Positions 1-64,000 of a stretch of DNA of 64,000 bases are shown here, one piece after another. Origin of the DNA: Sphingomonas endolithica (GTDB lineage Bacteria; Pseudomonadota; Alphaproteobacteria; Sphingomonadales; Sphingomonadaceae); assembly GCF_025231525.1 (NCBI RefSeq), contig NZ_CP103057.1, forward strand, positions 248,001 to 312,000, given 5' to 3'. The translations under genes and the position numbers were made by a program. The notes under the pieces were generated by a model that ran no database searches, was not told the origin of the DNA, and saw only the letters and a program-made list of their open reading frames with translations. Each line of letters starts with the position of its first letter. The first letter of the stretch is position 1.

Positions 1-657
1 ATCGGCTCGTCGCGCCCACTGCGCGTCGATGTGCGCATCGTCGCGGCCACCAACGAGCATCTGCCGGCGAAGGTCGAGCGGCATCAGTTCCGCGCCGATC
101 TGCTCGACCGGCTTTCGTTCGAGGTCGTCACGTTGCCGCCACTGCGTGCCCGTCCCGGCGACGTGATGGTGCTCGCCGATCATTTCGGCCGGCGCATGTC
201 GGCCGAACTCGGTCGCGACGCCTGGGACGGGTTTGGGCCAAGCGCGATCGATGCGCTGGTGCAGTATCAGTGGCCGGGCAATGTCCGCGAACTCCGCAAC
301 GTGGTCGAACGTGCAGTCTATCGCTGGGAGCATGTCGGGCCGATCGAACATATCGAGTTCGACCCTTTTCATTCGCCCTATCAGCCGGCGAGCATCGCGC
401 CCGCCGTTGCTTCTCCGGCAGCCGTCGCGGGGTCGGTGGAGACGGCGATCGCTGCTACTTCCACTCCGGCACTAGGCGGCGATTTCAAGACCCGCATCGC
501 GCGCTTCGAACGCGAACTGCTGGAGCGCGCTTTGGCGGAGAACCGCTTCAACCAGCGCACCACGGCTGAGGCGCTCGGCCTCAGCTACGATCAGTTGCGC
601 CACGCCCTGAAGCGCCACGGGCTAATTTCAGCCGGGCCTTCGGAATCGGTTGCGTAA
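1..657 (+). CDS. pspF: PspF-like sigma-54 enhancer-binding protein (3' part)
   Basis: Only the last 218 codons are in the window; the frame is open to base 1. The visible part holds the end of an AAA+ sigma-54 activator domain: VRIVAATNEHL and the RADLLDRLSFEVVTLPPLR stretch, then QWPGNVRELRNVVERAVYRW (the WPGNVREL sensor II region). After an Ala/Pro linker of about 60 residues comes a Fis-type helix-turn-helix (NQRTTAEALGLSYDQLRHAL, about residues 186-205 of the fragment). No receiver or GAF domain can be judged because the N-terminus is missing, but the short AAA-linker-Fis layout and sequence fit PspF, activator of phage-shock genes. psp genes would be expected upstream, outside the window. 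Confident as a sigma-54 activator, less so as PspF. Confidence 0.85.
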   Translation: MGSSRPLRVDVRIVAATNEHLPAKVERHQFRADLLDRLSFEVVTLPPLRARPGDVMVLADHFGRRMSAELGRDAWDGFGPSAIDALVQYQWPGNVRELRNVVERAVYRWEHVGPIEHIEFDPFHSPYQPASIAPAVASPAAVAGSVETAIAATSTPALGGDFKTRIARFERELLERALAENRFNQRTTAEALGLSYDQLRHALKRHGLISAGPSESVA

Positions 658-723
658 CGAGTCGGTGGGACCCATTTCGCCAAGCAGGGCGTTGCCCAGT
701 CGACCATCTGATGGAGGATCCCC

Positions 724-1335
724 ATGGCTTTCGAACTTCCCCCGCTGCCTTATGCGTATGACGCGCTGGAGCCCACGATCTCCAAGGAGACGATGACGTT
801 CCATCACGACAAGCATCACGCCGCCTACACGACCAAGCTCAACGAAGGCGTCGCTGCCGACCCCAAGCTGGAAGGCAAGACGATCGAGGAGATCCTCGGC
901 ATGATCTCGACGCTGCCGCCGCTGGTGCGCAACAATGGCGGTGGCTTCTGGAACCACGATTTCTTCTGGAAAATCATGGGACCTGAAGGATCGACTCAGC
1001 CCTCGGGCAAGCTCGCCGAAGCAATCCAGACCTATGGCGGGCTCGACAAGCTCAAGGAAGATTTCAACACCAAGGGCGCGGGCCAGTTCGGCTCGGGCTG
1101 GGCATGGGTGATCGCCGACGAAAGCGGCGCGCTGAAGGTCGTCTCGACGCCGAACCAGGATAATCCGCTGATGGACGATGCCAAGGACAAGGGCACGCCG
1201 ATCCTGGGCAATGACGTCTGGGAACACGCTTATTACCTCACCTACATGAACGATCGGCCGGGCTATCTGAAGGCGTGGTGGAACGTCGTGAACTGGGATG
1301 CGGCTGGCGCGATCTACGACAGCGCGGTCGGCTAA
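724..1335 (+). CDS. sodB: Superoxide dismutase, Fe/Mn type
   Basis: 203-residue cytoplasmic Fe/Mn superoxide dismutase, the usual length for the family; it converts superoxide to oxygen and hydrogen peroxide. The N-terminal PLPYAYDALEP, the metal ligand region MTFHHDKHHAAYTTKLN, the central NNGGGFWNHDFFW and the C-terminal metal motif VWEHAYYL are all intact. GGFWNHDFFW together with AGQFGSGWAW is more like the iron enzyme, but metal specificity cannot be decided by eye. A strong ribosome site (GGAGGA) lies 7 bases before the ATG. It stands alone between pspF and a palindromic repeat. Confidence 0.96.
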   Translation: MAFELPPLPYAYDALEPTISKETMTFHHDKHHAAYTTKLNEGVAADPKLEGKTIEEILGMISTLPPLVRNNGGGFWNHDFFWKIMGPEGSTQPSGKLAEAIQTYGGLDKLKEDFNTKGAGQFGSGWAWVIADESGALKVVSTPNQDNPLMDDAKDKGTPILGNDVWEHAYYLTYMNDRPGYLKAWWNVVNWDAAGAIYDSAVG

Positions 1336-1340
1336 AATCA

Positions 1341-1467
1341 TCCTCCCCAGCGCGGGGAGGGGGACCAGCGAAGCTGGTGGAGGGGGGGGCGGCAACGCAA
1401 CCGTAGCGTAGCCGCCCACCCCCTCCGTCGCGCTAGCGCGCGCCACCTCCCTGTGCCGGGGAGGAGC
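1341..1467. repeat. Palindromic repeat, CTCCCC/GGGGAGG type
   Basis: Intergenic block between sodB and yciB with outer arms CCTCCCC and GGGGAGG at both ends and inner complementary segments (GCGGCAACGC / cgtagccgcc, GCGCTAGCGCGC). It includes an 8-base G run near 1382. This is a compound hairpin of the kind scattered between genes in sphingomonads. It could act as a bidirectional transcription end for the convergent sodB and yciB genes, but no T tract follows. Confidence 0.75.
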
Positions 1468-1468
1468 T

Positions 1469-2104
1469 TCAGCCCTCCGGCGGCACCGGCAGATCGTCCG
1501 CGACCTTCAATCCATGCTTCAGCAGCATGGGCACGTTGGCAAACGCGAAGATCAATGTCAGCGGCACTGCACCCCACAACTTGAAACCGGCCCACACCTT
1601 AGTGTCGGAATCCGGCAGCGGCGCGTATGTCCGCCAGACATATTCGTTGAGGAGCGCCATCAGCACGAAGAATATCGCCCAATTGCGCGTCAGTTTGCGC
1701 CACCCTTCGGCGTTGACCCCTGGATAGGCGGTATCCAACAGCATCTGCAGCAGCGGCTTACGCGTCGCCAGACCGTAAGCCAGGATCGCGGCGAACATCG
1801 TGTACACGAAGGTGGGCTTCATCTTGATGAAGGTGCCGTCGTGGAAATACAGCGTCAGCCCGCCGAACACGAGCACCAGGGTGCCCGAGATCCACAGCAT
1901 CGGTGAAATGTGTCCGGTCTTTACCTTGGACACGATCATCGCCGCGGCGCTGGCGATCATGAAGGCGACCGTCGCAGCGAGAAGCTTAGTCAGCGCAATA
2001 CCGGGCGCGAACATGTTGACGAGGAAGAACACGGCAAGCGGGCCGATATCGATCGCCAGGCGCAGGCCGGTCGAGATCGGGGGACGGGCAGGGGCAGTGT
2101 TCAT
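1469..2104 (-). CDS. yciB: Inner membrane septation protein YciB/IspZ
   Basis: 211-residue polytopic membrane protein of the YciB/IspZ (intracellular septation A) family. Hydrophobic helices include IGPLAVFFLVNMFAPGIA, LLAATVAFMIASAAAMIV, a segment around ISGTLVLVFGGLTLYF, and VYTMFAAILAYGLA; the family segment GWRKLTRNWAIFFVLMALLNEYVW is present. The ATG at 2104 was preferred over an in-frame ATG 27 bases upstream because MNTAPARPP follows a GGAAA ribosome site. It diverges from nothing obvious and lies downstream of ftsY on the same strand, which is the common alphaproteobacterial order (ftsY then ispZ). Confidence 0.9.
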   Translation of the reverse strand: MNTAPARPPISTGLRLAIDIGPLAVFFLVNMFAPGIALTKLLAATVAFMIASAAAMIVSKVKTGHISPMLWISGTLVLVFGGLTLYFHDGTFIKMKPTFVYTMFAAILAYGLATRKPLLQMLLDTAYPGVNAEGWRKLTRNWAIFFVLMALLNEYVWRTYAPLPDSDTKVWAGFKLWGAVPLTLIFAFANVPMLLKHGLKVADDLPVPPEG

Positions 2105-2132
2105 GACTATTTCCGGCTGGCCCTGCCGCAAC

Positions 2133-2241
2133 TACCACCCCGGCGAACGCCGGGGTCCAGTCGGGAGACAGAGGTAATTTGGCGCGCGCGCGCCGTTACG
2201 AGAACTTGCGCAACTGGACCCCGGCGTTCGCCGGGGTGGTA
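2133..2241. repeat. Palindromic repeat, ACCCCGG/CCGGGGT type
   Basis: Two near-perfect inverted arms at 2133-2160 and 2214-2241 (each with an internal CCCCGGCGAACGCCGGGG mini-hairpin) separated by about 55 bases. It fills the gap between ftsY and yciB. Same family as 21370-21422 and 46634-46745. Confidence 0.85.
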
Positions 2242-2267
2242 TTCGAGGTGAGCGGGAACGGAGCCGC

Positions 2268-3197
2268 TCACTTCTGCACCCGCTCCACGCCGGCAATGAT
2301 CCGCGCCACCTCGTTCGGATCGAACGGGCGCAGATCGCCCATTTGTTCGCCGACCCCGATTGCGTGGATCGGCAGGCCGTATTTCTCCGCCGCGGCGACC
2401 AGCACGCCGCCACGCGCCGTGCCGTCGAGCTTGGTCATGACCAGACCAGTCACCCCGGCATCCTTGCTGAACACCTCGATCTGGCTGAGCGCGTTCTGGC
2501 CGGTGGTGGCATCGAGCACCAGCACCACGTCATGCGGCGCGGCGGGGTTGAGGCGCCCCAGGACACGGCGGATCTTGCTCAGTTCATCCATCAACTCGCG
2601 CTTGTTCTGCAACCGTCCAGCGGTATCGACGATCAGCACGTCGGTGCCGATCGCCGTCGCCTGCTTGACCGCTTCGTAGACGATTCCCGCCGCGTCGCCG
2701 CCTTCCTTGCCCGAAATGATCGGCACGCCGACCCGTTTGGCCCAAGTGGCGAGCTGGCCGATCGCGGCGGCGCGGAACGTGTCGCCGGCTGCCAGCATCA
2801 CCGCATAATCCTGCTCCATTAGTAGGTGCGCGAGCTTGGCGATCGTCGTTGTCTTGCCCGAGCCGTTGACGCCGATGACGAGGATCACCTGCGGCCGCGG
2901 GAAAGCCTCGATCTCAAGCGGCTTTGCCACCTTGGCGAGGACCTTCTCGATCTCTTCCGCCACGATCAGGCGGATGCCGAGCTCCTCCATGTTGCGCTCG
3001 AAACTGCCCTCCGCCAGGCGCGCACGGATGCGCGCGGCGGTCTCGGGGCCGAGGTCCGAGGCGATCAGCGCCTCCTCGATATCATCGAGCGTCGCGGTAT
3101 CGAGCCGGGCGGCGCCAAGCCCCGCAAGATTGCCGATCAGCCGATCGGAGGTACGCTTGAAGCCGCCGAGCAGCTTGTCGTGCCAGGCGGTGCTCAT
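2268..3197 (-). CDS. ftsY: Signal recognition particle receptor FtsY
   Basis: 309-residue SRP-GTPase receptor that docks Ffh-bound ribosomes at the inner membrane for co-translational insertion. NG-domain motifs are complete: G1 GVNGSGKTTTIAKLA, the insertion-box DTFRAAAIGQLATWAKR, G3 DTAGRLQNKRELMDEL, G4 TKLDGTARGG and the closing GVGEQMGDLRPFD. The protein is short; the long acidic A domain of E. coli FtsY is absent, as is usual in alphaproteobacteria. Its ATG overlaps the mtaB stop (ATGA), so the two are translationally coupled. The partner gene ffh lies at 6584. Confidence 0.97.
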   Translation of the reverse strand: MSTAWHDKLLGGFKRTSDRLIGNLAGLGAARLDTATLDDIEEALIASDLGPETAARIRARLAEGSFERNMEELGIRLIVAEEIEKVLAKVAKPLEIEAFPRPQVILVIGVNGSGKTTTIAKLAHLLMEQDYAVMLAAGDTFRAAAIGQLATWAKRVGVPIISGKEGGDAAGIVYEAVKQATAIGTDVLIVDTAGRLQNKRELMDELSKIRRVLGRLNPAAPHDVVLVLDATTGQNALSQIEVFSKDAGVTGLVMTKLDGTARGGVLVAAAEKYGLPIHAIGVGEQMGDLRPFDPNEVARIIAGVERVQK

Positions 3198-4552
3198 GCG
3201 GGTAATCCTGTCAGTCGGGTTTCGTCGGCAGCGATGATGGTCACGGGTATTACCAAGCCCGTTCGTGCTGAGCTTGTCGATGCACGTGTCTCATCTGCGC
3301 TGGTGATAGGTGGAACACGCCCTTCGACAGGCTCAGGGCGAATAGGAATGGGGGCGTGTGCCTCATCAAATCCAAGCGGAAAGCGCACCTCGGCGAAATT
3401 GGGCGTGTGCCCGCGGTCACCGGGCCGCTCGACCAGCACTTGCTGTGTCGTGCCGATCATGCCGCGTAGCCAGGCAGCCCGCCGCCGTGCGCCCGCCTCG
3501 CGCAGCTTCGCCGCGCGCTCCTTGCGCACCGCAGGCGACACCTGCGGCATCCGCGCGGCGGGCGTGCCGTCGCGCGGCGAATAAGGGAAGATATGGCCAT
3601 GCACGATGTCGCAATCGTCGATCAGCGCGCATGTGTTGGCGAACATCGCCGCGTCTTCGGTCGGAAATCCGGCGATCAGGTCCGCGCCGATCGCGAGCTC
3701 GGGCCGTGCGGCCTTCAGCCGTTCGACCAGCGCGACGCTCTGCGCGCGCGAATGCCGCCGCTTCATGCGCTTCAGGATCATGTCGTCGCCTGCCTGTAGC
3801 GACAAGTGGACGTGCGGCATGATCCGCGGCTCCTGCGTGATCAGCGCAAACAGCCGTTCGTCGATCTCGATGCCATCGAGCGAGGAAAGGCGCAGACGCT
3901 CCAGCTTGGGGACGAACCGGAGGATGCGTTCGACCAGCAATCCCAGTGTCGGTGTGCCGGGCAGATCCGGGCCGTAGCTGGTCAGGTCGACCCCGGTCAG
4001 GACGATCTCGCGGTGCCCGCCCTGGACCAGACCGGCAATCCGCTCGACCACCGCGCCTGCCGGGACCGAGCGGCTGTTGCCGCGGCCGAAGGGGATCACG
4101 CAGAAAGTGCAGCGATGTTCGCAGCCATTCTGCACCTCAACGAACGCACGGGCGTGTGAGGAAAATGCAGCGGCGAGATGCGGCGCCGTATCACGCACGG
4201 CCATGATGTCGCCCACCACGACCGGTGCAGCAGCCTTCCAAGCTGAATACGACAATTTCTCGGCGTTTCCGATGACCCGATCGACCTCCGGCATCGCCGC
4301 AAACCCCGTCGGATCGATCTGCGCCGCGCAGCCCGTAACGACGATCTCCGCGCCAGGGCGCTCGCGCCGTGCCTTACGGATGCGATCGCGTGTCTCACGG
4401 ACGGCGTTGTTGGTCACGGCACAGCTGTTCACCACCACCATGTCGCGCCCAGCGACGAGCGCACGGATCGTCTCACTTTCCGCGATGTTCAGGCGGCAGC
4501 CGAGGCTGATGATGTCGGGATCGGCGCGTACCGCGGCCGGCGAGCTGAGCAT
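3194..4552 (-). CDS. mtaB: tRNA t6A37 methylthiotransferase MtaB, with repeat-encoded C-terminal tail
   Basis: 452-residue radical-SAM methylthiotransferase of the MiaB family, MtaB branch, converting t6A37 to ms2t6A in tRNA. N-terminal UPF0004 cysteines are in SLGCRLN, VVNSCAVTN and VVTGCAAQ; the radical SAM cluster is CEHRCTFCVIPFGRG; further motifs are GVDLTSYG and SLQAGDD. After RFPLGFDEAHAPIP the TRAM-like end is interrupted by RPEPVEGRVPPITSADETR and STSSARTGL, which are the translation of a palindromic repeat (3258-3346), followed by a 20-residue end. The enzyme core is complete, so the gene is probably active. It is upstream of ftsY with a 4-base overlap. Confidence 0.93.
   Translation of the reverse strand: MLSSPAAVRADPDIISLGCRLNIAESETIRALVAGRDMVVVNSCAVTNNAVRETRDRIRKARRERPGAEIVVTGCAAQIDPTGFAAMPEVDRVIGNAEKLSYSAWKAAAPVVVGDIMAVRDTAPHLAAAFSSHARAFVEVQNGCEHRCTFCVIPFGRGNSRSVPAGAVVERIAGLVQGGHREIVLTGVDLTSYGPDLPGTPTLGLLVERILRFVPKLERLRLSSLDGIEIDERLFALITQEPRIMPHVHLSLQAGDDMILKRMKRRHSRAQSVALVERLKAARPELAIGADLIAGFPTEDAAMFANTCALIDDCDIVHGHIFPYSPRDGTPAARMPQVSPAVRKERAAKLREAGARRRAAWLRGMIGTTQQVLVERPGDRGHTPNFAEVRFPLGFDEAHAPIPIRPEPVEGRVPPITSADETRASTSSARTGLVIPVTIIAADETRLTGLPA
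3258..3346. repeat. Palindromic element, TTCGTGCTGAGCTTGTCGA family (copy 1, inside mtaB)
   Basis: 89-base inverted repeat: left arm CGTTCGTGCTGAGCTTGTCG, right arm ending CTTCGACAGGCTCAGGGCGA. It lies wholly within the mtaB reading frame and is translated as RPEPVEGR...STSSARTG. Other copies are at 55160-55235 and 60379-60464. Confidence 0.9.
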
Positions 4553-4625
4553 GCGCGGTGATCTAGTTGCGAACCGCCGCGAAGTCTACGACGCGAGGGG
4601 CCTGTTGATGCCAGCGCCTGATCGT

Positions 4626-6245
4626 TCAGCCGACGGCGCGTGCCACGGTGGCCGACGCCCGCTCGCTCGGCACGACCCGCAGCAGGCGCTTCTCGGCCAG
4701 CAGGCGGCGGACGTTGATCGCACTCAGCGGTTGCCCATACAGATATCCCTGACCCTTGGCACAGCCCAGCGCGCGCAGGCGTTCCTCGATCCGCGCATCC
4801 TCGATCCCCTCCGCCGTGATCGGCAGGTTCAGGCTTTCGCCGAGCCGCGTGATGGCGTTGACGATCGCTGCGCTCTCCGCATTCTCGGCGATCGACATGA
4901 TGAAGCTCTTGTCGATCTTGATCCGATCGAACGGCAGCGCGCGCAGATGGGCGAGCGACGAATAGCCGGTGCCGAAATCGTCCAGCGCGATCGCGATGCC
5001 CTGGTTCTTGAGGCTGCCGACGATCGATTGCGCCAGCGCCAAATTGTCGAATAGCGAGCTTTCGGTGATCTCGATCTCCAGCCGGCTGGCCGGGAAGCCG
5101 GTTTCCGTCAGCACCTTGATAATCTTTTGCGACAGCCACGCATCCTTCAACTGCCATGGCGAGATGTTGACCGAGACCGACAGCCGCGCATCCCAATCCT
5201 TGGCGGCCAGGAATGCCTGCCGCATGATCGACAGTGACATCTCGGCGATCATGCCGGTCTGTTCGGCGATCGGGATGAAGGTGTCCGGTCCGATCAGGCC
5301 GCGCGTCGGATGTTCCCAGCGCGCCAGGACCTCGAAACCGGTCAGCCGACCGGTGGCGAGATCGACCTGCTGCTCGAAATATGGCACGATCTCGCAGCGT
5401 GGAATCGCCAAGCGCAGCCCGCTTTCCAGGTCGCTGCGCGCTTGCAGATCGCGTTCCATCGATCGGTCGAACCAGGCATAGCGGTTGCGACCGGCATTCT
5501 TGGCCGCATACATCGCGATATCCGCCGCGCGCATGAGCGCATCGATGCTGCTGCAGTCGAAATCGGACCGAGCAATGCCGATCGTTGCCGAGATATGCAG
5601 CTGCAACCCATTTACGTGCAGCGGCCGGGCAAGACGGCTGACCAGGCGCTCGGCGACCCGCTCGACCGTATCGGGATGCTCGGCATCGAACAGGAAAGCA
5701 CAGGCGAATTCGTCGCCGCCCAGACGCGCGGTCAGTGCGATGGCCGGCATGGCATCTGCTATATCGGCCGCGACAAGCTTCAGCAGCGCATCGCCCGTGG
5801 CATGGCCGTGCATGTCGTTGACGGTCTTGAAATGGTCGAGATCGAGCATGATCAGCGCCATCGCCTTGCGGCGTTTCTCCGCGCGCACGAACATCGCTGC
5901 GCCTTCTTCGGCCAGGCTGCGTCGGTTGAGGAAGCCGGTCAGCGGATCCTTCGAGGCCAGGGAATGCGCCCGTTCCTCGGCGGCGGTACGCACCGTCACT
6001 TGCTGCGACAGATCGCGGTGACGACGCCAGCCGAACAGGATGAGTGCCACATTGAGCAGCAGTGCCACCACCAACGTGTGATTGACCCTCTCGCCATTCC
6101 CTGAATAGGCTTGCAACGAGAGGGAGAGGACGACGCTGGCGATACCGACGAAGAGCAGGATCGCCGCAAAGGTGATCGCGTCGTTGAGCAGCGTTCCACG
6201 CCCCGTCCCCGGAGATAGAGTGAGGTCGTCGCCATCCAGCGTCAT
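4626..6245 (-). CDS. Membrane GGDEF-EAL cyclic-di-GMP enzyme
   Basis: 539 residues. Two transmembrane helices (about 21-46 and 56-73) with a short loop, then a GGDEF domain with RLGGDEF at 175-180 and KDPLTGFLNRRSLAEEG at its start, then an EAL domain beginning GFEVLARWEHPTRG (E305) and containing EITESSLF and LDDFGTGYSSLAHLR. Both active-site signatures are intact, so synthase and phosphodiesterase activity are each possible; no RxxD inhibitory site is seen five residues before GGDEF. There is no recognisable sensory domain beyond the short membrane anchor. It stands alone, transcribed away from ffh. Confidence 0.93.
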   Translation of the reverse strand: MTLDGDDLTLSPGTGRGTLLNDAITFAAILLFVGIASVVLSLSLQAYSGNGERVNHTLVVALLLNVALILFGWRRHRDLSQQVTVRTAAEERAHSLASKDPLTGFLNRRSLAEEGAAMFVRAEKRRKAMALIMLDLDHFKTVNDMHGHATGDALLKLVAADIADAMPAIALTARLGGDEFACAFLFDAEHPDTVERVAERLVSRLARPLHVNGLQLHISATIGIARSDFDCSSIDALMRAADIAMYAAKNAGRNRYAWFDRSMERDLQARSDLESGLRLAIPRCEIVPYFEQQVDLATGRLTGFEVLARWEHPTRGLIGPDTFIPIAEQTGMIAEMSLSIMRQAFLAAKDWDARLSVSVNISPWQLKDAWLSQKIIKVLTETGFPASRLEIEITESSLFDNLALAQSIVGSLKNQGIAIALDDFGTGYSSLAHLRALPFDRIKIDKSFIMSIAENAESAAIVNAITRLGESLNLPITAEGIEDARIEERLRALGCAKGQGYLYGQPLSAINVRRLLAEKRLLRVVPSERASATVARAVG

Positions 6246-6583
6246 GCGTTGCGGGCCTTGGGTTTGATCGAAGCGGACCCAGTGCCATAACGCAGGTGTA
6301 AATCGAGTTAAGGCGTGTCGGGCCTTGTACGGGGTAGGCGTTCAGGCCATGCGCTTGTCCAACACCGAGCTTTCATGCCTGAACAAGCCCGAGGTTGCCG
6401 AGGTGGCTGACACCCTCTTCGACGGTTGCATTCCACCCCTGCTTCCGCTAGCAACCCACCCGATCGCTCGTCTCGGACGAAGCGCAAAGGCAGCCCAAGG
6501 GCTACGCCGGCCGACGAGGTTTCGTCCGCCGGCGTGTTTTGCGTTTAGCCCGGGGCGCATCGGTCGCAAGGAAAGGTTTTGGA
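6246..6583. other. 338-base gene-free divergent region upstream of ffh
   Basis: Between the divergent GGDEF-EAL and ffh genes. No convincing ORF. The right part holds three stem-loops in a row: one near 6465-6485 (CGCTCGTC / GACGAAGCG), a small AGCCC-AA-GGGCT at 6492-6503, and the strong terminator-like hairpin at 6504-6547. The conserved SRP RNA tetraloop region was looked for and not found. Confidence 0.6.
6504..6547 (+). terminator. Terminator-like hairpin in the ffh leader
   Basis: 14-bp stem with one mismatch: 6504-6517 against 6522-6535, a 4-base loop (ggtt), followed by GTTTTGCGTTT. It lies only 36 bases before the ffh start, and no plus-strand gene lies upstream for it to terminate. 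It may end a small RNA or attenuate ffh. Confidence 0.6.
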
Positions 6584-8098
6584 TTGTTCGATAGCCTGAG
6601 TGATCGCCTTGGCGGTGTGTTCGATCGGTTGCGCGGCCGCGGTGCGCTGACCGAGGCGGACGTGCGCGCGGCGATGCGCGAAGTGCGCGTTGCCTTGCTC
6701 GAAGCCGACGTCGCGCTGCCCGTGGCACGCGATTTCGTCGACAAGGTGACCGAGCAGGCGGTCGGCCAGAACGTGCTGCGGTCCGTCACGCCGGGGCAGC
6801 AGGTCGTCAAGATCGTCAACGACGCGCTGGTCGAGATGCTCGGTGGCGAGAATGTCGACGCGGCCGAACTCGAACTGGGCGTCACGCCGCCGGCGGTGAT
6901 CATGATGGTCGGCCTGCAGGGCTCGGGCAAGACCACGACCACCGCCAAGATCGCGCTGCGCCTGAGCGGTGGCCGCGGCGGGCGCGAGCGCAAGAAGGTG
7001 CTGATGGCGTCGCTCGACGTCAATCGCCCCAATGCGCAGGAACAGCTTGCCGTGTTGGGCACGCAGGCCGACGTGCAGACGCTGCCGATCGTCGCCGGGC
7101 AGCAGCCGGTGGATATTGCGCGCCGTGCGCTGCAGGCCGCGCGCCTGCAGGGCTATGACGTGCTGATGCTTGATACGGCGGGCCGCCTGCACGTCGATCA
7201 GGCGCTCATGGACGAGATGCGCGCCGTCGCCGATGTCGCGCAGCCCGCGGAAATCCTGCTCGTCGTCGATGCGCTGACCGGGCAGGATGCGGTCAACGTC
7301 GCGCAGAATTTCTCGGAACAGGTGCCACTGACCGGCGTCGTGCTGACGCGCATGGACGGCGATGCGCGTGGTGGTGCCGCGCTGTCGATGCGTGCCGTCA
7401 CCGGCAAGCCGATCAAGTTCGCCGGTGTCGGCGAGAAGCTCGAGGCACTGGAGGCATTCCATCCGGGGCGTGTTGCCGGCCGGATCCTGGGCATGGGCGA
7501 CGTGGTCGGGCTGGTCGAGCGTGCGGCGGAAGCGGTGCAGCAGGGCGAAGCCGAGGCGATGGCCGCCAAGATGGCCAAGGGTCAGTTCGACATGGACGAC
7601 CTGCGCGCCCAACTGGGGCAGATGCGCCGCATGGGCGGCCTGGGCGCGCTGGCGGGCATGATCCCAGGCATGAAGAAAGCCCAACAGGCGATGGCCGCGG
7701 GCAATGTCGACGAGAAGATCCTGCTGCGCATGGACGCGATGATTACCTCGATGACCAAGAAGGAGCGCACCAAGCCCGAGCTGATCAACGCCAAGCGCAA
7801 GATCCGCATCGCCAAGGGCAGCGGCACGACCGTGCAGGACGTCAACAAATTGCTCAAGATGCACATGGAAATGGCATCGGCGATGAAGAAGATCCGCAAG
7901 ATGGGCGGATTGAAGGGCCTGGGCGCCATGTTTGGCAAGGGCGGCATGGGCGGCGGCGGGGATGGCGGCATGGGTGGTGCCGGCGGTCTAGGGGGCCTTG
8001 GCGGCTTGCTCGGCGGCGCCGGCGGCGGCGGGCTTCCCGGTCTCGGCGGGGGCAACGCCAAGCTACCCCCCGGCTTCGACAAGCTTCTAAAGAAATAA
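6584..8098 (+). CDS. ffh: Signal recognition particle protein Ffh
   Basis: 504-residue SRP GTPase that binds signal sequences and 4.5S RNA. The TTG start at 6584 gives the family-typical beginning MFDSLSDRLGGVFDRLRGRG and has AGGAAAGG 7 bases before it; an upstream in-frame TTG at 6539 is less likely. N domain, then G domain motifs GLQGSGKTTTTAKIA, DVNRPNAQEQL, DTAGRLHVDQAL and TRMDGDARGGAAL, then a methionine-rich M domain (IPGMKKAQQAM, MDAMITSMTKKER, SGTTVQDVNKLLKMHMEM). The C-terminus is a Gly/Met-rich tail of about 60 residues ending LPPGFDKLLKK. Confidence 0.97.
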   Translation: MFDSLSDRLGGVFDRLRGRGALTEADVRAAMREVRVALLEADVALPVARDFVDKVTEQAVGQNVLRSVTPGQQVVKIVNDALVEMLGGENVDAAELELGVTPPAVIMMVGLQGSGKTTTTAKIALRLSGGRGGRERKKVLMASLDVNRPNAQEQLAVLGTQADVQTLPIVAGQQPVDIARRALQAARLQGYDVLMLDTAGRLHVDQALMDEMRAVADVAQPAEILLVVDALTGQDAVNVAQNFSEQVPLTGVVLTRMDGDARGGAALSMRAVTGKPIKFAGVGEKLEALEAFHPGRVAGRILGMGDVVGLVERAAEAVQQGEAEAMAAKMAKGQFDMDDLRAQLGQMRRMGGLGALAGMIPGMKKAQQAMAAGNVDEKILLRMDAMITSMTKKERTKPELINAKRKIRIAKGSGTTVQDVNKLLKMHMEMASAMKKIRKMGGLKGLGAMFGKGGMGGGGDGGMGGAGGLGGLGGLLGGAGGGGLPGLGGGNAKLPPGFDKLLKK

Positions 8099-8112
8099 CT
8101 CCGCACCCGAAG

Positions 8113-8195
8113 CGTCATCCCAGCGAAGGCTGGATCTCAAGCGGCAAGGGCGCTCCATTAACAACCAAAATACTCCAGCCTGCGCTGGGGTGACG
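8113..8195. repeat. Palindromic repeat, CGTCATCCCAGC type
   Basis: Outer arms CGTCATCCCAGCGAAGGCTGG (8113-8133) and CCAGCCTGCGCTGGGGTGACG (8175-8195) around a 41-base centre. It sits between ffh and rpsP and may end ffh transcription. Confidence 0.8.
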
Positions 8196-8217
8196 AAATC
8201 AACGAAGGAAGAATATC

Positions 8218-8727
8218 ATGGCAGTCAGCATTCGCCTTACCCGTGGCGGTTCCAAGAAGCGTCCGTACTACAAGATCGTCGTGGCCGATGCCCGCGCGCC
8301 GCGCGACGGCAAGTTCATCGAGAAGATCGGCACGTATAACCCGCTGCTCGCCAAGGACGACGAGAAGCGCATCGTGCTCGATGGCGATCGTGCCAAGCAT
8401 TGGCTGAGTGTCGGCGCCCAGCCGACCGATCGTGTCGCCCGCTTCCTGGATGCCGCCGGCGTCAAGGAACGTGCTGCGCGCAGCAACCCGAACAAGGGCA
8501 AGCCGGGCGAGAAGGCCGTCGAGCGCGCCGACGAGCGTGCGACCAAGGCCGAGGCTGCTGCCGCCGCCGCGGCGGAAGCCGCTGCGCAGCCGGCACCAGA
8601 GCCTGAAGCTCAGGCCGAGACCGAAGCCGTGATGGCAGCGGAAGTCGAAGCAGCGACCGAGACGCCGACCGCCGAAGGCGATGCCGTCGCCGAAGCGACC
8701 GACGCCGAACCGACGACCCAAGCCTAA
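8218..8727 (+). CDS. rpsP: 30S ribosomal protein S16 with long acidic/Ala tail
   Basis: The first 80 or so residues are a standard S16 ([50 protein letters not shown]), a small-subunit assembly protein. The remaining half is a low-complexity Ala/Glu-rich extension ([20 protein letters not shown] and similar) making 169 residues against about 80-90 in E. coli. Such tails are seen in sphingomonads. Start ATG follows GAAGGAAG. It heads the translation cluster that includes rimM. Confidence 0.95.
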
Positions 8728-8738
8728 ACGGCACCAAC

Positions 8739-8792
8739 ATGGGCATCGCGCGTTCCAGCACCTTCAACAGTGCAGGAGTGCGTGATGCCCAT
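8739..8792 (+). promoter_or_regulatory. Long hairpin covering the start of the small ORF between rpsP and rimM
   Basis: Arms ATGGGCATC (8739-8747) and GATGCCCAT (8784-8792) pair perfectly, and the inner 14 bases on each side pair with five mismatches (CCAGCAC against GTGCAGG and neighbours), leaving a loop of about 8 bases. The AGGAG ribosome site (8774-8778) and ATG (8785) of the 41-codon ORF lie inside the structure. It could control translation of that ORF, or be a weak transcription stop after rpsP. Confidence 0.5.
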
Positions 8793-8910
8793 CGTCGATC
8801 CAGAACCAACCGATGACGACGACGCCGACAACCAGGGCGTCTCCGCCACCGATCCCGCCGAAGGATCAGACGATGCTCCCGCCGAAAACGACGGCTCAGC
8901 CACCGGTTGA
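8785..8910 (+). CDS. 41-residue very acidic small ORF overlapping rimM
   Basis: Begins MPIVDPEPTDDDDADNQ and ends NDGSATG; 13 Asp/Glu and no Lys or Arg, so a strongly acidic peptide. AGGAG lies 6 bases before the ATG. The ORF overlaps the first 38 bases of rimM in another frame, so its translation would carry ribosomes across the rimM start. I recognise no family. It may be a leader for rimM rather than a protein with its own job. Existence is inferred from start signals and placement only. Confidence 0.45.
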   Translation: MPIVDPEPTDDDDADNQGVSATDPAEGSDDAPAENDGSATG

Positions 8911-9385
8911 CCGGGCAGATGCGCCGGTTACGCTCGCGGTCGTGATCGGCGCGCACGGTGTGGCCGGGGAAGTCCGGCTGAAAGTGTTCAGCGACGATCT
9001 TGGCAGCTACAAGATCTTCAATGGCGGCGCGCTGACGCTGAAATCCACGCGCCACGGCAGCAACGGGACGATCGCCCGCATTGCCGAAGTGACTGACCGC
9101 AATGCCGCCGAAGCGATGCGCGGCATGGAACTCACCGTTCCCCGTTCCGCCTTGCCGCCGCTGGAAGACGGGGAATACTATCACACCGACCTGCTCGGCT
9201 TGCCCGTCATATCTACGGACGGCGAGGCACTCGGCGCCGTCGTCGCCATAGATGATTTCGGCGCGGGCGATGTGATCGAGGTCGAACGACCTACAGGCAA
9301 GCGCTTCATGGTGCCGATGAACGGTGAGGCCGTGCCCGACTGGAACGGCGATCGTATGCTGGTCGATCCGGCGTGGATTGTTTGA
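8873..9385 (+). CDS. rimM: 16S rRNA processing protein RimM
   Basis: 170-residue RimM, an assembly factor that acts on 16S rRNA maturation around S19. Start chosen at ATG 8873, preceded by GAAGGA at good spacing; an ATG at 8813 would add 20 residues without family similarity. The N-terminal barrel begins VTLAVVIGAHGVAGEVRLKV, and the PRC-barrel end has YYHTDLLGLPV, DFGAGDVIEV and FMVPMNGEAVPDW. Normally followed directly by trmD; here an unrelated block of about 2 kb intervenes. Confidence 0.93.
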   Translation: MLPPKTTAQPPVDRADAPVTLAVVIGAHGVAGEVRLKVFSDDLGSYKIFNGGALTLKSTRHGSNGTIARIAEVTDRNAAEAMRGMELTVPRSALPPLEDGEYYHTDLLGLPVISTDGEALGAVVAIDDFGAGDVIEVERPTGKRFMVPMNGEAVPDWNGDRMLVDPAWIV

Positions 9386-9440
9386 CGCCCCGCAAGACCT
9401 ACGTCATTCTTGATCGTCGTGATGCGCGGAGTTCTTTAGG

Positions 9441-9764
9441 ATGAGTGCCTGGCTGTTTGTTGCCGCTGCCATCGCGCTGGAAGTTACAGGCACGTTTTTA
9501 CTTAGATTATCCGACGGCTTTGCCAAATGGCATTGGGGGCTACTCTCGATCGCGTGCTACTCGGCATGCTTCTGGGCGCTGTCTCCGGCCATGAAGGTGC
9601 TGCCGATCGGCGTCATCTACGCCGTCTGGGCTGGCGTGGGCATCGTCGCTGCGGCGTTGCTGGGGCTCGTGATATTCGGCGAGCGCCTCGGGATGGTTCA
9701 AGTGCTGTGCATCGCATTGGTGCTGGTCGGCGCCGTGGGGTTGCGACTGACGACCACCAGTTAA
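9441..9764 (+). CDS. SMR-family small multidrug transporter
   Basis: 107 residues with four hydrophobic helices, typical of EmrE/QacE/SugE-type drug/proton antiporters that work as dimers in the inner membrane. The essential membrane glutamate is present (AIALEVTGT, E14), along with helix 3 IGVIYAVWAGVGIVAAALLG and the GERLGMVQ loop. A TTTAGG sequence precedes the ATG at poor spacing. Its stop codon overlaps the stop of the convergent oxidoreductase gene. Substrate cannot be told. Confidence 0.9.
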   Translation: MSAWLFVAAAIALEVTGTFLLRLSDGFAKWHWGLLSIACYSACFWALSPAMKVLPIGVIYAVWAGVGIVAAALLGLVIFGERLGMVQVLCIALVLVGAVGLRLTTTS

Positions 9765-10666
9765 CGCCTGATCGGGCGTTGCTCCGCCAGCAAGTTACGG
9801 ATCGTCGTCGCGGCCACGCCAGCTTCGCCCATTGCGTGACTGATCTGGTCGAGCCCTTTCACCACATCGCCCGCCGCGAACAGGCCGGGGATACTCGTGC
9901 GCTGGTGTTCGTCCACTTCTAGGCACCCATCCTCCGACGCGTTGGCACCAGCGGCAACCGCCAGCTTGGACCGGATCACCGAACCCAGTGCCGGGTAGAT
10001 GCTGTCGAATTCCAGCATACCACCCGGGGTCGTCACCGAGATCTGATCACCCGCAATCTGGATCGGCGTGCACGGCCCATCGACATGCACGATCCCTGCA
10101 TCGTCCAGCTTTGCGCGACAGGTGTCGTCCAACTCATGCGCCGCGCCTGGCGCGATCAGCGTCACGTCGCTCGTATATCCGCGCAGGAAGATCGCCTCGC
10201 GCATGCCATGATCGCCGGTGCCGATCACCCCGACACGCTTGTCGGTTACTTCATAGCCGTCGCAGATCGGGCAATACCGTAGCAATCCACGCTCGAGCGC
10301 CGCGTCATGCTCTGCGTCATCCATCTTCGGCCGGTTGTTGACCACGCCGGTTGCCAATAAAACGGTACGTGCCTGGACGATGCGATCGCCGATATGAACC
10401 TCGAACCCGCCCTCGACCGGCAGGATCGCGGTGACCTCCGCCTGTTCGCGCGTCGCGCCATACTTCTCGGCCTGTTCCAGCATCAGCCGCAGCAATTCGG
10501 TGCCTTTCACGCCTGCGGGATAGCCAGCGTGATTGTGCGTGCACGGGATCAACGCCGCGCGACTGCTACCGCAATCGAACAGTCGGATGGAAAGGTGAAA
10601 CCGTGCGAGATAGATAGCGGCGGTGAGCCCGGCCGGGCCGGCCCCGATAATGATGCAATCGTCCAT
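9761..10666 (-). CDS. Thioredoxin-reductase-like FAD/NAD(P) oxidoreductase
   Basis: 301 residues. An FAD-binding GxGxxG at the N-terminus (CIIIGAGPAGLTAAIYLARF), an NAD(P) site GVIGTGDHGMREAIFL, and a closing FAD motif GLFAAGDVVKGLDQISHAMG. A redox pair CPICDGYE sits where TrxB has CATCDG. Start taken at ATG 10666; 15 residues further upstream do not fit the fold. It may reduce a thioredoxin-like partner, but no thioredoxin gene is adjacent. It lies antiparallel inside the normally collinear rimM-trmD region. Confidence 0.88.
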   Translation of the reverse strand: MDDCIIIGAGPAGLTAAIYLARFHLSIRLFDCGSSRAALIPCTHNHAGYPAGVKGTELLRLMLEQAEKYGATREQAEVTAILPVEGGFEVHIGDRIVQARTVLLATGVVNNRPKMDDAEHDAALERGLLRYCPICDGYEVTDKRVGVIGTGDHGMREAIFLRGYTSDVTLIAPGAAHELDDTCRAKLDDAGIVHVDGPCTPIQIAGDQISVTTPGGMLEFDSIYPALGSVIRSKLAVAAGANASEDGCLEVDEHQRTSIPGLFAAGDVVKGLDQISHAMGEAGVAATTIRNLLAEQRPIRR

Positions 10667-10699
10667 GATCGCGCTACGCGCGGCGCGGGGCGTTGTTCC

Positions 10700-10738
10700 T
10701 TGACACGGCAATCAGGCGTATATACATTCCGTGTATAC
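10700..10738 (+). promoter_or_regulatory. vapBC promoter with palindromic operator
   Basis: A consensus -35 TTGACA (10700-10705), 17-base spacer, and -10 TACATT (10723-10728). An imperfect palindrome, GTATATAC (10718-10725) and GTATAC (10733-10738), overlaps the -10 box. This placement is typical for autorepression by a VapB-VapC complex. Confidence 0.65.
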
Positions 10739-10748
10739 GGAGGATGGT

Positions 10749-11024
10749 ATGGACGACGACGCTTATCGCGGAACCACATTCAAGTCGGGCAACTCCGTTG
10801 CCTTGCGGCTGCCCAAGGGCATGGGCATTCCGGAAGGCACCGAGGTCCGCATGGTCAAAGACGCGCCTATGTCGTTCAGGGTCGAAGCGGTCGATGCGCC
10901 GCGGCGCACGATCGACATTAGCGGATTTGCGGGAAAGGCCCCGGGCGCAAAGCTGATCCCGCATGGCGACTTTGATGAGCGGCCCAGCACGACTGCAAAG
11001 CGGCTGGCAGAACGCGACGCGTGA
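10749..11024 (+). CDS. vapB: AbrB/MazE-type antitoxin VapB
   Basis: 91 residues. The N-terminal swapped-hairpin DNA-binding domain is visible as FKSGNSVALRLPKGMGIPEG and VRMVKD. The C-terminal 40 residues are charged and flexible, as expected for toxin wrapping (LIPHGDFDERPSTTAKRL). ATG 10749 was chosen because GGAGG lies 5 bases before it; an upstream ATG at 10731 lies inside the operator palindrome. The stop overlaps the vapC start by 4 bases (GTGA). Confidence 0.85.
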   Translation: MDDDAYRGTTFKSGNSVALRLPKGMGIPEGTEVRMVKDAPMSFRVEAVDAPRRTIDISGFAGKAPGAKLIPHGDFDERPSTTAKRLAERDA

Positions 11025-11398
11025 CCAAATTCCTCATCGACGCGGATATGGCTATTTACGCAATGGCGGGATTACGCTCACGGCTAAATGACAGACTGGC
11101 CGCCTGCTATCCCGGCGACGTGGCGATCTCTGCTATCAGCTTTGCAGAGATCGCCGTTGGCACCTTCGTGGGCAAACCCCCGACGCCTGAAGTACTGGAT
11201 GCCTTTACCCGGGTGATCCCGATCATGGCCTTCGACGAGGGCGCCGCCCGCGCCTATGCAGGGCTGCCGTTCAAGCGTGCGCGCTTCGATCGGCTGTTGG
11301 CGGCGCACGCCCTCAGCCTTGGCGCGATCATCGTCACCAACAATGCAGACGATTTTGCCGACGTGCCTGGCCTGAATGTCGAGAACTGGACTTTATGA
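11021..11398 (+). CDS. vapC: PIN-domain toxin VapC
   Basis: 125-residue PIN-domain ribonuclease. The acidic metal-binding residues are all present: D7 (FLIDADMA), E43 (SFAEIAVG), D90 ([11 protein letters not shown]), and the late TNNADDF (D110). VapC toxins of this type usually cut initiator tRNA or other tRNA/rRNA; the target here is unknown. GTG start overlaps vapB. Its own stop overlaps the trmD start codon (ATGA at 11395-11398), an unusual link between a toxin and an essential tRNA methyltransferase gene. Confidence 0.9.
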
Positions 11399-12123
11399 CC
11401 TTCGCCGCTACCGTCCTGACGCTCTATCCCGACATGTTTCCCGGGCCGCTCGGTACCTCGCTCGCCGGGCGGGCGTTGGGGGAGGGGAAGTGGTCGCTCG
11501 ACGCGGTCAACATTCGCGATTTTGCGACCGACAAGCACAGCACCGTCGACGGCACGCCGGCCGGGGGCGGGGCAGGGATGGTATTGCGCGCCGATGTGCT
11601 GGCGGCCGCGATCGACAGCGTGTCCTCCGGGGCTCCGATCCTCGCCATGACCCCCCGAGGTGCCCCGCTGACGCAGGCGCGGGTGCGCGCGTTGGCGCAC
11701 GGTCCGGGCGTCACCATCCTGTGCGGTCGTTTTGAAGGCTTTGACGAACGCATCTTCGAAGGCCGGCAGGTCGAGGAAGTATCGATCGGCGACTATATCC
11801 TATCCGGCGGCGAGATGGGTGCCTTGGTGCTGCTCGACGCTTGCATTCGGCTGCTTCCCGGCGTAATGGGCGCGGCTTCTAGCGGCGTGGACGAGAGCTT
11901 CGAAGGAGGCATGCTCGAATACCCGCAGTACACCCGACCAGTAGAATGGGAAGGGCGCACGATCCCGCAAGTGTTGCGATCGGGGGATCATGCGAGGATC
12001 TCAGGCTGGCGAAAGTCGATGGCCGAGACCGACACACGGCTAAGGCGGCCGGATCTTTGGGAGCGCCATATCGGTGCTCGGGTCCAGTCGCCCTCTGGCG
12101 CGCGACAGAAGAAGGACGAATGA
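11395..12123 (+). CDS. trmD: tRNA (guanine-N1-)-methyltransferase TrmD
   Basis: 242-residue SPOUT methyltransferase forming m1G37 in tRNA, needed to prevent +1 frameshifting. Family motifs: [80 protein letters not shown]. Complete. It begins within the vapC stop codon, so translation is probably coupled to vapC. rplS follows after 1 base. No separate promoter was recognised by eye between vapC and trmD. Confidence 0.97.
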
Positions 12124-12124
12124 G

Positions 12125-12514
12125 ATGAATCTCATCCAGACGATCGAAGCCGAGAACATCGCCAAGTTTCTCGAGACGAAGAAAATCCCGGAATTCCGCC
12201 CCGGCGACACGCTGAAGGTCGGCGTGAAGGTGGTCGAAGGCGAGCGTACCCGCGTCCAGAACTACGAAGGCGTGTGCATCGCGCGTTCGAACAAGGGCAT
12301 GGGCAGCAACTTCACCGTGCGCAAGATCAGCTTCGGTGAAGGCGTCGAGCGCGTGTTCCCGCTCTACTCGCCGAACATCGACAGCATCGAAGTCGTCCGC
12401 AAGGGCGCCGTGCGTCGCGCCAAGCTGTATTACCTGCGTGGACGCACCGGCAAGTCGGCGCGTATCGCCGAGCGCCGCGACACGCGCCCGGCCAAGACAA
12501 CCGCCGCCGAGTAA
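12125..12514 (+). CDS. rplS: 50S ribosomal protein L19
   Basis: 129-residue L19, located at the 30S-50S interface. [51 protein letters not shown] and the [20 protein letters not shown] block are typical, ending in [17 protein letters not shown] plus a short tail. ATG 12125 is almost fused to the trmD stop, confirming the trmD-rplS operon. A strong terminator follows at 12540. Confidence 0.97.
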
Positions 12515-12539
12515 TCGAACCGGTATTGAGCTGGCGACA

Positions 12540-12571
12540 GGGCGCGGAGACGATGGTCTCCGCGCCCTTTT
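12540..12571 (+). terminator. Intrinsic terminator after rplS
   Basis: Perfect 11-bp stem GGGCGCGGAGA / TCTCCGCGCCC with 6-base loop, followed by TTTTGCGTTTT. Confidence 0.9.
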
Positions 12572-12602
12572 GCGTTTTGGGCGGTGATGATATCCCAACG
12601 GG

Positions 12603-12706
12603 CACCCCGGACTTGTTCCCGGGTTACGGTGCCGCAGGGTCGGCGTTCTGCTTTCGGTCGTCGGAATAAGCGGCGTGGTGGACCCCGGAACGAGTCCGGG
12701 GTGACG
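12603..12706. repeat. Palindromic repeat, CACCCCGGACTTGTTCC type
   Basis: Outer arms CACCCCGGACTTGTTCC (from 12603) and GGAACGAGTCCGGGGTGACG (to about 12706), about 60 bases between. Related copy at 48696-48803. Confidence 0.85.
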
Positions 12707-12772
12707 GTTGGCGCGGGTTCATCTGCTGCACCCTAATAGCTTCCGCCGCGTTCAGCCGGCAGGAAGGCAAGG

Positions 12773-13510
12773 ATGGCATTCGTTCAATCATCGCGCGCCG
12801 ATCGCGTACGCGGCGCGCTCATCGCGATCACGCTGCAGGCGATCATCGGCTATGCCCTGATCGCCGGCCTGGCGGTTGGTTTCCCACAAGCTGTCAACGA
12901 AACGCTCGAGACCTTCACAGTCCTTCCTGCACCGCCACCGCCGCCCCCTGAAAAGATCAAGCCGCACCGCGTGGTGAGCAAGAAGGCCGAAGGCGCCGCA
13001 TCGCCACCGAACCTGCGCTCCAAGGCGACCGAGCTCGTCGCTCCACCGCCAATCGTCCCGCCACCGGTGCCGCCGACGATCGTCGCTGCCGAAAAACCGG
13101 GCATCGGCAACCAGTCGACGTCGGGCAACGCCGAGGTGCGCGGCCCCGGTACGGGAAGCGGCGGCATCGGCAATGGGACGGGTAGCGGGCGCTATGGCGA
13201 TGGCGACGGCGATGGCGGTCGCGAAATCCCCCCGCGGCAGACCAAGGGCATGAAGCGCGGCGACTATCCCAGCGACCTGTCCGACGCCGGCATCGGTGGC
13301 ACCGTGGGGGTGCGGTACGTGGTGACAGCGACCGGACGCGCGACCCAATGCCGGATCATGCGCTCCAGCGGCAGCCGTGCGCTCGACGTCCGCACCTGCG
13401 AACTGATCGAGCTGCGCTTCCGCTTTAAACCGTCGCTTGATGAGGATGGCCGGCCGGTGGCATCGGTGCTGGTGCACGATTACAGCTGGATCAACGAGCT
13501 CAACGATTGA
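12773..13510 (+). CDS. TonB-family energy transducer
   Basis: 245 residues: short basic N-terminus, one transmembrane helix (about 15-36, ALIAITLQAIIGYALIAGLA), a periplasmic Pro-rich stretch (PAPPPPPPEKIKPHRV, APPPIVPPPVPPTIV), a Gly-rich linker (GTGSGGIGNGTGSGRYGDGD), and a C-terminal TonB domain (about 165-242) with VGVRYVVTATGRATQCRIMR and SSGSRALDVRTCELIELRF. It would pass proton-motive energy to TonB-dependent outer membrane receptors. No exbB or exbD is adjacent, so it is one of several TonB-like proteins that sphingomonads carry. Confidence 0.88.
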   Translation: MAFVQSSRADRVRGALIAITLQAIIGYALIAGLAVGFPQAVNETLETFTVLPAPPPPPPEKIKPHRVVSKKAEGAASPPNLRSKATELVAPPPIVPPPVPPTIVAAEKPGIGNQSTSGNAEVRGPGTGSGGIGNGTGSGRYGDGDGDGGREIPPRQTKGMKRGDYPSDLSDAGIGGTVGVRYVVTATGRATQCRIMRSSGSRALDVRTCELIELRFRFKPSLDEDGRPVASVLVHDYSWINELND

Positions 13511-13542
13511 GCCTGGCAGGCTTGCGGTATAGGCTTGCGTGC

Positions 13543-14106
13543 ATGCGGAACCGTTGCCCCTGGGCCGAAAGCTCGGACATGATGCGCGCCTATCACGACA
13601 CCGAATGGGGCGTGCCCGAACGCGATTCGCGAGCCTTGTGGGAGAAGCTGCAGCTCGACGGCTTCCAGGCCGGCTTGTCGTGGAGCATCATCCTCAAGAA
13701 GCGCGATGCCTTTCGCGAGGTGTTCGCCGGGTTCGATCCGGAAAAGGTTGTCGAGTACGACGAGGCGGGTATTGACCGGCTGGTGGTCGACGAGCGTATC
13801 ATCCGATCGCGCGCGAAGATCGTCGCCACGATTGGCAATGCCCGCGCCTATCTCGCAATGCAGGCGGCTGGCGAGGATTTCGCGGAGTTCGTGTGGGGGA
13901 TGGCGGGTGGCGCGCCGGTCGTCGGTGATGGCGTGCACGTGCCGGTCAAGTCGCCGCTGTCCGAGGACATGTCCAAGGCACTCAAGAACCGCGGGTTCAA
14001 GTTCGTCGGGCCGGTGATCGTCTATGCCTGGCTGGAGGCGTGTGGTGTGGTCGACGATCATCTCGCGACGTGCTGGCGGCACCGCAGCAATGAGATGCCA
14101 GCCTGA
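13543..14106 (+). CDS. tag: DNA-3-methyladenine glycosylase I
   Basis: 187-residue Tag, which removes 3-methyladenine from alkylated DNA. Start MRNRCPWAESSDMMRAYHDTEWG at 13543 matches the family; the zinc ligands are visible as the early Cys (RCPW), YHDTEWG, and the C-terminal DDHLATCWRH. LWEKLQLDGFQAGLSWSIIL and the FKFVGPVIVYAWLEACG end are intact. It follows tonB by 32 bases on the same strand. Confidence 0.95.
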   Translation: MRNRCPWAESSDMMRAYHDTEWGVPERDSRALWEKLQLDGFQAGLSWSIILKKRDAFREVFAGFDPEKVVEYDEAGIDRLVVDERIIRSRAKIVATIGNARAYLAMQAAGEDFAEFVWGMAGGAPVVGDGVHVPVKSPLSEDMSKALKNRGFKFVGPVIVYAWLEACGVVDDHLATCWRHRSNEMPA

Positions 14107-14156
14107 ACTATAAAAATCACTGTTCCAGACCGCGGCGTGCCGCCATCACGCTACCG

Positions 14157-15596
14157 ATGAATATGGTGACCACCACCGAGCCCGACGGCGCCCCGCGCAT
14201 CGCCACGCTGGACATCCTGCGCGGGATCGCCATCCTCGGCATCCTGTTCATGAACATCAACGACATGGGCGGATCGTTCTGGGCGTCATCCACGGATATC
14301 CGCCACCTCGGCTGGACGACCGCGGATCAAATCGCCTGGTGGCTGCGCGAGGTGTTGGCCGATGGCACGGCGCGCTGCCTGCTGGAGATGCTGTTCGGCG
14401 TCGGCATGGTGATCCTGACCGAGCGTGCGGCGGCAAAGCTGGCGCCGCCGCCGGACTATCCCAGCTTCCTGAGCGTCGCCGCCGACACGCTGTTTGGCCC
14501 GCTACGCGTCTTGCGTGCCTATTATTGGCGCAATGTCGTGCTGTTCCTGTTTGGTTTGGTGCACCTATTTATCCTGCTCTGGCCCGGCGACATCCTGCAC
14601 ACCTACGGCATCGCCGCGATGGTCGCTTTCCTGTTTCGCCGGCTTGAGCCCAGGGCATTGCTTATGCTCGGACTGGTCATGGCGATGCTGCAACTGCTCG
14701 GCGGCGGCATCGGCGTCCATATGGCGCAGCAGGCGCGCATCGAGGTTCCGGCACTAGAGGCCAGGCTTGCCGCGGGCGAGAAGCTTACGCCCATGGAGAA
14801 GAGCAAAGTGGAGACTTTCGCCCAGCGCAGGGCGGAAGGGCTGAAGCAGAAGAACGACCAGAAACGCCGCATTTCGCGCGAGGACCGGCATCGCTCCGCC
14901 GCCACCGGCACTTTTGGCAGTTGGGCCCAAGATGCCCGGACCGGTATCTTGTTCATCTGGGGCGTGGCGGACGGGATCGGTGACAGCGTGATGCTCGAAC
15001 CATTGTTCGTCTGGGAGGCCGCAGGGACGATGCTGATCGGTGCTGCCTTGTTCAAATGGGGCATCATCCAAGGTCGGCGGTCGCGGCGTTTCTATGCGGT
15101 GATGGCGGTTATGGCCTATGCCGTCGGCCTGAGCGGACGCGCCATCGGCGCCTATTGGGCGACTCGCTTCGACGATCAGCCGCACCTGATCGACGCCGCT
15201 AGCGAGGTGCTGCGGCTGGCGACCACATTCGGCCATATCGGCCTGGTCAATCTCATGATCATGAGCATTGGTGGCGCGGCCTTGCTGCGGCCGTTCGTGG
15301 CCGCGGGGCGGGCGGCGCTGACGCTCTATGTGCTGCAGACGATCATCTGCCTGTGGATCCTGTATCCGCCGTTCGCGCTTGGCCTGTATGGTAAGACCGG
15401 CTGGGCGGTGATGATGCTGACCGCGCTGGCGATCGACATTGCCCTGCTTTGGTTAGCCAATATGTGGCTGCGGCATTTTGCGATCGCCCCGGTCGAATGG
15501 GCATGGCGCTCGCTCGTCGCACGCCGGGCGCTGCCGTGGCGTCGGCGGCCGATAGTGAGCGACAATTCCTCGGCCGGCGGTATAGCTGCCGCGTGA
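14157..15596 (+). CDS. DUF418-family polytopic membrane protein
   Basis: 479 residues, starting with the hallmark ATLDILRGIAILGILFMNIND. At least eight hydrophobic helices; the C-terminal DUF418 part includes GRAALTLYVLQTIICLWILY and a final IALLWLANMWLRHF-PVEWAWRSL segment. A charged, probably cytoplasmic, insertion at about 200-255 (EKLTPMEKSKVETFAQRRAE, NDQKRRISREDRHR) separates the halves. Function of the family is unknown; acyltransferase-like membrane folds have been suggested for relatives. No strong ribosome site is seen; ATG at 14163 is an alternative start. Confidence 0.85.
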   Translation: MNMVTTTEPDGAPRIATLDILRGIAILGILFMNINDMGGSFWASSTDIRHLGWTTADQIAWWLREVLADGTARCLLEMLFGVGMVILTERAAAKLAPPPDYPSFLSVAADTLFGPLRVLRAYYWRNVVLFLFGLVHLFILLWPGDILHTYGIAAMVAFLFRRLEPRALLMLGLVMAMLQLLGGGIGVHMAQQARIEVPALEARLAAGEKLTPMEKSKVETFAQRRAEGLKQKNDQKRRISREDRHRSAATGTFGSWAQDARTGILFIWGVADGIGDSVMLEPLFVWEAAGTMLIGAALFKWGIIQGRRSRRFYAVMAVMAYAVGLSGRAIGAYWATRFDDQPHLIDAASEVLRLATTFGHIGLVNLMIMSIGGAALLRPFVAAGRAALTLYVLQTIICLWILYPPFALGLYGKTGWAVMMLTALAIDIALLWLANMWLRHFAIAPVEWAWRSLVARRALPWRRRPIVSDNSSAGGIAAA

Positions 15597-15623
15597 AACC
15601 GCGGGTCGGGACGGAGATGAAAG

Positions 15624-17846
15624 ATGACGAAATCATGGCTTCTGGCGGGGGCAATGCTGGCCTGCGCGGGTACCCCCGCCTTGGCCGCTGATCGCGTGTC
15701 CGCGCCAAGTCAGCTCACGCTGAAACGCGTGTTCGGCTCGCCCGATCTCTCCGGCGCGCAGCCGCAGTCGCTCAAGCTGTCGCCCGACGGCACTTTGCTG
15801 ACCTCGCTTCGGCCGCGCGCCGACGAGAAGCAACGCTTTGATTTATGGGCGCTCGATACCCGTACCGGGCAGGAGCGGATGCTGATCGATTCCAAGAAGG
15901 TCGGCAGCGGCGCGGAACTCTCCGAAGCCGAAAAGATGCAGCGCGAGCGCGATCGCAGCATCAGCGGCAAGACCGGCATCGTCTCCTATGAATGGTCACC
16001 CGACGGGAAGACCATCCTCGTGCCGATCGATGGCGATTTGTATCTCGCCGGGCTCGACGGCACCGTCACGCGGCTGACGCAGAATGTCGGCGGTGCACTC
16101 AATCCCAAGATCAGCCCGGGCGGCGGCTTTGTGTCGTATGTGCGGGATCAGAACCTGGTCGTGCAACCGCTTGGCGGTGCGCCGCGGACCGTGACCGATG
16201 ATGGTCGAGAGACGGTGCATTGGGGCGAGGCGGAGTTCGTCGCACAGGAGGAAATGGATCGGCGCACCGGCTATTGGTGGTCACCCGGTGACCGGATGAT
16301 CGCCGTGGAGCGGTTCGACGAGGCACCGGTCGGCATCGCCACGCGTGCGGCGATCGGCGCGGAAGGGACCAAGACATACGATCAGCGCTACCCAGCGGCG
16401 GGCAAGCCCAACGTCCTGGTCGACCTGTACGTGATGAAGCCGGACGGGACGGGCAGGGTGAAGGTCGATCTGGGCAGCGAGCGCGACATATATTTGGCGC
16501 GCGTCGATTGGGCGCCGGACGGCAAGGCCTTGCTGGTGCAGCGGCAGAACCGCTCGCAGACCGTGCTCGACATGCTCAAGGTCGATCCCGCGACCGGTAG
16601 ATCGACGATCCTGTTTACCGAGAAAGCCCGGCGCAACAGCTGGGTCAACCTGACCGACGCCTATCGCCTGCTCGACGACGGCAGCCTTATCTGGTCATCG
16701 GAGCGTGACGGCTATGCGCACCTCTACCGGCTGAGCGGGGCCAAGTGGACGCAATTGACCAAGGGCGCGTGGGTGGTGAACGATCTCGCCGGCGTCGATC
16801 AGGCCAAGGGACGGATCTTCTTCACCGGCAACAAGGATGGCGTGCTGGAGAAGCATCTCTACAGCGTGGACATCGCGCATCCGAACGTCGTCACGCGCTT
16901 GACCGAGCCGGGCTGGTGGAACGGTGCGACGATGGATGGTGCGGCGACGCGGATGATCGTTTCACGTTCCAATCCCGATCAGCCGACACAGGTGTACCTC
17001 GCGGATGCGGCGGGCAAGCGGCTGTCCTGGGTAAACCAGAATGCGCTGGTCGCCGGCCACCCTTATTTTTCCTTCGTCACCCACCATCAATCGACGAAGT
17101 TCGGCACGCTGAAGGCGGCCGATGGCTCGACGCTATATTGGGAGATGATCACGCCCCCACTGGAACCCGGCAAGCGTTACCCCGTATTCTTCGAACATTA
17201 TGGCGGCCCGCATTCGCAGACCGTCAGCCGCAACTGGGGTTCGCCGCTGCACCAATATCTGGTGAGCCGCGGCTATATCGTGTTCATGATCGACAATCGC
17301 GGATCGGCCAATCGCGGCGTCGCTTTCGAGAGCCAGCTGTATCGCGCTGCCGGCGCGGTGGAGGTCGAGGATCAGCTGCTCGGCGCCAAGTGGCTGAAGC
17401 AGCAACCGTTCGTCGCGCCGGACAAGATCGTCACCTATGGCTGGTCCTATGGCGGCTACATGACGCTCAAGATGCTGGAGGCGGCACCGGGGACGTTCGC
17501 TGCGGGCGTGGCGGGTGCGCCGGTGACGAAGTGGGAATTGTACGACACGCATTATACCGAGCGCTACATGGGCGATCCGAAGAAGGATGCAGCCGCCTAC
17601 GCGGCATCGAGCGCGCTGATCGACGCGCCCAAGATCAGCGATCCGCTGCTGCTGATCCACGGCATGTCCGACGACAACGTGTTCTTCGAGAATTCGACCG
17701 CACTGGCGGCCCGGCTACAAGCCGCGGCGACGCCATTCGAGATGATGTTCTATCCCGGCTTCACGCACCGCGTGTCGGGGCCGCAGGTCGGCGAGCATCT
17801 GTGGACGGCGATCCTGGACTTCTATGACCGCCGCCTGGAGAAGTAG
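15624..17846 (+). CDS. Secreted S9 prolyl oligopeptidase (dipeptidyl-peptidase IV type)
   Basis: 740 residues with a signal peptide (MTKSWLLAGAMLACAGTPALA). An N-terminal beta-propeller of the DPPIV type (about 40-480, EWSPDGKTILVPIDGDLYLA, EEMDRRTGYWWSPGDRMIAV) precedes the alpha/beta hydrolase catalytic domain. The triad is Ser608 (YGWSYGGYMT), Asp683 (HGMSDDNVFF) and His715 (GFTHRV); Asp-His spacing of 32 equals that of human DPPIV. It probably removes Xaa-Pro dipeptides in the periplasm. It is followed by a 21-bp hairpin shared with the convergent aldo/keto reductase gene. Confidence 0.94.
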   Translation: MTKSWLLAGAMLACAGTPALAADRVSAPSQLTLKRVFGSPDLSGAQPQSLKLSPDGTLLTSLRPRADEKQRFDLWALDTRTGQERMLIDSKKVGSGAELSEAEKMQRERDRSISGKTGIVSYEWSPDGKTILVPIDGDLYLAGLDGTVTRLTQNVGGALNPKISPGGGFVSYVRDQNLVVQPLGGAPRTVTDDGRETVHWGEAEFVAQEEMDRRTGYWWSPGDRMIAVERFDEAPVGIATRAAIGAEGTKTYDQRYPAAGKPNVLVDLYVMKPDGTGRVKVDLGSERDIYLARVDWAPDGKALLVQRQNRSQTVLDMLKVDPATGRSTILFTEKARRNSWVNLTDAYRLLDDGSLIWSSERDGYAHLYRLSGAKWTQLTKGAWVVNDLAGVDQAKGRIFFTGNKDGVLEKHLYSVDIAHPNVVTRLTEPGWWNGATMDGAATRMIVSRSNPDQPTQVYLADAAGKRLSWVNQNALVAGHPYFSFVTHHQSTKFGTLKAADGSTLYWEMITPPLEPGKRYPVFFEHYGGPHSQTVSRNWGSPLHQYLVSRGYIVFMIDNRGSANRGVAFESQLYRAAGAVEVEDQLLGAKWLKQQPFVAPDKIVTYGWSYGGYMTLKMLEAAPGTFAAGVAGAPVTKWELYDTHYTERYMGDPKKDAAAYAASSALIDAPKISDPLLLIHGMSDDNVFFENSTALAARLQAAATPFEMMFYPGFTHRVSGPQVGEHLWTAILDFYDRRLEK

Positions 17847-17850
17847 CTTT

Positions 17851-17896
17851 CCTCACATCCGTCATCCTGACTGAAGTCAGGATGACGGATGTGAGG
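17851..17896. terminator. Perfect 21-bp hairpin between convergent genes
   Basis: Arms 17851-17871 and 17876-17896 are exactly complementary around loop TGAA. It lies between the S9 peptidase stop and the aldo/keto reductase stop, so it probably ends transcription from both sides, although the T run is short (CTTT before it on the plus strand). The core CGTCATCCTGA is shared with the interspersed repeats near 40.7 and 41.1 kb. Confidence 0.75.
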
Positions 17897-18838
17897 TCAG
17901 GCGCCGGCCGTGCTTAGCTGCTCAAGCTGATCGGCGCTCAACTCCAGCGTCATCGCGCCGAGCAGATCTTCCACCTGCGCCACGCTCGTCGCACTCGCGA
18001 TCGGCGCCGTGACGCCCGGTTGCGCGGCCAGCCACGCGAGCGCGATCTGCGCCAGGCTGGCACCAGTCTCCGCCGCGACGCCGTCCATTGCCGCGAGCAC
18101 GTCCTTGCCGCTGCCTTCCAGCAACGCGCTCATCCGCCCGCCACGCACGCTCTTTCCAAGATCGTCGGCGGAGCGATATTTGCCGGTCAGGAACCCCGAA
18201 GCGAGCCCATAATAGGGCACTACGCCGATATTGTTGGTCACGCAGTAATTCTGCAGCTCGCCTTCGAACTTGTGGCGGCTGACGAGATTATATTCGGGCT
18301 GCAGCACATGGTAGTGCGGCAGACCATGCGCCTTGGCCGCATCATTGGCGGATTTCAGCCGCGTGGCATGGAAGTTGGATGCGCCGAGCGCCCGGATCTT
18401 GCCCGCGTCGATCAGCTTGCCGAACGCGGCAAGCGCGTCTTCCTGGGCAACGGTATCGTCATCCTGGTGCGCGAAATAAAGATCGATCGTGTCGATGCCG
18501 AGCCGCTGGAGCGACGCATCGCAGGCCGCGGCGATATGTGCCGGTGCGAGCTTCTCCTCGCCCAGCATGCCAACCTTGGTGGCGATCAGTACGTCGGCGC
18601 GTTTGCCGTTGGCACTGAGCCATTCCCCGATCATACTTTCGGATTCACCGCCCTGATGGCCGGGGATCCACGCGGAATAGACGTCCGCCGTATCGATCAG
18701 CGTGCCCCCGCCGGCGACGAACGCGTCGAGCACGGCGAAGCTGGCGTCGCGATCGGCGGTCCAGCCGAACACATTGCCACCAAGCACCAGCGGCGCGATG
18801 TGGAGATCGGTTGCGCCGAGGCGGCGGAGATGGGTCAT
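17897..18838 (-). CDS. Aldo/keto reductase
   Basis: 313-residue NADPH-dependent aldo/keto reductase with TIM-barrel motifs: LGATDLHIAPLVLGGNVFG, GGTLIDTADVYS (catalytic D and Y), IATKVGM (catalytic K), LYFAHQDDD (H), ALGASNFHATRL, LQPEYNLVSR. All four tetrad residues are visible. Its ATG overlaps the stop of the upstream lipoprotein gene (ATGA), so the two form an operon. Substrate unknown. Confidence 0.92.
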   Translation of the reverse strand: MTHLRRLGATDLHIAPLVLGGNVFGWTADRDASFAVLDAFVAGGGTLIDTADVYSAWIPGHQGGESESMIGEWLSANGKRADVLIATKVGMLGEEKLAPAHIAAACDASLQRLGIDTIDLYFAHQDDDTVAQEDALAAFGKLIDAGKIRALGASNFHATRLKSANDAAKAHGLPHYHVLQPEYNLVSRHKFEGELQNYCVTNNIGVVPYYGLASGFLTGKYRSADDLGKSVRGGRMSALLEGSGKDVLAAMDGVAAETGASLAQIALAWLAAQPGVTAPIASATSVAQVEDLLGAMTLELSADQLEQLSTAGA

Positions 18839-19029
18839 TGTGGCTGGCTCTCGTTTTCACCGTCCAGGCTGACGGCATTGGCATCGACGCTATTCGCATC
18901 GAGCGACGCGGCGGCGTCGTTCAATTGCTGCTGCTCGCTCTGGCTGACCGCGCCCGGCGCGTCGTCGGTCGAGCCGCAGGCGGCAAGGAGGAGAAGCGCG
19001 ACCACGACAGCCGCGGGCTTGATCGTCAT
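18835..19029 (-). CDS. Small lipoprotein (64 residues)
   Basis: Signal peptide ending in the lipobox LLAAC (MTIKPAAVVVALLLLAAC), then an acidic, Asn/Asp/Ser-rich tail with no recognisable fold (DAAASLDANSVDANAVSLDG). ATG 19029 has GGGAGG 8 bases ahead; an ATG two codons earlier is too close to it. Translationally coupled to the aldo/keto reductase. Function unknown. Confidence 0.75.
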   Translation of the reverse strand: MTIKPAAVVVALLLLAACGSTDDAPGAVSQSEQQQLNDAAASLDANSVDANAVSLDGENESQPQ

Positions 19030-19052
19030 GCGCATTCCCCTCCCGCCCGAAC

Positions 19053-19343
19053 TCAGTTCTTGATCGCGTTGCCGGCGTCTTTCAACGCAGCGCCGGTCGT
19101 GTCGGCGGCATCGTCGGCGGCGTTGCCGATCGCGGCGGCGCTGTTGTCCATCGTCGCTTCGGCCGACCCGAACGCGCGATCCGCAGCGGCATCGGTATCG
19201 TTGATTGCTTCGCCGAACGTCGCATTGGCGTCCGCGCTCACCGTATCGGCAGCCTGTGCGGTTTCGTTCTGCGCGGCGGGCGAGCAGGCGGCGAGCGACG
19301 CCGCGCCAGCGGCAACCAGGGCGGGGGCGATGAACTTCTTCAT
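19053..19343 (-). CDS. Small Ala-rich lipoprotein (96 residues)
   Basis: Lipobox SLAAC after a standard signal (MKKFIAPALVAAGAASLAAC). The mature part is Ala/Asp-rich with repeating AxDxA segments (AADDAADTTGAALKDAGNAI), likely a flexible amphipathic helix; entericidin-like or osmotic lipoproteins look similar but no firm match. GAGGAG precedes the ATG. Transcribed away from the methionine operon and just upstream of the next lipoprotein. Confidence 0.7.
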   Translation of the reverse strand: MKKFIAPALVAAGAASLAACSPAAQNETAQAADTVSADANATFGEAINDTDAAADRAFGSAEATMDNSAAAIGNAADDAADTTGAALKDAGNAIKN

Positions 19344-19433
19344 GGGTTTCTCCTCAAAAAGACGACGTAATTGTCAGGTGATCGTTCGCCGCCAACGCTA
19401 GCGAGACGAAAATGGGTTCGCAACCATCGTGCG

Positions 19434-19462
19434 TTGACCTCATATAAAGATATCTTTATATC
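19434..19462 (+). promoter_or_regulatory. Promoter with perfect 20-bp palindromic operator of the methionine operon
   Basis: -35 TTGACC (19434-19439), 17-base spacer, possible -10 TATATC (19457-19462). The palindrome ATATAAAGATATCTTTATAT (19442-19461) is perfect and lies between and over these boxes. It starts 30 bases before the ArsR-type gene, the place expected for an autoregulatory ArsR-family site. The predicted transcript would begin only a few bases before the ATG. Confidence 0.75.
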
Positions 19463-19471
19463 TCCTCGGCG

Positions 19472-20428
19472 ATGACTGTAGCCCTCGATATATTTCGCGC
19501 CCTTGCCGATGCGACGCGGCTTCGCATCCTGGCGCTGCTGCGTTCGATGGAGCTGTCCGTCGGCGAGCTGGCGCAGGTGCTCGGGCAGAGCCAGCCGCGC
19601 GTGAGCCGCCATGTGAAGATCCTGTGCGACGCAGGGCTTGCCGAGCGGCGCAAGGAGGGCAGCTGGGTGTTCGTCGGCCTAGGCGGCGAGGGCAAGGTGG
19701 CCCCCGTGGTTGCGGCTTTGGATGCGTGGAACCTGATCGAGGCCGATCACTGGGCAGTGGCGGATGCGGCGCGGCTAGCCGCAGTGCGGGCGGATCGCGC
19801 GTCTTCGGCGGCAGGCTGGTTCGAGGCCAATGCCGGGCAATGGGATGCCATTCGCTCGCTGCATGTCGCGGAGGAGCAGGTCGAGGCGGCGATCGCCGAG
19901 GTTCTTGGCGATTTGCCGATCGGGCAGCTGATCGACATCGGTACCGGCACCGGGCGGATGCTGGAATTGTTCGGCGGCAAGGCCAGGCAGGCGCTCGGCA
20001 TCGATCGCAGCTCGGAAATGTTGCGCCTGGCGCGCGCGAAATTGTCCGAACGCGGGGTAGAGGCAGAACTGCGCCAGGCCGATCTGTACGCGCTGCCGCT
20101 CGGCGACGGCGCGGCGGATGCGGCGATCATCCATCACGTGCTGCACTTTGCGCAGCAGCCGGGCGCGGCGATCGCCGAGGCGGCGCGCGTGCTGAGCCCG
20201 GGTGGTCGGCTGCTAATCGCCGATTTCGCAGCGCACGATCGCGAAGAACTTCGCGCACGGGATGCGCATACCCGGCTGGGGTTCTCGGACGAGCAGATCG
20301 CCGCCTGGTTCGCCGCCGCCGGGCTGATGTCGGCGCGGACGGAGACGCTGGAGGGCGGCGAGCTCACGGTAAAATTATGGCTCGCGCGTAAAGGCGCCGA
20401 GCAATTGCATGAGGTACGGGCGGCATGA
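19472..20428 (+). CDS. ArsR-family regulator fused to a SAM methyltransferase
   Basis: 318 residues. N-terminal winged helix of the ArsR/SmtB class (about 1-75: IFRALADATRLRILALL, LSVGELAQVLGQSQPRVSRH, KILCDAGLAERRKEGSWVFV). No metal-binding CxC pair is seen. From about 150 a class I methyltransferase fold follows: motif I LIDIGTGTGRMLELF, LGIDRSSEMLRLARAKL, ADLYALPLGDGAADAAIIHH, LSPGGRLLIADF. Co-transcribed with metF by a 4-base overlap and preceded by a perfect palindrome. I infer that the methyltransferase half senses SAM or SAH and tunes the methionine cycle; enzymatic activity is not excluded. Confidence 0.9.
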   Translation: MTVALDIFRALADATRLRILALLRSMELSVGELAQVLGQSQPRVSRHVKILCDAGLAERRKEGSWVFVGLGGEGKVAPVVAALDAWNLIEADHWAVADAARLAAVRADRASSAAGWFEANAGQWDAIRSLHVAEEQVEAAIAEVLGDLPIGQLIDIGTGTGRMLELFGGKARQALGIDRSSEMLRLARAKLSERGVEAELRQADLYALPLGDGAADAAIIHHVLHFAQQPGAAIAEAARVLSPGGRLLIADFAAHDREELRARDAHTRLGFSDEQIAAWFAAAGLMSARTETLEGGELTVKLWLARKGAEQLHEVRAA

Positions 20429-21366
20429 CGATCTCGGTTTCGCAACTGGAAGAGGCGCGGCGCGCTTTGGATGCCCCCCTGTTCGCCGATCTGGCGGGCG
20501 ACGCGGCGGTTTCGTTCGAGTTCTTCCCACCCAAGACCGAGAAGATGGAAGAGACGCTGTGGGAGTCGGTCAAGACGCTCGAGCCCCTGGGCCCGCGCTT
20601 CGTCTCCGTGACTTATGGCGCCGGCGGTTCGACGCGCGAGCGGACGCATGCCACGGTGGCCCGCATCCAGCGTGAGACGTCGCTGTCGGCCGCGGCGCAT
20701 CTGACCTGTGTCGAGGCGACCAAGGACGAGATCGACGACGTGGCGCGCGAATATTGGGCGGCCGGCGTGCGGCATATCGTTGCGCTCCGCGGTGACAGCC
20801 CGACGAGCGGCCAGGCCTATGCGCAGCATCCCGGTGGCTATGAGAATGCCGCGGCGTTGGTCGCGGGGCTCAGCAGGCTGCATCCGTTCGAGATTTCGGT
20901 TGCGGCCTATCCCGAATGTCATCCGGACTCGCCGCATGCGGCGCACGATCTCGATAATCTCAAGCGCAAGTTCGATAACGGGGCGACGCGCGGGATCACG
21001 CAATTCTTTTTCCAGCCCGAGACGTTCTTCCGCTTCCGCGATGCGATGGCCAAAGCGGGCATCGACGGTGAGGTGGTGCCCGGCATCATGCCGGTGACCA
21101 ATTTCGCCAGCGTCAAGCGGATGGCGGCGATGTGCAACACCGACGTGCCGGCGTGGATGGCGCGCTTGTTCGAGGGGTTGGACGATCTGCCCGCAGCGCG
21201 GCAACTGATCGCGGCGACGCTGGCGGCCGAGTTGTGCCGCAAGCTGTATGCCGGTGGGGTGAAGGAGTTCCACTTCTACACGCTCAACCGCGCCGAGCTG
21301 ACCTATGCGATCTGCCATATGCTGGGGGTTAGGGCACAGGCCGGGGTGAAGGCCGAGGCGGCGTAA
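20425..21366 (+). CDS. metF: Methylenetetrahydrofolate reductase
   Basis: 313-residue FAD-dependent MetF that makes 5-methyl-THF, the methyl donor for methionine synthase. Motifs: VSFEFFPPKTEKMEETLW, VSVTYGAGGSTRERTH, AAHLTCVEATKDEI, HIVALRGDSP, AAYPECHPDS, ITQFFFQPETFFRFRD, PGIMPVTNF and the FYTLNRAELT end. Start overlaps the stop of the upstream regulator gene (ATGA). It is followed by a perfect palindrome and then the two metH halves. Confidence 0.97.
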   Translation: MTISVSQLEEARRALDAPLFADLAGDAAVSFEFFPPKTEKMEETLWESVKTLEPLGPRFVSVTYGAGGSTRERTHATVARIQRETSLSAAAHLTCVEATKDEIDDVAREYWAAGVRHIVALRGDSPTSGQAYAQHPGGYENAAALVAGLSRLHPFEISVAAYPECHPDSPHAAHDLDNLKRKFDNGATRGITQFFFQPETFFRFRDAMAKAGIDGEVVPGIMPVTNFASVKRMAAMCNTDVPAWMARLFEGLDDLPAARQLIAATLAAELCRKLYAGGVKEFHFYTLNRAELTYAICHMLGVRAQAGVKAEAA

Positions 21367-21369
21367 AAT

Positions 21370-21422
21370 GTGCCCCCGCGAAGGCGGGGGCCCAGACTGG
21401 GCCCCCGCCTTCGCGGGGGCAC
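21370..21422. repeat. Perfect 53-bp palindrome between metF and metH part 1
   Basis: 26-base arms 21370-21395 and 21397-21422 are exactly complementary around a single central base. Core CCCCCGCGAAGGCGGGGG also folds alone. Lies inside an apparent operon, ending 15 bases before the metH start codon at 21438, so it is probably an interspersed repeat that may affect mRNA stability or read-through. Confidence 0.9.
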
Positions 21423-21437
21423 AAGGGAACAGAAGTT

Positions 21438-22484
21438 ATGACGATCCGCGAAACATTCCTGGCCGAAGCCGCCAAGCGCGTCCTCATCACCGATGGCGCG
21501 TTCGGCACCGAGATCCAGAACTGGAAGCTCGATGAAGCCGATTATGCCGGCGATCTTGGCCTGTTCAAGGACCAAAAGGGCAATAACGACATCCTCGCGC
21601 TGACCAAGCCCGAGGTGCCGGAGACGATCACGCGCGAATATCTCGACGCGGGATCGGATATCGTCTCGACCAACACGTTCAGCGCGAACCTGATCAGCCA
21701 GGCGGATTATGCCGCCGAGCATCTGGTGCGCGAGATCAACCTTGCCTCAGCGCAGATCGCGCGGCGGCTGGCGGACGACTATGCCGCTAAGGACGGCCGG
21801 CCACGCTTCGTTGCAGGCGCAATCGGGCCAACCAACAAGACGCTGTCGCTATCCCCGGACGTTAACGATCCCGGCTTCCGAGAGATCACCTTCGATTACC
21901 TGAAGGACGTGTACCGCGAGCAGATCGATGCGCTGCTCGAAGGCGGGGTGGATTTCATCCTGATCGAGACGGTGTTCGACACGCTGAACGCCAAGGCCGG
22001 GATCATGGCCGCATTGGAAGCAGCGGACGCGCTGGGTCGTGAGGTGCCGATCATGCTGTCTATGACGCTGACCGATCTCAGCGGACGCAACCTTTCCGGG
22101 CATACGGTGGAAGCGTTCTGGCATGCCGTGCGGCATGCGCGGCCGATTACGATCGGGCTGAATTGCTCGTTCGGCGCGGAGCAGTTGCGGCCGCACGTAC
22201 GCACCCTGTCGAACATCTGCGACACGCTGATCATGGTCTATCCCAATGCCGGCCTGCCCAACGAACTGGGAGAATATGACGAGCAGCCCTCGACCACCGC
22301 GGGTCTGGTGCGCGAATGGGCGGCCAATGCGCAGGTCAATGTGCTGGGCGGCTGCTGTGGGTCTACGCCGGCGCATATTGCGGCGATGGCCAAGGCGGTG
22401 CAGGGGCTTCCGGCGCGGGTGGTACCTGTGCCGCCGGTGAAGACACGGCTGGCCGGGCTGGAGCCGATGACGATGGCGGCTTGA
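21438..22484 (+). CDS. metH: Methionine synthase, homocysteine-binding module (split MetH, part 1)
   Basis: 348 residues covering only the N-terminal homocysteine S-methyltransferase domain of MetH. Motifs: [45 protein letters not shown], and zinc ligands in [15 protein letters not shown] and [15 protein letters not shown]. Ends [14 protein letters not shown], where full-length MetH would continue into the pterin domain. The other modules are encoded next door at 22624. The split is known in several alphaproteobacteria and is presumably functional, since both ORFs are intact. Confidence 0.93.
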
Positions 22485-22489
22485 CCTAT

Positions 22490-22616
22490 CTCCCTCTCCC
22501 CTCCGGGGAGAGGGCAAGCGAGTGAAGCGAAGCGCGGGAGAGGGGCAGTCGCAAGCGTCACCTCTCCGTACTGCCCCTCTCCCCGACCCTCTCCCCGCAG
22601 GGGAGAGGGAGAAGAA
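22490..22616. repeat. Palindromic repeat, CTCTCCCC/GGGGAGAG type, within split metH
   Basis: Left part CCCTCTCCCCTCCGGGGAGAGG and right part CCTCTCCCCGCAGGGGAGAGG, with GCGGGAGAGGGGCAGT and CTGCCCCTCTCCCC forming the inner stem. It occupies nearly the whole gap between the two metH genes. Confidence 0.85.
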
Positions 22617-22623
22617 AGTTACC

Positions 22624-25317
22624 ATGACCACCATTTCCGCCACCAATTTCGTCAATATCGGCGAGCGCACCAACGTCACCGGCTCGGCGCGCTTCAAGAA
22701 GCTGATCATGGCGGGGGATTACCCTGCGGCGGTGGAAGTCGCGCGCCAGCAGGTCCAATCCGGCGCGCAGGTGCTCGACGTCAATATGGACGAGGGGCTG
22801 CTCGACGCCGAATACGCCATGACCACGTTCCTCAAGTTAATCGCCGCGGAACCGGATATCGCGCGCATCCCGTTCATGGTCGACAGCTCGAAATGGTCGG
22901 TGATCGAGGCGGGGCTGAAATGCGTCTCGGGCAAGCCGATCGTCAATTCGATCAGCATGAAGGAGGGCGAGGAGAAGTTCCTCTACGAAGCGCGAAAGTG
23001 CATGCAGTACGGCGCCGCCGTCGTCGTCATGGCGTTCGACGAGGCCGGGCAGGCCGACACGCAGGCGCGGAAGATCGAGATTTGCGAGCGCGCCTACAAC
23101 GTGCTGATGGGGATCGGCTTCCCGCCCGAGGACATCATCTTCGACGCCAATGTGTTCGCGGTCGCCACCGGCATCGAAGAGCATAACAATTACGGCGTCG
23201 ACTTCATCGAGGCGGTGCGCGAGATCCGGCAGCGTTGCCCGCACGTCCATTTCTCGGGCGGCCTGTCCAACCTCAGCTTCTCGTTCCGCGGCAACGAGCC
23301 GGTGCGCCGCGCGATGCACTCGGTGTTCCTGTATTACGCCATTCCCGCCGGGCTCGACATGGCGATCGTCAATGCCGGGCAGCTGGATATCTACGACGAT
23401 ATCAATCCAGAACTGCGCGAAGCGTGTGAGGACGTCATCCTCAACCGGCCGCAGCGCAAACCCGACGAGACGCCGACGGAGCGATTGATCGCGATCGCCG
23501 AGCGGTTTCGCGGCACCGATGCGGTGGCGGAGAAGGCGGCGGCGGAGTGGCGCTCGCTGCCGGTGACCAAGCGGCTGGAATATGCGCTGGTCAAGGGCAT
23601 CGACGCGCATGTCGTCGACGATACCGAGGAATGCCGCCAGCAATTCGCGCGGCCGATCGAGGTGATCGAGGGGCCGCTGATGGACGGGATGAACGTGGTC
23701 GGCGACCTGTTCGGCTCGGGCAAGATGTTCCTGCCGCAGGTGGTGAAGAGCGCGCGCGTGATGAAGAAGGCGGTCGCGCATCTGTTGCCGTTCATCGAAG
23801 CGGCCAAAGAGCCCGGCGCGCGCGGCAAGGGCAAGATCATCATGGCGACCGTCAAGGGCGACGTGCATGATATCGGCAAGAACATCGTCGGCGTCGTCCT
23901 GCAGTGCAACGGCTTCGACGTGGTCGACATGGGCGTGATGGTGCCGTGGAGCGATATCCTCAAGGCGGCGAACGAGAATGACGCCGACATGATCGGGCTC
24001 TCCGGGCTGATCACGCCGAGCCTCGACGAGATGGTCACCGTCGCCGAGGAGATGAAGCGCGCCGGCATGACCATGCCGCTGCTGATCGGCGGCGCGACGA
24101 CGTCCAAAGTGCATACGGCGCTGCGCATCGCGCCGGCCTATGATGGTCCGGTGGTCCACGTGCTCGACGCGAGCCGCGCCGTCGGCGTCGCTTCGACCTT
24201 GGTCAGCGATACGATCCGCGACGAGTTCGTGCAGAAGACCGCGGACGATTACGAGGCAGTGCGCCTCGCGCGCGCCAACAAGGGGCAAAGCGCGCTCGTC
24301 CCGATCGCCGAGGCGCGCGCCAATGCTTTCCCAGCCGACATGGCGATCAAGCCGCCAGCGCCAAAACAGCCCGGCGTGCATGTGTTCGACGATTGGGACC
24401 TGGCCGACCTGCGCGAGATCATCGACTGGACGCCGTTCTTCCGCGCCTGGGAGTTGGCGGGCAATTATCCTGCGATTTTGACCGATGAGGTGGTGGGGGA
24501 AAGTGCGACGTCGCTGTTTGCGGATGCGCACAAGATGCTCGACCAGATCATTGCGGAGAAGTGGCTGACGGCCAAGGGCGTGGCTGGATTGTGGCCTTGT
24601 CACCGCGATGGGGATGACGTGTTCATCTACACCAACCCGTCGGAAAGCCATCGAAGCCCCGACGGTGCGTCGTTCCCCGCCGATCTTCGCATTCCTTCGC
24701 TTGATCCCGCTAGCCGGGAAACGGTGCGTATGCCGTTCCTGCGCCAGCAGGTCGCCAAGCGCGAAGGGCGGGCGAACATGTGTCTCGCCGACTTCATCGA
24801 TCCGCAGGGCGACTGGATCGGCGGCTTTGCGGTCACTGCCGGGCATGGCATCGAAGAGCATCTCAGCCGCTTCAAGGCGCAGCATGACGATTATCAGGAC
24901 ATCCTGCTCAAGGCACTGGCAGATCGCCTGGCCGAGGCGTTTGCCGAGCGGCTGCACCAACATGTCCGCACCACCTTGTGGGGCTATGCTGAGGGCGAGC
25001 AACTCACCAACGAGGCGCTGATCCGCGAGCAATATCGCGGCATCCGCCCGGCGCCGGGCTATCCAGCTTGCCCGGACCACAGCGAGAAGCCGATGTTGTT
25101 CGACTTGCTGGGGGCTACCGACGCCACCGGGATCACGCTGACCGACAGCTTTGCCATGCTGCCGACGGCAGCAGTCAGCGGCTTCTATTTCGGGCATCCC
25201 CAGGCGGAATATTTCGGTGTGGCGCGTGTCGGCCCCGATCAGGTGCAGGATTATGCCGAGAGGCGGGGCGTCGATCTGCCAACCGCGCAACGCTGGCTGA
25301 GGCCCAATCTCGACTGA
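22624..25317 (+). CDS. metH: Methionine synthase, folate/cobalamin/activation modules (split MetH, part 2)
   Basis: 897 residues starting [20 protein letters not shown], exactly where the pterin domain begins in full-length MetH. Pterin domain about 5-290 ([49 protein letters not shown]); cap and cobalamin domain with the cobalt-ligand [10 protein letters not shown] near 412-421 and [13 protein letters not shown]; AdoMet activation domain from about 560 to the end, including [15 protein letters not shown] near 808. It moves methyl from 5-methyl-THF via B12 to homocysteine bound by part 1. An upstream in-frame ATG (22522) lies in the repeat and was rejected. Confidence 0.95.
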
Positions 25318-25327
25318 GCCGCAGCAA

Positions 25328-25389
25328 TTGTCATATAAGTATAACTAACAAATGACCGCACTGTCATTGTGGTTGAGCATCTTTGTCAC
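25328..25389 (+). promoter_or_regulatory. Candidate Pho box upstream of the metallophosphatase
   Basis: CTGTCAT (25361-25367), GTTGAGC (25372-25378) and TTGTCAC (25383-25389) follow one another with the 11-bp period of PhoB direct repeats; the two outer ones match the consensus closely and the middle one poorly. TTGTCAT with an 11-bp-spaced GTATAAC also occurs at 25328-25345. Supports phosphate-starvation control, unproven. Confidence 0.45.
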
Positions 25390-25433
25390 GGGCCGGAGAT
25401 AGGGCGCGGGTTCACCACAAGAGGGTCGTGACC

Positions 25434-27566
25434 ATGAGTGACAAGCCAGAAGACGTGCGCGGCGATATTGATCCGACGGCGTCGCCGATCGATCAGTTCG
25501 CCGCCGCGCAGCACAGCCGCCGTAACATCATGAAGTGGGGCTCGCTGCTGTCCGCCATGAGCATGACCGGCGTGCTCGCCGCGTGCGGCAACGATGACGA
25601 CCCGCTGCCGACGCCGACCCCCAGCCCGACCCCCACGCCGACCCCGGCCGCCTCGGTGCAGGTGTCGAGCTTCGGCCTTGCCGTGCTGCCCGACACGCAA
25701 TTCTATTCGCGCTACGCCACCGAAGGCACCGGGAACCAGTTCAAGCGCCTCTATGGCAGCGAACCCTATCTCGCCCAGACGCAGTGGCTGGCCAAGAACG
25801 CCGCGGCGCTCAAAATCCCGTTCGTCATCCATGTCGGCGACGTCGTCGACCAGGTCGGCGTCGAGGAACAGTGGAAGGTCGCCGACACCGCGATGAAGGT
25901 GCTGGAAGACGCGAAGCTGCCGTATTCGGTGGTCGCCGGTAACCACGACGTCCGCTCCGATGCAGGCTACGATTCGGCACGTCCGGATGTCGGCACCGAT
26001 GCCGATCGTAATCTCGCCGACGAGCCGTATCTGAAATGGTTTCCGACCGAGCGCGCGGCGCGCCAGAAGACGTTCGGTGGGCGCCATCGCAGCGGCTTCC
26101 ACGAATATCACACGTTCGAGGCCGAGGGGCAGAAGTTCCTCGTCCTCGCTATGTCGTGGCGCACGTCGAAGGCCGGGATCATCTGGGCGCAGAACGTGCT
26201 CAACGCCAATCCGACGCTGCCGTGCATCCTGGTCAATCACGAATTGCTCGGGATCGCCAATGACGCAGTCAGCCCACTCGAGGGCGACTATGGCAAGATG
26301 CTGTGGGAAAATCTGATCCGCACCAACGATCAGATCTTCATGACGCTCAACGGCCATATCCACGGTTCGTCGCGGCTGACCAAGAAGAACGATTTCGGCA
26401 ACGATGTGCTCGAGATGGTGGTCGATTACCAGATGGCCTATCAGGGCGGCAACGGCCTGATGCGCTTCTACGAATTCGATTTGACCAACAACAAGATCCA
26501 CGCTCTGTCCTTCTCGCCCTGGGTGCCGCAGAAGCCCAAGGACACGCTGAACGCGTTCGACCAGGCCATGCTGACCGAGGACAATCACCAGTTCACCGTC
26601 AGCATGAACTTTGCCGAGCGCTTCAAGCGGTTCGCCCCGACCTTCAAGGCGGCGGCAGCGTCGAACCTGTCGCTCACCGCGGCGACGACCAAGATGATCA
26701 TGGACGGCTTCACGGCGGTCCCCGTGCCGCCGGCCGCGCCGGCCGCCAGCGCGGAGGATTATGTCAAGATCGCCGGTACGACGGCGCACTGGCGCTTCTA
26801 TGGCGGCACCAATGGCGCCGCCGTGCCGGTCGGCCAGGTGATCGCCGATGCTTCGGGCGGTAATAATCCGTTGAAGCGCGCGGCGCTCAATGTGCCGGCG
26901 ACCAACACAGCGCAGGCGTCGGACCTGACGTGGAGCGACGATCACCATTACCTGTCGGCCGCGCCGGGATCGGTGGTGTTCTCCAACACGAGCAATGCGC
27001 CACGGCTAAGCTACTTCCTGACCGACGTCGCCGCGCAGATGAACGACGATGCGTTCGAGCAGGGCTATACGATCGAAGCGTTCGTCAAGATCGCCAAGGA
27101 TTGGACGGCGACGAACAATGCCTGGATGAACGTGATGACGCGCGGCGGCCGCCGCGACGCCATTCCGGGCTGGTCTGGCAGCTATGGAGACTCGCCGCCG
27201 ATCCAGTTTGCCGTGTCCAACCTGCGCGAGATCCAGTGGGAAGTGCCTTCGTTTACCGCCGCCGGCCCGGTACGGTCGCGGACCGCTTGGTCGGGCGAAA
27301 TCATCGTCGATCGCTGGATGCATCTCGCATTCGTCAACGATCCTGTGGCCAAGACGATCACGATGTATATCGAGGGTGCTCCGGTCTTGCGAAACGCCGT
27401 GGACGCCGTCGGCCTGCCGAACAATGGCCTGCCGTGGGTCGTCGGTGCAGGCGCCTCGAACCTGGCCAGCCCGGGCGGCGGTTTCCTGGGGGCGATCGGC
27501 GAAATCCGCATCGTGCCCAAGCCGCTGTTGCCGGCACAGTGGCTGACGGCGCGCGCACCGAAGTGA
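25434..27566 (+). CDS. Tat-exported lipoprotein metallophosphatase with LamG-like C-terminal domain
   Basis: 710 residues. A twin-arginine signal (HSRRNIMKWGSLLSAMSM) runs into a lipobox (VLAAC), followed by a Thr-Pro spacer (PTPTPSPTPTPTP). The calcineurin-like phosphoesterase domain has AVLPDTQFYSR, FVIHVGDVVDQ, VVAGNHDVRS, LVNHELL and LNGHIHG, the five metal-binding blocks. A C-terminal concanavalin/LamG-like domain (about 470-700: AHWRFYGGTNG, YTIEAFVKIAKDW, MYIEGAPVLRN, LGAIGEIRIVPKPL) may bind polymer. A cell-surface phosphatase or phosphodiesterase is inferred. Start at 25434; GAGGG precedes it. Near phoK and a possible Pho box. Confidence 0.88.
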   Translation: MSDKPEDVRGDIDPTASPIDQFAAAQHSRRNIMKWGSLLSAMSMTGVLAACGNDDDPLPTPTPSPTPTPTPAASVQVSSFGLAVLPDTQFYSRYATEGTGNQFKRLYGSEPYLAQTQWLAKNAAALKIPFVIHVGDVVDQVGVEEQWKVADTAMKVLEDAKLPYSVVAGNHDVRSDAGYDSARPDVGTDADRNLADEPYLKWFPTERAARQKTFGGRHRSGFHEYHTFEAEGQKFLVLAMSWRTSKAGIIWAQNVLNANPTLPCILVNHELLGIANDAVSPLEGDYGKMLWENLIRTNDQIFMTLNGHIHGSSRLTKKNDFGNDVLEMVVDYQMAYQGGNGLMRFYEFDLTNNKIHALSFSPWVPQKPKDTLNAFDQAMLTEDNHQFTVSMNFAERFKRFAPTFKAAAASNLSLTAATTKMIMDGFTAVPVPPAAPAASAEDYVKIAGTTAHWRFYGGTNGAAVPVGQVIADASGGNNPLKRAALNVPATNTAQASDLTWSDDHHYLSAAPGSVVFSNTSNAPRLSYFLTDVAAQMNDDAFEQGYTIEAFVKIAKDWTATNNAWMNVMTRGGRRDAIPGWSGSYGDSPPIQFAVSNLREIQWEVPSFTAAGPVRSRTAWSGEIIVDRWMHLAFVNDPVAKTITMYIEGAPVLRNAVDAVGLPNNGLPWVVGAGASNLASPGGGFLGAIGEIRIVPKPLLPAQWLTARAPK

Positions 27567-27572
27567 GGAGGC

Positions 27573-27598
27573 GGGGAGCGGGCGACGGCCCGCTCCCC
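27573..27598 (+). terminator. Hairpin after the metallophosphatase
   Basis: Perfect 11-bp stem GGGGAGCGGGC / GCCCGCTCCCC with loop GACG, 7 bases after the stop. Only a weak T-rich run follows (CTACCTTCCT), so factor-independent activity is uncertain. Confidence 0.6.
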
Positions 27599-27751
27599 AG
27601 CTACCTTCCTATAGCGCCGACAAAGCGTGTCTTTTTGAAACGACCGGGTCCGCCGGTAACCCCCCGGTGGCCCGATCGTCGCCGTTAACCGGCTTTTCCT
27701 CTTCCGACGCTGCGCCCGTCACTCCAGACCGGAGGGGAAGGAGTTCTCCGC

Positions 27752-28684
27752 ATGCGTCTATCTCTTGCTGCACTCGCTCTTGCGCTGACCGTCCCCGCCG
27801 CCGCCCAGCAGGCGCGCGCGCCGTTCGTCATTGCCGAGACGGGGCAGGGCTTCAACACGATCGACGATGCGGTGGGCGCGGTGCGCATGGGTACGGCGAC
27901 GATCCTGATCGCGCCGGGCACCTACCACCAATGCACCATTCAGGCCGGCGGCCGGATCACGTTCAAGGCGGTGCAGCCGGGGACGGCGATCTTCGAAGGC
28001 GAGACCTGCGAGGGCAAGGCAGCGTTCGTGCTGCGCGGGCAGGAATCGATTGTCGACGGACTGGTGTTCCGCGGCATGCGAGTAGATGACGGAAATGGCG
28101 CCGGCATCCGTACCGAGATGGGTAACCTCACAGTGCGCAATTCGATGTTCCTCGACAGCCAGGAGGGAATTCTGGGCGGCGAGCCGACCGGGCAGCGGAT
28201 CGTGATCGACCGGTCGACCTTTTCAGGCCTGGGGCAGTGCGACGAGACGGTTGATTGTGCGCATTCGATCTACCTCGCCAATCAGGGATCGGTGACGATC
28301 ACCAATTCGCGCTTCGAGCGCGGCACCGGCGGGCATTACGTCAAGCTGCGCGTGCCCAACGTGTCGATCACCGACAACAGCTTCGACGATACCGGCGGCA
28401 AGAAAACCAATTACATGATCGACCTGCCCGAAGGTGGCACCGGGGTGATCGCGCGCAACACGATGGTGCAGGGCCGCAACAAGGAGAACTGGACCGGCTT
28501 CGTCGTGGTCGCGGCGGAGCAGCGGAAATACCCCTCGACCGGGCTCAGGGTCGAGGCAAATACCGCCGGCCTGGCACCCGGCGAGACCCGCAGCCCCGTG
28601 TTCGTCGCCAACTATGGCCGCGACCGGTTGGCGCTCGGCGCCAACCGGCTGGGTGCCGGCATCAGGGCGTTCGAGACGCGCTGA
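27752..28684 (+). CDS. Secreted right-handed beta-helix protein
   Basis: 310 residues with a signal peptide (MRLSLAALALALTVPAAAQQ). The rest reads as a pectate-lyase-like parallel beta-helix: GQGFNTIDDAVGAVRMGTAT, ILIAPGTYHQCTIQAGG, IVDGLVFRGMRVDDGNGAGI, GNLTVRNSMFLDSQEGILGG, SVTITNSRFERGTG, VSITDNSFDDTGG, VIARNTMVQGRN. No catalytic residues of a known lyase can be assigned. GGGGAAGGAG precedes the ATG. It may bind or cut a polysaccharide or phosphorylated polymer. It lies convergent to phoK with only 9 bases between stops. Confidence 0.82.
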   Translation: MRLSLAALALALTVPAAAQQARAPFVIAETGQGFNTIDDAVGAVRMGTATILIAPGTYHQCTIQAGGRITFKAVQPGTAIFEGETCEGKAAFVLRGQESIVDGLVFRGMRVDDGNGAGIRTEMGNLTVRNSMFLDSQEGILGGEPTGQRIVIDRSTFSGLGQCDETVDCAHSIYLANQGSVTITNSRFERGTGGHYVKLRVPNVSITDNSFDDTGGKKTNYMIDLPEGGTGVIARNTMVQGRNKENWTGFVVVAAEQRKYPSTGLRVEANTAGLAPGETRSPVFVANYGRDRLALGANRLGAGIRAFETR

Positions 28685-28693
28685 GCCGGCACC

Positions 28694-30364
28694 TTACCTG
28701 CAGGAAGCGCCGCCTGCGGTGAGATCCAGGCAGCGGCCATCCACGCCGCGCAGCTTGAGCCCGATCGTGCGCGCAAGCGTTGGCGCGATGTCGACGGTCT
28801 CGACGCCACCCGGATGCTCGAAGCCCGTCATCCCTGCGCGCCAGAACAGGATCGGCACGCGACGGTCATAATCGTAGGGCGACCCATGCGTGGCGACATA
28901 GCCGCCGGCGGCATTGGGGATCGGCGTAACGCGCGGCTTGAGGAACACCAGCAGGTCGCCCGAGCGCGTGGGATCGAACGAGGCACGCGCGCGCTCGGCG
29001 AGCGTCCATGCCGCCGGCGGACCCTTGGGCATCGGAGTCGCCTTGATGTCCGAAGCGGTGAGCACGGCGGCGACCTGCGGCATTGCCTTGTAGCGGGCGA
29101 CTGCCTCTGCGAGCACGGCCTTGCGTTGTGCCGGGGTGAGCGCAGTGGATAGCCAGACGTCGCCATTGGGAATGTCGCCGAACAGCAGGGGCGCGGCGAT
29201 ACCGAGCTTGTCGGCGATCGCCTTGCCCATGGCCGCAGGTGCCAGCACGGGCGCAGCGCGCTGCGCCTCGGGGATGTTAGACAGCACTTCGCGTTCGGGG
29301 ATGTCGTTGCCGCCATGGTCAGCGGTCAGCACGACCTCGTAATCCACGCCGGTCGCATCGAGCACGGCGAAGAAGCCGCCGAGATTGCGATCGAGCTCAC
29401 CCATCTGCAGGCACATCTCGGCGCCCTCGGTGCCGTAGGTGTGTCCGATATAATCGGTTGCCGATGCGCCGACGGTGATGATGTCCGTGGCGGGGCCTTG
29501 GCCGAGCTTCATGTCCTGTACCAAGCCGGCGGCGAGCGCCAAGATCGCGGCATCGAAAGCTGGGTTTGCGCGGAACGCGCTCGCATTACCGGCGGCGCGT
29601 TCGAAATGGCCGGTGCCGACACTCTTGCCCCCGCCGAGTGCGACTGCCTTGTCGCGTGCCATGCAGTTGGCGGTGACCGCCAGCGGTGCTTGCGCTCGGG
29701 CCACGAGCGCAGCGACGGTGGTGTTCGCGCGCGCGACGACCGCAGGCTCCGTGCGACCGGCATAGCTGACAAAGGCCTTGCCGTTCCACCACCATAGTTC
29801 GTCGACCTTGTGGCCGCCCATCATCACTGCCGCGCGGTCCTTGCCCGCTACCGACACGACCCGCGTGCGCGGGTCGGCCGCCTTCATGCGCTCGCCGAGC
29901 GTCGGCACCTTCAGATGCTTGTCGGACACGGTGTAATTGGATGAAGTGCTGCCGGGGACGGTCTCGTCCTCGGCGCAATATACCGTCTTTTCGGCGCGGA
30001 GTGCCGCCTGGTCGATCCAGTTATTAGCGATGATGCCGGTATGGGCCGGGCGATAGCCGCTGGTGATGGTCGAATGACCGGGGCAGGTTTCGGTGGCGGC
30101 ATGGCTCTGGAAGCCCGAGGGAAACACGCCGCCCTTCAGCAGGCGGGCAAGGCCGTCGCTATAGCTGGCGCGGTATTCGCCAAACAGATCGGCGGAGAAT
30201 TGATCGACCGATACGACGACGATCAGCTTGGGCGGTCCCTTTGGCGTACCCGGTGCGGTCGGTACCGGTAGCGTTCGTGGCGCGCCCTGCGCCGCAACGG
30301 ACGCGGGGACGATTGGCGCCGTTCCGGCAAGCGCCAGAGCGATGATGGCGGCCATGGATTTCAT
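28694..30364 (-). CDS. phoK: PhoK-type alkaline phosphatase
   Basis: 556 residues with a signal peptide (MKSMAAIIALALAGTAPIVP...). The alkaline phosphatase/NPP superfamily fold shows VVVSVDQFSADL (metal Asp), nucleophile region ATETCPGHSTI (T93), GKDRAAV (K175, R177), DYIGHTYG and LTADHGGND metal ligands. T93/K175/R177 keep exactly the spacing of the T89/K171/R173 that I recall for Sphingomonas PhoK (about 559 residues), so the symbol is well supported. It hydrolyses phosphate monoesters in the periplasm or outside. Divergent from the DsbD-like gene. Confidence 0.92.
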   Translation of the reverse strand: MKSMAAIIALALAGTAPIVPASVAAQGAPRTLPVPTAPGTPKGPPKLIVVVSVDQFSADLFGEYRASYSDGLARLLKGGVFPSGFQSHAATETCPGHSTITSGYRPAHTGIIANNWIDQAALRAEKTVYCAEDETVPGSTSSNYTVSDKHLKVPTLGERMKAADPRTRVVSVAGKDRAAVMMGGHKVDELWWWNGKAFVSYAGRTEPAVVARANTTVAALVARAQAPLAVTANCMARDKAVALGGGKSVGTGHFERAAGNASAFRANPAFDAAILALAAGLVQDMKLGQGPATDIITVGASATDYIGHTYGTEGAEMCLQMGELDRNLGGFFAVLDATGVDYEVVLTADHGGNDIPEREVLSNIPEAQRAAPVLAPAAMGKAIADKLGIAAPLLFGDIPNGDVWLSTALTPAQRKAVLAEAVARYKAMPQVAAVLTASDIKATPMPKGPPAAWTLAERARASFDPTRSGDLLVFLKPRVTPIPNAAGGYVATHGSPYDYDRRVPILFWRAGMTGFEHPGGVETVDIAPTLARTIGLKLRGVDGRCLDLTAGGASCR

Positions 30365-30430
30365 GGGATTTCCTTCGAGTGCAATTCCACTGTCGCCCCG
30401 CTATGCGCGAGGGCGATGATAGGGACAAGA

Positions 30431-32461
30431 ATGCCGATGCGCGGTTTATGGGTCACGATCGTGACGCTGCTGACGATAATGCTGGCCGGGTCGGCAGCGG
30501 CGTACCCGCAGCCGTCGATGGGCGCCACACAGCATCTGGCGATCCGGCTGGTGGCGGAAAGCCCACAGCCGGCGGCAGGATCGCGCGTCACGCTGGCACT
30601 CGAGACCCGGCCCGAGCGCGACTGGCATGGCTATTGGTCCAATCCGGGCGATGCAGGATTTCCCGCGACGCTGACCTGGACGCTGCCCAAGGGCGTCATC
30701 GCGGGCGTGCTGGCCTATCCGGTGCCGGGCACGCTGCTGATCGCGGGCCTGATGAACTATGTCTATGAGAAGCCCTATGCGCCCCTCGTGACGTTGACCA
30801 TTCCGGCAGGACTGGCGGCGGGGACCAAGCTGCCGGTGCGGCTCAAGATGAGCTATCTGGTGTGCACCAAGGCGTTGTGCGTGCCGGAGAATGCCGATCT
30901 GGCGCTCGACCTAATGGTTGGTGACGGCAATGTCGCGCCGGGCGTGCGGAAACGGTTCGATGCATGGCGGCAGGCGATACCCAAGCCGCTGGACACGAAG
31001 GCGACCTGGCAGGCGGCGGACGGGGTGGCGACGATCGCGGTGCCATATCCCGCGGCCGCGCCGCTGGCTGGCGGCTATTTCTTCCCGGTGACGTCGGGGG
31101 TGATCGACAATGCCGCACCGCAGACGATCTCGCGCGACGGCGACCGCGTGCTGATTGCGACCAAGGCAAGGGCGGGTGGCCAGCAATTGGATGGCGTGCT
31201 GCGCATCGCGCCGGATCGTGCATTGTCGGTGACGGCACTGCCCGGCACCGTGGCGAGCGCACGTGGCGCTCCCCTCGGCGAGATGTGGCTGGCAGCCCTG
31301 ATCGCGTTCGGGGGGGCAATGCTCGGCGGGTTGATCCTCAACGTCATGCCTTGCGTCTTCCCGATCCTCAGCATCAAGGCGCTGAGCCTGGCGCGTGGGC
31401 ATCTGGACGAGGCCGCGGCACGGCGCGAGGCGCTCGCTTATGCGGGTGGCGTGATCGCGGTGTGCGTGGCGCTGGGCGCATTGATTCTCGGGCTTCGCGC
31501 GGGCGGGTCCGCCGTCGGCTGGGCGTTCCAGCTGCAGGATCCGCGCGTGGTCGTGCTGCTATTGTTGCTGACGGTCGGGCTGGCGCTCAACCTTGCCGGA
31601 CTGTTCGAGATCCCCACGCCGCGCTTTGTCGGTGCCAGTGGCGGGGTAAGCGGCGCCTTCGCAACCGGGGCACTGGCGGCGTTCGTCGCGACGCCATGCA
31701 CCGGGCCGTTCATGGGGGCCGCACTCGGCGCGGCTTTGGTGCTGCCCTGGGCAGCGGCGCTGGCGGTATTTGCCGGATTGGGGTGGGGGCTGGCCTTGCC
31801 GTTCCTGGCCTTGGGCTTCATCCCGAGGTTGCGGGGGCGCTTGCCGAGGCCGGGTGCCTGGATGGAGACGTTTCGCCATGTGCTGAGCGTGCCGATGTGG
31901 CTGACCGCACTGGCGCTCGCCTGGGTGCTGGGGCGGCAGGCCGGCGTCGATGGGTTGACGCTCGGCCTCGGGGCGGCGCTATTGATCGGGCTGAGTCTGT
32001 GGGTAGCGGGACGCCGGCAGGGGCGGGGGCTGAGCTTCGGGCCGGTTGCGGCAATCTCGCTGGCGGTCACGGCGACTGCGGCCGCCATGTTGATGCAGCG
32101 CGCTTCGGCTGGCCCGGTGCAGATGGCGGGGAGCGAGGCGTTCAGCGAAGCACGGCTTGCCGCGCTGCGCGCCGAGAAGCGGCCGGTCTTCGCCTACTTC
32201 ACTGCCGATTGGTGCGTGACGTGCAAGGTCAACGAGGCAGCGGCGATCGACACCAAGACCGCGCAGGCGGCGTTTGCGAAGAACAAGGTTGCGGTGCTGG
32301 TCGGCGACTGGACTGATGGCGATCCGGTGCTCGGCCGGTTCATCGAGGCGCACAACCGCGCGGGTGTCCCGCTATACTTATACTATGCACCCGGCGCCGC
32401 TATGCCACAGGTGCTGCCGCAGATTCTTACGCCGGGAATGCTGGCGAAGCTTGGCTCCTAG
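30431..32461 (+). CDS. DsbD/ScsB-family membrane thiol-disulfide reductase
   Basis: 676 residues. Signal peptide, then a periplasmic DsbD-alpha-like domain with a Cys pair (VCTKALC, C145 and C150), an eight-helix DsbD/CcdA membrane domain with its two cysteines (NVMPCVFP, C308; ATPCTGPF, C423), and a C-terminal thioredoxin domain TADWCVTCK (C595, C598). The three-Cys-pair relay would carry electrons from cytoplasmic thioredoxin to periplasmic partners; the layout suits the ScsB branch. ATG 30431 was chosen for its AGGGACA ribosome site; other ATGs lie 15 bases up and 6 bases down. Confidence 0.92.
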   Translation: MPMRGLWVTIVTLLTIMLAGSAAAYPQPSMGATQHLAIRLVAESPQPAAGSRVTLALETRPERDWHGYWSNPGDAGFPATLTWTLPKGVIAGVLAYPVPGTLLIAGLMNYVYEKPYAPLVTLTIPAGLAAGTKLPVRLKMSYLVCTKALCVPENADLALDLMVGDGNVAPGVRKRFDAWRQAIPKPLDTKATWQAADGVATIAVPYPAAAPLAGGYFFPVTSGVIDNAAPQTISRDGDRVLIATKARAGGQQLDGVLRIAPDRALSVTALPGTVASARGAPLGEMWLAALIAFGGAMLGGLILNVMPCVFPILSIKALSLARGHLDEAAARREALAYAGGVIAVCVALGALILGLRAGGSAVGWAFQLQDPRVVVLLLLLTVGLALNLAGLFEIPTPRFVGASGGVSGAFATGALAAFVATPCTGPFMGAALGAALVLPWAAALAVFAGLGWGLALPFLALGFIPRLRGRLPRPGAWMETFRHVLSVPMWLTALALAWVLGRQAGVDGLTLGLGAALLIGLSLWVAGRRQGRGLSFGPVAAISLAVTATAAAMLMQRASAGPVQMAGSEAFSEARLAALRAEKRPVFAYFTADWCVTCKVNEAAAIDTKTAQAAFAKNKVAVLVGDWTDGDPVLGRFIEAHNRAGVPLYLYYAPGAAMPQVLPQILTPGMLAKLGS

Positions 32462-32539
32462 CGGCGCGCGCCCGGCAAATGGAGCCTGGGTGCCGCGGGT
32501 GCTTGTGCGGCGCAGCGATATGGCACAGCATGGAACCAC

Positions 32540-34066
32540 ATGCGATATGGGGGCATTACGAAACAGATGGGGATAGAGCGCGCGTTCGACGAGATCATGG
32601 GGATTGGGGGCGGCATGGTGCCGCGCAAGGAACTCGCACCGCTTGGGCGGTGGATCGAAGATACGCCGCCGCAGGAGCTCCGCCGCCGCCAGCAGAGCGC
32701 CGAAGCGACGTTCCGGCAGTTGGGCATCACCTTCGCCGTTTACGGGGAGAGCGACGCGAGCGAGCGGATCATCCCGTTCGATATCGTGCCCCGTATCTTC
32801 CTGGCCGATGAGTGGCAGCGCCTGTCCGAAGGACTGGTGCAGCGTGTCGAGGCGATCAACGCGTTTCTCGACGATATTTACGGCGCAAGGAAAATCCTCG
32901 ACGCGGGCGTGCTGCCGCCGGATCTGATCTTCGGCAATGCGCAGTTCCGGCCTGAGATCGCCGGCATGCGGCCGCCGCACGGCATCTGGGCGCATATCTG
33001 CGGGATCGATCTGGTGCGCACCGGGCCTGACGACTTCTTCGTGCTGGAAGACAATGCCCGCACGCCCTCCGGCGTCAGCTACATGCTGGAGAACCGCGAG
33101 GCGATGCTGCGGCTGTGCCCCGAACTGTTCCGCGAATTTCGTGTGGCAGCGGTCGATAGCTACCCGGACCGGTTGCTGGAAACGATGAAGTCGGTGGCGC
33201 CGCATGGGGCGTCGAACCCGGTGTGCGTGGTCCTGACACCCGGCCACTATAATTCGGCTTATTACGAGCACAGCTTCCTGGCAGATTCGATGGGTATCGA
33301 ATTGGTCGAGGCGGCCGATCTGCTGGTCGACGATGATGTGGTATGGATGCGCACGATCGGCGGTCTGGTTCGGGTGGATGTGATCTACCGGCGGATCGAC
33401 GACGACTATCTCGATCCGTTGGTGTTCCGGCCGGATTCGGCGTTGGGCGTGCCGGGTCTGATTGCCGCTTACGCCGCGGGCAACGTCGCGCTTCTCAACG
33501 CGCCGGGCAATGGCATCGCCGACGACAAGGCGATCTACAGCTACATGCCCGACATCGTGAAATTCTATTCCGGTGGCGAGGCCAAGCTCCCCAATGTCGA
33601 GACGTGGCGCTGCCGTGAACCGCAGGCGCTGCGGTACGTGCTCGATAATCTCGAGCAGTTGGTGGTCAAGCTCGTCGATGGCTCGGGCGGCTACGGCATG
33701 CTGGTCGGGCCGACGGCTTCTTCTCGCGAGATCGAGGACTTCCGAGCTGCGCTGATCGCCCAGCCCGAACGTTATATCGCGCAACCGACCCTCGCCCTGT
33801 CGACCGTGCCGACTTTGTGCGATGCCGGTCTGGCGCCGCGCCACGTCGATTTCCGTCCCTTCGTTCTGACGGGATCGAAGGGCGTGCAAGTAGTGCCAGG
33901 CGGTTTGACCCGCGTGGCGCTCAAGGAAGGGTCACTGGTGGTCAATTCGAGCCAGGGCGGCGGCACCAAGGACAGTTTCGTGCTGATGGAAGGGCAGGCG
34001 CAGCGGCTGGAGCCTGGGCAGATGACACAAACCATGGGCACGATGACGCAGGGGCAGGGATCGTGA
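32540..34066 (+). CDS. Circularly permuted ATP-grasp protein (DUF404/DUF407)
   Basis: 508 residues. Blocks: RAFDEIMG, WQRLSEGLVQRVEAINAFLD, DIYGARKILDAGVLPPDLI, GIDLVRTGPDDFFVLEDNAR, PSGVSYMLENREAM, HYNSAYYEHSFLADSMGIEL, LLNAPGNGIADDKAIYSYMP, VVKLVDGSGGYGMLVGP, HVDFRPFVL. These are typical of the circularly permuted ATP-grasp family, predicted amidoligases that form peptide-like bonds (established as a prediction by comparative work on ATP-grasp ligases). It heads the ATP-grasp / alpha-E / transglutaminase-like trio. The start is uncertain; ATG 32567 (MGIERAFDEI) is an equal candidate. Confidence 0.9.
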   Translation: MRYGGITKQMGIERAFDEIMGIGGGMVPRKELAPLGRWIEDTPPQELRRRQQSAEATFRQLGITFAVYGESDASERIIPFDIVPRIFLADEWQRLSEGLVQRVEAINAFLDDIYGARKILDAGVLPPDLIFGNAQFRPEIAGMRPPHGIWAHICGIDLVRTGPDDFFVLEDNARTPSGVSYMLENREAMLRLCPELFREFRVAAVDSYPDRLLETMKSVAPHGASNPVCVVLTPGHYNSAYYEHSFLADSMGIELVEAADLLVDDDVVWMRTIGGLVRVDVIYRRIDDDYLDPLVFRPDSALGVPGLIAAYAAGNVALLNAPGNGIADDKAIYSYMPDIVKFYSGGEAKLPNVETWRCREPQALRYVLDNLEQLVVKLVDGSGGYGMLVGPTASSREIEDFRAALIAQPERYIAQPTLALSTVPTLCDAGLAPRHVDFRPFVLTGSKGVQVVPGGLTRVALKEGSLVVNSSQGGGTKDSFVLMEGQAQRLEPGQMTQTMGTMTQGQGS

Positions 34067-34076
34067 GGGCGCCGGC

Positions 34077-35018
34077 ATGCTAATGTTGTCCCGGACTGCA
34101 TCGTCGCTGTACTGGCTCGGGCGCTATATCGAGCGGGCGGATTTCGTAGCGCGGTTGGTCGAGGCAACCGTTCGGCTCGATGTGCTGTCGCCGCGGCCGG
34201 CGGGCGAGGCGGCGTGGCGCAGCGCGCTACGCGTGACCGAGACGGATGCGGCGTTCGAGGCGACGGGAGCGGGCGTGAGCCAGCAAAACGTTGCGCGGTT
34301 CCTGATCACCGACAGCACCCATCCAGGCTCGATCGTCCGCTGCCTGGACATGGCGCGCAACAATGCGCGCGCGGTGCGCACTGCGCTGACGCGCGAGGCA
34401 TGGACAGCGGTCAATTGCGCCTGGCTGATCTTCGATCGGCATGCGAGTGCCGGTGGAGCACAGGCGACGCTCAAGTTGGTCGAGACGGTGCAGACGGAAG
34501 CGCGCGGGTTCGAGGGGGCGGTGCACAAGATGCTGCGCAACCAGACGACGCAGTTCATTCGCCTCGGGCAGGCAGTCGAGCGGGCGGACAACACCGCGCG
34601 ACTGCTCGACGTAAAATATCACCTGCTGCTTCCTGAGGGTGAGCGCGTCGGCGGGGTGGTCGATCGCGACCAATGGACCACGATCCTCCAAACGGTATCC
34701 GCGGTGACCGCGTATCGCTGGCTGTATTCGGAAGGGCTGCGGCCGGCGAATGTCATCGACTTGCTGATCGCCCGCCAGGAACTGCCGCGAAGTTTGGCGG
34801 CTTCGGTGGAGGAGACAGTGGAGATATTAAGCTTACTTGCCAAGCGTACCGGGCTGCACGGCGAAGCGGACCGCATGGCGCGCCTCAGGAACACGCGGAT
34901 GGGGAAGACGCGCACTGGCGAGGTGATCGTCAGCGGGCTGCATCAATATCTGCGCGCCTTCCTGGCCGAAAACGACCTGCTGCACGCGGCGATCGGCCGC
35001 CAGTTCAAGTTCGGCTGA
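34077..35018 (+). CDS. Alpha-E domain protein (DUF403)
   Basis: 313 residues, all-helical alpha-E family. Motifs: MLSRTASSLYWLGRYIERAD, FLITDSTHPGSIVRCLDMAR, NNARAVRTALTREAW, LGQAVERADNTARLLDVKYH. A GAGGG ribosome site lies before ATG 34077. It always travels with the permuted ATP-grasp gene, and its stop overlaps the next start (TGATG). Probably a partner or carrier-binding subunit of the amidoligase; no catalytic role is known. Confidence 0.9.
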   Translation: MLMLSRTASSLYWLGRYIERADFVARLVEATVRLDVLSPRPAGEAAWRSALRVTETDAAFEATGAGVSQQNVARFLITDSTHPGSIVRCLDMARNNARAVRTALTREAWTAVNCAWLIFDRHASAGGAQATLKLVETVQTEARGFEGAVHKMLRNQTTQFIRLGQAVERADNTARLLDVKYHLLLPEGERVGGVVDRDQWTTILQTVSAVTAYRWLYSEGLRPANVIDLLIARQELPRSLAASVEETVEILSLLAKRTGLHGEADRMARLRNTRMGKTRTGEVIVSGLHQYLRAFLAENDLLHAAIGRQFKFG

Positions 35019-35830
35019 TGCGGCTGTCGATCGATCATCGCACGACGTATCGCTTCTCCGCCCCGCAAGGCCGGCTGACGCAGATGCTGCGCCTGACGCC
35101 CGAGGATACCGATGACCAGACGGTGGCCAGCTGGAACCTGCACGTCGATTGCGACGCACGGCTGCGCCCGGGGCGCGATGGCTTCGGCAACAAGGTGACG
35201 ATGCTATACGTCGCCGGCGCGATCGACAGCATCGAGATCGAGGTGACGGGCGAGGTGCTGACCAACAGTACCGACGGCGTGGTGCACGGCGCGCACGAAG
35301 GGCTACCACCGGCACTATACCTGCGATCCACACCGCTGACGCTGGCGGACGCGGCGATTGTCGATTTTGCCGCGGCCGCCGTGGAGGGGGGCCGCGATCT
35401 GATCGACCAGATGCATCGGTTGAACCTGGCGCTGCATGCGCGCTTCAAGGAGGATCGCGCGCGACCGGTGGCGGGGCAGACCGCGGCAACGGCGTTCGCC
35501 GCCGACAAGGCGACGCCACGCGATATGGCGCATATCTTCGTCGCTGGCGCGCGGTCGCTGGGCGTGCCAGCGCGCTATGTCTCGGGTTATAGCCGGAATG
35601 CCTTTGGCGGCGAGCATCGCCCGGCGCCGCATGGCTGGGCCGAGGCCTATGTCGAACGTCTCGGCTGGGTTGCATTCGATCCCTGCGCGGGACGATCGGC
35701 CGACGAGGCCTATGTGCGAGTGGCGGTGGCACTCGACGCCGCCGGCGCGGCGCCCGTTGCCGGATCGCGGCTCGGCGAGGGCCGAGAGCAGATGGATGTG
35801 GACGTCACGGTAGCGCCCACCGAGGGGTGA
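35018..35830 (+). CDS. Transglutaminase-like protein lacking the catalytic cysteine
   Basis: 270 residues. An N-terminal beta-rich domain (MRLSIDHRTTYRFSAPQGRL, RLTPEDTDDQTVASW, GFGNKVTMLYV) precedes a transglutaminase core. The His and Asp of the triad are present in PHGWAEAYV and WVAFDPC, and RSLGVPARYVSGYSR is typical. But where relatives have GVCQDxxH this protein reads ATPRDMAH, so the nucleophilic Cys is replaced by Pro. It therefore looks inactive as a protease or transglutaminase and may bind the product of the ATP-grasp enzyme. ATG overlaps the alpha-E stop. Confidence 0.88.
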   Translation: MRLSIDHRTTYRFSAPQGRLTQMLRLTPEDTDDQTVASWNLHVDCDARLRPGRDGFGNKVTMLYVAGAIDSIEIEVTGEVLTNSTDGVVHGAHEGLPPALYLRSTPLTLADAAIVDFAAAAVEGGRDLIDQMHRLNLALHARFKEDRARPVAGQTAATAFAADKATPRDMAHIFVAGARSLGVPARYVSGYSRNAFGGEHRPAPHGWAEAYVERLGWVAFDPCAGRSADEAYVRVAVALDAAGAAPVAGSRLGEGREQMDVDVTVAPTEG

Positions 35831-35855
35831 CGTGGATCAGCTGCCGGAGGAGCCG

Positions 35856-36635
35856 TCAGGCCAGTTCCTTCTCCAGTGCAGCCTGAACGCTGATCGGGGC
35901 CGCCACCGGTTCGTCCTGGAACAGGCTCCAGCCCCGTGGCCCAAGCACTTCGAGCGGGCGGTAGCGCGTCTTGTACTCCATGCGCTGCGATCCCTTCACC
36001 CAATAGCCGAGATAGACATACGGCAGACCGACGGCGCGCGCGCGCAGGATGTGATCCATGATGATGAAGTTGCCGAGACCCGGAACGTCCGAATCGAAGA
36101 AGCTGTAGATCATCGACAGGCCATCCGCCTGCTGATCGGTCAGGCAGGCACCGATCAGACGCCCCTGGCGGCCGTCTTGCGCCGGTTCGCGATACTCGAC
36201 GATGAAGCTGTTGACTGGCGAATGTTCGACCATGTCGGCATAGTCGCCCTCGTCCATTCCCGCCATGCCGCCGCCGGGGTGGCGAGCGGCAAGATAGCCG
36301 CGCAGCAGCTGGAACTGCTCGTCCGTCGCCCAGGGGCGGCAGGCGGTAATCTCCAGCGCGCCGAGACGCTTGAGCAATTTGCGCTGGGTTGCATTGGCGA
36401 CGAACTCCGACGCCACGACTCGTACCGACACGCACGCGACGCAAGACGCGCAACTGGGACGATAAGCCACTGACTGGCTGCGACGAAAGCCGATCCGGCC
36501 CAGTGCGTCGTTCAGTTCGGCGGCGTGGGGACCGTTAAGTTCGGTGAAAACCTTTCGCTCCTGCCGGCCCGGCAGATACGGGCACGGCGAGGGGCTGGTC
36601 ACGAAGAAGCGCGGAAAACGAAAAGGCGCAGTCAC
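35856..36635 (-). CDS. bpt: Aminoacyl-tRNA-protein transferase Bpt (N-degron pathway)
   Basis: 259 residues. [85 protein letters not shown] and [16 protein letters not shown] ends are those of the bacterial Ate1/Bpt family, which adds Leu to N-terminal Asp/Glu for ClpS-ClpAP degradation. GTG 36635 was chosen because GGGAG lies 7 bases before it and the family begins near FPRFFVTSP; an ATG 45 bases upstream would add residues without similarity. Confidence 0.93.
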
Positions 36636-36748
36636 GCCGGAACTCCCAAAAGCGAACCGGGTGCTGACCCGACCGCTCACATCTATGGGTCGCTTTTAAA
36701 ATGATGAAAAGGTCGTTTACCATCATTGATCGTTAACGCGGTCGCGCG

Positions 36749-37987
36749 TTAGGCGAGTTCGACGGGGCTCGCTTCGTAGCCCGCCTCGGTCAGAGCTGCG
36801 GTGAGGCGGTCGAGATGCGCCCGATCTCGCGTTTCGCATTCGATGTCGGTGATCAGCCCCTTGGCGGGCAGCGTGGTGAACACGCGCTGGTGATAGACTT
36901 CGATGATGTTGACGCGCTGCTGATCGAAGATGCGCGCCACGTTGAACAGCGCGCCGGGCTGATCCTGCAGACGGATGCGCAGGCGCGCCAGGCGGCCGGA
37001 ACGGGCGAGATCGCGCAGCAGGACGTTGGCGAGCAGCCGCGTGTCGATATTGCCGCCACACAGCACGACACCCACCGTCTTGCCGCGGAAACTTTCGGGA
37101 TGCTGGAGCAAGGCCGCCAGGCCCGCGGCGCCGGCGCCTTCGACCACGGTCTTCTCGATCTGCAGTAGCAGGCTGACCGCCTGTTCCAGGCTTCGTTCGC
37201 TTACCAGCACGATATCGTCGACCAGATCGGCGACCATCAGCGAGGTGATGCCGCCGGGTTCCTTGACCGCGATACCCTCCGCCAGCGTGTCGCCCGCGCA
37301 GGGCATGTCGGTGCCGTTGATGCGGTTGTACATCGAGGGGAATAGCTCCGCCTCGACGCCGATTACTTCGATCGGCTTGTCCGCCGCACGCGCCACGGTG
37401 GCCATGCCGGAAATCAGCCCGCCGCCGCCGATCGGCGTGAGCAGCAGATCGATCGCGGGGACGTCTTCGAGCATCTCGATCGCCACCGTGCCCTGGCCGG
37501 CGATCACCCGAACGTCGTCGAAGGGATGAACGAAGGTGAGGCCATTCACCGCCTCCAGTTCGCGGGCATGGGCATAAGCGGCATCGAAGGTCTCGCCGTA
37601 CAGCACCACCGTCGCCTTATGGCCTTCGGTCTGCGTCACCTTCACGGTCGGTGTGTTGGTGGGCATGACGATCGTCGCCGGGATGCCGAGCCGATTGGCG
37701 TGATAGGCGAGTCCTTGCGCATGATTGCCAGCCGATGCGGCGATGACACCCGGCGTGCCGGGGGGCAGCTGCAACAACGTGTTGAGCGCGCCGCGCTCCT
37801 TGTAGGCGGCGGTGAACTGCAGATTCTCGAACTTCAGATACACCGTCGCGCCGGTAAGTTCGGAGAGCGTGCGGCTGATGAAGGTCGGCGTTCGGACGAT
37901 CTGATCGGCGATGCGCGCGTGCGCGTCGCGGATGTCCTGGATGGTCACGGGAGCATGAGGCGGCGTGGGGAGGGGATAACTTGCCAT
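36749..37987 (-). CDS. ilvA: Threonine ammonia-lyase with ACT domain
   Basis: 412 residues, PLP-dependent fold type II. The Schiff-base lysine is K63 (FTAAYKERGA); the cofactor phosphate loop GGGGLISGMATVA and ASAGNHAQGLAYHA are intact. A single ACT-like regulatory domain occupies about 330-412 (RIRLQDQPGALFNVARIFDQ). It deaminates threonine to 2-oxobutyrate, the first step to isoleucine; the short form with one ACT domain is usual in alphaproteobacteria. Divergent from the dehydrogenase gene at 38046. Confidence 0.94.
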   Translation of the reverse strand: MASYPLPTPPHAPVTIQDIRDAHARIADQIVRTPTFISRTLSELTGATVYLKFENLQFTAAYKERGALNTLLQLPPGTPGVIAASAGNHAQGLAYHANRLGIPATIVMPTNTPTVKVTQTEGHKATVVLYGETFDAAYAHARELEAVNGLTFVHPFDDVRVIAGQGTVAIEMLEDVPAIDLLLTPIGGGGLISGMATVARAADKPIEVIGVEAELFPSMYNRINGTDMPCAGDTLAEGIAVKEPGGITSLMVADLVDDIVLVSERSLEQAVSLLLQIEKTVVEGAGAAGLAALLQHPESFRGKTVGVVLCGGNIDTRLLANVLLRDLARSGRLARLRIRLQDQPGALFNVARIFDQQRVNIIEVYHQRVFTTLPAKGLITDIECETRDRAHLDRLTAALTEAGYEASPVELA

Positions 37988-38045
37988 AGATCAAGCCGAC
38001 TAGACCATCTGGCGCAGCGAAGGAACACTGACTATCGGAAGAGCC

Positions 38046-38900
38046 ATGGCAACAATCGCATTCATCGGAACCGGCGTGATGGGCGCGCCGATGGCGGGGC
38101 ATCTCGTCCGCGCCGGGCACGACGTCACCGTCTATAATCGCACGCGCGCCAAGGCGGATGCCTGGGCGGACACTTATGGCGGGCAGGTCGCCGATACGCC
38201 GGCCGCGGCGGCAATGGGCAAGGATGCGGTGATCACCTGCGTCGGCAACGACGATGATCTGGCTGCGGTGACCCTCGGGGCCGAGGGCGCCTTTGCGGTG
38301 ATGCGCGACGACGCGGTGTTCATCGACCACACGACCGTGTCGGCGGATATCGCACGACGGCTGGCAAGTGCGCGGGCATTATCGGTGGATGCACCGGTAT
38401 CAGGCGGGCAGGCGGGTGCCGAGAACGGCAAGCTGTCGATCATGTGCGGCGGATCGGCCGAAGCGCTGGCCAAAGCGGAGCCGATCATGGCCGCCTATGC
38501 CGCGCGGATCGTGCATGTCGGTGATCCGGGGGCGGGGCAGACGACCAAGATGGTCAACCAGATCGCCATCGCCGGCGTGCTGCAGGGTGTGAGCGAGGCG
38601 CTGCGATTCGCGCAGGCAAGCGAACTCGACCTCGCCAAGGTGTTCGAGGCGATATCGGGCGGTGCGGCGCAGAGCTGGCAGATGGTCAATCGCTGGGAGT
38701 CGATGGGCGAGGACCGCTTCGACTTCGGCTTTGCGGTGGATTGGATGCGCAAGGATTTGGGGCTGGCGCTGGATGAAGCTAAGCGCAACGGCGCGGTGCT
38801 GCCCGTCGCGGCGTTGGTCGATCAATTCTATGCCGAGGTGCAGCGGATAGGCGGCGCCCGCCAGGATACGAGCGCGCTCGTCAGGAGATTGCCGAAGTGA
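38046..38900 (+). CDS. 3-hydroxyisobutyrate-dehydrogenase-family oxidoreductase
   Basis: 284 residues. An N-terminal Rossmann fold IAFIGTGVMGAPMAGHLVRA, then DAPVSGGQAGAENGKLSIMC (substrate loop) and GAGQTTKMVNQIAI with the catalytic Lys. Fits the beta-hydroxyacid dehydrogenase family (3-hydroxyisobutyrate, tartronate semialdehyde or glyoxylate/succinic semialdehyde reductases); the substrate cannot be assigned. No other valine degradation genes are near. Its stop overlaps the GTG start of the amidohydrolase. Confidence 0.9.
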   Translation: MATIAFIGTGVMGAPMAGHLVRAGHDVTVYNRTRAKADAWADTYGGQVADTPAAAAMGKDAVITCVGNDDDLAAVTLGAEGAFAVMRDDAVFIDHTTVSADIARRLASARALSVDAPVSGGQAGAENGKLSIMCGGSAEALAKAEPIMAAYAARIVHVGDPGAGQTTKMVNQIAIAGVLQGVSEALRFAQASELDLAKVFEAISGGAAQSWQMVNRWESMGEDRFDFGFAVDWMRKDLGLALDEAKRNGAVLPVAALVDQFYAEVQRIGGARQDTSALVRRLPK

Positions 38901-40672
38901 AACGTTGCACGACCGTCACCCTGAACTCGTTTCAGGGTCCATGCGCGGCCACTTGCCTCATGCGTGTCGCCCGTGTGGCAGATGACCGCGCCTGGATGCT
39001 GAAACAAGTTCAGCATGACGGTAAGCGTGTGGTGCAGGCAGTGCTCGCGGCGTTCGCCCTGAGTTTCGCAACCCCCGCCCTCGCCGATGCCCTGGTCGAC
39101 AATGTCAACGGCGTGACGATGGACAAGGACGGCAAGCCGATCCAGTTCACCGGCCTGCTGATCACGCCCGAGGGCAAGGTCAGCCGGTTGCTCCAGCGCG
39201 GCGACAAGCGGCCCGAGAAGCTGGATTGGCGCGCGGACATGAAGGGTAGGACATTGCTGCCCGGCTTCGTCGACGCGCATGGCCATGTCATGGAACTGGG
39301 CTTCCGCGCGCTGGCGCTCGACTTGTCCGATACGCGCACGCTGGAGGAAGCCAAGGCGAAGATCGCCGCTTATGCCAAGGCCAATCCCGATCGCAAATGG
39401 ATCTTGGGGGGCGGCTGGAACCAGGAGGCGTGGGGCCTGGGCCGGTTTCCCACCGCTGCCGATCTCGACGGGATTGCCGGCGATCAGCCGATCTGGCTCG
39501 CGCGCGCGGATGGTCATGCCGGTTGGGCGAATTCCGCCGCGATGAAGGTGGCGGGCGTCACCGCGCGCAGCATCTCGCCGGCGGGCGGGCGGATCGAGAA
39601 GACGGGCACGCTGCCGAACGGCGTGTTCGTCGATGCCGCGCAGCAATTGATCGAGAAAGCGGTGCCGCAGCCGCTGCCGGCGGACAGGAATGCCGCCTTC
39701 ATCAAGGCGCAGACGATCCTGCTCGGCTTCGGCATCACCGCGACTGCGGACATGGGGACCTCACTCGACGATTGGCTCGCCTATCGCCGGATAGGCGATC
39801 TCGGCGCGATGCGGGTGCGGGTGATGAGCTACGCGAGCAGTGTCGACACTGCGGTGCAGGTCGGCGGGCGCGGGGGAACGCCGTGGCTGTACGGCGACAA
39901 GCTGCATCTGGGTGGTGTGAAGCTGTACGCCGATGGTGCGCTTGGATCGCGCGGCGCGTGGCTGAAGGCGCCGTATAGCGACGCGCCCAAGGAAAGCGGC
40001 CTCGGCTTCATGGCCGAGGACGTGATCCGCAACCTGATGAGCCGGGCGTCGCTCGAGGGGTATCAGGTCGCGGTGCATGCAATCGGCGACAAGGCCAATG
40101 CGCAGGCGCTGGACGCGATCGAGGCGATGTCCGATACCTATAAGGGCGATCGGCGCTGGCGGATCGAACATGCGCAGATCGTCGATCCGATCGACCTGCC
40201 GCGCTTCGGCAAGTTCGGCACGATCGCCTCGATGCAGCCGGTGCATGCCACGAGCGATCGGACGATGGCCGAGGCGCGGCTGGGCGCAGCGCGACTGACC
40301 GGCGCCTATGCCTGGGCGACGATGCTGAAGAACGGTGCCAAGCTGGCCTTCGGATCGGACTATCCGGTGGAAAGCCCCGATCCGTTCGCCGGCTGGGCCG
40401 CGGCGTTCACGCGCACCGATGCGACGGGGCAGCCGTTCGGCGGCTGGCGGCCGGAGGAAGCGGTGACGCGCGAGCAGGCGTGGTGGGCGTTCACGCAAGG
40501 GGCGGCCTATGCGGGGTTTGCCGAAGACAAGTTCGGGCGGCTGGCGGTCGGGCAGCAGGCGGACTTCATCATCGTCGATCGCGATCCGCTGCTGGCTTCA
40601 CCGGCCGAATTGCGGACCACGAAGGTGCAGGAGACCTGGGTCGGCGGGGCGAAGGTTTGGTCGCGGAAGTGA
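38897..40672 (+). CDS. Secreted YtcJ-type amidohydrolase with repeat-encoded N-terminus
   Basis: 591 residues as an open frame. Metal site GFVDAHGHVMELG, then WILGGGWNQEAWG, KLYADGALGSRGAW, VAVHAIGDKANAQALD, HAQIVDP, FGSDYPVESPDPF and DFIIVDRDPLL: the amidohydrolase-3 (YtcJ/LAF3-like) family. Signal-like VVQAVLAAFALSFATPALAD is at about 46-64. The preceding 40 residues, from TLNSFQGP to MLKQVQHDGK, are the translation of a palindromic repeat (38914-39020). Translation may start at GTG 38897, which overlaps the upstream stop, or at an in-frame GTG near 39029 just before the signal peptide. Confidence 0.88.
   Translation: MKRCTTVTLNSFQGPCAATCLMRVARVADDRAWMLKQVQHDGKRVVQAVLAAFALSFATPALADALVDNVNGVTMDKDGKPIQFTGLLITPEGKVSRLLQRGDKRPEKLDWRADMKGRTLLPGFVDAHGHVMELGFRALALDLSDTRTLEEAKAKIAAYAKANPDRKWILGGGWNQEAWGLGRFPTAADLDGIAGDQPIWLARADGHAGWANSAAMKVAGVTARSISPAGGRIEKTGTLPNGVFVDAAQQLIEKAVPQPLPADRNAAFIKAQTILLGFGITATADMGTSLDDWLAYRRIGDLGAMRVRVMSYASSVDTAVQVGGRGGTPWLYGDKLHLGGVKLYADGALGSRGAWLKAPYSDAPKESGLGFMAEDVIRNLMSRASLEGYQVAVHAIGDKANAQALDAIEAMSDTYKGDRRWRIEHAQIVDPIDLPRFGKFGTIASMQPVHATSDRTMAEARLGAARLTGAYAWATMLKNGAKLAFGSDYPVESPDPFAGWAAAFTRTDATGQPFGGWRPEEAVTREQAWWAFTQGAAYAGFAEDKFGRLAVGQQADFIIVDRDPLLASPAELRTTKVQETWVGGAKVWSRK
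38914..39020. repeat. Palindromic element, CCTGAACTCGTTTCAGG family (intact copy, inside a gene)
   Basis: 107 bases. Left arm CGTCACCCTGAACTCGTTTC... and right arm ...AACAAGTTCAGCATGACG pair over about 35 bases around a loop of about 37 bases. It lies in frame at the start of the amidohydrolase gene. The same arms are found split at 40687-40721 and 41142-41176. Confidence 0.9.
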
Positions 40673-40686
40673 GGGGCGAATCGTAA

Positions 40687-40721
40687 CGTCATGCTGAACT
40701 TGTTTCAGCATCCATGCGCGG
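40687..40721. repeat. Left half of a split palindromic element
   Basis: 35 bases nearly identical to the left arm of the element at 38914 (CGTCATGCTGAACTTGTTTC then AGCATCCATGCGCGG). Its complement is 420 bases away at 41142, with a GIY-YIG gene between. Confidence 0.88.
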
Positions 40722-40745
40722 TCAATTGATGCAAGGGCGACGTAT

Positions 40746-41069
40746 ATGGAGCGTGAACCCGCTGTCTACATACTCGCCAGCCAAAAGCGCGGGACCTTAT
40801 ATGTCGGCGTAACCTCGGTGCCGGTCGGACGTATGATGCAGCACCGAGACGAACTGATCGAGGGCTTTACCAAACGCTACGGCGTCAAGCGGCTCGTGCT
40901 GATCGAGCACGCCGAGACGATGGACATTGCGATCGCCCGGGAGAAGCAGTTGAAGAACTGGCATCGTGCATGGAAGATCAACCTCATCGAAGCGACTAAT
41001 CCGACCTGGCGTGACTTGGCGCTGGATTTCGGCCTGGCACCTTTGTCGCCGACGCGGATCACCAGGTGA
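40746..41069 (+). CDS. GIY-YIG nuclease-family protein inside a split repeat
   Basis: 107 residues, a single GIY-YIG domain of the small COG2827/UPF0213 class. VYIL (7-10), GTLYVGVTS (17-24), R29, E66 in IAIAREKQLKNW and N71 match the five catalytic positions. Such small proteins may be structure-specific endonucleases; most are uncharacterised. It lies exactly between the two halves of a palindromic repeat whose intact copy is 1.7 kb upstream, so the gene occupies the loop of the repeat. It could be a passenger or the agent that moves or processes these repeats. Confidence 0.88.
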   Translation: MEREPAVYILASQKRGTLYVGVTSVPVGRMMQHRDELIEGFTKRYGVKRLVLIEHAETMDIAIAREKQLKNWHRAWKINLIEATNPTWRDLALDFGLAPLSPTRITR

Positions 41070-41141
41070 CGTCGCACCGGGATTGCTTTGGGATCGCGGC
41101 GCGGTTGATCGACCCACGGGTCGTGTCCATGTGGTGGGTGG

Positions 41142-41176
41142 CCGCGCCTGGATCCTGAAACGAGTTCAGGATGACG
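41142..41176. repeat. Right half of a split palindromic element
   Basis: CCGCGCCTGGATCCTGAAAC followed by GAGTTCAGGATGACG, the right arm matching 38986-39020. A further 20 or so bases to its left resemble the loop of the intact copy (CGTGTC..TGTGG), showing that the interruption is within the loop. Confidence 0.85.
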
Positions 41177-41210
41177 GCGGGACGTGGTTCAGGCCCTAAC
41201 CCCCAAACAA

Positions 41211-41243
41211 AAGGCCGCGGCACCCCCCGATGCCGCGGCCTTT
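41211..41243. terminator. Terminator of ctrA
   Basis: Perfect 10-bp stem GGCCGCGGCA / TGCCGCGGCC around loop CCCCCCGA, with A residues on the left and T residues on the right. Read on the minus strand it is followed by TTTTGTTTG, a good U tract for ctrA; it could also work on the plus strand. Confidence 0.85.
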
Positions 41244-41274
41244 GCTGCCCGCGGCAGCAGCCCTATTCGATCGA

Positions 41275-41982
<708 letters not shown>

Positions 41983-42077
41983 CTTGGCCGTCCCCTGTCC
42001 AGACGCGTCGCCATCAGCCTGTTGCTGATCGCTATCGCGCATAAACCATTAACCTCATCAGGGATGAACGCAAAAGG

Positions 42078-42092
42078 TTAATTTCGAATTAA
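42078..42092 (-). promoter_or_regulatory. ctrA: CtrA box upstream of ctrA
   Basis: TTAA-TTTCGAA-TTAA, an exact TTAA-N7-TTAA CtrA recognition site, about 100 bases before the ctrA start. GANTC sites (CcrM methylation sequence) lie close by at 42108-42112 (GAGTC) and 42140-42144 (GAATC). Together they resemble the ctrA control region of Caulobacter. Confidence 0.75.
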
Positions 42093-42197
42093 GCGGCCTA
42101 GTTCCGCGAGTCGCGGGCAATTCTTTCGGTCGGCGCCGCGAATCACCTGTGCGATGAGAGCCCTTTTGGCCTGAAGTGGTAAACAACGCGCTACGCG

Positions 42198-43112
42198 TCA
42201 GCTGCCAAATCCATCTGCCGCGCAGACGCTGCGCATCCGTTCGGCCAGGAAGGCGATCAACGTCTCGACGCGGGCGGGGCGGAGATTGCTCGGCGGGGTG
42301 AGCAGGTGGAGCGCGATCGGCGGCAAGGTCCAGTCGGTCAGGATCGCTTCCAGCGCGCCACTCGCCAGATCCGGGCCGACGATGAAGTCGGGCAGGATGC
42401 CGATGCCGAGCCCGGCACGGAGCGCGGGCAACAGCGCGTCGCCGCTGTTGGTGCGCAGCGGGCCGGTCGGGCGTACCGCCGCCTCGCCACCATCGGGGCC
42501 GCGGAAGCGCCAGGGGCCGGTGACGTTGGTGTAGGCAAAGCATGGCCGCTCGCCGAGTTGCGCAGGGTGGGTCGGGCGGCCGTGTAGCTGCAGATAGGCT
42601 GGCGCGGCGATGATATGTGCGTTGACGGGGCCGAGGCGGCGCGACCGCAGCGAGGAATCGGGCAGATCGGCGATGCGCAGCGCGATGTCGAAGCCGTCGG
42701 CGACGATGTCGACCTTGCCGTCGGTGAGGTTCAGATCGATCTCGATGCCGGGATGCTGCGCCAGAAATTCGGTCACGAGCGGCGCGACGTGGAGCAGGCC
42801 GAGCGTCATCGGCGCGGTCAGGCGGACCAGGCCGCTGGGCGCGGTAGCGGCGTCGCGCGCGGCTTCCTCCGCCGCGTTCGCCTCCGCCAGGATGCGCGCG
42901 GCATGCTCGGCCAGCGCCTTGCCGCTCTCGGTCAGCGTCAGGCGGCGGGAGGTACGGTGGAACAGCGACTGGTTGAGATGCGCCTCCAGCCGGGTGATCG
43001 CCTTGGACACCGTGGCCTTGGACACGCCGATCGTCTCTGCCGCGCCGCTGAACGAGCGATGCTCGACCACTTGCGCGAAGATCGCCCAGGCTTCGAGGTC
43101 CGGCAGGCGCAT
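42198..43112 (-). CDS. LysR-family transcriptional regulator
   Basis: 304 residues. N-terminal HTH MRLPDLEAWAIFAQVVEHRS, SFSGAAETIGVSKATVSKAI, TRLEAHLNQSLFHRTSRRLT; C-terminal substrate-binding domain from about 90 (LVRLTAPMTLGLLHVAPLVTE, GIEIDLNLTDGKVDIVADGF, DIALRIADLPDSSLRSRRLG), typical of the CrgA/DmlR branch. Divergent from the pirin gene, 123 bases apart, so it probably controls pirin and perhaps wrbA, as LysR-pirin pairs often do. Ligand unknown. Confidence 0.92.
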   Translation of the reverse strand: MRLPDLEAWAIFAQVVEHRSFSGAAETIGVSKATVSKAITRLEAHLNQSLFHRTSRRLTLTESGKALAEHAARILAEANAAEEAARDAATAPSGLVRLTAPMTLGLLHVAPLVTEFLAQHPGIEIDLNLTDGKVDIVADGFDIALRIADLPDSSLRSRRLGPVNAHIIAAPAYLQLHGRPTHPAQLGERPCFAYTNVTGPWRFRGPDGGEAAVRPTGPLRTNSGDALLPALRAGLGIGILPDFIVGPDLASGALEAILTDWTLPPIALHLLTPPSNLRPARVETLIAFLAERMRSVCAADGFGS

Positions 43113-43235
43113 GATCGAGTCCTTTCTCTTGGTCCCGCAAGCTACCAAGTGAAACGATTGGTTTCCAGCGTTTCCGTTTACGACCTAATCAAAACCACTA
43201 TCTTGGCGGCAACAACTGTTAGCGAGGACTTCGCC

Positions 43236-43952
43236 ATGATCGATACCAAGAGCAAAATTGAAAAAAGGTCGTTCGACAGCCTGGGCCATGCCGACCATGG
43301 CTGGCTGAACGCGCGCCATCACTTCTCGTTCGCCAATTACTATGATCCCGCTCGCATGGGCTGGGGCGCGATCCGCGTGTGGAACGACGACGAGATCGGG
43401 CCGAACAGCGGCTTTCCGGCGCATCCGCACAAGGACATGGAGATCATCACCTATGTCCGCAGCGGCGCGATCACGCACCAGGATTCGATGGGTAACAAGG
43501 GCCGGACCGGCGCTGGCGATGTGCAGGTGATGAGTGCCGGTACCGGCGTGCGGCATGCCGAATTCAACCTGGAGCCCGAGACGACGACATTGTTCCAGAT
43601 CTGGATCGAGCCATCGCGGACCGGCGGCGCGCCGAGCTGGGGTGCCAAGCCGTTCCCCAAGGAAGCACGCGACGGCAAGTTCGTCGTGCTGGCGAGCGGC
43701 TTTCCGGAGGACGTCGATGCCCTGCCGATCCGGACCGATGCCCGTGTGCTGGGTGCGACGGTGAAGGCGGGCGAGAGCGTCACGCACATCGTCGGCACGG
43801 GACGGCATGCCTATCTCGTCGCGGCGAAGGGCGCGCTGGAGATCGATGGCGTGCGATTCGGCCCGCGTGATGGCGCGGCGCTGGAAGGCGGCCAGACCGT
43901 CGAGATCAAGGCGCTCGAAGATGCCGAGATCGTGCTGGTCGACAGCGAGTAA
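43236..43952 (+). CDS. Pirin-family protein
   Basis: 238-residue bicupin of the pirin/YhhW family. N-terminal cupin HPHKDMEIITYVRSGAITHQ, GAGDVQVMSAGTGVRHAEFN, and FQIWIEPSRTG; C-terminal cupin with HIVGTGRHAYLVAAKGALEI. Metal ligands (HPHKD, H of RHAEFN) are present; YhhW has quercetinase activity, but the role here is unknown. The frame is open upstream for some 200 codons without homology; the start MIDTKSKIEKR was chosen. Divergent from a LysR gene and followed by wrbA. Confidence 0.92.
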   Translation: MIDTKSKIEKRSFDSLGHADHGWLNARHHFSFANYYDPARMGWGAIRVWNDDEIGPNSGFPAHPHKDMEIITYVRSGAITHQDSMGNKGRTGAGDVQVMSAGTGVRHAEFNLEPETTTLFQIWIEPSRTGGAPSWGAKPFPKEARDGKFVVLASGFPEDVDALPIRTDARVLGATVKAGESVTHIVGTGRHAYLVAAKGALEIDGVRFGPRDGAALEGGQTVEIKALEDAEIVLVDSE

Positions 43953-43963
43953 GTATATCGAAA

Positions 43964-43991
43964 CGTCATGCCGGCGCAGGCTGGCATGACG
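43964..43991. repeat. Short hairpin repeat between pirin and wrbA
   Basis: CGTCATGCCGGC and GCTGGCATGACG pair around a 4-base loop with one mismatch; the minimal form of the CGTCATCC-type repeats. Confidence 0.75.
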
Positions 43992-44027
43992 GCCCTTGTT
44001 GCTGCCCCTCCCACAAAGGAAACGTCC

Positions 44028-44630
44028 ATGACCAAAGTTCTCGTCCTCTATTACTCGTCCTACGGCCATATTGAACAGATGGCCGATGCCGTTGCCGAAG
44101 GCGCGCGTTCCGGCGGGGCCCAGGTCGATATCCGTCGCGTCGCCGAAACCGCACCCGACGCCGTCGTGCAGGCCGCCGGCTTCAAGACAGACACCGCGCA
44201 CCCGCTGATCGAAAGTGTCGACGCGCTGGAGCAGTATGATGCGATCATCATCGGTGCGCCGACGCGCTTCGGCCGCATGCCGAGCCAGATGGCCTCGTTC
44301 CTCGACCAGGCCGGCGGCCTGTGGTTCCGCGGTGCGCTGAACGGCAAGATCGGTGGCGCGTTCACCTCCACTGCGAGCCAGCATGGCGGGCAGGAGACGA
44401 CGTTGTTCTCGATCATCACCAATCTGCTGCACTTCGGCATGACGATCGTCGGGCTGGATTACGGCTTCCAGGCGCAGATGGGCGTCGACAAGGTGCGCGG
44501 CGGATCACCTTATGGCGCGACGACGATCTCGGACGGCGACGGCAGCCGCCAGCCGGGCCAGGAAGAGCTGGATGGCGCACGCTATCAGGGCAAGCGCATC
44601 GCTGAGGTCGCGGCCAAGCAGTTCGGCTGA
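44028..44630 (+). CDS. wrbA: NAD(P)H:quinone oxidoreductase WrbA
   Basis: 200-residue flavodoxin-like FMN enzyme that reduces quinones by two electrons. FMN-binding [80 protein letters not shown] and the C-terminal GKRIAEVA are all present. Start at 44028 preceded by AAAGGAAA. Downstream of pirin on the same strand; a terminator follows. Confidence 0.96.
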
Positions 44631-44646
44631 TCGAGCAGCAGCGAAG

Positions 44647-44677
44647 ACGGCCGGGCGGGTTGCCGCTCGGCCGTTTT
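44647..44677 (+). terminator. Intrinsic terminator after wrbA
   Basis: 12-bp stem ACGGCCGGGCGG / CCGCTCGGCCGT (one G-T pair) with 4-base loop, followed by TTTTGCTGCCTT. Confidence 0.85.
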
Positions 44678-44683
44678 GCTGCC

Positions 44684-45466
44684 TTAAGCGCCCGGCAGGC
44701 GCGGGAAGGCGAGCGGGAAAAGCGGGCGCGGTAGCGTCGGCACGACACGTGGCGGCTTGATGAACAAGCCCGGGATGGCCGGGTAATTCGATGCGGCCCG
44801 GGCGAAGACGGCGCGGGCGGCGGTTGCACCCGGTGACCTCGCCGACGTGCCGACCCAGCGCCAGTGCCATGGCTCCCAACTGACCCCTTGCGCATTGGCG
44901 GGGGGGAAGGACAGTTCGAAGCCATAATCCCGCGCATGGGCGATCAGCCAGCGACCGGCGGGTTGCCAGACGATGCAGGCATCGACGTCGGGACAATCGG
45001 GCGACGGACGAATGCCGAAATCGAGCGCGTAGCCGGTGGCATGTTCGCTATAGCCCGGCGGCGCGACGACGCGGGCGCGCTCGGCGGCGGTAGCGAAGCG
45101 TTGGTCAGCGCCGATCCGCCCGCAGAATACCTGGCGCTGATATGCGATCGAGCGATGGCAGGAGACACCGCGCAAGGTGCCGGCGACGTCCGGCACGGCG
45201 TTCGCTGCGCTCAACAGCCGCGTGAGATCGGCGGCCGCGGCGCGCTGCAGCCGGCACGGGCCACCCAAGGCGAAACCGGGCGGCGCATCGACCATGTCGT
45301 ATTGCGCGCCCTCGCCGTACGGCAGATGTCCCAACACGCGGCCATCCTTGCCGGTCTCGGCGATCTGCCCCGGACAAAGCTCGATCGGCGCGGCGAGCGC
45401 GAGCGCCGGCGCCATGCCGAGCATCCAGCCGCATGTGCCGATGACAAAGTTGAGGAAGCGCGGCAC
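44684..45466 (-). CDS. Secreted M15 (VanY-like) D,D-carboxypeptidase
   Basis: 260 residues. Signal-like N-terminus (FLNFVIGTCGWMLGMAPALA). The LAS/M15B metallopeptidase core shows H142 and D149 (SEHATGYALDFG), E198 and H201 (WEPWHWRWVG), and SCHRSIAYQRQVFCG before them. Acts on D-Ala-D-Ala ends of peptidoglycan by analogy. Four extra cysteines (C103, C115, C158, C164) suggest disulfides. GTG 45466 was chosen because the signal peptide starts there; no strong ribosome site. Divergent from the pseudouridine synthase gene. Confidence 0.85.
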   Translation of the reverse strand: MPRFLNFVIGTCGWMLGMAPALALAAPIELCPGQIAETGKDGRVLGHLPYGEGAQYDMVDAPPGFALGGPCRLQRAAAADLTRLLSAANAVPDVAGTLRGVSCHRSIAYQRQVFCGRIGADQRFATAAERARVVAPPGYSEHATGYALDFGIRPSPDCPDVDACIVWQPAGRWLIAHARDYGFELSFPPANAQGVSWEPWHWRWVGTSARSPGATAARAVFARAASNYPAIPGLFIKPPRVVPTLPRPLFPLAFPRLPGA

Positions 45467-45512
45467 CGGTGTTTCTCTGGCATGACGGCGCGGGGAGTGG
45501 CAAGGGCATGCC

Positions 45513-46178
45513 ATGCTCGTAAATCATGTTCTCTTCCTCGACGGCGAAGCGCTGGTCATCGACAAGCCCGCCGGCTTGCCGGTCGATCGGCCGCGTGACG
45601 GCTCGCTCAGCCTTGAAAACCACCTCGACGGCTTGACCTTCGGGTTCCGGCGCTGGCCGCACGCGGTACACCGGCTGGACCGCGATACGTCGGGCTGCCT
45701 GCTCCTCTCGCGCAACCCAAAGGCCCATGCGCGGCTGCAGCAGGCGTTCGAGCAGGGGCTGGTGATCAAGCGCTATCTCGCGGTGCTGGACGGCGTGCCG
45801 GAGGGCGAGAGCGGGACGATCGACCTGGCCTTGTCCAAGACCAGCACGGCGGAGGAAGGCTGGCGAATGCGCGGCGACCCGGCCGGCAAGGCGGCGCGGA
45901 CCGGCTGGCGCGTGATCGAGGTGAAGGATGGCCGCGCGTTCGTCGAGTTCACGCCGGAGACGGGACGCACGCACCAGATTCGCGTGCATGCCGCCGAAGC
46001 GCTGGGTGCTCCCGTGGTCGGCGATCCGATCTATGGCAGTGGCGGCAAGCACACCTTGCTGCACGCCGCGGCGCTGACCGTTCCGCGCGCAGGCAAGGAC
46101 CCGATCGTCGCGGTTGCGCCGCTGCCCGAGCGTTTTGCCGAGGCTGGCTTCGCGCTGGCACCGGTGCAGGGCGACTAA
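45513..46178 (+). CDS. RluA-family RNA pseudouridine synthase
   Basis: 221 residues. Catalytic Asp56 in AVHRLDRDTSGCLLLSRN; VIDKPAGLPVDRPRDG, LVIKRYLAVLDG and TGRTHQIRVHAAEALGAPVV, GDPIYG are RluA-family motifs. No S4 domain. The length and sequence suit a single-domain RluA/RluC-type or TruC-like enzyme modifying rRNA or tRNA. arfB follows 11 bases later. Confidence 0.93.
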   Translation: MLVNHVLFLDGEALVIDKPAGLPVDRPRDGSLSLENHLDGLTFGFRRWPHAVHRLDRDTSGCLLLSRNPKAHARLQQAFEQGLVIKRYLAVLDGVPEGESGTIDLALSKTSTAEEGWRMRGDPAGKAARTGWRVIEVKDGRAFVEFTPETGRTHQIRVHAAEALGAPVVGDPIYGSGGKHTLLHAAALTVPRAGKDPIVAVAPLPERFAEAGFALAPVQGD

Positions 46179-46189
46179 GCGAGCCCGAC

Positions 46190-46615
46190 ATGGCCGGCAT
46201 CCAGATCACGCGTTCGATATGGATCGATTCTGACGAGCTGCAGGAAAGCGCGACGCGCAGCGGCGGTGCCGGTGGGCAGCATGTGAACACCACCGACAGC
46301 GCGGTGATCCTGCGCTTCGACGTGGCGAATTCCCCCGGCTTGCCGGAGGCGGTCAAAGAACGGCTTTCGGCGCTGGCGGGGTCGCGATTGACGCGCGATG
46401 GTGTGTTGGTGCTGCGCAGCGAAGGCACACGCTCGCAACTGCTCAACCGCCAGGAAGTGCGGGCGCGGTTGGTGGCGTTGATCCAGGAGGCGACGATCGT
46501 GCAGAAGAAGCGTCGCCCGACACGACCGACCAAGGCATCGGCCACGCGGCGCGTGGATGGCAAGGTGAAGAGATCGGGCGTGAAGGCGGGACGGGGGCGG
46601 GTTTCGCTGGACTGA
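46190..46615 (+). CDS. arfB: Alternative ribosome-rescue factor ArfB
   Basis: 141 residues, as in E. coli ArfB (140). The release-factor-like domain carries the catalytic GGQ (RSGGAGGQHVN, 28-30), the LPEAVKERLSALAGSRLT helix and a long basic C-terminal tail (KKRRPTRPTKASATRR, GKVKRSGVKAGRGR) that enters the empty mRNA channel. It hydrolyses peptidyl-tRNA on stalled ribosomes. Probably co-transcribed with the pseudouridine synthase. Confidence 0.95.
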   Translation: MAGIQITRSIWIDSDELQESATRSGGAGGQHVNTTDSAVILRFDVANSPGLPEAVKERLSALAGSRLTRDGVLVLRSEGTRSQLLNRQEVRARLVALIQEATIVQKKRRPTRPTKASATRRVDGKVKRSGVKAGRGRVSLD

Positions 46616-46633
46616 TAGGGTTTGGCTGTCTGT

Positions 46634-46745
46634 GACAGGGCCGTTCCCTGGCGGGGGCCGGGGCCCAGGCGGGGTGGTAGAAGTAAGTGAGCGTAGCAGC
46701 GGCTTCCGCCCGTTCCGCTACTGGGCCCCGGCCTTCGCCGGGGAA
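46634..46745. repeat. Palindromic repeat, GGGCCCAG/CTGGGCCC type
   Basis: 25-base arms at 46634-46658 and 46721-46745 pair with few mismatches, separated by about 60 bases. Related to the palindromes at 2133 and 21370. Confidence 0.85.
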
Positions 46746-46804
46746 GAAGTTGGCAAGGAACACGTAGCAAACGCGCCCGTCCGGCGATCAACGTAGGAAC
46801 AAGC

Positions 46805-47287
46805 ATGTATCAGTTCGATATCTCCGCCGGCTCCAAGGCCGATCTGTACCGCGATCTGCTGTCGGCGCTCGATGCGCTGACTGCGGACGAGCCCGATGCG
46901 ATCGCCAACATGGCCAATGCCGCCGCCTTGGTGTGGGAATACCTCCCCGATCTGAATTGGGCAGGTTTCTACCGCGCGATCGATGGCGAGCTGGTGCTCG
47001 GGCCGTTCCAGGGCAAGGTCGCATGCATCCGCATCGACATGGGCAAGGGCGTGTGCGGCACGGCGGCGGAAACACGCACGACGCAGCTGGTGGAGGACGT
47101 GCATGCCTTTCCTGGGCACATCGCCTGCGATGCGGCAAGCCGGTCTGAGCTGGTCGTGCCGATCGTCGCCGATGGTCGGTTGATCGGGGTACTCGACCTC
47201 GATTCTCCCGAGCCGGCGCGGTTCGATGCCGACGATGCGGCAGGGTGCGAGGCACTGGTTGCCTTGCTGGCGCCGCGCTTGGGCTGA
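46805..47287 (+). CDS. msrC: GAF-domain free methionine-(R)-sulfoxide reductase
   Basis: 160 residues, a single GAF domain. Cysteines C74 (VACIRID), C84 (GVCGTAAE) and C108 (HIACDAAS) are spaced 10 and 24 apart, exactly as the redox cysteines C84, C94 and C118 of E. coli fRMsr. LVVPIVADGRLIGVLDLDSP is the family end. It reduces free methionine-R-sulfoxide with thioredoxin. Complete. Confidence 0.93.
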   Translation: MYQFDISAGSKADLYRDLLSALDALTADEPDAIANMANAAALVWEYLPDLNWAGFYRAIDGELVLGPFQGKVACIRIDMGKGVCGTAAETRTTQLVEDVHAFPGHIACDAASRSELVVPIVADGRLIGVLDLDSPEPARFDADDAAGCEALVALLAPRLG

Positions 47288-47400
47288 TCCGTTTTAGGAC
47301 AGCGACGCATCTGGCAAAAAACGCGACGAAATGGTAACTGACGCGTTAATATTTGCTGTGGCGCCTGACGGGCTGCCGCGTCATGCCAGGAGCGTCTACC

Positions 47401-48627
47401 ATGCGAACTCTCACTTTTGCTGCACTTGCCGGGGCGCTGCTGGTGTCGACAGCACCGCTGGAAGCGCAGCGACTCGGGAGCAGCGGCGCGACTAGCCATT
47501 CCGTCTCGACGGGCGGCCAGCGATCGATGTCGAGCCAGGGTAGCTGGAGCGGGTCGCGATCCACGCAGTCGACGCATTGGAATGCGCCACGTCCGGCGCA
47601 ACCGGGGAATTGGAACACGCCGCGCCCGACGCCGCCAAGCAATTGGAACGGCCAGAAGCCTGGTAATTGGAACGGCAACCACCCGCGGCCTGGCCAGTGG
47701 AACGGCAACGGCCCCACGCCGGGTTGGAATGGCCAGGGGCCGAAGCCCGGCAATTGGAACAACCATCAGCGTCCGCCGCGTTGGGGCGGCAACGTGAACG
47801 GCCATTGGCATGCCGGCTACAATGCGCCGGGCGGCTGGAACGGCTATCATCGCCCGACGCGCGGCTGGGTGTTGCCGAGCTACTGGATCCAGCCGAGCTT
47901 CTTCATCAGCGATTATTCGTCCTACGGCCTGTCCTCGCCGCCTTATGGCTATAGCTGGACGCGCTATTATGACGATGCGGTGTTGATGGACAGCCGCGGG
48001 CAGGTCTGGGATTCGGTCAGCGGGGTCAATTGGGACCGGTACGACGATGGCTACGGCTATGACGATGGTGCCTATGCCTATGGTGGCGGGGGCTACGATC
48101 AGGGTGGCTATGACGAGCAAGCCTATGTCGCGCGACCGGATGACGGCCTCGGTGGCGCTGTGATCGGTGGCGTGGTCGGCGGGGTCGCTGGCAACGTGAT
48201 TGCCGGGCGCGGCAATCGGCTGGCGGGCACGCTGATCGGCGCAGGCGTCGGCGCAGCGGCCGGGTATGCGATCGACAAGTCGGAGGATCGCGGGCGCTAT
48301 GCCAACGGCTATGGCGCTGGTTATCCCGCGCCGCCGGTCGCGTATGCGCCGCCAGCCGAGGTGGTGCAGAGCGGCGGCTATACCAGCAGCTACAATTCGG
48401 GATATCGCCAGCAGGGCGGTTATGTCAGCGGCGGCTATTGGTACCCGCCGGCGACCACTACTGTCGTGACGGTGTCAGCGCCCGTAGAGACGGTGACCAC
48501 GACGACGACCGAATATGTCGAGACGAGCTACGCCGCGCCGCGCAAGGTGTGGCGGGCGCCGAAGAAGGTCTGGAAGCCCCGGTCCAAGGTGCGCGTGCAG
48601 TGCACCTGCGATTGCGCCTGCCGCTGA
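47401..48627 (+). CDS. RcnB-like secreted protein with glycine-zipper domain
   Basis: 408 residues. Signal peptide (MRTLTFAALAGALLVSTAPLEAQ cleavage near 21-23); a low-complexity region with about eight NWN/WNG motifs (PGNWNTPRPTPPSNWNGQKP) at 57-125; an RcnB domain at about 155-220 (RGWVLPSYWIQPSFFISDYS, YYDDAVLMDSRGQVWDSV); a Tyr/Gly-rich linker; then a glycine-zipper 2TM segment (GGAVIGGVVGGVAGNVIAGR, LAGTLIGAGVGAAAGYAIDK) and a Tyr-rich tail ending QCTCDCACR. RcnB is linked to metal tolerance in E. coli, but this composite architecture suggests an envelope role. Start MRTL was preferred to an ATG-less extension. Confidence 0.85.
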   Translation: MRTLTFAALAGALLVSTAPLEAQRLGSSGATSHSVSTGGQRSMSSQGSWSGSRSTQSTHWNAPRPAQPGNWNTPRPTPPSNWNGQKPGNWNGNHPRPGQWNGNGPTPGWNGQGPKPGNWNNHQRPPRWGGNVNGHWHAGYNAPGGWNGYHRPTRGWVLPSYWIQPSFFISDYSSYGLSSPPYGYSWTRYYDDAVLMDSRGQVWDSVSGVNWDRYDDGYGYDDGAYAYGGGGYDQGGYDEQAYVARPDDGLGGAVIGGVVGGVAGNVIAGRGNRLAGTLIGAGVGAAAGYAIDKSEDRGRYANGYGAGYPAPPVAYAPPAEVVQSGGYTSSYNSGYRQQGGYVSGGYWYPPATTTVVTVSAPVETVTTTTTEYVETSYAAPRKVWRAPKKVWKPRSKVRVQCTCDCACR

Positions 48628-48651
48628 TTGGGGGCGGGTGGGCGTTGGTTT

Positions 48652-48661
48652 GGGGGGGGGG
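48652..48661 (+). repeat. G10 homopolymer
   Basis: Ten consecutive G residues just after the RcnB-like gene, outside any ORF. A slippage-prone tract or a sequencing-sensitive spot. Confidence 0.8.
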
Positions 48662-48695
48662 CGCGGGTTGTAGATGCGCCTCCAATAGCCAGAAA

Positions 48696-48803
48696 CGTCA
48701 CCCCGGACTTGTTCCGGGGTCCACCAAGCGGCTTTCCGAAGTTATGATGGCTGAACGTTGAGGGTGCGGCACGGTGCACCTCCGAAACAAGTCCGGGGTG
48801 ACG
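48696..48803. repeat. Palindromic repeat, CACCCCGGACTTGTTCC type
   Basis: Outer arms CGTCACCCCGGACTTGTTCC (48696-) and AACAAGTCCGGGGTGACG (-48803). Almost identical arms to 12603-12706 but a different centre. Lies between convergent genes. Confidence 0.88.
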
Positions 48804-48871
48804 CTAAGGCCTTGTTCTTGTTCGTTACAGTCTAAGAGCCATGCGCGCTACCCGAGGCGAGCCGCCATGCG

Positions 48872-50161
48872 TTATTGCCGACGGGCGCGTTCGCCGAAGG
48901 TGACGAGGCTTTCCGCGCCGTCGGCGGCAAGCGATGCGACACCGATCAGGTGGTCGTCGACCGGCACGTTGCGGAGCACCGTCTGCGTGGTCTTCACGTC
49001 CAGCGTGCCCGTCCAGTCCTGCGCGTCCGAGCGGCGCCAGCGGACGCGGTAGCCGACTGCCCCGGGAATGGCCGCCCAGCTGACATTGGTATCGCGCGAG
49101 AGGTCGCCGGCGATCGTCACCTTGTCGGGGGCCGCGGGTGCGGCGGCAAGGCGGCGGATCGTCGCGACGTTGATGGCGGTCACCTTGGCCAGATAGGTGA
49201 AGTCCATCCGGTCGATCGTGTCGCCGTAAGTGACGCCTTTCTCGGTGCGCAGATCCTGATGCTGGGCGTCCCAATTCTCGACCGATGAGCTGAAGCGCAC
49301 GGCGGGGAAGCCGAGCTTGAGGAACGGCTCGTGATCGCCGCCGCGGCCGAAGCGATCGGGGCGGCGGTCGACGAACACGTCGAGGCCGCCGGGGATCTTG
49401 CCGGCCACGCCGTCGATCGCCTTGGCCAAAGTGCGCGACGGACCGTCATCCTCGCCGCCATTGCCACGCCGGGCGATCTGGGCGGGCAGGTCCTCCGACA
49501 TGCGGATGCCTTCGGAAAAGACGCGCACGCGCGCCGCGTCGCGCACGCCGCCTTGGCCGAGGCTGTTGCCGACGATGTCGTTGTTGAGCATGGCGCTTAC
49601 CGTCCAGCCCTTGTCGCGCGCGGTTTCCGACAGCAATTGCGCGCCGAGCAGCCCCTGTTCCTCGCCCGAGAACAAGACATAGACGATCGTCGCACGAAAC
49701 TTCTGTTGCGACAGCAGGCGGGCGGCTTCCAGCACCAGCGCCGAGCCCGAGCCATTGTCGTTGGCACCGGGGGCAATGCCCTTGGCATCCATGACATCGG
49801 TAACACGGCTGTCGATATGCGCACCGACGATCACGACGCGTTTAGGATCGCTACCCTGCTGAAAACCGAGCACGTCGACAATATTCGCGCCCGCCGGGGT
49901 CCGAGGCGACACCATGGTCCGGGCGATGTTCGACACGACGATGCAGCCGTTGCAGGCGTCCGCAATGCGCGTGAGCTCGCCGCCGGCCCAGGCGCGGGCG
50001 GCGCCGATGCCTTGTGCCGGATCGTCCTGCGCGGACAGCGTGTGCCGCGTGCCGAACGAGACGAGCTTCTCGACATCCGCCTTCAGCCGGGCAGGGCTGG
50101 GCTGGTCCTGGGCTGCAGCAGGCGCGGCGAGGATGAGCGTCATGAGGGGCAGGTATTTCAT
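48872..50161 (-). CDS. Secreted M28-family metallopeptidase
   Basis: 429 residues with signal peptide (MKYLPLMTLILAAPAAAQ). Zinc aminopeptidase core: VIVGAHIDSR, APGANDNGSGSALVLEAARL, YVLFSGEEQGLLGAQLL, RFGRGGDHEPFLKLGFPAVR, giving the H/D/E/D/H ligands of the M28 clan. About 90 C-terminal residues (DVSWAAIPGAVGYRVRWRRS and onward) resemble a fibronectin type III domain. Probably a periplasmic or secreted aminopeptidase. Its ATG overlaps the stop of the universal stress gene. Confidence 0.9.
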   Translation of the reverse strand: MKYLPLMTLILAAPAAAQDQPSPARLKADVEKLVSFGTRHTLSAQDDPAQGIGAARAWAGGELTRIADACNGCIVVSNIARTMVSPRTPAGANIVDVLGFQQGSDPKRVVIVGAHIDSRVTDVMDAKGIAPGANDNGSGSALVLEAARLLSQQKFRATIVYVLFSGEEQGLLGAQLLSETARDKGWTVSAMLNNDIVGNSLGQGGVRDAARVRVFSEGIRMSEDLPAQIARRGNGGEDDGPSRTLAKAIDGVAGKIPGGLDVFVDRRPDRFGRGGDHEPFLKLGFPAVRFSSSVENWDAQHQDLRTEKGVTYGDTIDRMDFTYLAKVTAINVATIRRLAAAPAAPDKVTIAGDLSRDTNVSWAAIPGAVGYRVRWRRSDAQDWTGTLDVKTTQTVLRNVPVDDHLIGVASLAADGAESLVTFGERARRQ

Positions 50162-50616
50162 CAGCTGAGCCTGTCGATATCGTCGCGGGTAAGCGAGCCG
50201 GGGATGATCATGAGCGGGATGGGCAGGGCGCCAGCATCGGTGCCGGCGAAATGCGCGACGAGGGGGCCGGGCGCGCCGATCGCCGCGGCGCCGAGGACCA
50301 GGGCGGCAATGTCAGGGTTGGCGGCGATCATCTCGCGGATGATCTTGGGGCCGTCGCCCTGCTTCAGCGTAATCGAGGGGCGCAGGCCGGATTCCTCGAT
50401 CAGCGTGCCCGCCGCGCCCGCGACGAGCGCCTCGGCATGAAGGCGCGCTTCTTCTTCGATCGTTGCCTGAACACCGCCCCACGGGCCGAATTCGGCCGGC
50501 GGCAGAAGGGTGAGGATCTCGACCCCGCCGCCGGTCTTGACCGCGCGGCGCGCGGCGAAGCGGAGCGCGATACCGGCCTCCGGCGTTTCATCGACCACCA
50601 CCAGATAGATGCGCAT
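50161..50616 (-). CDS. Universal stress protein family
   Basis: 151 residues, USP fold: MRIYLVVVDETPEAGIALRF, AARRAVKTGGGVEILTLLPP, ALVLGAAAIGAPGPLVAHFA, IPLMIIPGSLT. The late G-x2-G-x9-G(S/T) ATP site is only partly conserved, so ATP binding is uncertain. ATG 50616 follows GGGAGTGGAA; a longer start 21 bases upstream is possible. Coupled to the M28 gene by a 4-base overlap. Confidence 0.85.
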   Translation of the reverse strand: MRIYLVVVDETPEAGIALRFAARRAVKTGGGVEILTLLPPAEFGPWGGVQATIEEEARLHAEALVAGAAGTLIEESGLRPSITLKQGDGPKIIREMIAANPDIAALVLGAAAIGAPGPLVAHFAGTDAGALPIPLMIIPGSLTRDDIDRLS

Positions 50617-50756
50617 TTCCACTCCCTTGTGGCGCATAGGTGCCTTTATGCGGCGGCGCGCGCAAGAGTGCGGTCTTGACCATCGCGGTGTCGGGCGCGA
50701 AGGATCGCCGCCGCACCGGAATCATCTCCTCCCCAGGAATGCGTCAAAGGAATCCC

Positions 50757-52067
50757 ATGCCGATCGAGATCAAGATGCCAGCTTTGTCGCCGACGATGGA
50801 GGAGGGCACGCTGGCCAAGTGGCTGGTCAAGGAAGGCGACAGCGTCAAGTCCGGCGACCTGATGGCCGAGATCGAGACCGACAAGGCGACGATGGAGTTC
50901 GAGGCGGTCGACGAAGGCGTGATCGGCAAGATCCTGATCGCCGAAGGTACCGACAATGTGAAGGTCGGGACGGTGATCGCCACGCTGACGCAGGAAGGCG
51001 AAAGCGCGGATGCCGCGCCGCCAGCTACTGTCGCGAAGGAAGAACCCAAGGCAGAGACACCAAAGCAAGAGGCGCGCGCGCCGGAGGCGGCACGTGCGGT
51101 CGAGCCTGCGCCAGTGCAGACGGCTCCCGCTGCAACGGGTGAGCGCGTCAAGGCCAGCCCGCTGGCGCGACGCATTGCGGCGGAGAAGAATATCGAGCTT
51201 TCCGCGCTGACCGGGTCGGGTCCCAATGGCCGGATCGTGAAGGCGGATCTTGACGGCGCGAAGCAAGGCGCTGCCTCGACTGCGCCGCAGGCGGCTGTCT
51301 CGGCGCCGGAGGTGGCGGCAGCACCGGCACCTGCCGCATCTGCGCCCGTCGCGGCCAAGGCTGCTGCAATCCCCGACATCCCCCATGAGGCGGCCAAGCT
51401 CAGCAACGTGCGGAAGACGATTGCGCGCCGCCTGACCGAATCGAAGCAGCAGGTGCCGCATATCTACCTGACGCTGGATATCCGGCTCGACGCGCTGCTC
51501 AAGCTGCGCGCCGACCTGAACAAGAGCCTGGAAGCGCGCGGCGTGAAGCTGTCGGTCAACGACCTGCTGATTAAGGCACTGGCGGTGAGCCTGATGCAGG
51601 TGCCGACGTGCAACGTGATGTTCACGCCCGATCAGCTGATCACCTTCTCGCGTGCCGACATTTCGGTTGCGGTGAGCGCGCCTTCCGGACTGATCACCCC
51701 GGTGATCACGCATGCCGATACCAAGTCGCTGTCGGCGATTTCGACCGAGATGAAGGATCTCGCCGCCCGGGCGCGCGAACAGAAATTGAAGCCCGAGGAA
51801 TATACCGGCGGTACGGCCAGCATCAGCAACATGGGCATGTTCGGGATCAAGAATTTCGACGCGGTGATCAACCCGCCACAGGGCATGATCATGGCGATCG
51901 GCGCTGGCGAGAAGCGGCCGTACATCATCGACGATGCGCTCGGCATCGCGGCGGTAATGTCGGCGACCGGCAGCTTCGATCACCGCGCAATCGACGGATC
52001 GGACGGCGCGGCGCTGATGCAAGCGTTCAAGACGCTGGTCGAAAACCCGTTGGGGATGCTCGCCTGA
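50757..52067 (+). CDS. pdhC: Pyruvate dehydrogenase E2 (dihydrolipoamide acetyltransferase)
   Basis: 436 residues. N-terminal lipoyl domain with K43 in [14 protein letters not shown], an Ala/Pro/Glu linker, an E1/E3-binding domain ([34 protein letters not shown]), a second Ala-rich linker, then the acetyltransferase core ([20 protein letters not shown]) with the active-site [13 protein letters not shown]. Transfers acetyl to CoA. AAAGGA precedes ATG 50757. E1 genes are not in the window; E3 (lpdA) is 0.9 kb downstream on the same strand. Confidence 0.95.
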
Positions 52068-52068
52068 C

Positions 52069-52311
52069 ATGCCCTGGCGGACGCTGATCGAGCTTCTGCA
52101 CATGCTGTTCGGCATCCTGGCGACCCTGTTGCTGTCGTCGCTGGCCTCCTGGGCAGTGCCGAACGCGCGTGAGTCGATCTCGCTGGTTGCCTGGGTGGTA
52201 GCGGCGGTAGTGGTGGCGATAGGCGTGCGGCCGCTGCGCCGGGCATGGTCGCTGGATCGTGGACGCGGGCCGATGAAGAGTGACGGCGTGAATGGCGCGC
52301 CGCATGAGTGA
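52069..52311 (+). CDS. Small two-helix membrane protein (80 residues)
   Basis: Begins MPWRTLIELLHMLFGILATL; two hydrophobic helices (about 5-29 and 37-52) and a basic tail (GVRPLRRAWSLDRGRG). No family recognised. Starts 2 bases after the pdhC stop and overlaps the next gene by 8 bases, so it is translated as part of the operon if real. Confidence 0.65.
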   Translation: MPWRTLIELLHMLFGILATLLLSSLASWAVPNARESISLVAWVVAAVVVAIGVRPLRRAWSLDRGRGPMKSDGVNGAPHE

Positions 52312-52693
52312 CGGCCCACCCGACACTATCCCCGCGATCCGCGCGACGGCGATGGCGGCGGATGCCAATCCTTACGGCACGATCTTCGTCGGGTGGCTGA
52401 TGGGGCAGATGGCACTGGCCGCGGGGTCGGCCGCGTCACGTTTCTCGGGTGCACGTTGCCCGGTCGTGGCGGCGAACGGATTCTCGTTCAAGGCACCCGT
52501 GCAGGTAGGGGACGAGGTGTCGTTCCACGCCGAGATCGTCGCGACCGGGAGGACGTCGATCACGGTGGCGGTGATGGTGTGGCGACGCGACCGGCACGGT
52601 GAGGGCGGCTCGCAGGCGGCAGAAGGCAGGTTCACGTTGGTGGCGATGGGGGCTGACGATCGGCCGATGACGTTGGTTGCGGCTGCGGCATGA
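52304..52693 (+). CDS. Acyl-CoA thioesterase-like hotdog protein without the catalytic Asp
   Basis: 129 residues, a YciA-type hotdog: ADANPYGTIFVGWLMGQMAL, GFSFKAPVQVGDEVSFHAEI, VATGRTSITVAVMVWRR. In active relatives the motif is FGGWLxxQMD; here QMA is found, so the catalytic Asp is Ala37. It may bind acyl-CoA without cleaving it. Gene is in the pdhC-lpdA cluster, overlapping both neighbours. Confidence 0.85.
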   Translation: MSDGPPDTIPAIRATAMAADANPYGTIFVGWLMGQMALAAGSAASRFSGARCPVVAANGFSFKAPVQVGDEVSFHAEIVATGRTSITVAVMVWRRDRHGEGGSQAAEGRFTLVAMGADDRPMTLVAAAA

Positions 52694-52953
52694 CGGCGAG
52701 CGACGTCGATGCATTTTGGCGGCGGCAGTTCAAACGTCTGCTCGCACTCGAAATCGCCGGGCGCAATCCGGTTACGTTGTCTTCGCGTTGGCTTACCTTG
52801 GCTTCCATGAAGTGGAACGAGCGGCGCCACCGGGTGTCATTCCACGTTCCAATGAATATCTATCACATACTTGACGATCCCGATGTCCGCGCAAAGGACC
52901 ATCGGTACGCACAACGGCAATGGGCCACGGGCCTGGAGTGGATAAATGGCTGA
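52690..52953 (+). CDS. Unrecognised 87-residue protein between thioesterase and lpdA
   Basis: Starts MTASDVDAFWRRQFKRLLAL and ends RQWATGLEWING. Trp- and Arg-rich, no signal or membrane helix. The start overlaps the thioesterase stop (ATGA) and the stop overlaps lpdA by 8 bases, which argues for a real coupled gene. The middle has visibly lower GC (ttgtcttcgcgttggcttac) than its neighbours. No family recognised; could bind the dehydrogenase complex. Confidence 0.6.
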   Translation: MTASDVDAFWRRQFKRLLALEIAGRNPVTLSSRWLTLASMKWNERRHRVSFHVPMNIYHILDDPDVRAKDHRYAQRQWATGLEWING

Positions 52954-54343
52954 TTCCTATGATCTCATCGTGCTCGGCTCGGGGCCTGGCGGCTATGTCG
53001 CGGCGATCCGTGCGAGCCAGCTTGGCCTCAAGGTTGCGATCGTCGAGCGCGAGTTGCTGGGCGGAATCTGCCTCAATTGGGGGTGCATCCCGACCAAGGC
53101 GCTGCTGCGCTCGGCGGAGATCTTCCACTATATGCAGCATGCCAAGGATTATGGCCTGGCCGCCGACAACATCACCGCCGATCTCAATGCTGTGGTGAAG
53201 CGTTCGCGCGGCGTTGCGAAGCAGCTCAACCAGGGCGTGACGCACCTGATGAAGAAGAACATGGTCGCGGTGCACATGGGCACGGGCAAGCTGACGGGGC
53301 CGGGTGCGCTGACCGTCACTGCCGCCGATGGCAAGACGACCGAGCTGACCGCCAAGAACATCATCGTCGCCACCGGCGCGCGGGCGCGCGAGTTGCCGTA
53401 TGCCAAGGCGGACGGCAAGCGCATCTGGACGTACCGCCACGCAATGACGCCTGCTGAAATGCCGAGCAAGCTGCTGGTGATCGGATCGGGCGCGATCGGG
53501 ATCGAGTTCGCCAGCTTCTACAACGACATGGGTGTCGAGGTGACAGTGGTCGAGATGCTCGACCGGATCGTGCCCGTCGAGGATGTCGATATCTCCACCT
53601 TCCTGGAGAAAGCGCTGAAGAAGCAAGGCATGACGATCCTGACCGGGACGGCGATCGACAAGCTCGACATCGGCGCGAACGGCGTGACGGCGGCGATCAA
53701 GGCGAAGGACGGCACCGTCACCAATGCCGAGTTCAGTCATGTCATCGTCGCGATCGGCATCGTGCCCAATACCGAGGATGTCGGGCTGGAAGCGCTGGGC
53801 GTCGAGACGGACCGAGGCTTCGTGAAGACCGGCCTGGATTGCCAGACCAACGTGCCCGGCCTGTATGCGATCGGCGATATAACTGCGCCGCCGTGGCTGG
53901 CGCACAAGGCCAGCCATGAAGGCGTGATCGCGGTCGAGGCGATCGCCGGTGGACATCCGCATGCGATGGACCCGCGCAACATTCCCGGCTGCACCTATTG
54001 CCACCCGCAGATCGCGAGCGTCGGACTGACCGAAGCCAAGGCGAAGGACGCTGGGTATGACGTGAAGGTCGGCAATTTTCCGTTCATCGGCAACGGCAAG
54101 GCGATCGCGCTCGGCGAGGCGGAGGGCTTCGTCAAGACGGTGTTCGATGCCAAGACCGGAGAGCTGCTCGGTGCGCACATGATCGGCGCCGAAGTGACCG
54201 AATTGATCCAGGGCTATACGATCGGCAAGACACTGGAGACGACCGAGGCGGAATTGATGGAGACGGTGTTCCCGCACCCGACGCTGAGCGAAATGATGCA
54301 TGAGAGCGTGCTTGCGGCATACGGCAAAGCGTTGCACATCTGA
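52946..54343 (+). CDS. lpdA: Dihydrolipoyl dehydrogenase (E3)
   Basis: 465-residue FAD disulfide oxidoreductase that reoxidises dihydrolipoamide in the pyruvate and 2-oxoglutarate complexes. FAD site LIVLGSGPGGYVAAIRASQL, redox cysteines C42 and C47 (GGICLNWGCIPTKALLRSAE), NAD site VIGSGAIGIEFASFYNDMG, GLYAIGDITAPPWLAHKAS, and the dimerisation HPTLSEMMHESVLAAYG. Complete. Ends the pdhC cluster. Confidence 0.97.
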   Translation: MADSYDLIVLGSGPGGYVAAIRASQLGLKVAIVERELLGGICLNWGCIPTKALLRSAEIFHYMQHAKDYGLAADNITADLNAVVKRSRGVAKQLNQGVTHLMKKNMVAVHMGTGKLTGPGALTVTAADGKTTELTAKNIIVATGARARELPYAKADGKRIWTYRHAMTPAEMPSKLLVIGSGAIGIEFASFYNDMGVEVTVVEMLDRIVPVEDVDISTFLEKALKKQGMTILTGTAIDKLDIGANGVTAAIKAKDGTVTNAEFSHVIVAIGIVPNTEDVGLEALGVETDRGFVKTGLDCQTNVPGLYAIGDITAPPWLAHKASHEGVIAVEAIAGGHPHAMDPRNIPGCTYCHPQIASVGLTEAKAKDAGYDVKVGNFPFIGNGKAIALGEAEGFVKTVFDAKTGELLGAHMIGAEVTELIQGYTIGKTLETTEAELMETVFPHPTLSEMMHESVLAAYGKALHI

Positions 54344-54429
54344 CCCGGGGCAAGCGGCTTAATTGCGGACCTTTGAGGAACGCACCCATCCGCGCGGCGT
54401 TGTTGCGCGGAAGCAGGAGGAGAAATACC

Positions 54430-55047
54430 ATGAAAGCACAGTTTCTTATCGTCGCATCGGCACTCGCGCTCGCGGCGTGCGGCGGCAACGGCGATAGCGC
54501 CACGGGGAACATCGTGACGACCGATCCGACGATCGGTGGCACCAACGACACGATGCTGTCGAACGACATGACCGCCGAAGACGCCAATGCCATGGCCGAC
54601 AACGGGCTGGTCGCCAACGACACGGCAGCAACTGCTCCGATGACGGCGCAGGCGTTCGCCAATACGGCGGCAGCAAGCGATGCGTATGAGATCGCTTCGT
54701 CCAAGCTGGCCGGCACCAAGGCGACTGACGCTGGCGTGAAGAAGTTCGCGGCGCAGATGATCAAGGATCATACGGCATCGACTGCGAAGCTGAAGGCAGC
54801 TGCCGGCACGATCAAGCCCGATCCGACGATGAACGCCGAGCAGAAGGCGAACATCGCTGCACTGGAAGCAGCTTCGGGTGCCGACTTCGATTCGACCTAC
54901 AAGACGCAGCAGCTGGCGGCGCACGGCAAGACCTTGGTCGCGCTGAAAGGCTATGAAGCCAGCGGCGACGATGCGGCGCTGAAGACTTTCGCGACCTCGA
55001 CCGCACCGGTCGTGCAGGGTCACCTAACCATGCTGCAGGGCATGTAA
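54430..55047 (+). CDS. DUF4142 lipoprotein
   Basis: 205 residues. Lipobox LALAAC after MKAQFLIVASA; an acidic Asn/Asp/Thr linker (to about 75), then a ferritin-like helical DUF4142 domain: AFANTAAASDAYEIASSKLA, AGVKKFAAQMIKDHTASTAK, QQLAAHGKTLVALKGYEASG, VVQGHLTMLQGM. Family role unknown, often stress-linked. AGGAGGAG precedes ATG 54430. Terminator follows at 55074. Confidence 0.88.
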   Translation: MKAQFLIVASALALAACGGNGDSATGNIVTTDPTIGGTNDTMLSNDMTAEDANAMADNGLVANDTAATAPMTAQAFANTAAASDAYEIASSKLAGTKATDAGVKKFAAQMIKDHTASTAKLKAAAGTIKPDPTMNAEQKANIAALEAASGADFDSTYKTQQLAAHGKTLVALKGYEASGDDAALKTFATSTAPVVQGHLTMLQGM

Positions 55048-55073
55048 GCTTTTCGCTTTTAAGTGAAGAGGAG

Positions 55074-55105
55074 GGCCTCGGCACGTATGTGCCGGGGCCT
55101 TTTTT
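55074..55105 (+). terminator. Intrinsic terminator after the DUF4142 gene
   Basis: 11-bp stem GGCCTCGGCAC / GTGCCGGGGCC (one G-T pair) with loop GTAT, followed directly by six T. Confidence 0.9.
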
Positions 55106-55159
55106 GTTGGGCCGGTGGCGGTCGGCGAAACTTGCGACTTAAGCGGTGAGCCTAACGCT

Positions 55160-55235
55160 ACCCGTTCGTCCTGAGCTTGTCGAAGGACGGGGCGCGCGCG
55201 CTGGATGGGCTTCGACAAGCTGGGCGCGAAGGGTG
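55160..55235. repeat. Palindromic element, TTCGTCCTGAGCTTGTCGA family (copy 2, intergenic)
   Basis: Left arm CCCGTTCGTCCTGAGCTTGT and right arm GCTTCGACAAGCTGGGCGCG pair with several mismatches; centre is GC-rich. Same family as copies inside mtaB and the efflux outer-membrane gene. Confidence 0.85.
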
Positions 55236-55351
55236 AAATGGGCTTTCGTCCGGGGCGGCGAAGGTGACGGGAAGCCTTTGAAGAACACGCAAGTCACTGG
55301 ACAAGGGTGTGTTGCGCACCGCAATGTGCGCCCAACAAAGGGGATCGCATC

Positions 55352-56629
55352 ATGAGTAAGTTTCGCGCGCTGCTGGCGCCGGTCGCCATGCTTGGGGCAC
55401 TGGCGGCGGTACCCGCATCGGCTGATACGGTAATCGTCACCGCCGACCGGATGGTGGACGTGTTAAGCGGCAAGACGATTGACAATCCGGCAGTGACGAT
55501 CGTGGATGGACGTATCACGGGGGTGGCCGACGCGCGCACGATCAAGTTCGGTGGCGATGTCCGTCACATCGATCTGGCGGGCAAGACGATCCTGCCGGGG
55601 CTGATCGACATGCATGTGCATTTGACGTCCCTGGCCGAGATCGGTGGCTATCGGGGGCTGCAATATACCGACAGCTTCTGGAGCGCGGTGGGCGTCGCCA
55701 ATGCCAAGAAGACGCTGGAGGCTGGATTCACCTCGGTGCGCAATGTCGGGTCCGCCGACTTCCAGGATGTCGGTCTGCGCGAAGCGATCGACGGGGGGTG
55801 GGCGGTCGGTCCGCGCATCACGACCGCCACTTATGCGATCGGCGCGACCGGGGGGCATTGCGACGACAACAGCCTGCCGCCGAGCCTGGACAAGCAGGCG
55901 CCATCGGTGGTCAATTCTCCTTCGGAAGCGCGGGCGAAGGTGCGGTGGCTGCATAAATACGGGGCGCAGGTGATCAAGATCTGCGCGACGGGCGGGGTGT
56001 TCTCGCTCGGTGACAGCGTTGGCGGGCAGCAACTCAGCCTGGAGGAGATGAAGGCGATCGCCGACGAGGCGCATATGCTGCACCTGAAGGTCGCAGCGCA
56101 TGCGCATGGCGACGAGGGTATTCGGGCGGCGATCCTGGCCGGTATCGATACGATCGAGCATTGCAGCCTTGCCTCGGACGAGACGATCAAGCTGGCGGTG
56201 CAGCACGGCACCTGGTTCGACATGGACATCTATAACGACGACTACATCCTGGCGACGGGCACGGCGAACGGCACCGAGCAGGAGAGCCTGGACAAGGAGA
56301 AGATCATCGGCCTGAAGCAGCGCCAGACGTTCCAGCGTGCGGTGAGGGCCGGGGTGCACATGATCTTCGGGACCGACGCCGGCGTCTACCCGCATGGCGA
56401 CAATGGCCGGCAGTTCGCCAAGATGGTCGAATGGGGCATGACGCCGCTACAGGCGATCCGCGCGGCGACTTCCGATGCGGCGGTGGCGCTCGGCAAGACC
56501 GAGGATGTCGGGGCGATTGCGGTCGGGCGCCATGGAGACATCGTCGCCGTGGATGGCGATCCGCTTCGTGACGTGCGCGTGCTCGAGAAGGTTACCGCGG
56601 TGGTGAAGGGCGGCGTACAGGTGAAGTGA
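55352..56629 (+). CDS. Secreted metal-dependent amidohydrolase (prolidase/imidazolonepropionase-like)
   Basis: 425 residues with a signal peptide (MSKFRALLAPVAMLGALAAV PASA). Urease-superfamily motifs: ILPGLIDMHVHLTSLAEIGG, FTSVRNVGSADFQ, IKICATGGVFSLGD (probable carbamylated-Lys region), VAAHAHGDEGIRAAI, DTIEHCSLA, IFGTDAGVYPHGDNG, GRHGDIVAVDGDPL. Related to Xaa-Arg/Pro dipeptidases such as Sgx9260-type enzymes; substrate not assignable. Start at 55352 preceded by AAAGGGGATC. Confidence 0.9.
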   Translation: MSKFRALLAPVAMLGALAAVPASADTVIVTADRMVDVLSGKTIDNPAVTIVDGRITGVADARTIKFGGDVRHIDLAGKTILPGLIDMHVHLTSLAEIGGYRGLQYTDSFWSAVGVANAKKTLEAGFTSVRNVGSADFQDVGLREAIDGGWAVGPRITTATYAIGATGGHCDDNSLPPSLDKQAPSVVNSPSEARAKVRWLHKYGAQVIKICATGGVFSLGDSVGGQQLSLEEMKAIADEAHMLHLKVAAHAHGDEGIRAAILAGIDTIEHCSLASDETIKLAVQHGTWFDMDIYNDDYILATGTANGTEQESLDKEKIIGLKQRQTFQRAVRAGVHMIFGTDAGVYPHGDNGRQFAKMVEWGMTPLQAIRAATSDAAVALGKTEDVGAIAVGRHGDIVAVDGDPLRDVRVLEKVTAVVKGGVQVK

Positions 56630-56721
56630 CCGCAGCGTTGCGCCGCAAATCCGCAATAAGTCAGTGCATGCGGCGTTAACCACCGCTAGACTGCGCGCCG
56701 ATTATAGGGGCGGGGTGGGAC

Positions 56722-57747
56722 ATGGCGGATCGGGGTTTCTGGCTGACGGCGTTGGCGGCGCTCGCGTTGACCGGCGCAGCCCCGGTGCCAGCCGGGGCAC
56801 CGCCGGCGCGAGATTTCGGTTCGAACCTCGAGCGGTTCGATTATCCATGGCCGGTGCAGACGATGACGGTGGACGTGGTCGGCGAGCTCGCGCGCATGGC
56901 GTTCATGGATATCGCCGCCGATCGTCCCAATGGCCGTACCGTGGTGCTGCTGCACGGCAAGAACTTCTGTGGGGCGACGTGGGAAGGCAGCGCCCGGGCA
57001 CTGGCGGCGGCAGGCTTCCGGGTGATCATTCCCGATCAGATCGGCTTCTGCAAATCGTCCAAGCCGCGGGCGGCGCAATACAGCCTGGAGATGATGGCGG
57101 CGCTGACCAATCGGCTGCTCGTCACGCGTGGTGTGCAGCGGGCGTCCATCGTCGGTCATTCGATGGGGGGCATGCTGGCGATGCGCTACGCGATCATGTT
57201 TCCCGCGGCCGTCGACAAGCTCGTCCTGGTCAACCCGATCGGGCTGAAGGATCGCAGCGAGGAAGGCGTCCCCTATACCGACGTGGATGCCTTGTGGGCG
57301 AGCGAGAAGCGCACCAGCTTCGCCTCGATCAAGGCCTATCAACAGAGTAATTACTACCACGACACATGGAAGCCGGCTTACGATCGCTGGGTGTGGATGC
57401 TGGCGGGCATGTACACCGGCAGCGGGCGCGACGCCGTGGCATTGGCGCAGGCCAAGACCAGCGAGATGATCCGTACGCAGCCGGTCGCGCATGAGTTCGA
57501 GCGGATCGCGCCGCCGACCACAATGATCATCGGAACGCTTGATCGCACCGCCTTCGGTCGCCAGCAGGCGCCACCATCGCTGCAGAAATTCCTCACCGCC
57601 ATTCCGGCGAATGCGCCCGGAGCCGTTCAACGGATGCGCAATGCGGTGCTGGTCAAGCTTGAGGGGCTTGGGCATGCGCCGCAGGTCGAGGCGCCGGCAC
57701 GGTTCGAGGCGGCGTTAATGAGCGCGCTCAAGCGGCCGAGCAGCTAG
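56722..57747 (+). CDS. Secreted alpha/beta hydrolase
   Basis: 341 residues. Signal-like start (MADRGFWLTALAALALTGAA). Core: VVLLHGKNFCGATWEGSARA, nucleophile Ser147 in IVGHSMGGMLAMRYAI, MIIGTLDRTAFGR with the likely acid, and LEGLGHAPQVEAP with the catalytic His. Esterase, epoxide hydrolase or haloalkane dehalogenase-like folds all possible. ATG 56722 used. Confidence 0.88.
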   Translation: MADRGFWLTALAALALTGAAPVPAGAPPARDFGSNLERFDYPWPVQTMTVDVVGELARMAFMDIAADRPNGRTVVLLHGKNFCGATWEGSARALAAAGFRVIIPDQIGFCKSSKPRAAQYSLEMMAALTNRLLVTRGVQRASIVGHSMGGMLAMRYAIMFPAAVDKLVLVNPIGLKDRSEEGVPYTDVDALWASEKRTSFASIKAYQQSNYYHDTWKPAYDRWVWMLAGMYTGSGRDAVALAQAKTSEMIRTQPVAHEFERIAPPTTMIIGTLDRTAFGRQQAPPSLQKFLTAIPANAPGAVQRMRNAVLVKLEGLGHAPQVEAPARFEAALMSALKRPSS

Positions 57748-57817
57748 GAATCCGGCAAACGCGGTAGACGATTCGCTCGGGATATGGTGGATTATCGACT
57801 GCGGAAAGAGGAGCAGG

Positions 57818-58174
57818 ATGATGGGCGACACACGCAACACGACGGACAAGATGAAGGACACGATTCACGAGAAGATCGTCGATCCTGTCAAGAAAGCCGG
57901 CGAAGCGATGCGTCAATCGGGCGCCAAAGTGGCCGAAGGTGGTTCCACGGTCAGCATGAAGCTGCTGGACCAGGCAGAGCAGAATGCGCGCGAGGCGTTC
58001 GCCGCGATGCGGGCGGCGGCCGCGGCGAAGGATCTGGGGGAGGTCTTGAAGGTGCAGAGTGCCTATCTGCAGGAGCAGAGCACGCGGAACATGGCCCAGG
58101 CCAAGGAGATCGGGGAGTTGATCGCCAAGATCGGGCAGGAATCAGTGGCGCCATTGCGCCGCGATACCGAGTGA
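57818..58174 (+). CDS. Phasin-family protein
   Basis: 118 residues, helical. AREAFAAMRAAAAAKDLGEV, LKVQSAYLQEQSTRNMAQAK and EIGELIAK are the phasin_2 signature. Phasins coat polyhydroxyalkanoate granules; related ones are stress proteins. No PHA genes are nearby, so the role is only by family. GAGGAG lies before the start; the second Met (57821) is equally possible. Confidence 0.85.
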   Translation: MMGDTRNTTDKMKDTIHEKIVDPVKKAGEAMRQSGAKVAEGGSTVSMKLLDQAEQNAREAFAAMRAAAAAKDLGEVLKVQSAYLQEQSTRNMAQAKEIGELIAKIGQESVAPLRRDTE

Positions 58175-58184
58175 CCGTATCCGG

Positions 58185-58712
58185 CTAGAGGTCGGAGGCG
58201 CGGGTTCCGACCAGGCTGACCACATCCTGTGCGAGGATGGCGAGATCGTGCGGTTTGCCGTCGCGGTCGCGGACGTGGTTCTTGAGCAGTGCCTCGGCGC
58301 GGAAGCCGAGGCTTTCGAACAGCATGACCGAGCCGATTTGGTCGGGGGTCATCTGGGCGGTCAGCTTCTCGACCCCGCGTTCCGGTGCCACCGCAAGGAT
58401 CGCCTCGAGTAGATCGCGACCCAGACCGGCACCCCGCTTGGTCGGCGCCACGAGCAGGCGGATCTCGCCGACATGCGCGCTCCAGCCGAGCGGGTCGCGC
58501 ACCAGCGCCGCGGTGCCGACGAATTCGCCGTCATCCTCTGCCACCAGGCTGTCGATCCAGCCTTCCTCGATCGCGACCTGCCACGCATCGATGACACGCG
58601 GATGCCGCAGATCGCGGCCGAGAAACAGCAGATCATGTTCGGGGAGCGATTCCGCGAAGGCGAGCATGGCATCGCGATCGGCGGGGCGAAAACGTCGGAT
58701 GCGGTAGCTCAT
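58185..58712 (-). CDS. GNAT-family acetyltransferase
   Basis: 175 residues. MSYRIRRFRPADRDAMLAFA, then the acetyl-CoA-binding EIRLLVAPTKRGAGLGRDLL (R/Q-x-x-G-x-G/A), MTPDQIGSVMLFESLGFRAE. Start at 58712; an ATG 129 bases upstream would add a tail without homology. Substrate unknown. Convergent with the phasin gene. Confidence 0.87.
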   Translation of the reverse strand: MSYRIRRFRPADRDAMLAFAESLPEHDLLFLGRDLRHPRVIDAWQVAIEEGWIDSLVAEDDGEFVGTAALVRDPLGWSAHVGEIRLLVAPTKRGAGLGRDLLEAILAVAPERGVEKLTAQMTPDQIGSVMLFESLGFRAEALLKNHVRDRDGKPHDLAILAQDVVSLVGTRASDL

Positions 58713-58851
58713 GTCGATCGTTTCCCCAGCCCGTCGCCAGCCAAGCTGACATGCCGCGGCTGCATTGTCACCCATGCCGTACCCGGCACGCCGCGAGCGA
58801 TCGCGATGATGCCCCTGCTGCGCAAAGCATTCGTGCAGCATGTCTGCAGCA

Positions 58852-60495
58852 TCAGGGTGCGGGTGACCGCGCCGGCACGGGCCCGTTTGGCGTGGGCTCG
58901 AGCTGTGAATCGCCGCCTAGCACGCGGTACAAAGCCGCAAGATTGGTCCCGCCGGTCAGCTGCGTGGTGACCAGCTGGCGTCGTGCGGAATATAGCGAGC
59001 GTTGTGCGTCGAGGCTCTGCAGGAAGGTATCGATCCCGCCGCGGTAGCGTGCATCCGACAGGCGATAATTGTCATCGGCCGCGGCAGCGAGCGAGCGGGC
59101 GGCGCGGGTCTGTTCGGCGATCGTGCCGCGCCGCGCCAGCGCATCGGATACTTCACGGAATGCGCTCTGGATCGCGCGTTCGTAGCTGGCCAGAGCGGCG
59201 TCGCGCTGCGCCTCGGTATAGCGCACGTTGGCGCGCCCCGCACCGGCACGGAAGATCGAATAGTCGACCGACGGACCGGCGGAATAGTTGAAGGCATTGC
59301 CACTGAACAAGCCGCCCAGCGAGCTGCTGGCGAGGCCGAGCACGGCGGTGAGCGAAATACGCGGGAACAGTTCGGCACGCGCTGCGCCGATCTCGGCATT
59401 GGTGGCGCGCAGCTCGTATTCGGCCTGCAACACGTCGGGGCGCCGCAGCAGCACGCCGGAATCGAGCCCGGCGGGAAGTTCGGCGAGCGTGGTCGAGGCT
59501 TCCTCGATCGTCTGCGGCAGCAAGCCGGCATCGACCGGGGCGCCGACGAGCAGTTGCAGCGCATTGACGTCCTGCGCCAAAGCAGTGCGTTGCTCGGCGA
59601 GATCGGCTTGCGCCTGGGCGAGCACGAGCCGTGCCTGGTCGACATCCGTTCGTGGGGCAACGCCGCCCTGGCGGCGCGCATCGGTGAGCCGCACGCTGCG
59701 TTCGGCACTGGCCGAGGTATCCTGCGCGATGGCGAGCAGGCTGCGGTCGGCGGCATAGGTGAGCCAGGCAGTAGCAATATCGCCGACCAGCGTCAGCCGT
59801 GTGGCGCGAGCGGCGGCTTCAGTCGCGAAATAGCGGTTCTGTGCGGCAGCGCTGAGCGAGCGAAGACGGCCGAACAAGTCGATCTCGAACGCGGTGATGC
59901 CGAGATCGGTGCTGTAGGCGGAACGGGCGCCGCCGGTGCTGGACTGGCCAATATTGGTACCACCGTTGCCACCGGTACCATCCGTCCCCCCGTTACCATC
60001 CGTACCACCGGTACTGCCGGTATTGTTCTGATTGCTGTTGCGGCTGTTGCCCGTGCCCGAGTCCGAACGCGTGAAACCTGCCGATACATTGACCTGCGGC
60101 AGCTGTTCGGCGCGCTGGATGCGGTATTGCGCACGGGCAGCGACGATGTTGGCGGCGGCGACGCGCAGATCGCGATTGTTGATCAAAGCCCGTTCGATGA
60201 TCCGCTGCAGGCGGGGATCGCGGAAGATGTCGCGATAGGTCACCGCCGGGAGGGTGGCCTCGCTTTGCTTGAGATAAGCGTCACCGACAGGCCAGGAGGG
60301 AGGGACCGGGAGGGCGGGCTCGACGTATTTGGGCGCGAGCGAGCAGGCGCCGAGTGTCGCGCTTGCCAGCAGCATCAGCACCGTTCGCGCTGGGCTTGTC
60401 GACGCACGTGGGGCTGGCCTGGCGCGTAAGGCAGGTCCTTCGACAAGCTCAGGACGAACGGGGGAGAGGTTGGCTACGGGGGGGATGGTGGTCAT
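58852..60495 (-). CDS. RND efflux outer membrane lipoprotein (NodT/OprM family)
   Basis: 547 residues from ATG 60495, which overlaps the permease stop (ATGA). Lipobox LGAC at about residue 50 (MLLASATLGACSLAPKYVEP); the preceding N-terminus contains RPELVEGPALRA...STSPART, a palindromic repeat in frame (60379-60464). Two OMF repeats: NRDLRVAAANIVAARAQYRI, ALINN, AYSTDLGITAFEIDLFGRLR, DVDQARLVLAQAQADLAEQR, ELRATNAEIGAARAELFPRI, AYER-like helices and DNYRLSDARYRGGIDTFLQS. A Gly/Thr/Asn-rich insert (about 145-190, TGSTGGTDGNGGTDGTGGNG) is unusual. Third part of the tripartite pump. A Met at the signal peptide core is a possible alternative start. Confidence 0.92.
   Translation of the reverse strand: MTTIPPVANLSPVRPELVEGPALRARPAPRASTSPARTVLMLLASATLGACSLAPKYVEPALPVPPSWPVGDAYLKQSEATLPAVTYRDIFRDPRLQRIIERALINNRDLRVAAANIVAARAQYRIQRAEQLPQVNVSAGFTRSDSGTGNSRNSNQNNTGSTGGTDGNGGTDGTGGNGGTNIGQSSTGGARSAYSTDLGITAFEIDLFGRLRSLSAAAQNRYFATEAAARATRLTLVGDIATAWLTYAADRSLLAIAQDTSASAERSVRLTDARRQGGVAPRTDVDQARLVLAQAQADLAEQRTALAQDVNALQLLVGAPVDAGLLPQTIEEASTTLAELPAGLDSGVLLRRPDVLQAEYELRATNAEIGAARAELFPRISLTAVLGLASSSLGGLFSGNAFNYSAGPSVDYSIFRAGAGRANVRYTEAQRDAALASYERAIQSAFREVSDALARRGTIAEQTRAARSLAAAADDNYRLSDARYRGGIDTFLQSLDAQRSLYSARRQLVTTQLTGGTNLAALYRVLGGDSQLEPTPNGPVPARSPAP
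60379..60464. repeat. Palindromic element, TTCGCGCTGGGCTTGTCGA family (copy 3, inside the OMF gene)
   Basis: Arms ACCGTTCGCGCTGGGCTTGT and CTTCGACAAGCTCAGGACGA. Lies in frame between the start codon and the signal peptide of the outer membrane factor. Confidence 0.9.
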
Positions 60496-63400
60496 GCCGC
60501 AGGCTCCGGCTTGGGTTCGCCGGGGTGCGAGGGTTCGCTGTGATCGTGGTGGATCTTCTTGAGCACGTCGCGCGTGCCGCGGCGCACGAGGACGAAGAAG
60601 AGCGGGATGTAGAAGATCGCCAGGATCGTGGCGGTCAGCATGCCGCCGATCACCGCGGTGCCGATCGCGACACGGCTCTGCGCGCCGGCACCGGTCGAGA
60701 TGGCAAGCGGCAGCACGCCGAAGATGAAGGCGAGGCTGGTCATCAGGATCGGGCGCAGGCGGAGGCGAGCGGCCTCCAGCGCAGCTTCGATGATGCGCTT
60801 GCCCTTCTTTTCCGCCTGTTCGGCGAATTCGACGATCAGGATCGCGTTCTTGGCCGCCAGCCCCATCGTTGTGAGCAGGCCGATCTGGAGATAGACGTCG
60901 TTCTCGAGGCCGCGCAGCGTCACCGCGAACACGGCGCCGACCAGCCCCAAGGGGATGACGAGCAGCACCGCGACCGGGATCGACCAGCTTTCGTACAGAG
61001 CGGCGAGACAGAGGAACACGACGAGCAGCGAGATGCCGTAGAGGAACGGCGCCTGGCCCGAGGACAGACGTTCCTGAAACGACAGGCCGGCCCAGGCGAC
61101 CGAGGTACCGGGGATTTCTGATGCAAGCTGTTGCATGCGGTTCATTGCGTCGCCCGAACTCTGCCCTTCGGCCGGCTGGCCGGAGATTTCGTAGGAGGGC
61201 ACGCCCTGGAAGCGCGCCATCGACGGCGGTGCCGTGCCCCAGGAGATGGTCGAGAAGGAGGAGAAGGGTGCCATCTGGCCATCGGCGGTGCGCACGTACC
61301 ATTGCCGCAGATCATCCGGGCTGGCGCGGTAAGGGGCGTCACCTTGGACATAGACCCGCTTCACGCGACCGCGATCGTTGAAATCGTTGACGTAGCGGCC
61401 GCCCCAGGCGGTCGACAGCGTCGCGTTGACGTCGGCCTGGCTCAGCCCCAGCGCGCTGAGCTTGGCCTGGTCGATGTCGATGCGGAGCGTCGGCTGATCC
61501 TCGAGGTCGGTCAGACGGATCGCCTGCAGATTGCTATCGGCACGGGCCGCGGCCATCAGCTTGTCGCGCGCCGCCTTGAACTCCTCGCGGCTCATGCCCG
61601 AGCTGTTCTGCAACTCCATCGTGAACCCGGCGGACTGGCCGAGGCCACGCACGGCTGGCGGCACGGTGACGTAGATCTCGGCATCGCGCAGCCCGCCCAA
61701 GGCCTGGGAGGCACGGCGGGTGATCGCCTGCGCGCTGTTTTCCTTGCCCTTGCGATCCGCCCAATCGGTCATGGCGATAAAGCCGCGACCGGTATTCTGC
61801 CCGCTGGCGCCGCCGCCGCCGCCGCCGGCGTTCGTGAAGAGTACCTTCACGTTCGCCTTTTCCTTGGTCATGAAATAGCGCTCGATCGCCTTCTGCGTGG
61901 CCACGGTGCGCGCCTGGGTGGCGCCGGGGGGAAGGTTGAACTGTATCTGCGCGCCGCCCTGATCCTCGGTCGGAAGGAAGCCCGTCGGCAACCGCAGGAA
62001 CAACACGGCAAGAAGTGCGACCACACCGGCATAGATCAGCAGGAACAGCCATTTGCGGTTGACGACCGTGCCGACCGCCGAGACGTATTTCTCGGTCGTG
62101 CGCTCGAAATTGTTATTGAACCAGTCCTTGGCCGGCTGCGTCTTGCGCGCGACCCAGCCGTCCTGCTTCTCGTCACTGCGTTTCTTGAGCAATGTAGCGG
62201 TGAGCGCCGGGGTGAGGACGAGCGCCACGACGACCGACAGGATCATCGCCGAGACGATCGTGACAGAGAATTGCCGGTAGATCACGCCGGTCGAACCGCC
62301 GAAGAACGCCATCGGCAGGAACACTGCCGACAGGACCAGCGCGATGGCGATGAGCGCAACAGTGATCTCGTTCATCGACTGGATCGTCGCGTCGCGCGGG
62401 CTCATGTCCGGATTTTCGTCCATGAGACGTTCGACATTCTCGACCACAACGATCGCATCGTCGACCAGCAGGCCGATGGCGAGGACGAGGCCGAACAAGG
62501 TCAGCGTGTTGATCGAGAAGCCGGCGAGATAGAAGACGCCGACCGTGCCGAGAAGTACCACGGGAACGGCGATCGTCGGAATGAGCGTCGCGCGCCAGCT
62601 CTGCAGGAAGACGAACATGACGATGACGACGAGGATGATCGCCTCGATCAGCGTCTTCACGACCTCGTCGATCGATAGATTGATGAAGTCGGTCGAATCG
62701 CGCGGGAAGTTGAATTGGAAGCCCGGCGGGAAGGACTTGGCCGAGGTCTCGATCTCCTGCTTGACCAGATCCGACACGGTCAGGGCGTCTGCGCCAGGCG
62801 CGAGCGACACGGCGATGCCGGCGCCGGGATGGCCGTTGACGCGGCTGACGACGCCGTAGCTTTCCGCGCCGAGCTCGATCCGAGCCACGTCCGACAGACG
62901 GACGACCGAACCATCGCGCGCGGTCTTGACCACGATGGCGGCGAACTGCGCCGGCGTCTGCAGGCGCGACTGCGCGGTGACGGTGGCGTTGAGCATCTGC
63001 GAGTCCGGCATAGGCTGGCCGCCGATCTCGCCGGCGGCGATCTCGGTATTCTGCGCGGTGACGGCGTTGATGATGTCCGACGGGATCAGTGAGTAGCTGG
63101 CCAGCTTGTCCGGTTGCAGCCAGATGCGCATGGCATATTGCGAGCCGAACACGTTGGTGTCGCCGACTCCGGGGATGCGGCCGAGCCGATCCTGGAAATT
63201 GGCGATCAGGTAATCGGACACGTCCTGGTTCGTCAGCCGGTCGGTCGAATCGTAGATCGCCACCAGCAGCAGGAAATCGGGGTTCGATTTGGTGACGGTC
63301 AGGCCCTGTTGCTGGACCTGCTGGGGCAGGCGGCTGATCGCCTGCTGCACCTTGTTCTGGACCTGGACCTGCGCGATGTCTGGATCGACGCCCTTCTCGA

Positions 63401-63683
63401 ACGTCGCGGTGATCGTCACCGAGCCGCGCGATGAGCTGCTGGAGCTGAAATAGAGCAGGCCGTCGATGCCGGTCAGCTGTTGTTCGATGACCTGCGTGAC
63501 GCTGTTCTCCAGCGTCTCCGCCGAGGCGCCGGGGTAGGTCGCGCGGACGTTGACGTTGGGCGGGGCGACGTCGGGGAATTGCTCGATCGGCAGCGAGTAG
63601 ATCGCGCCGATCCCGCCCAGCATGATGATGATCGCGACGACCCAGGCGAAGATCGGCCGATCGATGAAGATGCGCGAGATCAT
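60492..63683 (-). CDS. RND multidrug efflux permease (AcrB/MexB type, HAE1)
   Basis: 1063 residues. MISRIFIDRPIFAWVVAIII, the porter domain PDVAPPNVNVRATYPGASAE, RND motif and twin Asp of helix 4 in GLVLAIGLLVDDAIVVVENV, IALVLSAVFLPMAFFGGSTG, second-half SIPVAVLLVIPLGLVGAVFA and ILIVEFAEQAEKKGKRIIEA are all present; a Gly/Ala loop (NAGGGGGGASG) sits in the docking region. Proton-driven drug exporter, 12 transmembrane helices. Between adaptor and OMF genes, both overlapping or adjacent. Confidence 0.96.
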   Translation of the reverse strand: MISRIFIDRPIFAWVVAIIIMLGGIGAIYSLPIEQFPDVAPPNVNVRATYPGASAETLENSVTQVIEQQLTGIDGLLYFSSSSSSRGSVTITATFEKGVDPDIAQVQVQNKVQQAISRLPQQVQQQGLTVTKSNPDFLLLVAIYDSTDRLTNQDVSDYLIANFQDRLGRIPGVGDTNVFGSQYAMRIWLQPDKLASYSLIPSDIINAVTAQNTEIAAGEIGGQPMPDSQMLNATVTAQSRLQTPAQFAAIVVKTARDGSVVRLSDVARIELGAESYGVVSRVNGHPGAGIAVSLAPGADALTVSDLVKQEIETSAKSFPPGFQFNFPRDSTDFINLSIDEVVKTLIEAIILVVIVMFVFLQSWRATLIPTIAVPVVLLGTVGVFYLAGFSINTLTLFGLVLAIGLLVDDAIVVVENVERLMDENPDMSPRDATIQSMNEITVALIAIALVLSAVFLPMAFFGGSTGVIYRQFSVTIVSAMILSVVVALVLTPALTATLLKKRSDEKQDGWVARKTQPAKDWFNNNFERTTEKYVSAVGTVVNRKWLFLLIYAGVVALLAVLFLRLPTGFLPTEDQGGAQIQFNLPPGATQARTVATQKAIERYFMTKEKANVKVLFTNAGGGGGGASGQNTGRGFIAMTDWADRKGKENSAQAITRRASQALGGLRDAEIYVTVPPAVRGLGQSAGFTMELQNSSGMSREEFKAARDKLMAAARADSNLQAIRLTDLEDQPTLRIDIDQAKLSALGLSQADVNATLSTAWGGRYVNDFNDRGRVKRVYVQGDAPYRASPDDLRQWYVRTADGQMAPFSSFSTISWGTAPPSMARFQGVPSYEISGQPAEGQSSGDAMNRMQQLASEIPGTSVAWAGLSFQERLSSGQAPFLYGISLLVVFLCLAALYESWSIPVAVLLVIPLGLVGAVFAVTLRGLENDVYLQIGLLTTMGLAAKNAILIVEFAEQAEKKGKRIIEAALEAARLRLRPILMTSLAFIFGVLPLAISTGAGAQSRVAIGTAVIGGMLTATILAIFYIPLFFVLVRRGTRDVLKKIHHDHSEPSHPGEPKPEPAA

Positions 63684-63690
63684 GCCGCGA

Positions 63691-64000
63691 TCAGCCCTTG
63701 GTCTGCGCGGATGTGGCTTCGCCCTTGGCTGGTGGTTTCTTGAACTGCTGCGCGGAGCCGGCGGCCACCGGTTTGATCGGCTGACCCGCCTTGGCCCGCG
63801 CGGTGCCCTCGGTGATCACCTTGTCACCGGGCTTGAGGCCTTCGGTGACGACCCAGTTGGGACCGACTACGCGGGTGGCGGTGATCTTGCGTTCGATCGC
63901 CTTGTTGCCCGGACCGACGAGCAGCACGGTGGTGCCGCCCTTGGGGTCGCGCTTAACGCCGGCTTGCGGGACGAGGAAGGCGTTGTTGTCGACCGATTGC
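63691..64000 (-). CDS. RND efflux periplasmic adaptor (3' part)
   Basis: The frame is open from the right edge to a TGA at 63691; at least 102 residues. NAFLVPQAGVKRDPKGGTTV, LLVGPGNKAIERKITATRVV, GPNWVVTEGLKPGDKVITEG are the C-terminal membrane-proximal domain of a MexA/AcrA-type fusion protein, with a Gln/Lys-rich tail (AAGSAQQFKKPPAKGEATSA). It is the first gene of the adaptor-permease-OMF operon; the start lies beyond 64000. Confidence 0.92.
   Translation of the reverse strand, partial: QSVDNNAFLVPQAGVKRDPKGGTTVLLVGPGNKAIERKITATRVVGPNWVVTEGLKPGDKVITEGTARAKAGQPIKPVAAGSAQQFKKPPAKGEATSAQTKG

Follow-up and report, generated by a model that had tools for sequence, protein, structure and literature searches.

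In Escherichia coli, the genes rpsP, rimM, trmD and rplS follow one another in that order; trmD is essential, and its product makes m1G37 in the anticodon loop of tRNA. The closest described toxin-antitoxin systems are the type II VapBC pairs of the tRNA(fMet) VapC kind, with entries from the F plasmid, Shigella, Salmonella and Haemophilus, and VapBC1 of Caulobacter crescentus. Polymorphic toxin or hsdS-type loci offer a further comparison: their alleles are swapped within a constant frame, an exchangeable toxin or specificity part being accompanied by a matching partner tail.

Here we consider a vapBC pair placed directly before trmD in Sphingomonas endolithica, within a window of 64,000 nucleotides (contig NZ_CP103057.1, positions 248,001 to 312,000). 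The pair shares its antitoxin-toxin order, 4-nt overlap, PIN acids and promoter palindrome with systems of the tRNA(fMet) VapC kind, and it resembles Caulobacter VapBC1 in that VapC matches its counterpart in the PDB (1.2e-10) and VapB1 is the top fold match of VapB. Unlike either, the window VapC falls under the curated cut-offs, the pair both precedes and overlaps trmD, and its alleles are exchanged at one site. As in polymorphic toxin or hsdS-type loci, the trmD slot has a constant frame holding an exchangeable toxin and a matching antitoxin tail, but here the frame joins the regulatory end of an antitoxin gene to the beginning of a housekeeping gene. Among the matches listed in a search of the open-access literature (subscription journals lay outside its scope), no paper on vapBC linked to trmD was found, and passages of PMC2701414 and PMC6163740 make no mention of this linkage.

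The window holds the four genes of the E. coli operon in the same order and direction. The first gene of the original operon, rpsP (30S protein S16; 8218-8727, plus strand; PF00886, 3.7e-29), is followed by rimM (8813-9385, plus strand, as the longest ORF, with the conserved portion from about 8915; TIGR02273, 7.9e-34, passing its cut-off). Further downstream, trmD (11395-12123, plus strand, ATG start; NF000648, 1.3e-85, passing its cut-off) encodes the only TrmD match in the 4.09-Mb genome, and rplS (50S protein L19; 12125-12514, plus strand, ATG start; TIGR01024, 9.5e-46, passing its cut-off) begins 1 nt past the trmD stop and has a terminator-like stem of 13 pairs at its 3' side (12539-12568, plus strand; signal scan). 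Unlike the E. coli operon, the window is opened between rimM and trmD by a small multidrug resistance (SMR) gene (9441-9764, plus strand; PF00893, 5.8e-25), an antiparallel gene for a thioredoxin-reductase-like oxidoreductase (9761-10666, minus strand; PF07992, 2.4e-32; TIGR01292, 167.9 bits, under its cut-off) and vapBC, so that the four genes do not form a contiguous co-directional run; the gene map thus agrees with the first-pass annotation, which had described the operon as cut by these same genes. The vapB gene (10749-11024, plus strand, ATG start) and vapC (11021-11398, plus strand, GTG start) overlap by 4 nt, the vapB stop lying in the vapC GTG (GTGA, 11021-11024). A second 4-nt overlap places the vapC TGA within the trmD ATG (ATGA, 11395-11398), and the annotation was equally right that vapC ends inside the trmD start codon. 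No Rfam family matched at 6000-14000 of the window, and PADLOC returned nothing for the window VapB or VapC.

According to family matches, the window VapC is a PIN-domain protein (PF01850, 3e-6, over its cut-off). It also matches two tRNA(fMet) VapC models, NF047863 (2.3e-17) and NF010285 (3.4e-11), at 63.5 of 140 and 43.2 of 143 bits, that is, under the curated cut-offs for membership of the tRNA(fMet)-specific group; all 18 of the 18 VapC alignment members match both models at E <= 0.001, a comparison of E values and not of cut-off scores. The best PDB sequence matches are tRNA(fMet) VapC chains (2.4e-11), followed by Caulobacter VapC, and VapC is predicted to cut tRNA. The window VapB reaches no Pfam family, PF04014 included, and its own match is a weak one to the MazE model NF047400 (3.1e-4, under the cut-off); its assignment as a MazE/AbrB-type antitoxin comes from the alignment, 22 of 29 members of which match PF04014 (MazE) at E <= 0.01, and from a structure model (mean pLDDT 74; residues 11-50 firm, loose beyond). 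Chains from VapBC or MazE entries fill the first 27 places among the 42 fold matches of that model, with Caulobacter VapB1 at the top (probability 0.98, E 0.047) and none at E <= 0.001. The pair therefore shows the traits of a type II VapBC system, namely a PIN toxin with conserved D/E/D/D positions, a small DNA-binding antitoxin encoded 5' of the toxin gene and overlapping it by 4 nt (alignment and model), and, on sequence alone, a palindromic operator over the promoter.

We then considered the distribution of this arrangement. TrmD matches were found in 292 of 295 genomes of the genus and VapC matches at E <= 1e-3 in 168, about 144 of which are strong by hand count (the 168 minus 24 with E > 1e-12), with the position checked on sequence in 87 genus loci. 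From the top of the TrmD listing, 40 loci were fetched, a few being skipped; among these and the window, 41 genus loci in total, vapC stands before trmD in 27. A further 60 genus loci, from the VapC listing, all have vapC upstream of trmD on the same strand (60/60), and so do 40 of 40 loci from other genera, drawn from high in the VapC listing with some short contigs skipped; the choice of these 60 and 40 loci was not blind, many trmD coordinates being already in view. Across the other genera of Sphingomonadaceae, VapC was matched at E <= 1e-6 in 116 of 397 family genomes and 43 of 96 genera. The named loci found through VapC alone, some of which are from the same genomes as the unnamed sets, place vapC upstream of trmD in 72 of 72 cases (the contig of L147 ends at the trmD start); the junction is the same in the non-pathogenic laboratory strain Sphingobium sp. 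SYK-6 (L151), and named genomes belong to Sphingomonas, Sphingobium, Novosphingobium, Sphingopyxis, Blastomonas, Croceibacterium, Qipengyuania and others. The distance from the vapC stop to trmD is at most 1.3 kb in all 198 loci measured. The comparison of gene order in related genomes that the annotation had proposed thus gave vapC upstream of trmD in every vapC-bearing family locus read, and the arrangement is family-wide, recurring in numerous bacteria of soil and water, and no quirk of one genome.

Outside the family, a class survey of 385 drawn genomes gave 19 with VapC at E <= 1e-9, and trmD is absent from the 1.5 kb surrounding their 20 VapC loci, some of which are cut by contig ends. 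In a plasmid search, 1886 of 1888 records were under 60% identity and two at 60-80%; the best record among those listed, of 880 kb and from Sphingomonas, has the vapBC-trmD operon with ffh and rpoD nearby.

The 4-nt overlap of vapC and trmD was found in 22/27 and 51/60 genus loci, 21/40 other-genus loci and 26/71 named loci. Gaps of 150-1000 bp separate the two genes in 14/40 other-genus, 33/71 named and 6/87 genus loci, and loci L069, L072 and L117 carry the antisense oxidoreductase gene between them, so coupling to vapC does not extend to every locus. Of 46 loci with such a gap (a count that includes named duplicates), 41, among them L062, L108, L110 and L113, have between the two genes an ORF of 60 codons or more whose end falls at or close to the trmD start; the one tested had no Pfam match.

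In the order outside the family, rimM adjoins trmD with a gap under 150 bp in 20 of 20 loci (fetched out of 24 order genomes), and this adjacency is likely the original state. The two genes overlap by 4 nt in 6/20 of these outgroup loci and in 4/11 family loci that have no vapC, and vapC may therefore have taken over an older coupling point. Forty family genomes chosen for having no VapC match gave a rimM-trmD gap under 150 bp in 10, over 150 bp in 26, unjudged in 3 and a distant vapC in 1. The 26 wide gaps would be expected if the junction merely tolerates insertions and vapBC is a passenger there, with no regulatory role, trmD-rplS being expressed through read-through or an unrecognised promoter. 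The same reading draws on the cargo genes identified in L108 (PF00144, 8.7e-67) and L084 (PF12850, 7.8e-13), on the signal scan of the window, which found nothing resembling a terminator where the SMR and oxidoreductase genes converge (9761-9764), and on the trmD loci devoid of vapBC, which have no better promoter. Against it, vapC is always on the trmD strand, with no minus-strand vapC in 272 mapped loci, while the oxidoreductase gene is antisense, and the promoter-operator and the overlap recur across diverged alleles; we regard a passenger role as unlikely.

Several other peculiarities were observed around this junction. Its cargo is varied across the family, with genes for an oxidoreductase, an SMR protein, a metallophosphatase and a beta-lactamase-fold hydrolase as well as small ORFs. 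In 8 of 60 genus loci (L313, L325, L327-L332) the vapB operator is preceded, about 1050 to 695 bases before trmD, by a second vapC that retains the presumed catalytic acids; the three sequences read leave too little space for this copy to have a vapB of its own. The TrmD proteins of L108, L117, L120 and L126, the hits to which are split, carry past residue 74-80 an insert of 30-40 residues in which P, S, E and G are frequent and which is perhaps a translated repeat element. The trmD gene of L295 and L311 is read in two frames, perhaps by assembly error.

The sole plus-strand sigma70-like site between rimM and trmD in the window (TTGACA-17-TACATT, 10700-10728) stands 5' of vapB, and its -10 box is overlapped by an inverted repeat, CGTATATAC-N5-GTGTATACG (10717-10739), the likely VapBC operator. 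For motif and pair counts the named loci were excluded, leaving 116 loci with a well matched vapB. Sigma70-like sites of at least 9/12 were found before vapB in 45 of the 116 (4.4% of shuffles), an enrichment that stands out: such sites occur inside vapC before trmD in 1/104 loci (2.1% of shuffles), before trmD in 0/15 family loci without vapC in which the oxidoreductase gene adjoins it and 0/11 in which rimM does, before trmD in 0/20 outgroup loci and, as a control, before rpsP in 3/181 (3.1% of shuffles). The scan uses simple two-base block shuffles as background, is insensitive and misses other promoters; since the rpsP promoter also goes unseen by it, the absence of a site before trmD is weak evidence, and the vapC-less loci suggest that trmD can be expressed by other means. 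A perfect 7-bp inverted repeat precedes vapB in 81/116 loci (shuffled mean 1.5), and a GTATATAC-type half-site in 116/116. The palindrome pattern occurs in 180 of 199 vapC-bearing locus records (some genomes being present twice), near vapB in 168 of those, and in 0/53 family records without vapC and 0/20 outgroups.

We had considered this palindrome unique to the trmD-linked locus and dropped the idea, as GTATATAC half-sites also stand near the expected position before other vapBC pairs in 18 of 38 loci by our own count; the operator is therefore typical for this kind of VapB and no mark of trmD control. The other genus pairs with an upstream half-site include L342-L345, L347, L348, L351 and L352, and sharing of the half-sites makes cross-regulation with the trmD locus possible. 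A search for the exact palindrome gave 8 of 61 genomes with one copy each, which by eye lies at the trmD-linked vapB.

Given a promoter and palindrome before vapB and no enriched signal before trmD, the VapBC promoter is the most likely source of trmD-rplS transcripts, with translation most likely coupled to that of vapC, and the operon would be autoregulated by VapBC. The annotation had read trmD-rplS as dependent on this promoter: the part that stands is that promoter and palindrome stand out before vapB, while read-through from rpsP may contribute as well. A strong trmD promoter inside vapC, which it had named as evidence to the contrary, did not appear as an enriched signal in a scan of limited sensitivity. 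A Shine-Dalgarno core is missing before trmD in 90 of 94 overlap loci, and also in 43/53 family loci without vapC and 14/20 outgroups; before vapB it is found in 91/122. The overlap together with the missing core fits translational coupling of trmD to vapC.

The presence of vapC was mapped on a species tree of Ffh, TrmD and L19 that kept 121 of 141 loci (the others have no usable ffh, trmD or rplS), 54 of them with vapC. It takes 22 changes, 14 of them forced by starred branches, against a shuffled mean of 39.8, a count that does not separate gain from loss. The annotation had also proposed that the toxin locus could not easily be lost; with these 22 changes and a toxin that is often replaced, this was right in part only.

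By contrast with the stable gene order, the toxin alleles are replaced in place at the trmD slot. Among 105 pairs of loci with TrmD genes at least 93% identical, vapC is under 70% identical in 51, at 70-75% in 1 and higher in 53, a two-peaked distribution; the pairs are not independent and form 10 clusters, 5 with replacement, and one 16-species complex supplies 85 of them, 44 replaced. Within this complex two alleles (a2 and a3) need 5 changes on the upstream, downstream and joint flank trees alike (shuffled 5.5), and a tree constrained to unite one allele in a clade was rejected at p 7e-5, in a test whose groups were named after the allele data had been seen and in which few branches are well supported. 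In DNA profiles of sister species, rimM or the oxidoreductase gene and trmD are mostly 80-100% identical and vapBC about 35-68%, one oxidoreductase window standing at 57-58%. In L070/L064/L067 the replaced segment runs from near the vapB promoter to near the trmD start, and in L065/L066, L076/L099 and L091/L099 the upstream edge is within vapB, the promoter and the N half of VapB being retained; the profile of the window against L061 did not show replacement. Among 82 replaced pairs, a set dominated by the same 16-species complex, 62 have their upstream edge 180-212 nt into vapB; downstream, the edge falls 51-60 nt before trmD in 62 and at most 20 nt from the trmD start in 11. Homologous recombination would be the means of this exchange.

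The two parts of VapB were compared over 105 loci. Correlation with VapC is r 0.61 for the VapB tail and 0.23 for the N half; correlation with TrmD is 0.44 and 0.39 respectively, and as the tail follows TrmD no less than the N half does, this argues against a plain rule in which the N half stays and the tail moves. In 92 of 101 genus loci kept, the number of changes needed by VapC clusters varies with the threshold: at 60% identity 7 clusters take 7 changes (minimum 6), at 65% 25 clusters take 37 (minimum 24), and at 70% 34 clusters take 41 (minimum 33).

On a wider scale, the VapC tree and the species tree have 2 of 51 splits in common, and 8 of 9 strong VapC splits conflict with strong species splits. 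The VapC-TrmD correlation is -0.006 in 81 loci (81/121 kept), with Ffh-TrmD at 0.70. A VapC tree wholly independent of species, as values of -0.03 and -0.006 had suggested, was softened by other samples: the correlation is 0.31 within VapCs like that of the window, 0.43 in 21 genus loci and 0.28 in a denser set (105 of 116 loci), with 0.50 for its genus part and 0.75 for TrmD-RimM. The values of 0.43, 0.28 and 0.50 indicate that recent inheritance has in good part been vertical. In a comparison with 17 other VapCs, the trmD-linked VapCs and orphan copies take 3 changes on a poorly resolved tree, so that donors appear to be mostly other trmD loci. Fourfold sites are saturated, and a cross-genus test based on them, the list of which was headed by short TrmD fragments (L180 and L183, both rows unused), shows no recent transfer and is uninformative.

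This vertical signal, the saturated sites, at which recent cross-genus transfer is not visible, and the second upstream vapC would each suit a history with no exchange at all, in which VapC differences stem from ancient tandem vapBC copies with differing losses or from rapid divergence in place. Such a history would hardly leave sharp-edged replaced segments between similar flanks, nor scatter a2 and a3 over both the upstream and the downstream trees of a single complex of close species; in addition, the upstream second vapCs cluster as a separate group, and dN is well under dS within alleles. We consider it distinctly improbable.

A further question is whether the toxin itself is still in use. 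The positions presumed to be the catalytic quartet of VapC are conserved across 121 proteins (D in 121, E in 120, D in 121 and D in 113), and dN is far under dS for vapC in 8 of 8 pairs; with acids retained and selection purifying, vapC is predicted to be a toxin kept active. Residues 1-35 of VapB are on average 68% alike, compared with 41% for the remainder, as might be seen if VapB and its operator had been domesticated for control of trmD-rplS and VapC were a spent toxin. The acids present in 113-121 of the 121 VapCs and the purifying selection on vapC speak against a spent toxin, and this alternative seems very unlikely.

Taken together, we think it probable that vapBC heads an autoregulated and coupled vapB-vapC-trmD-rplS operon, the inner toxin part of which is exchanged among species; the rpsP control of the promoter scan and the correlation of the VapB tail with TrmD weigh slightly against this. 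Gene order, overlaps, motif conservation, distribution and the replacement of alleles at the slot are observed directly. A type II vapBC would have entered the rimM-trmD junction early in Sphingomonadaceae, or repeatedly at one slot, and become the promoter-proximal section of the operon. VapB, with VapC, would bind the GTATATAC palindrome over the -10 box, and the levels of TrmD and L19 would then be set by the toxin-antitoxin autoregulatory loop, possibly with extra read-through from rpsP, the trmD start being reached through termination-reinitiation at the vapC stop. The cassette ends would tend to persist, upstream the promoter, operator and DNA-binding half of VapB and downstream the vapC C-terminus with the trmD start, and the inner part, the VapB tail and VapC core, would be swapped for same-locus alleles of related species.

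A more speculative reading, which we hold to be doubtful, makes the operator, the DNA-binding half of VapB and the vapC-trmD junction a fixed regulatory frame through which TrmD and L19 would be linked to a predicted tRNA-cutting toxin; the toxin and its matching antitoxin tail would be exchanged under diversifying selection, phages or mobile elements being examples of possible sources. If so, removal of VapB would free the toxin and at the same time increase TrmD, and TrmD could act on the tRNAs attacked by VapC by modifying, protecting or replacing them.

If trmD-rplS is indeed read from the VapBC promoter, a toxin-antitoxin system would belong to the machinery by which many species of Sphingomonadaceae express core translation genes, and the trmD slot would also be a natural allele-swapping locus for toxins. 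Species with vapBC, without it and with differing alleles are ready-made comparisons, which make testable both the purpose of chromosomal toxin-antitoxin systems and whether linkage to an essential gene stabilises them.
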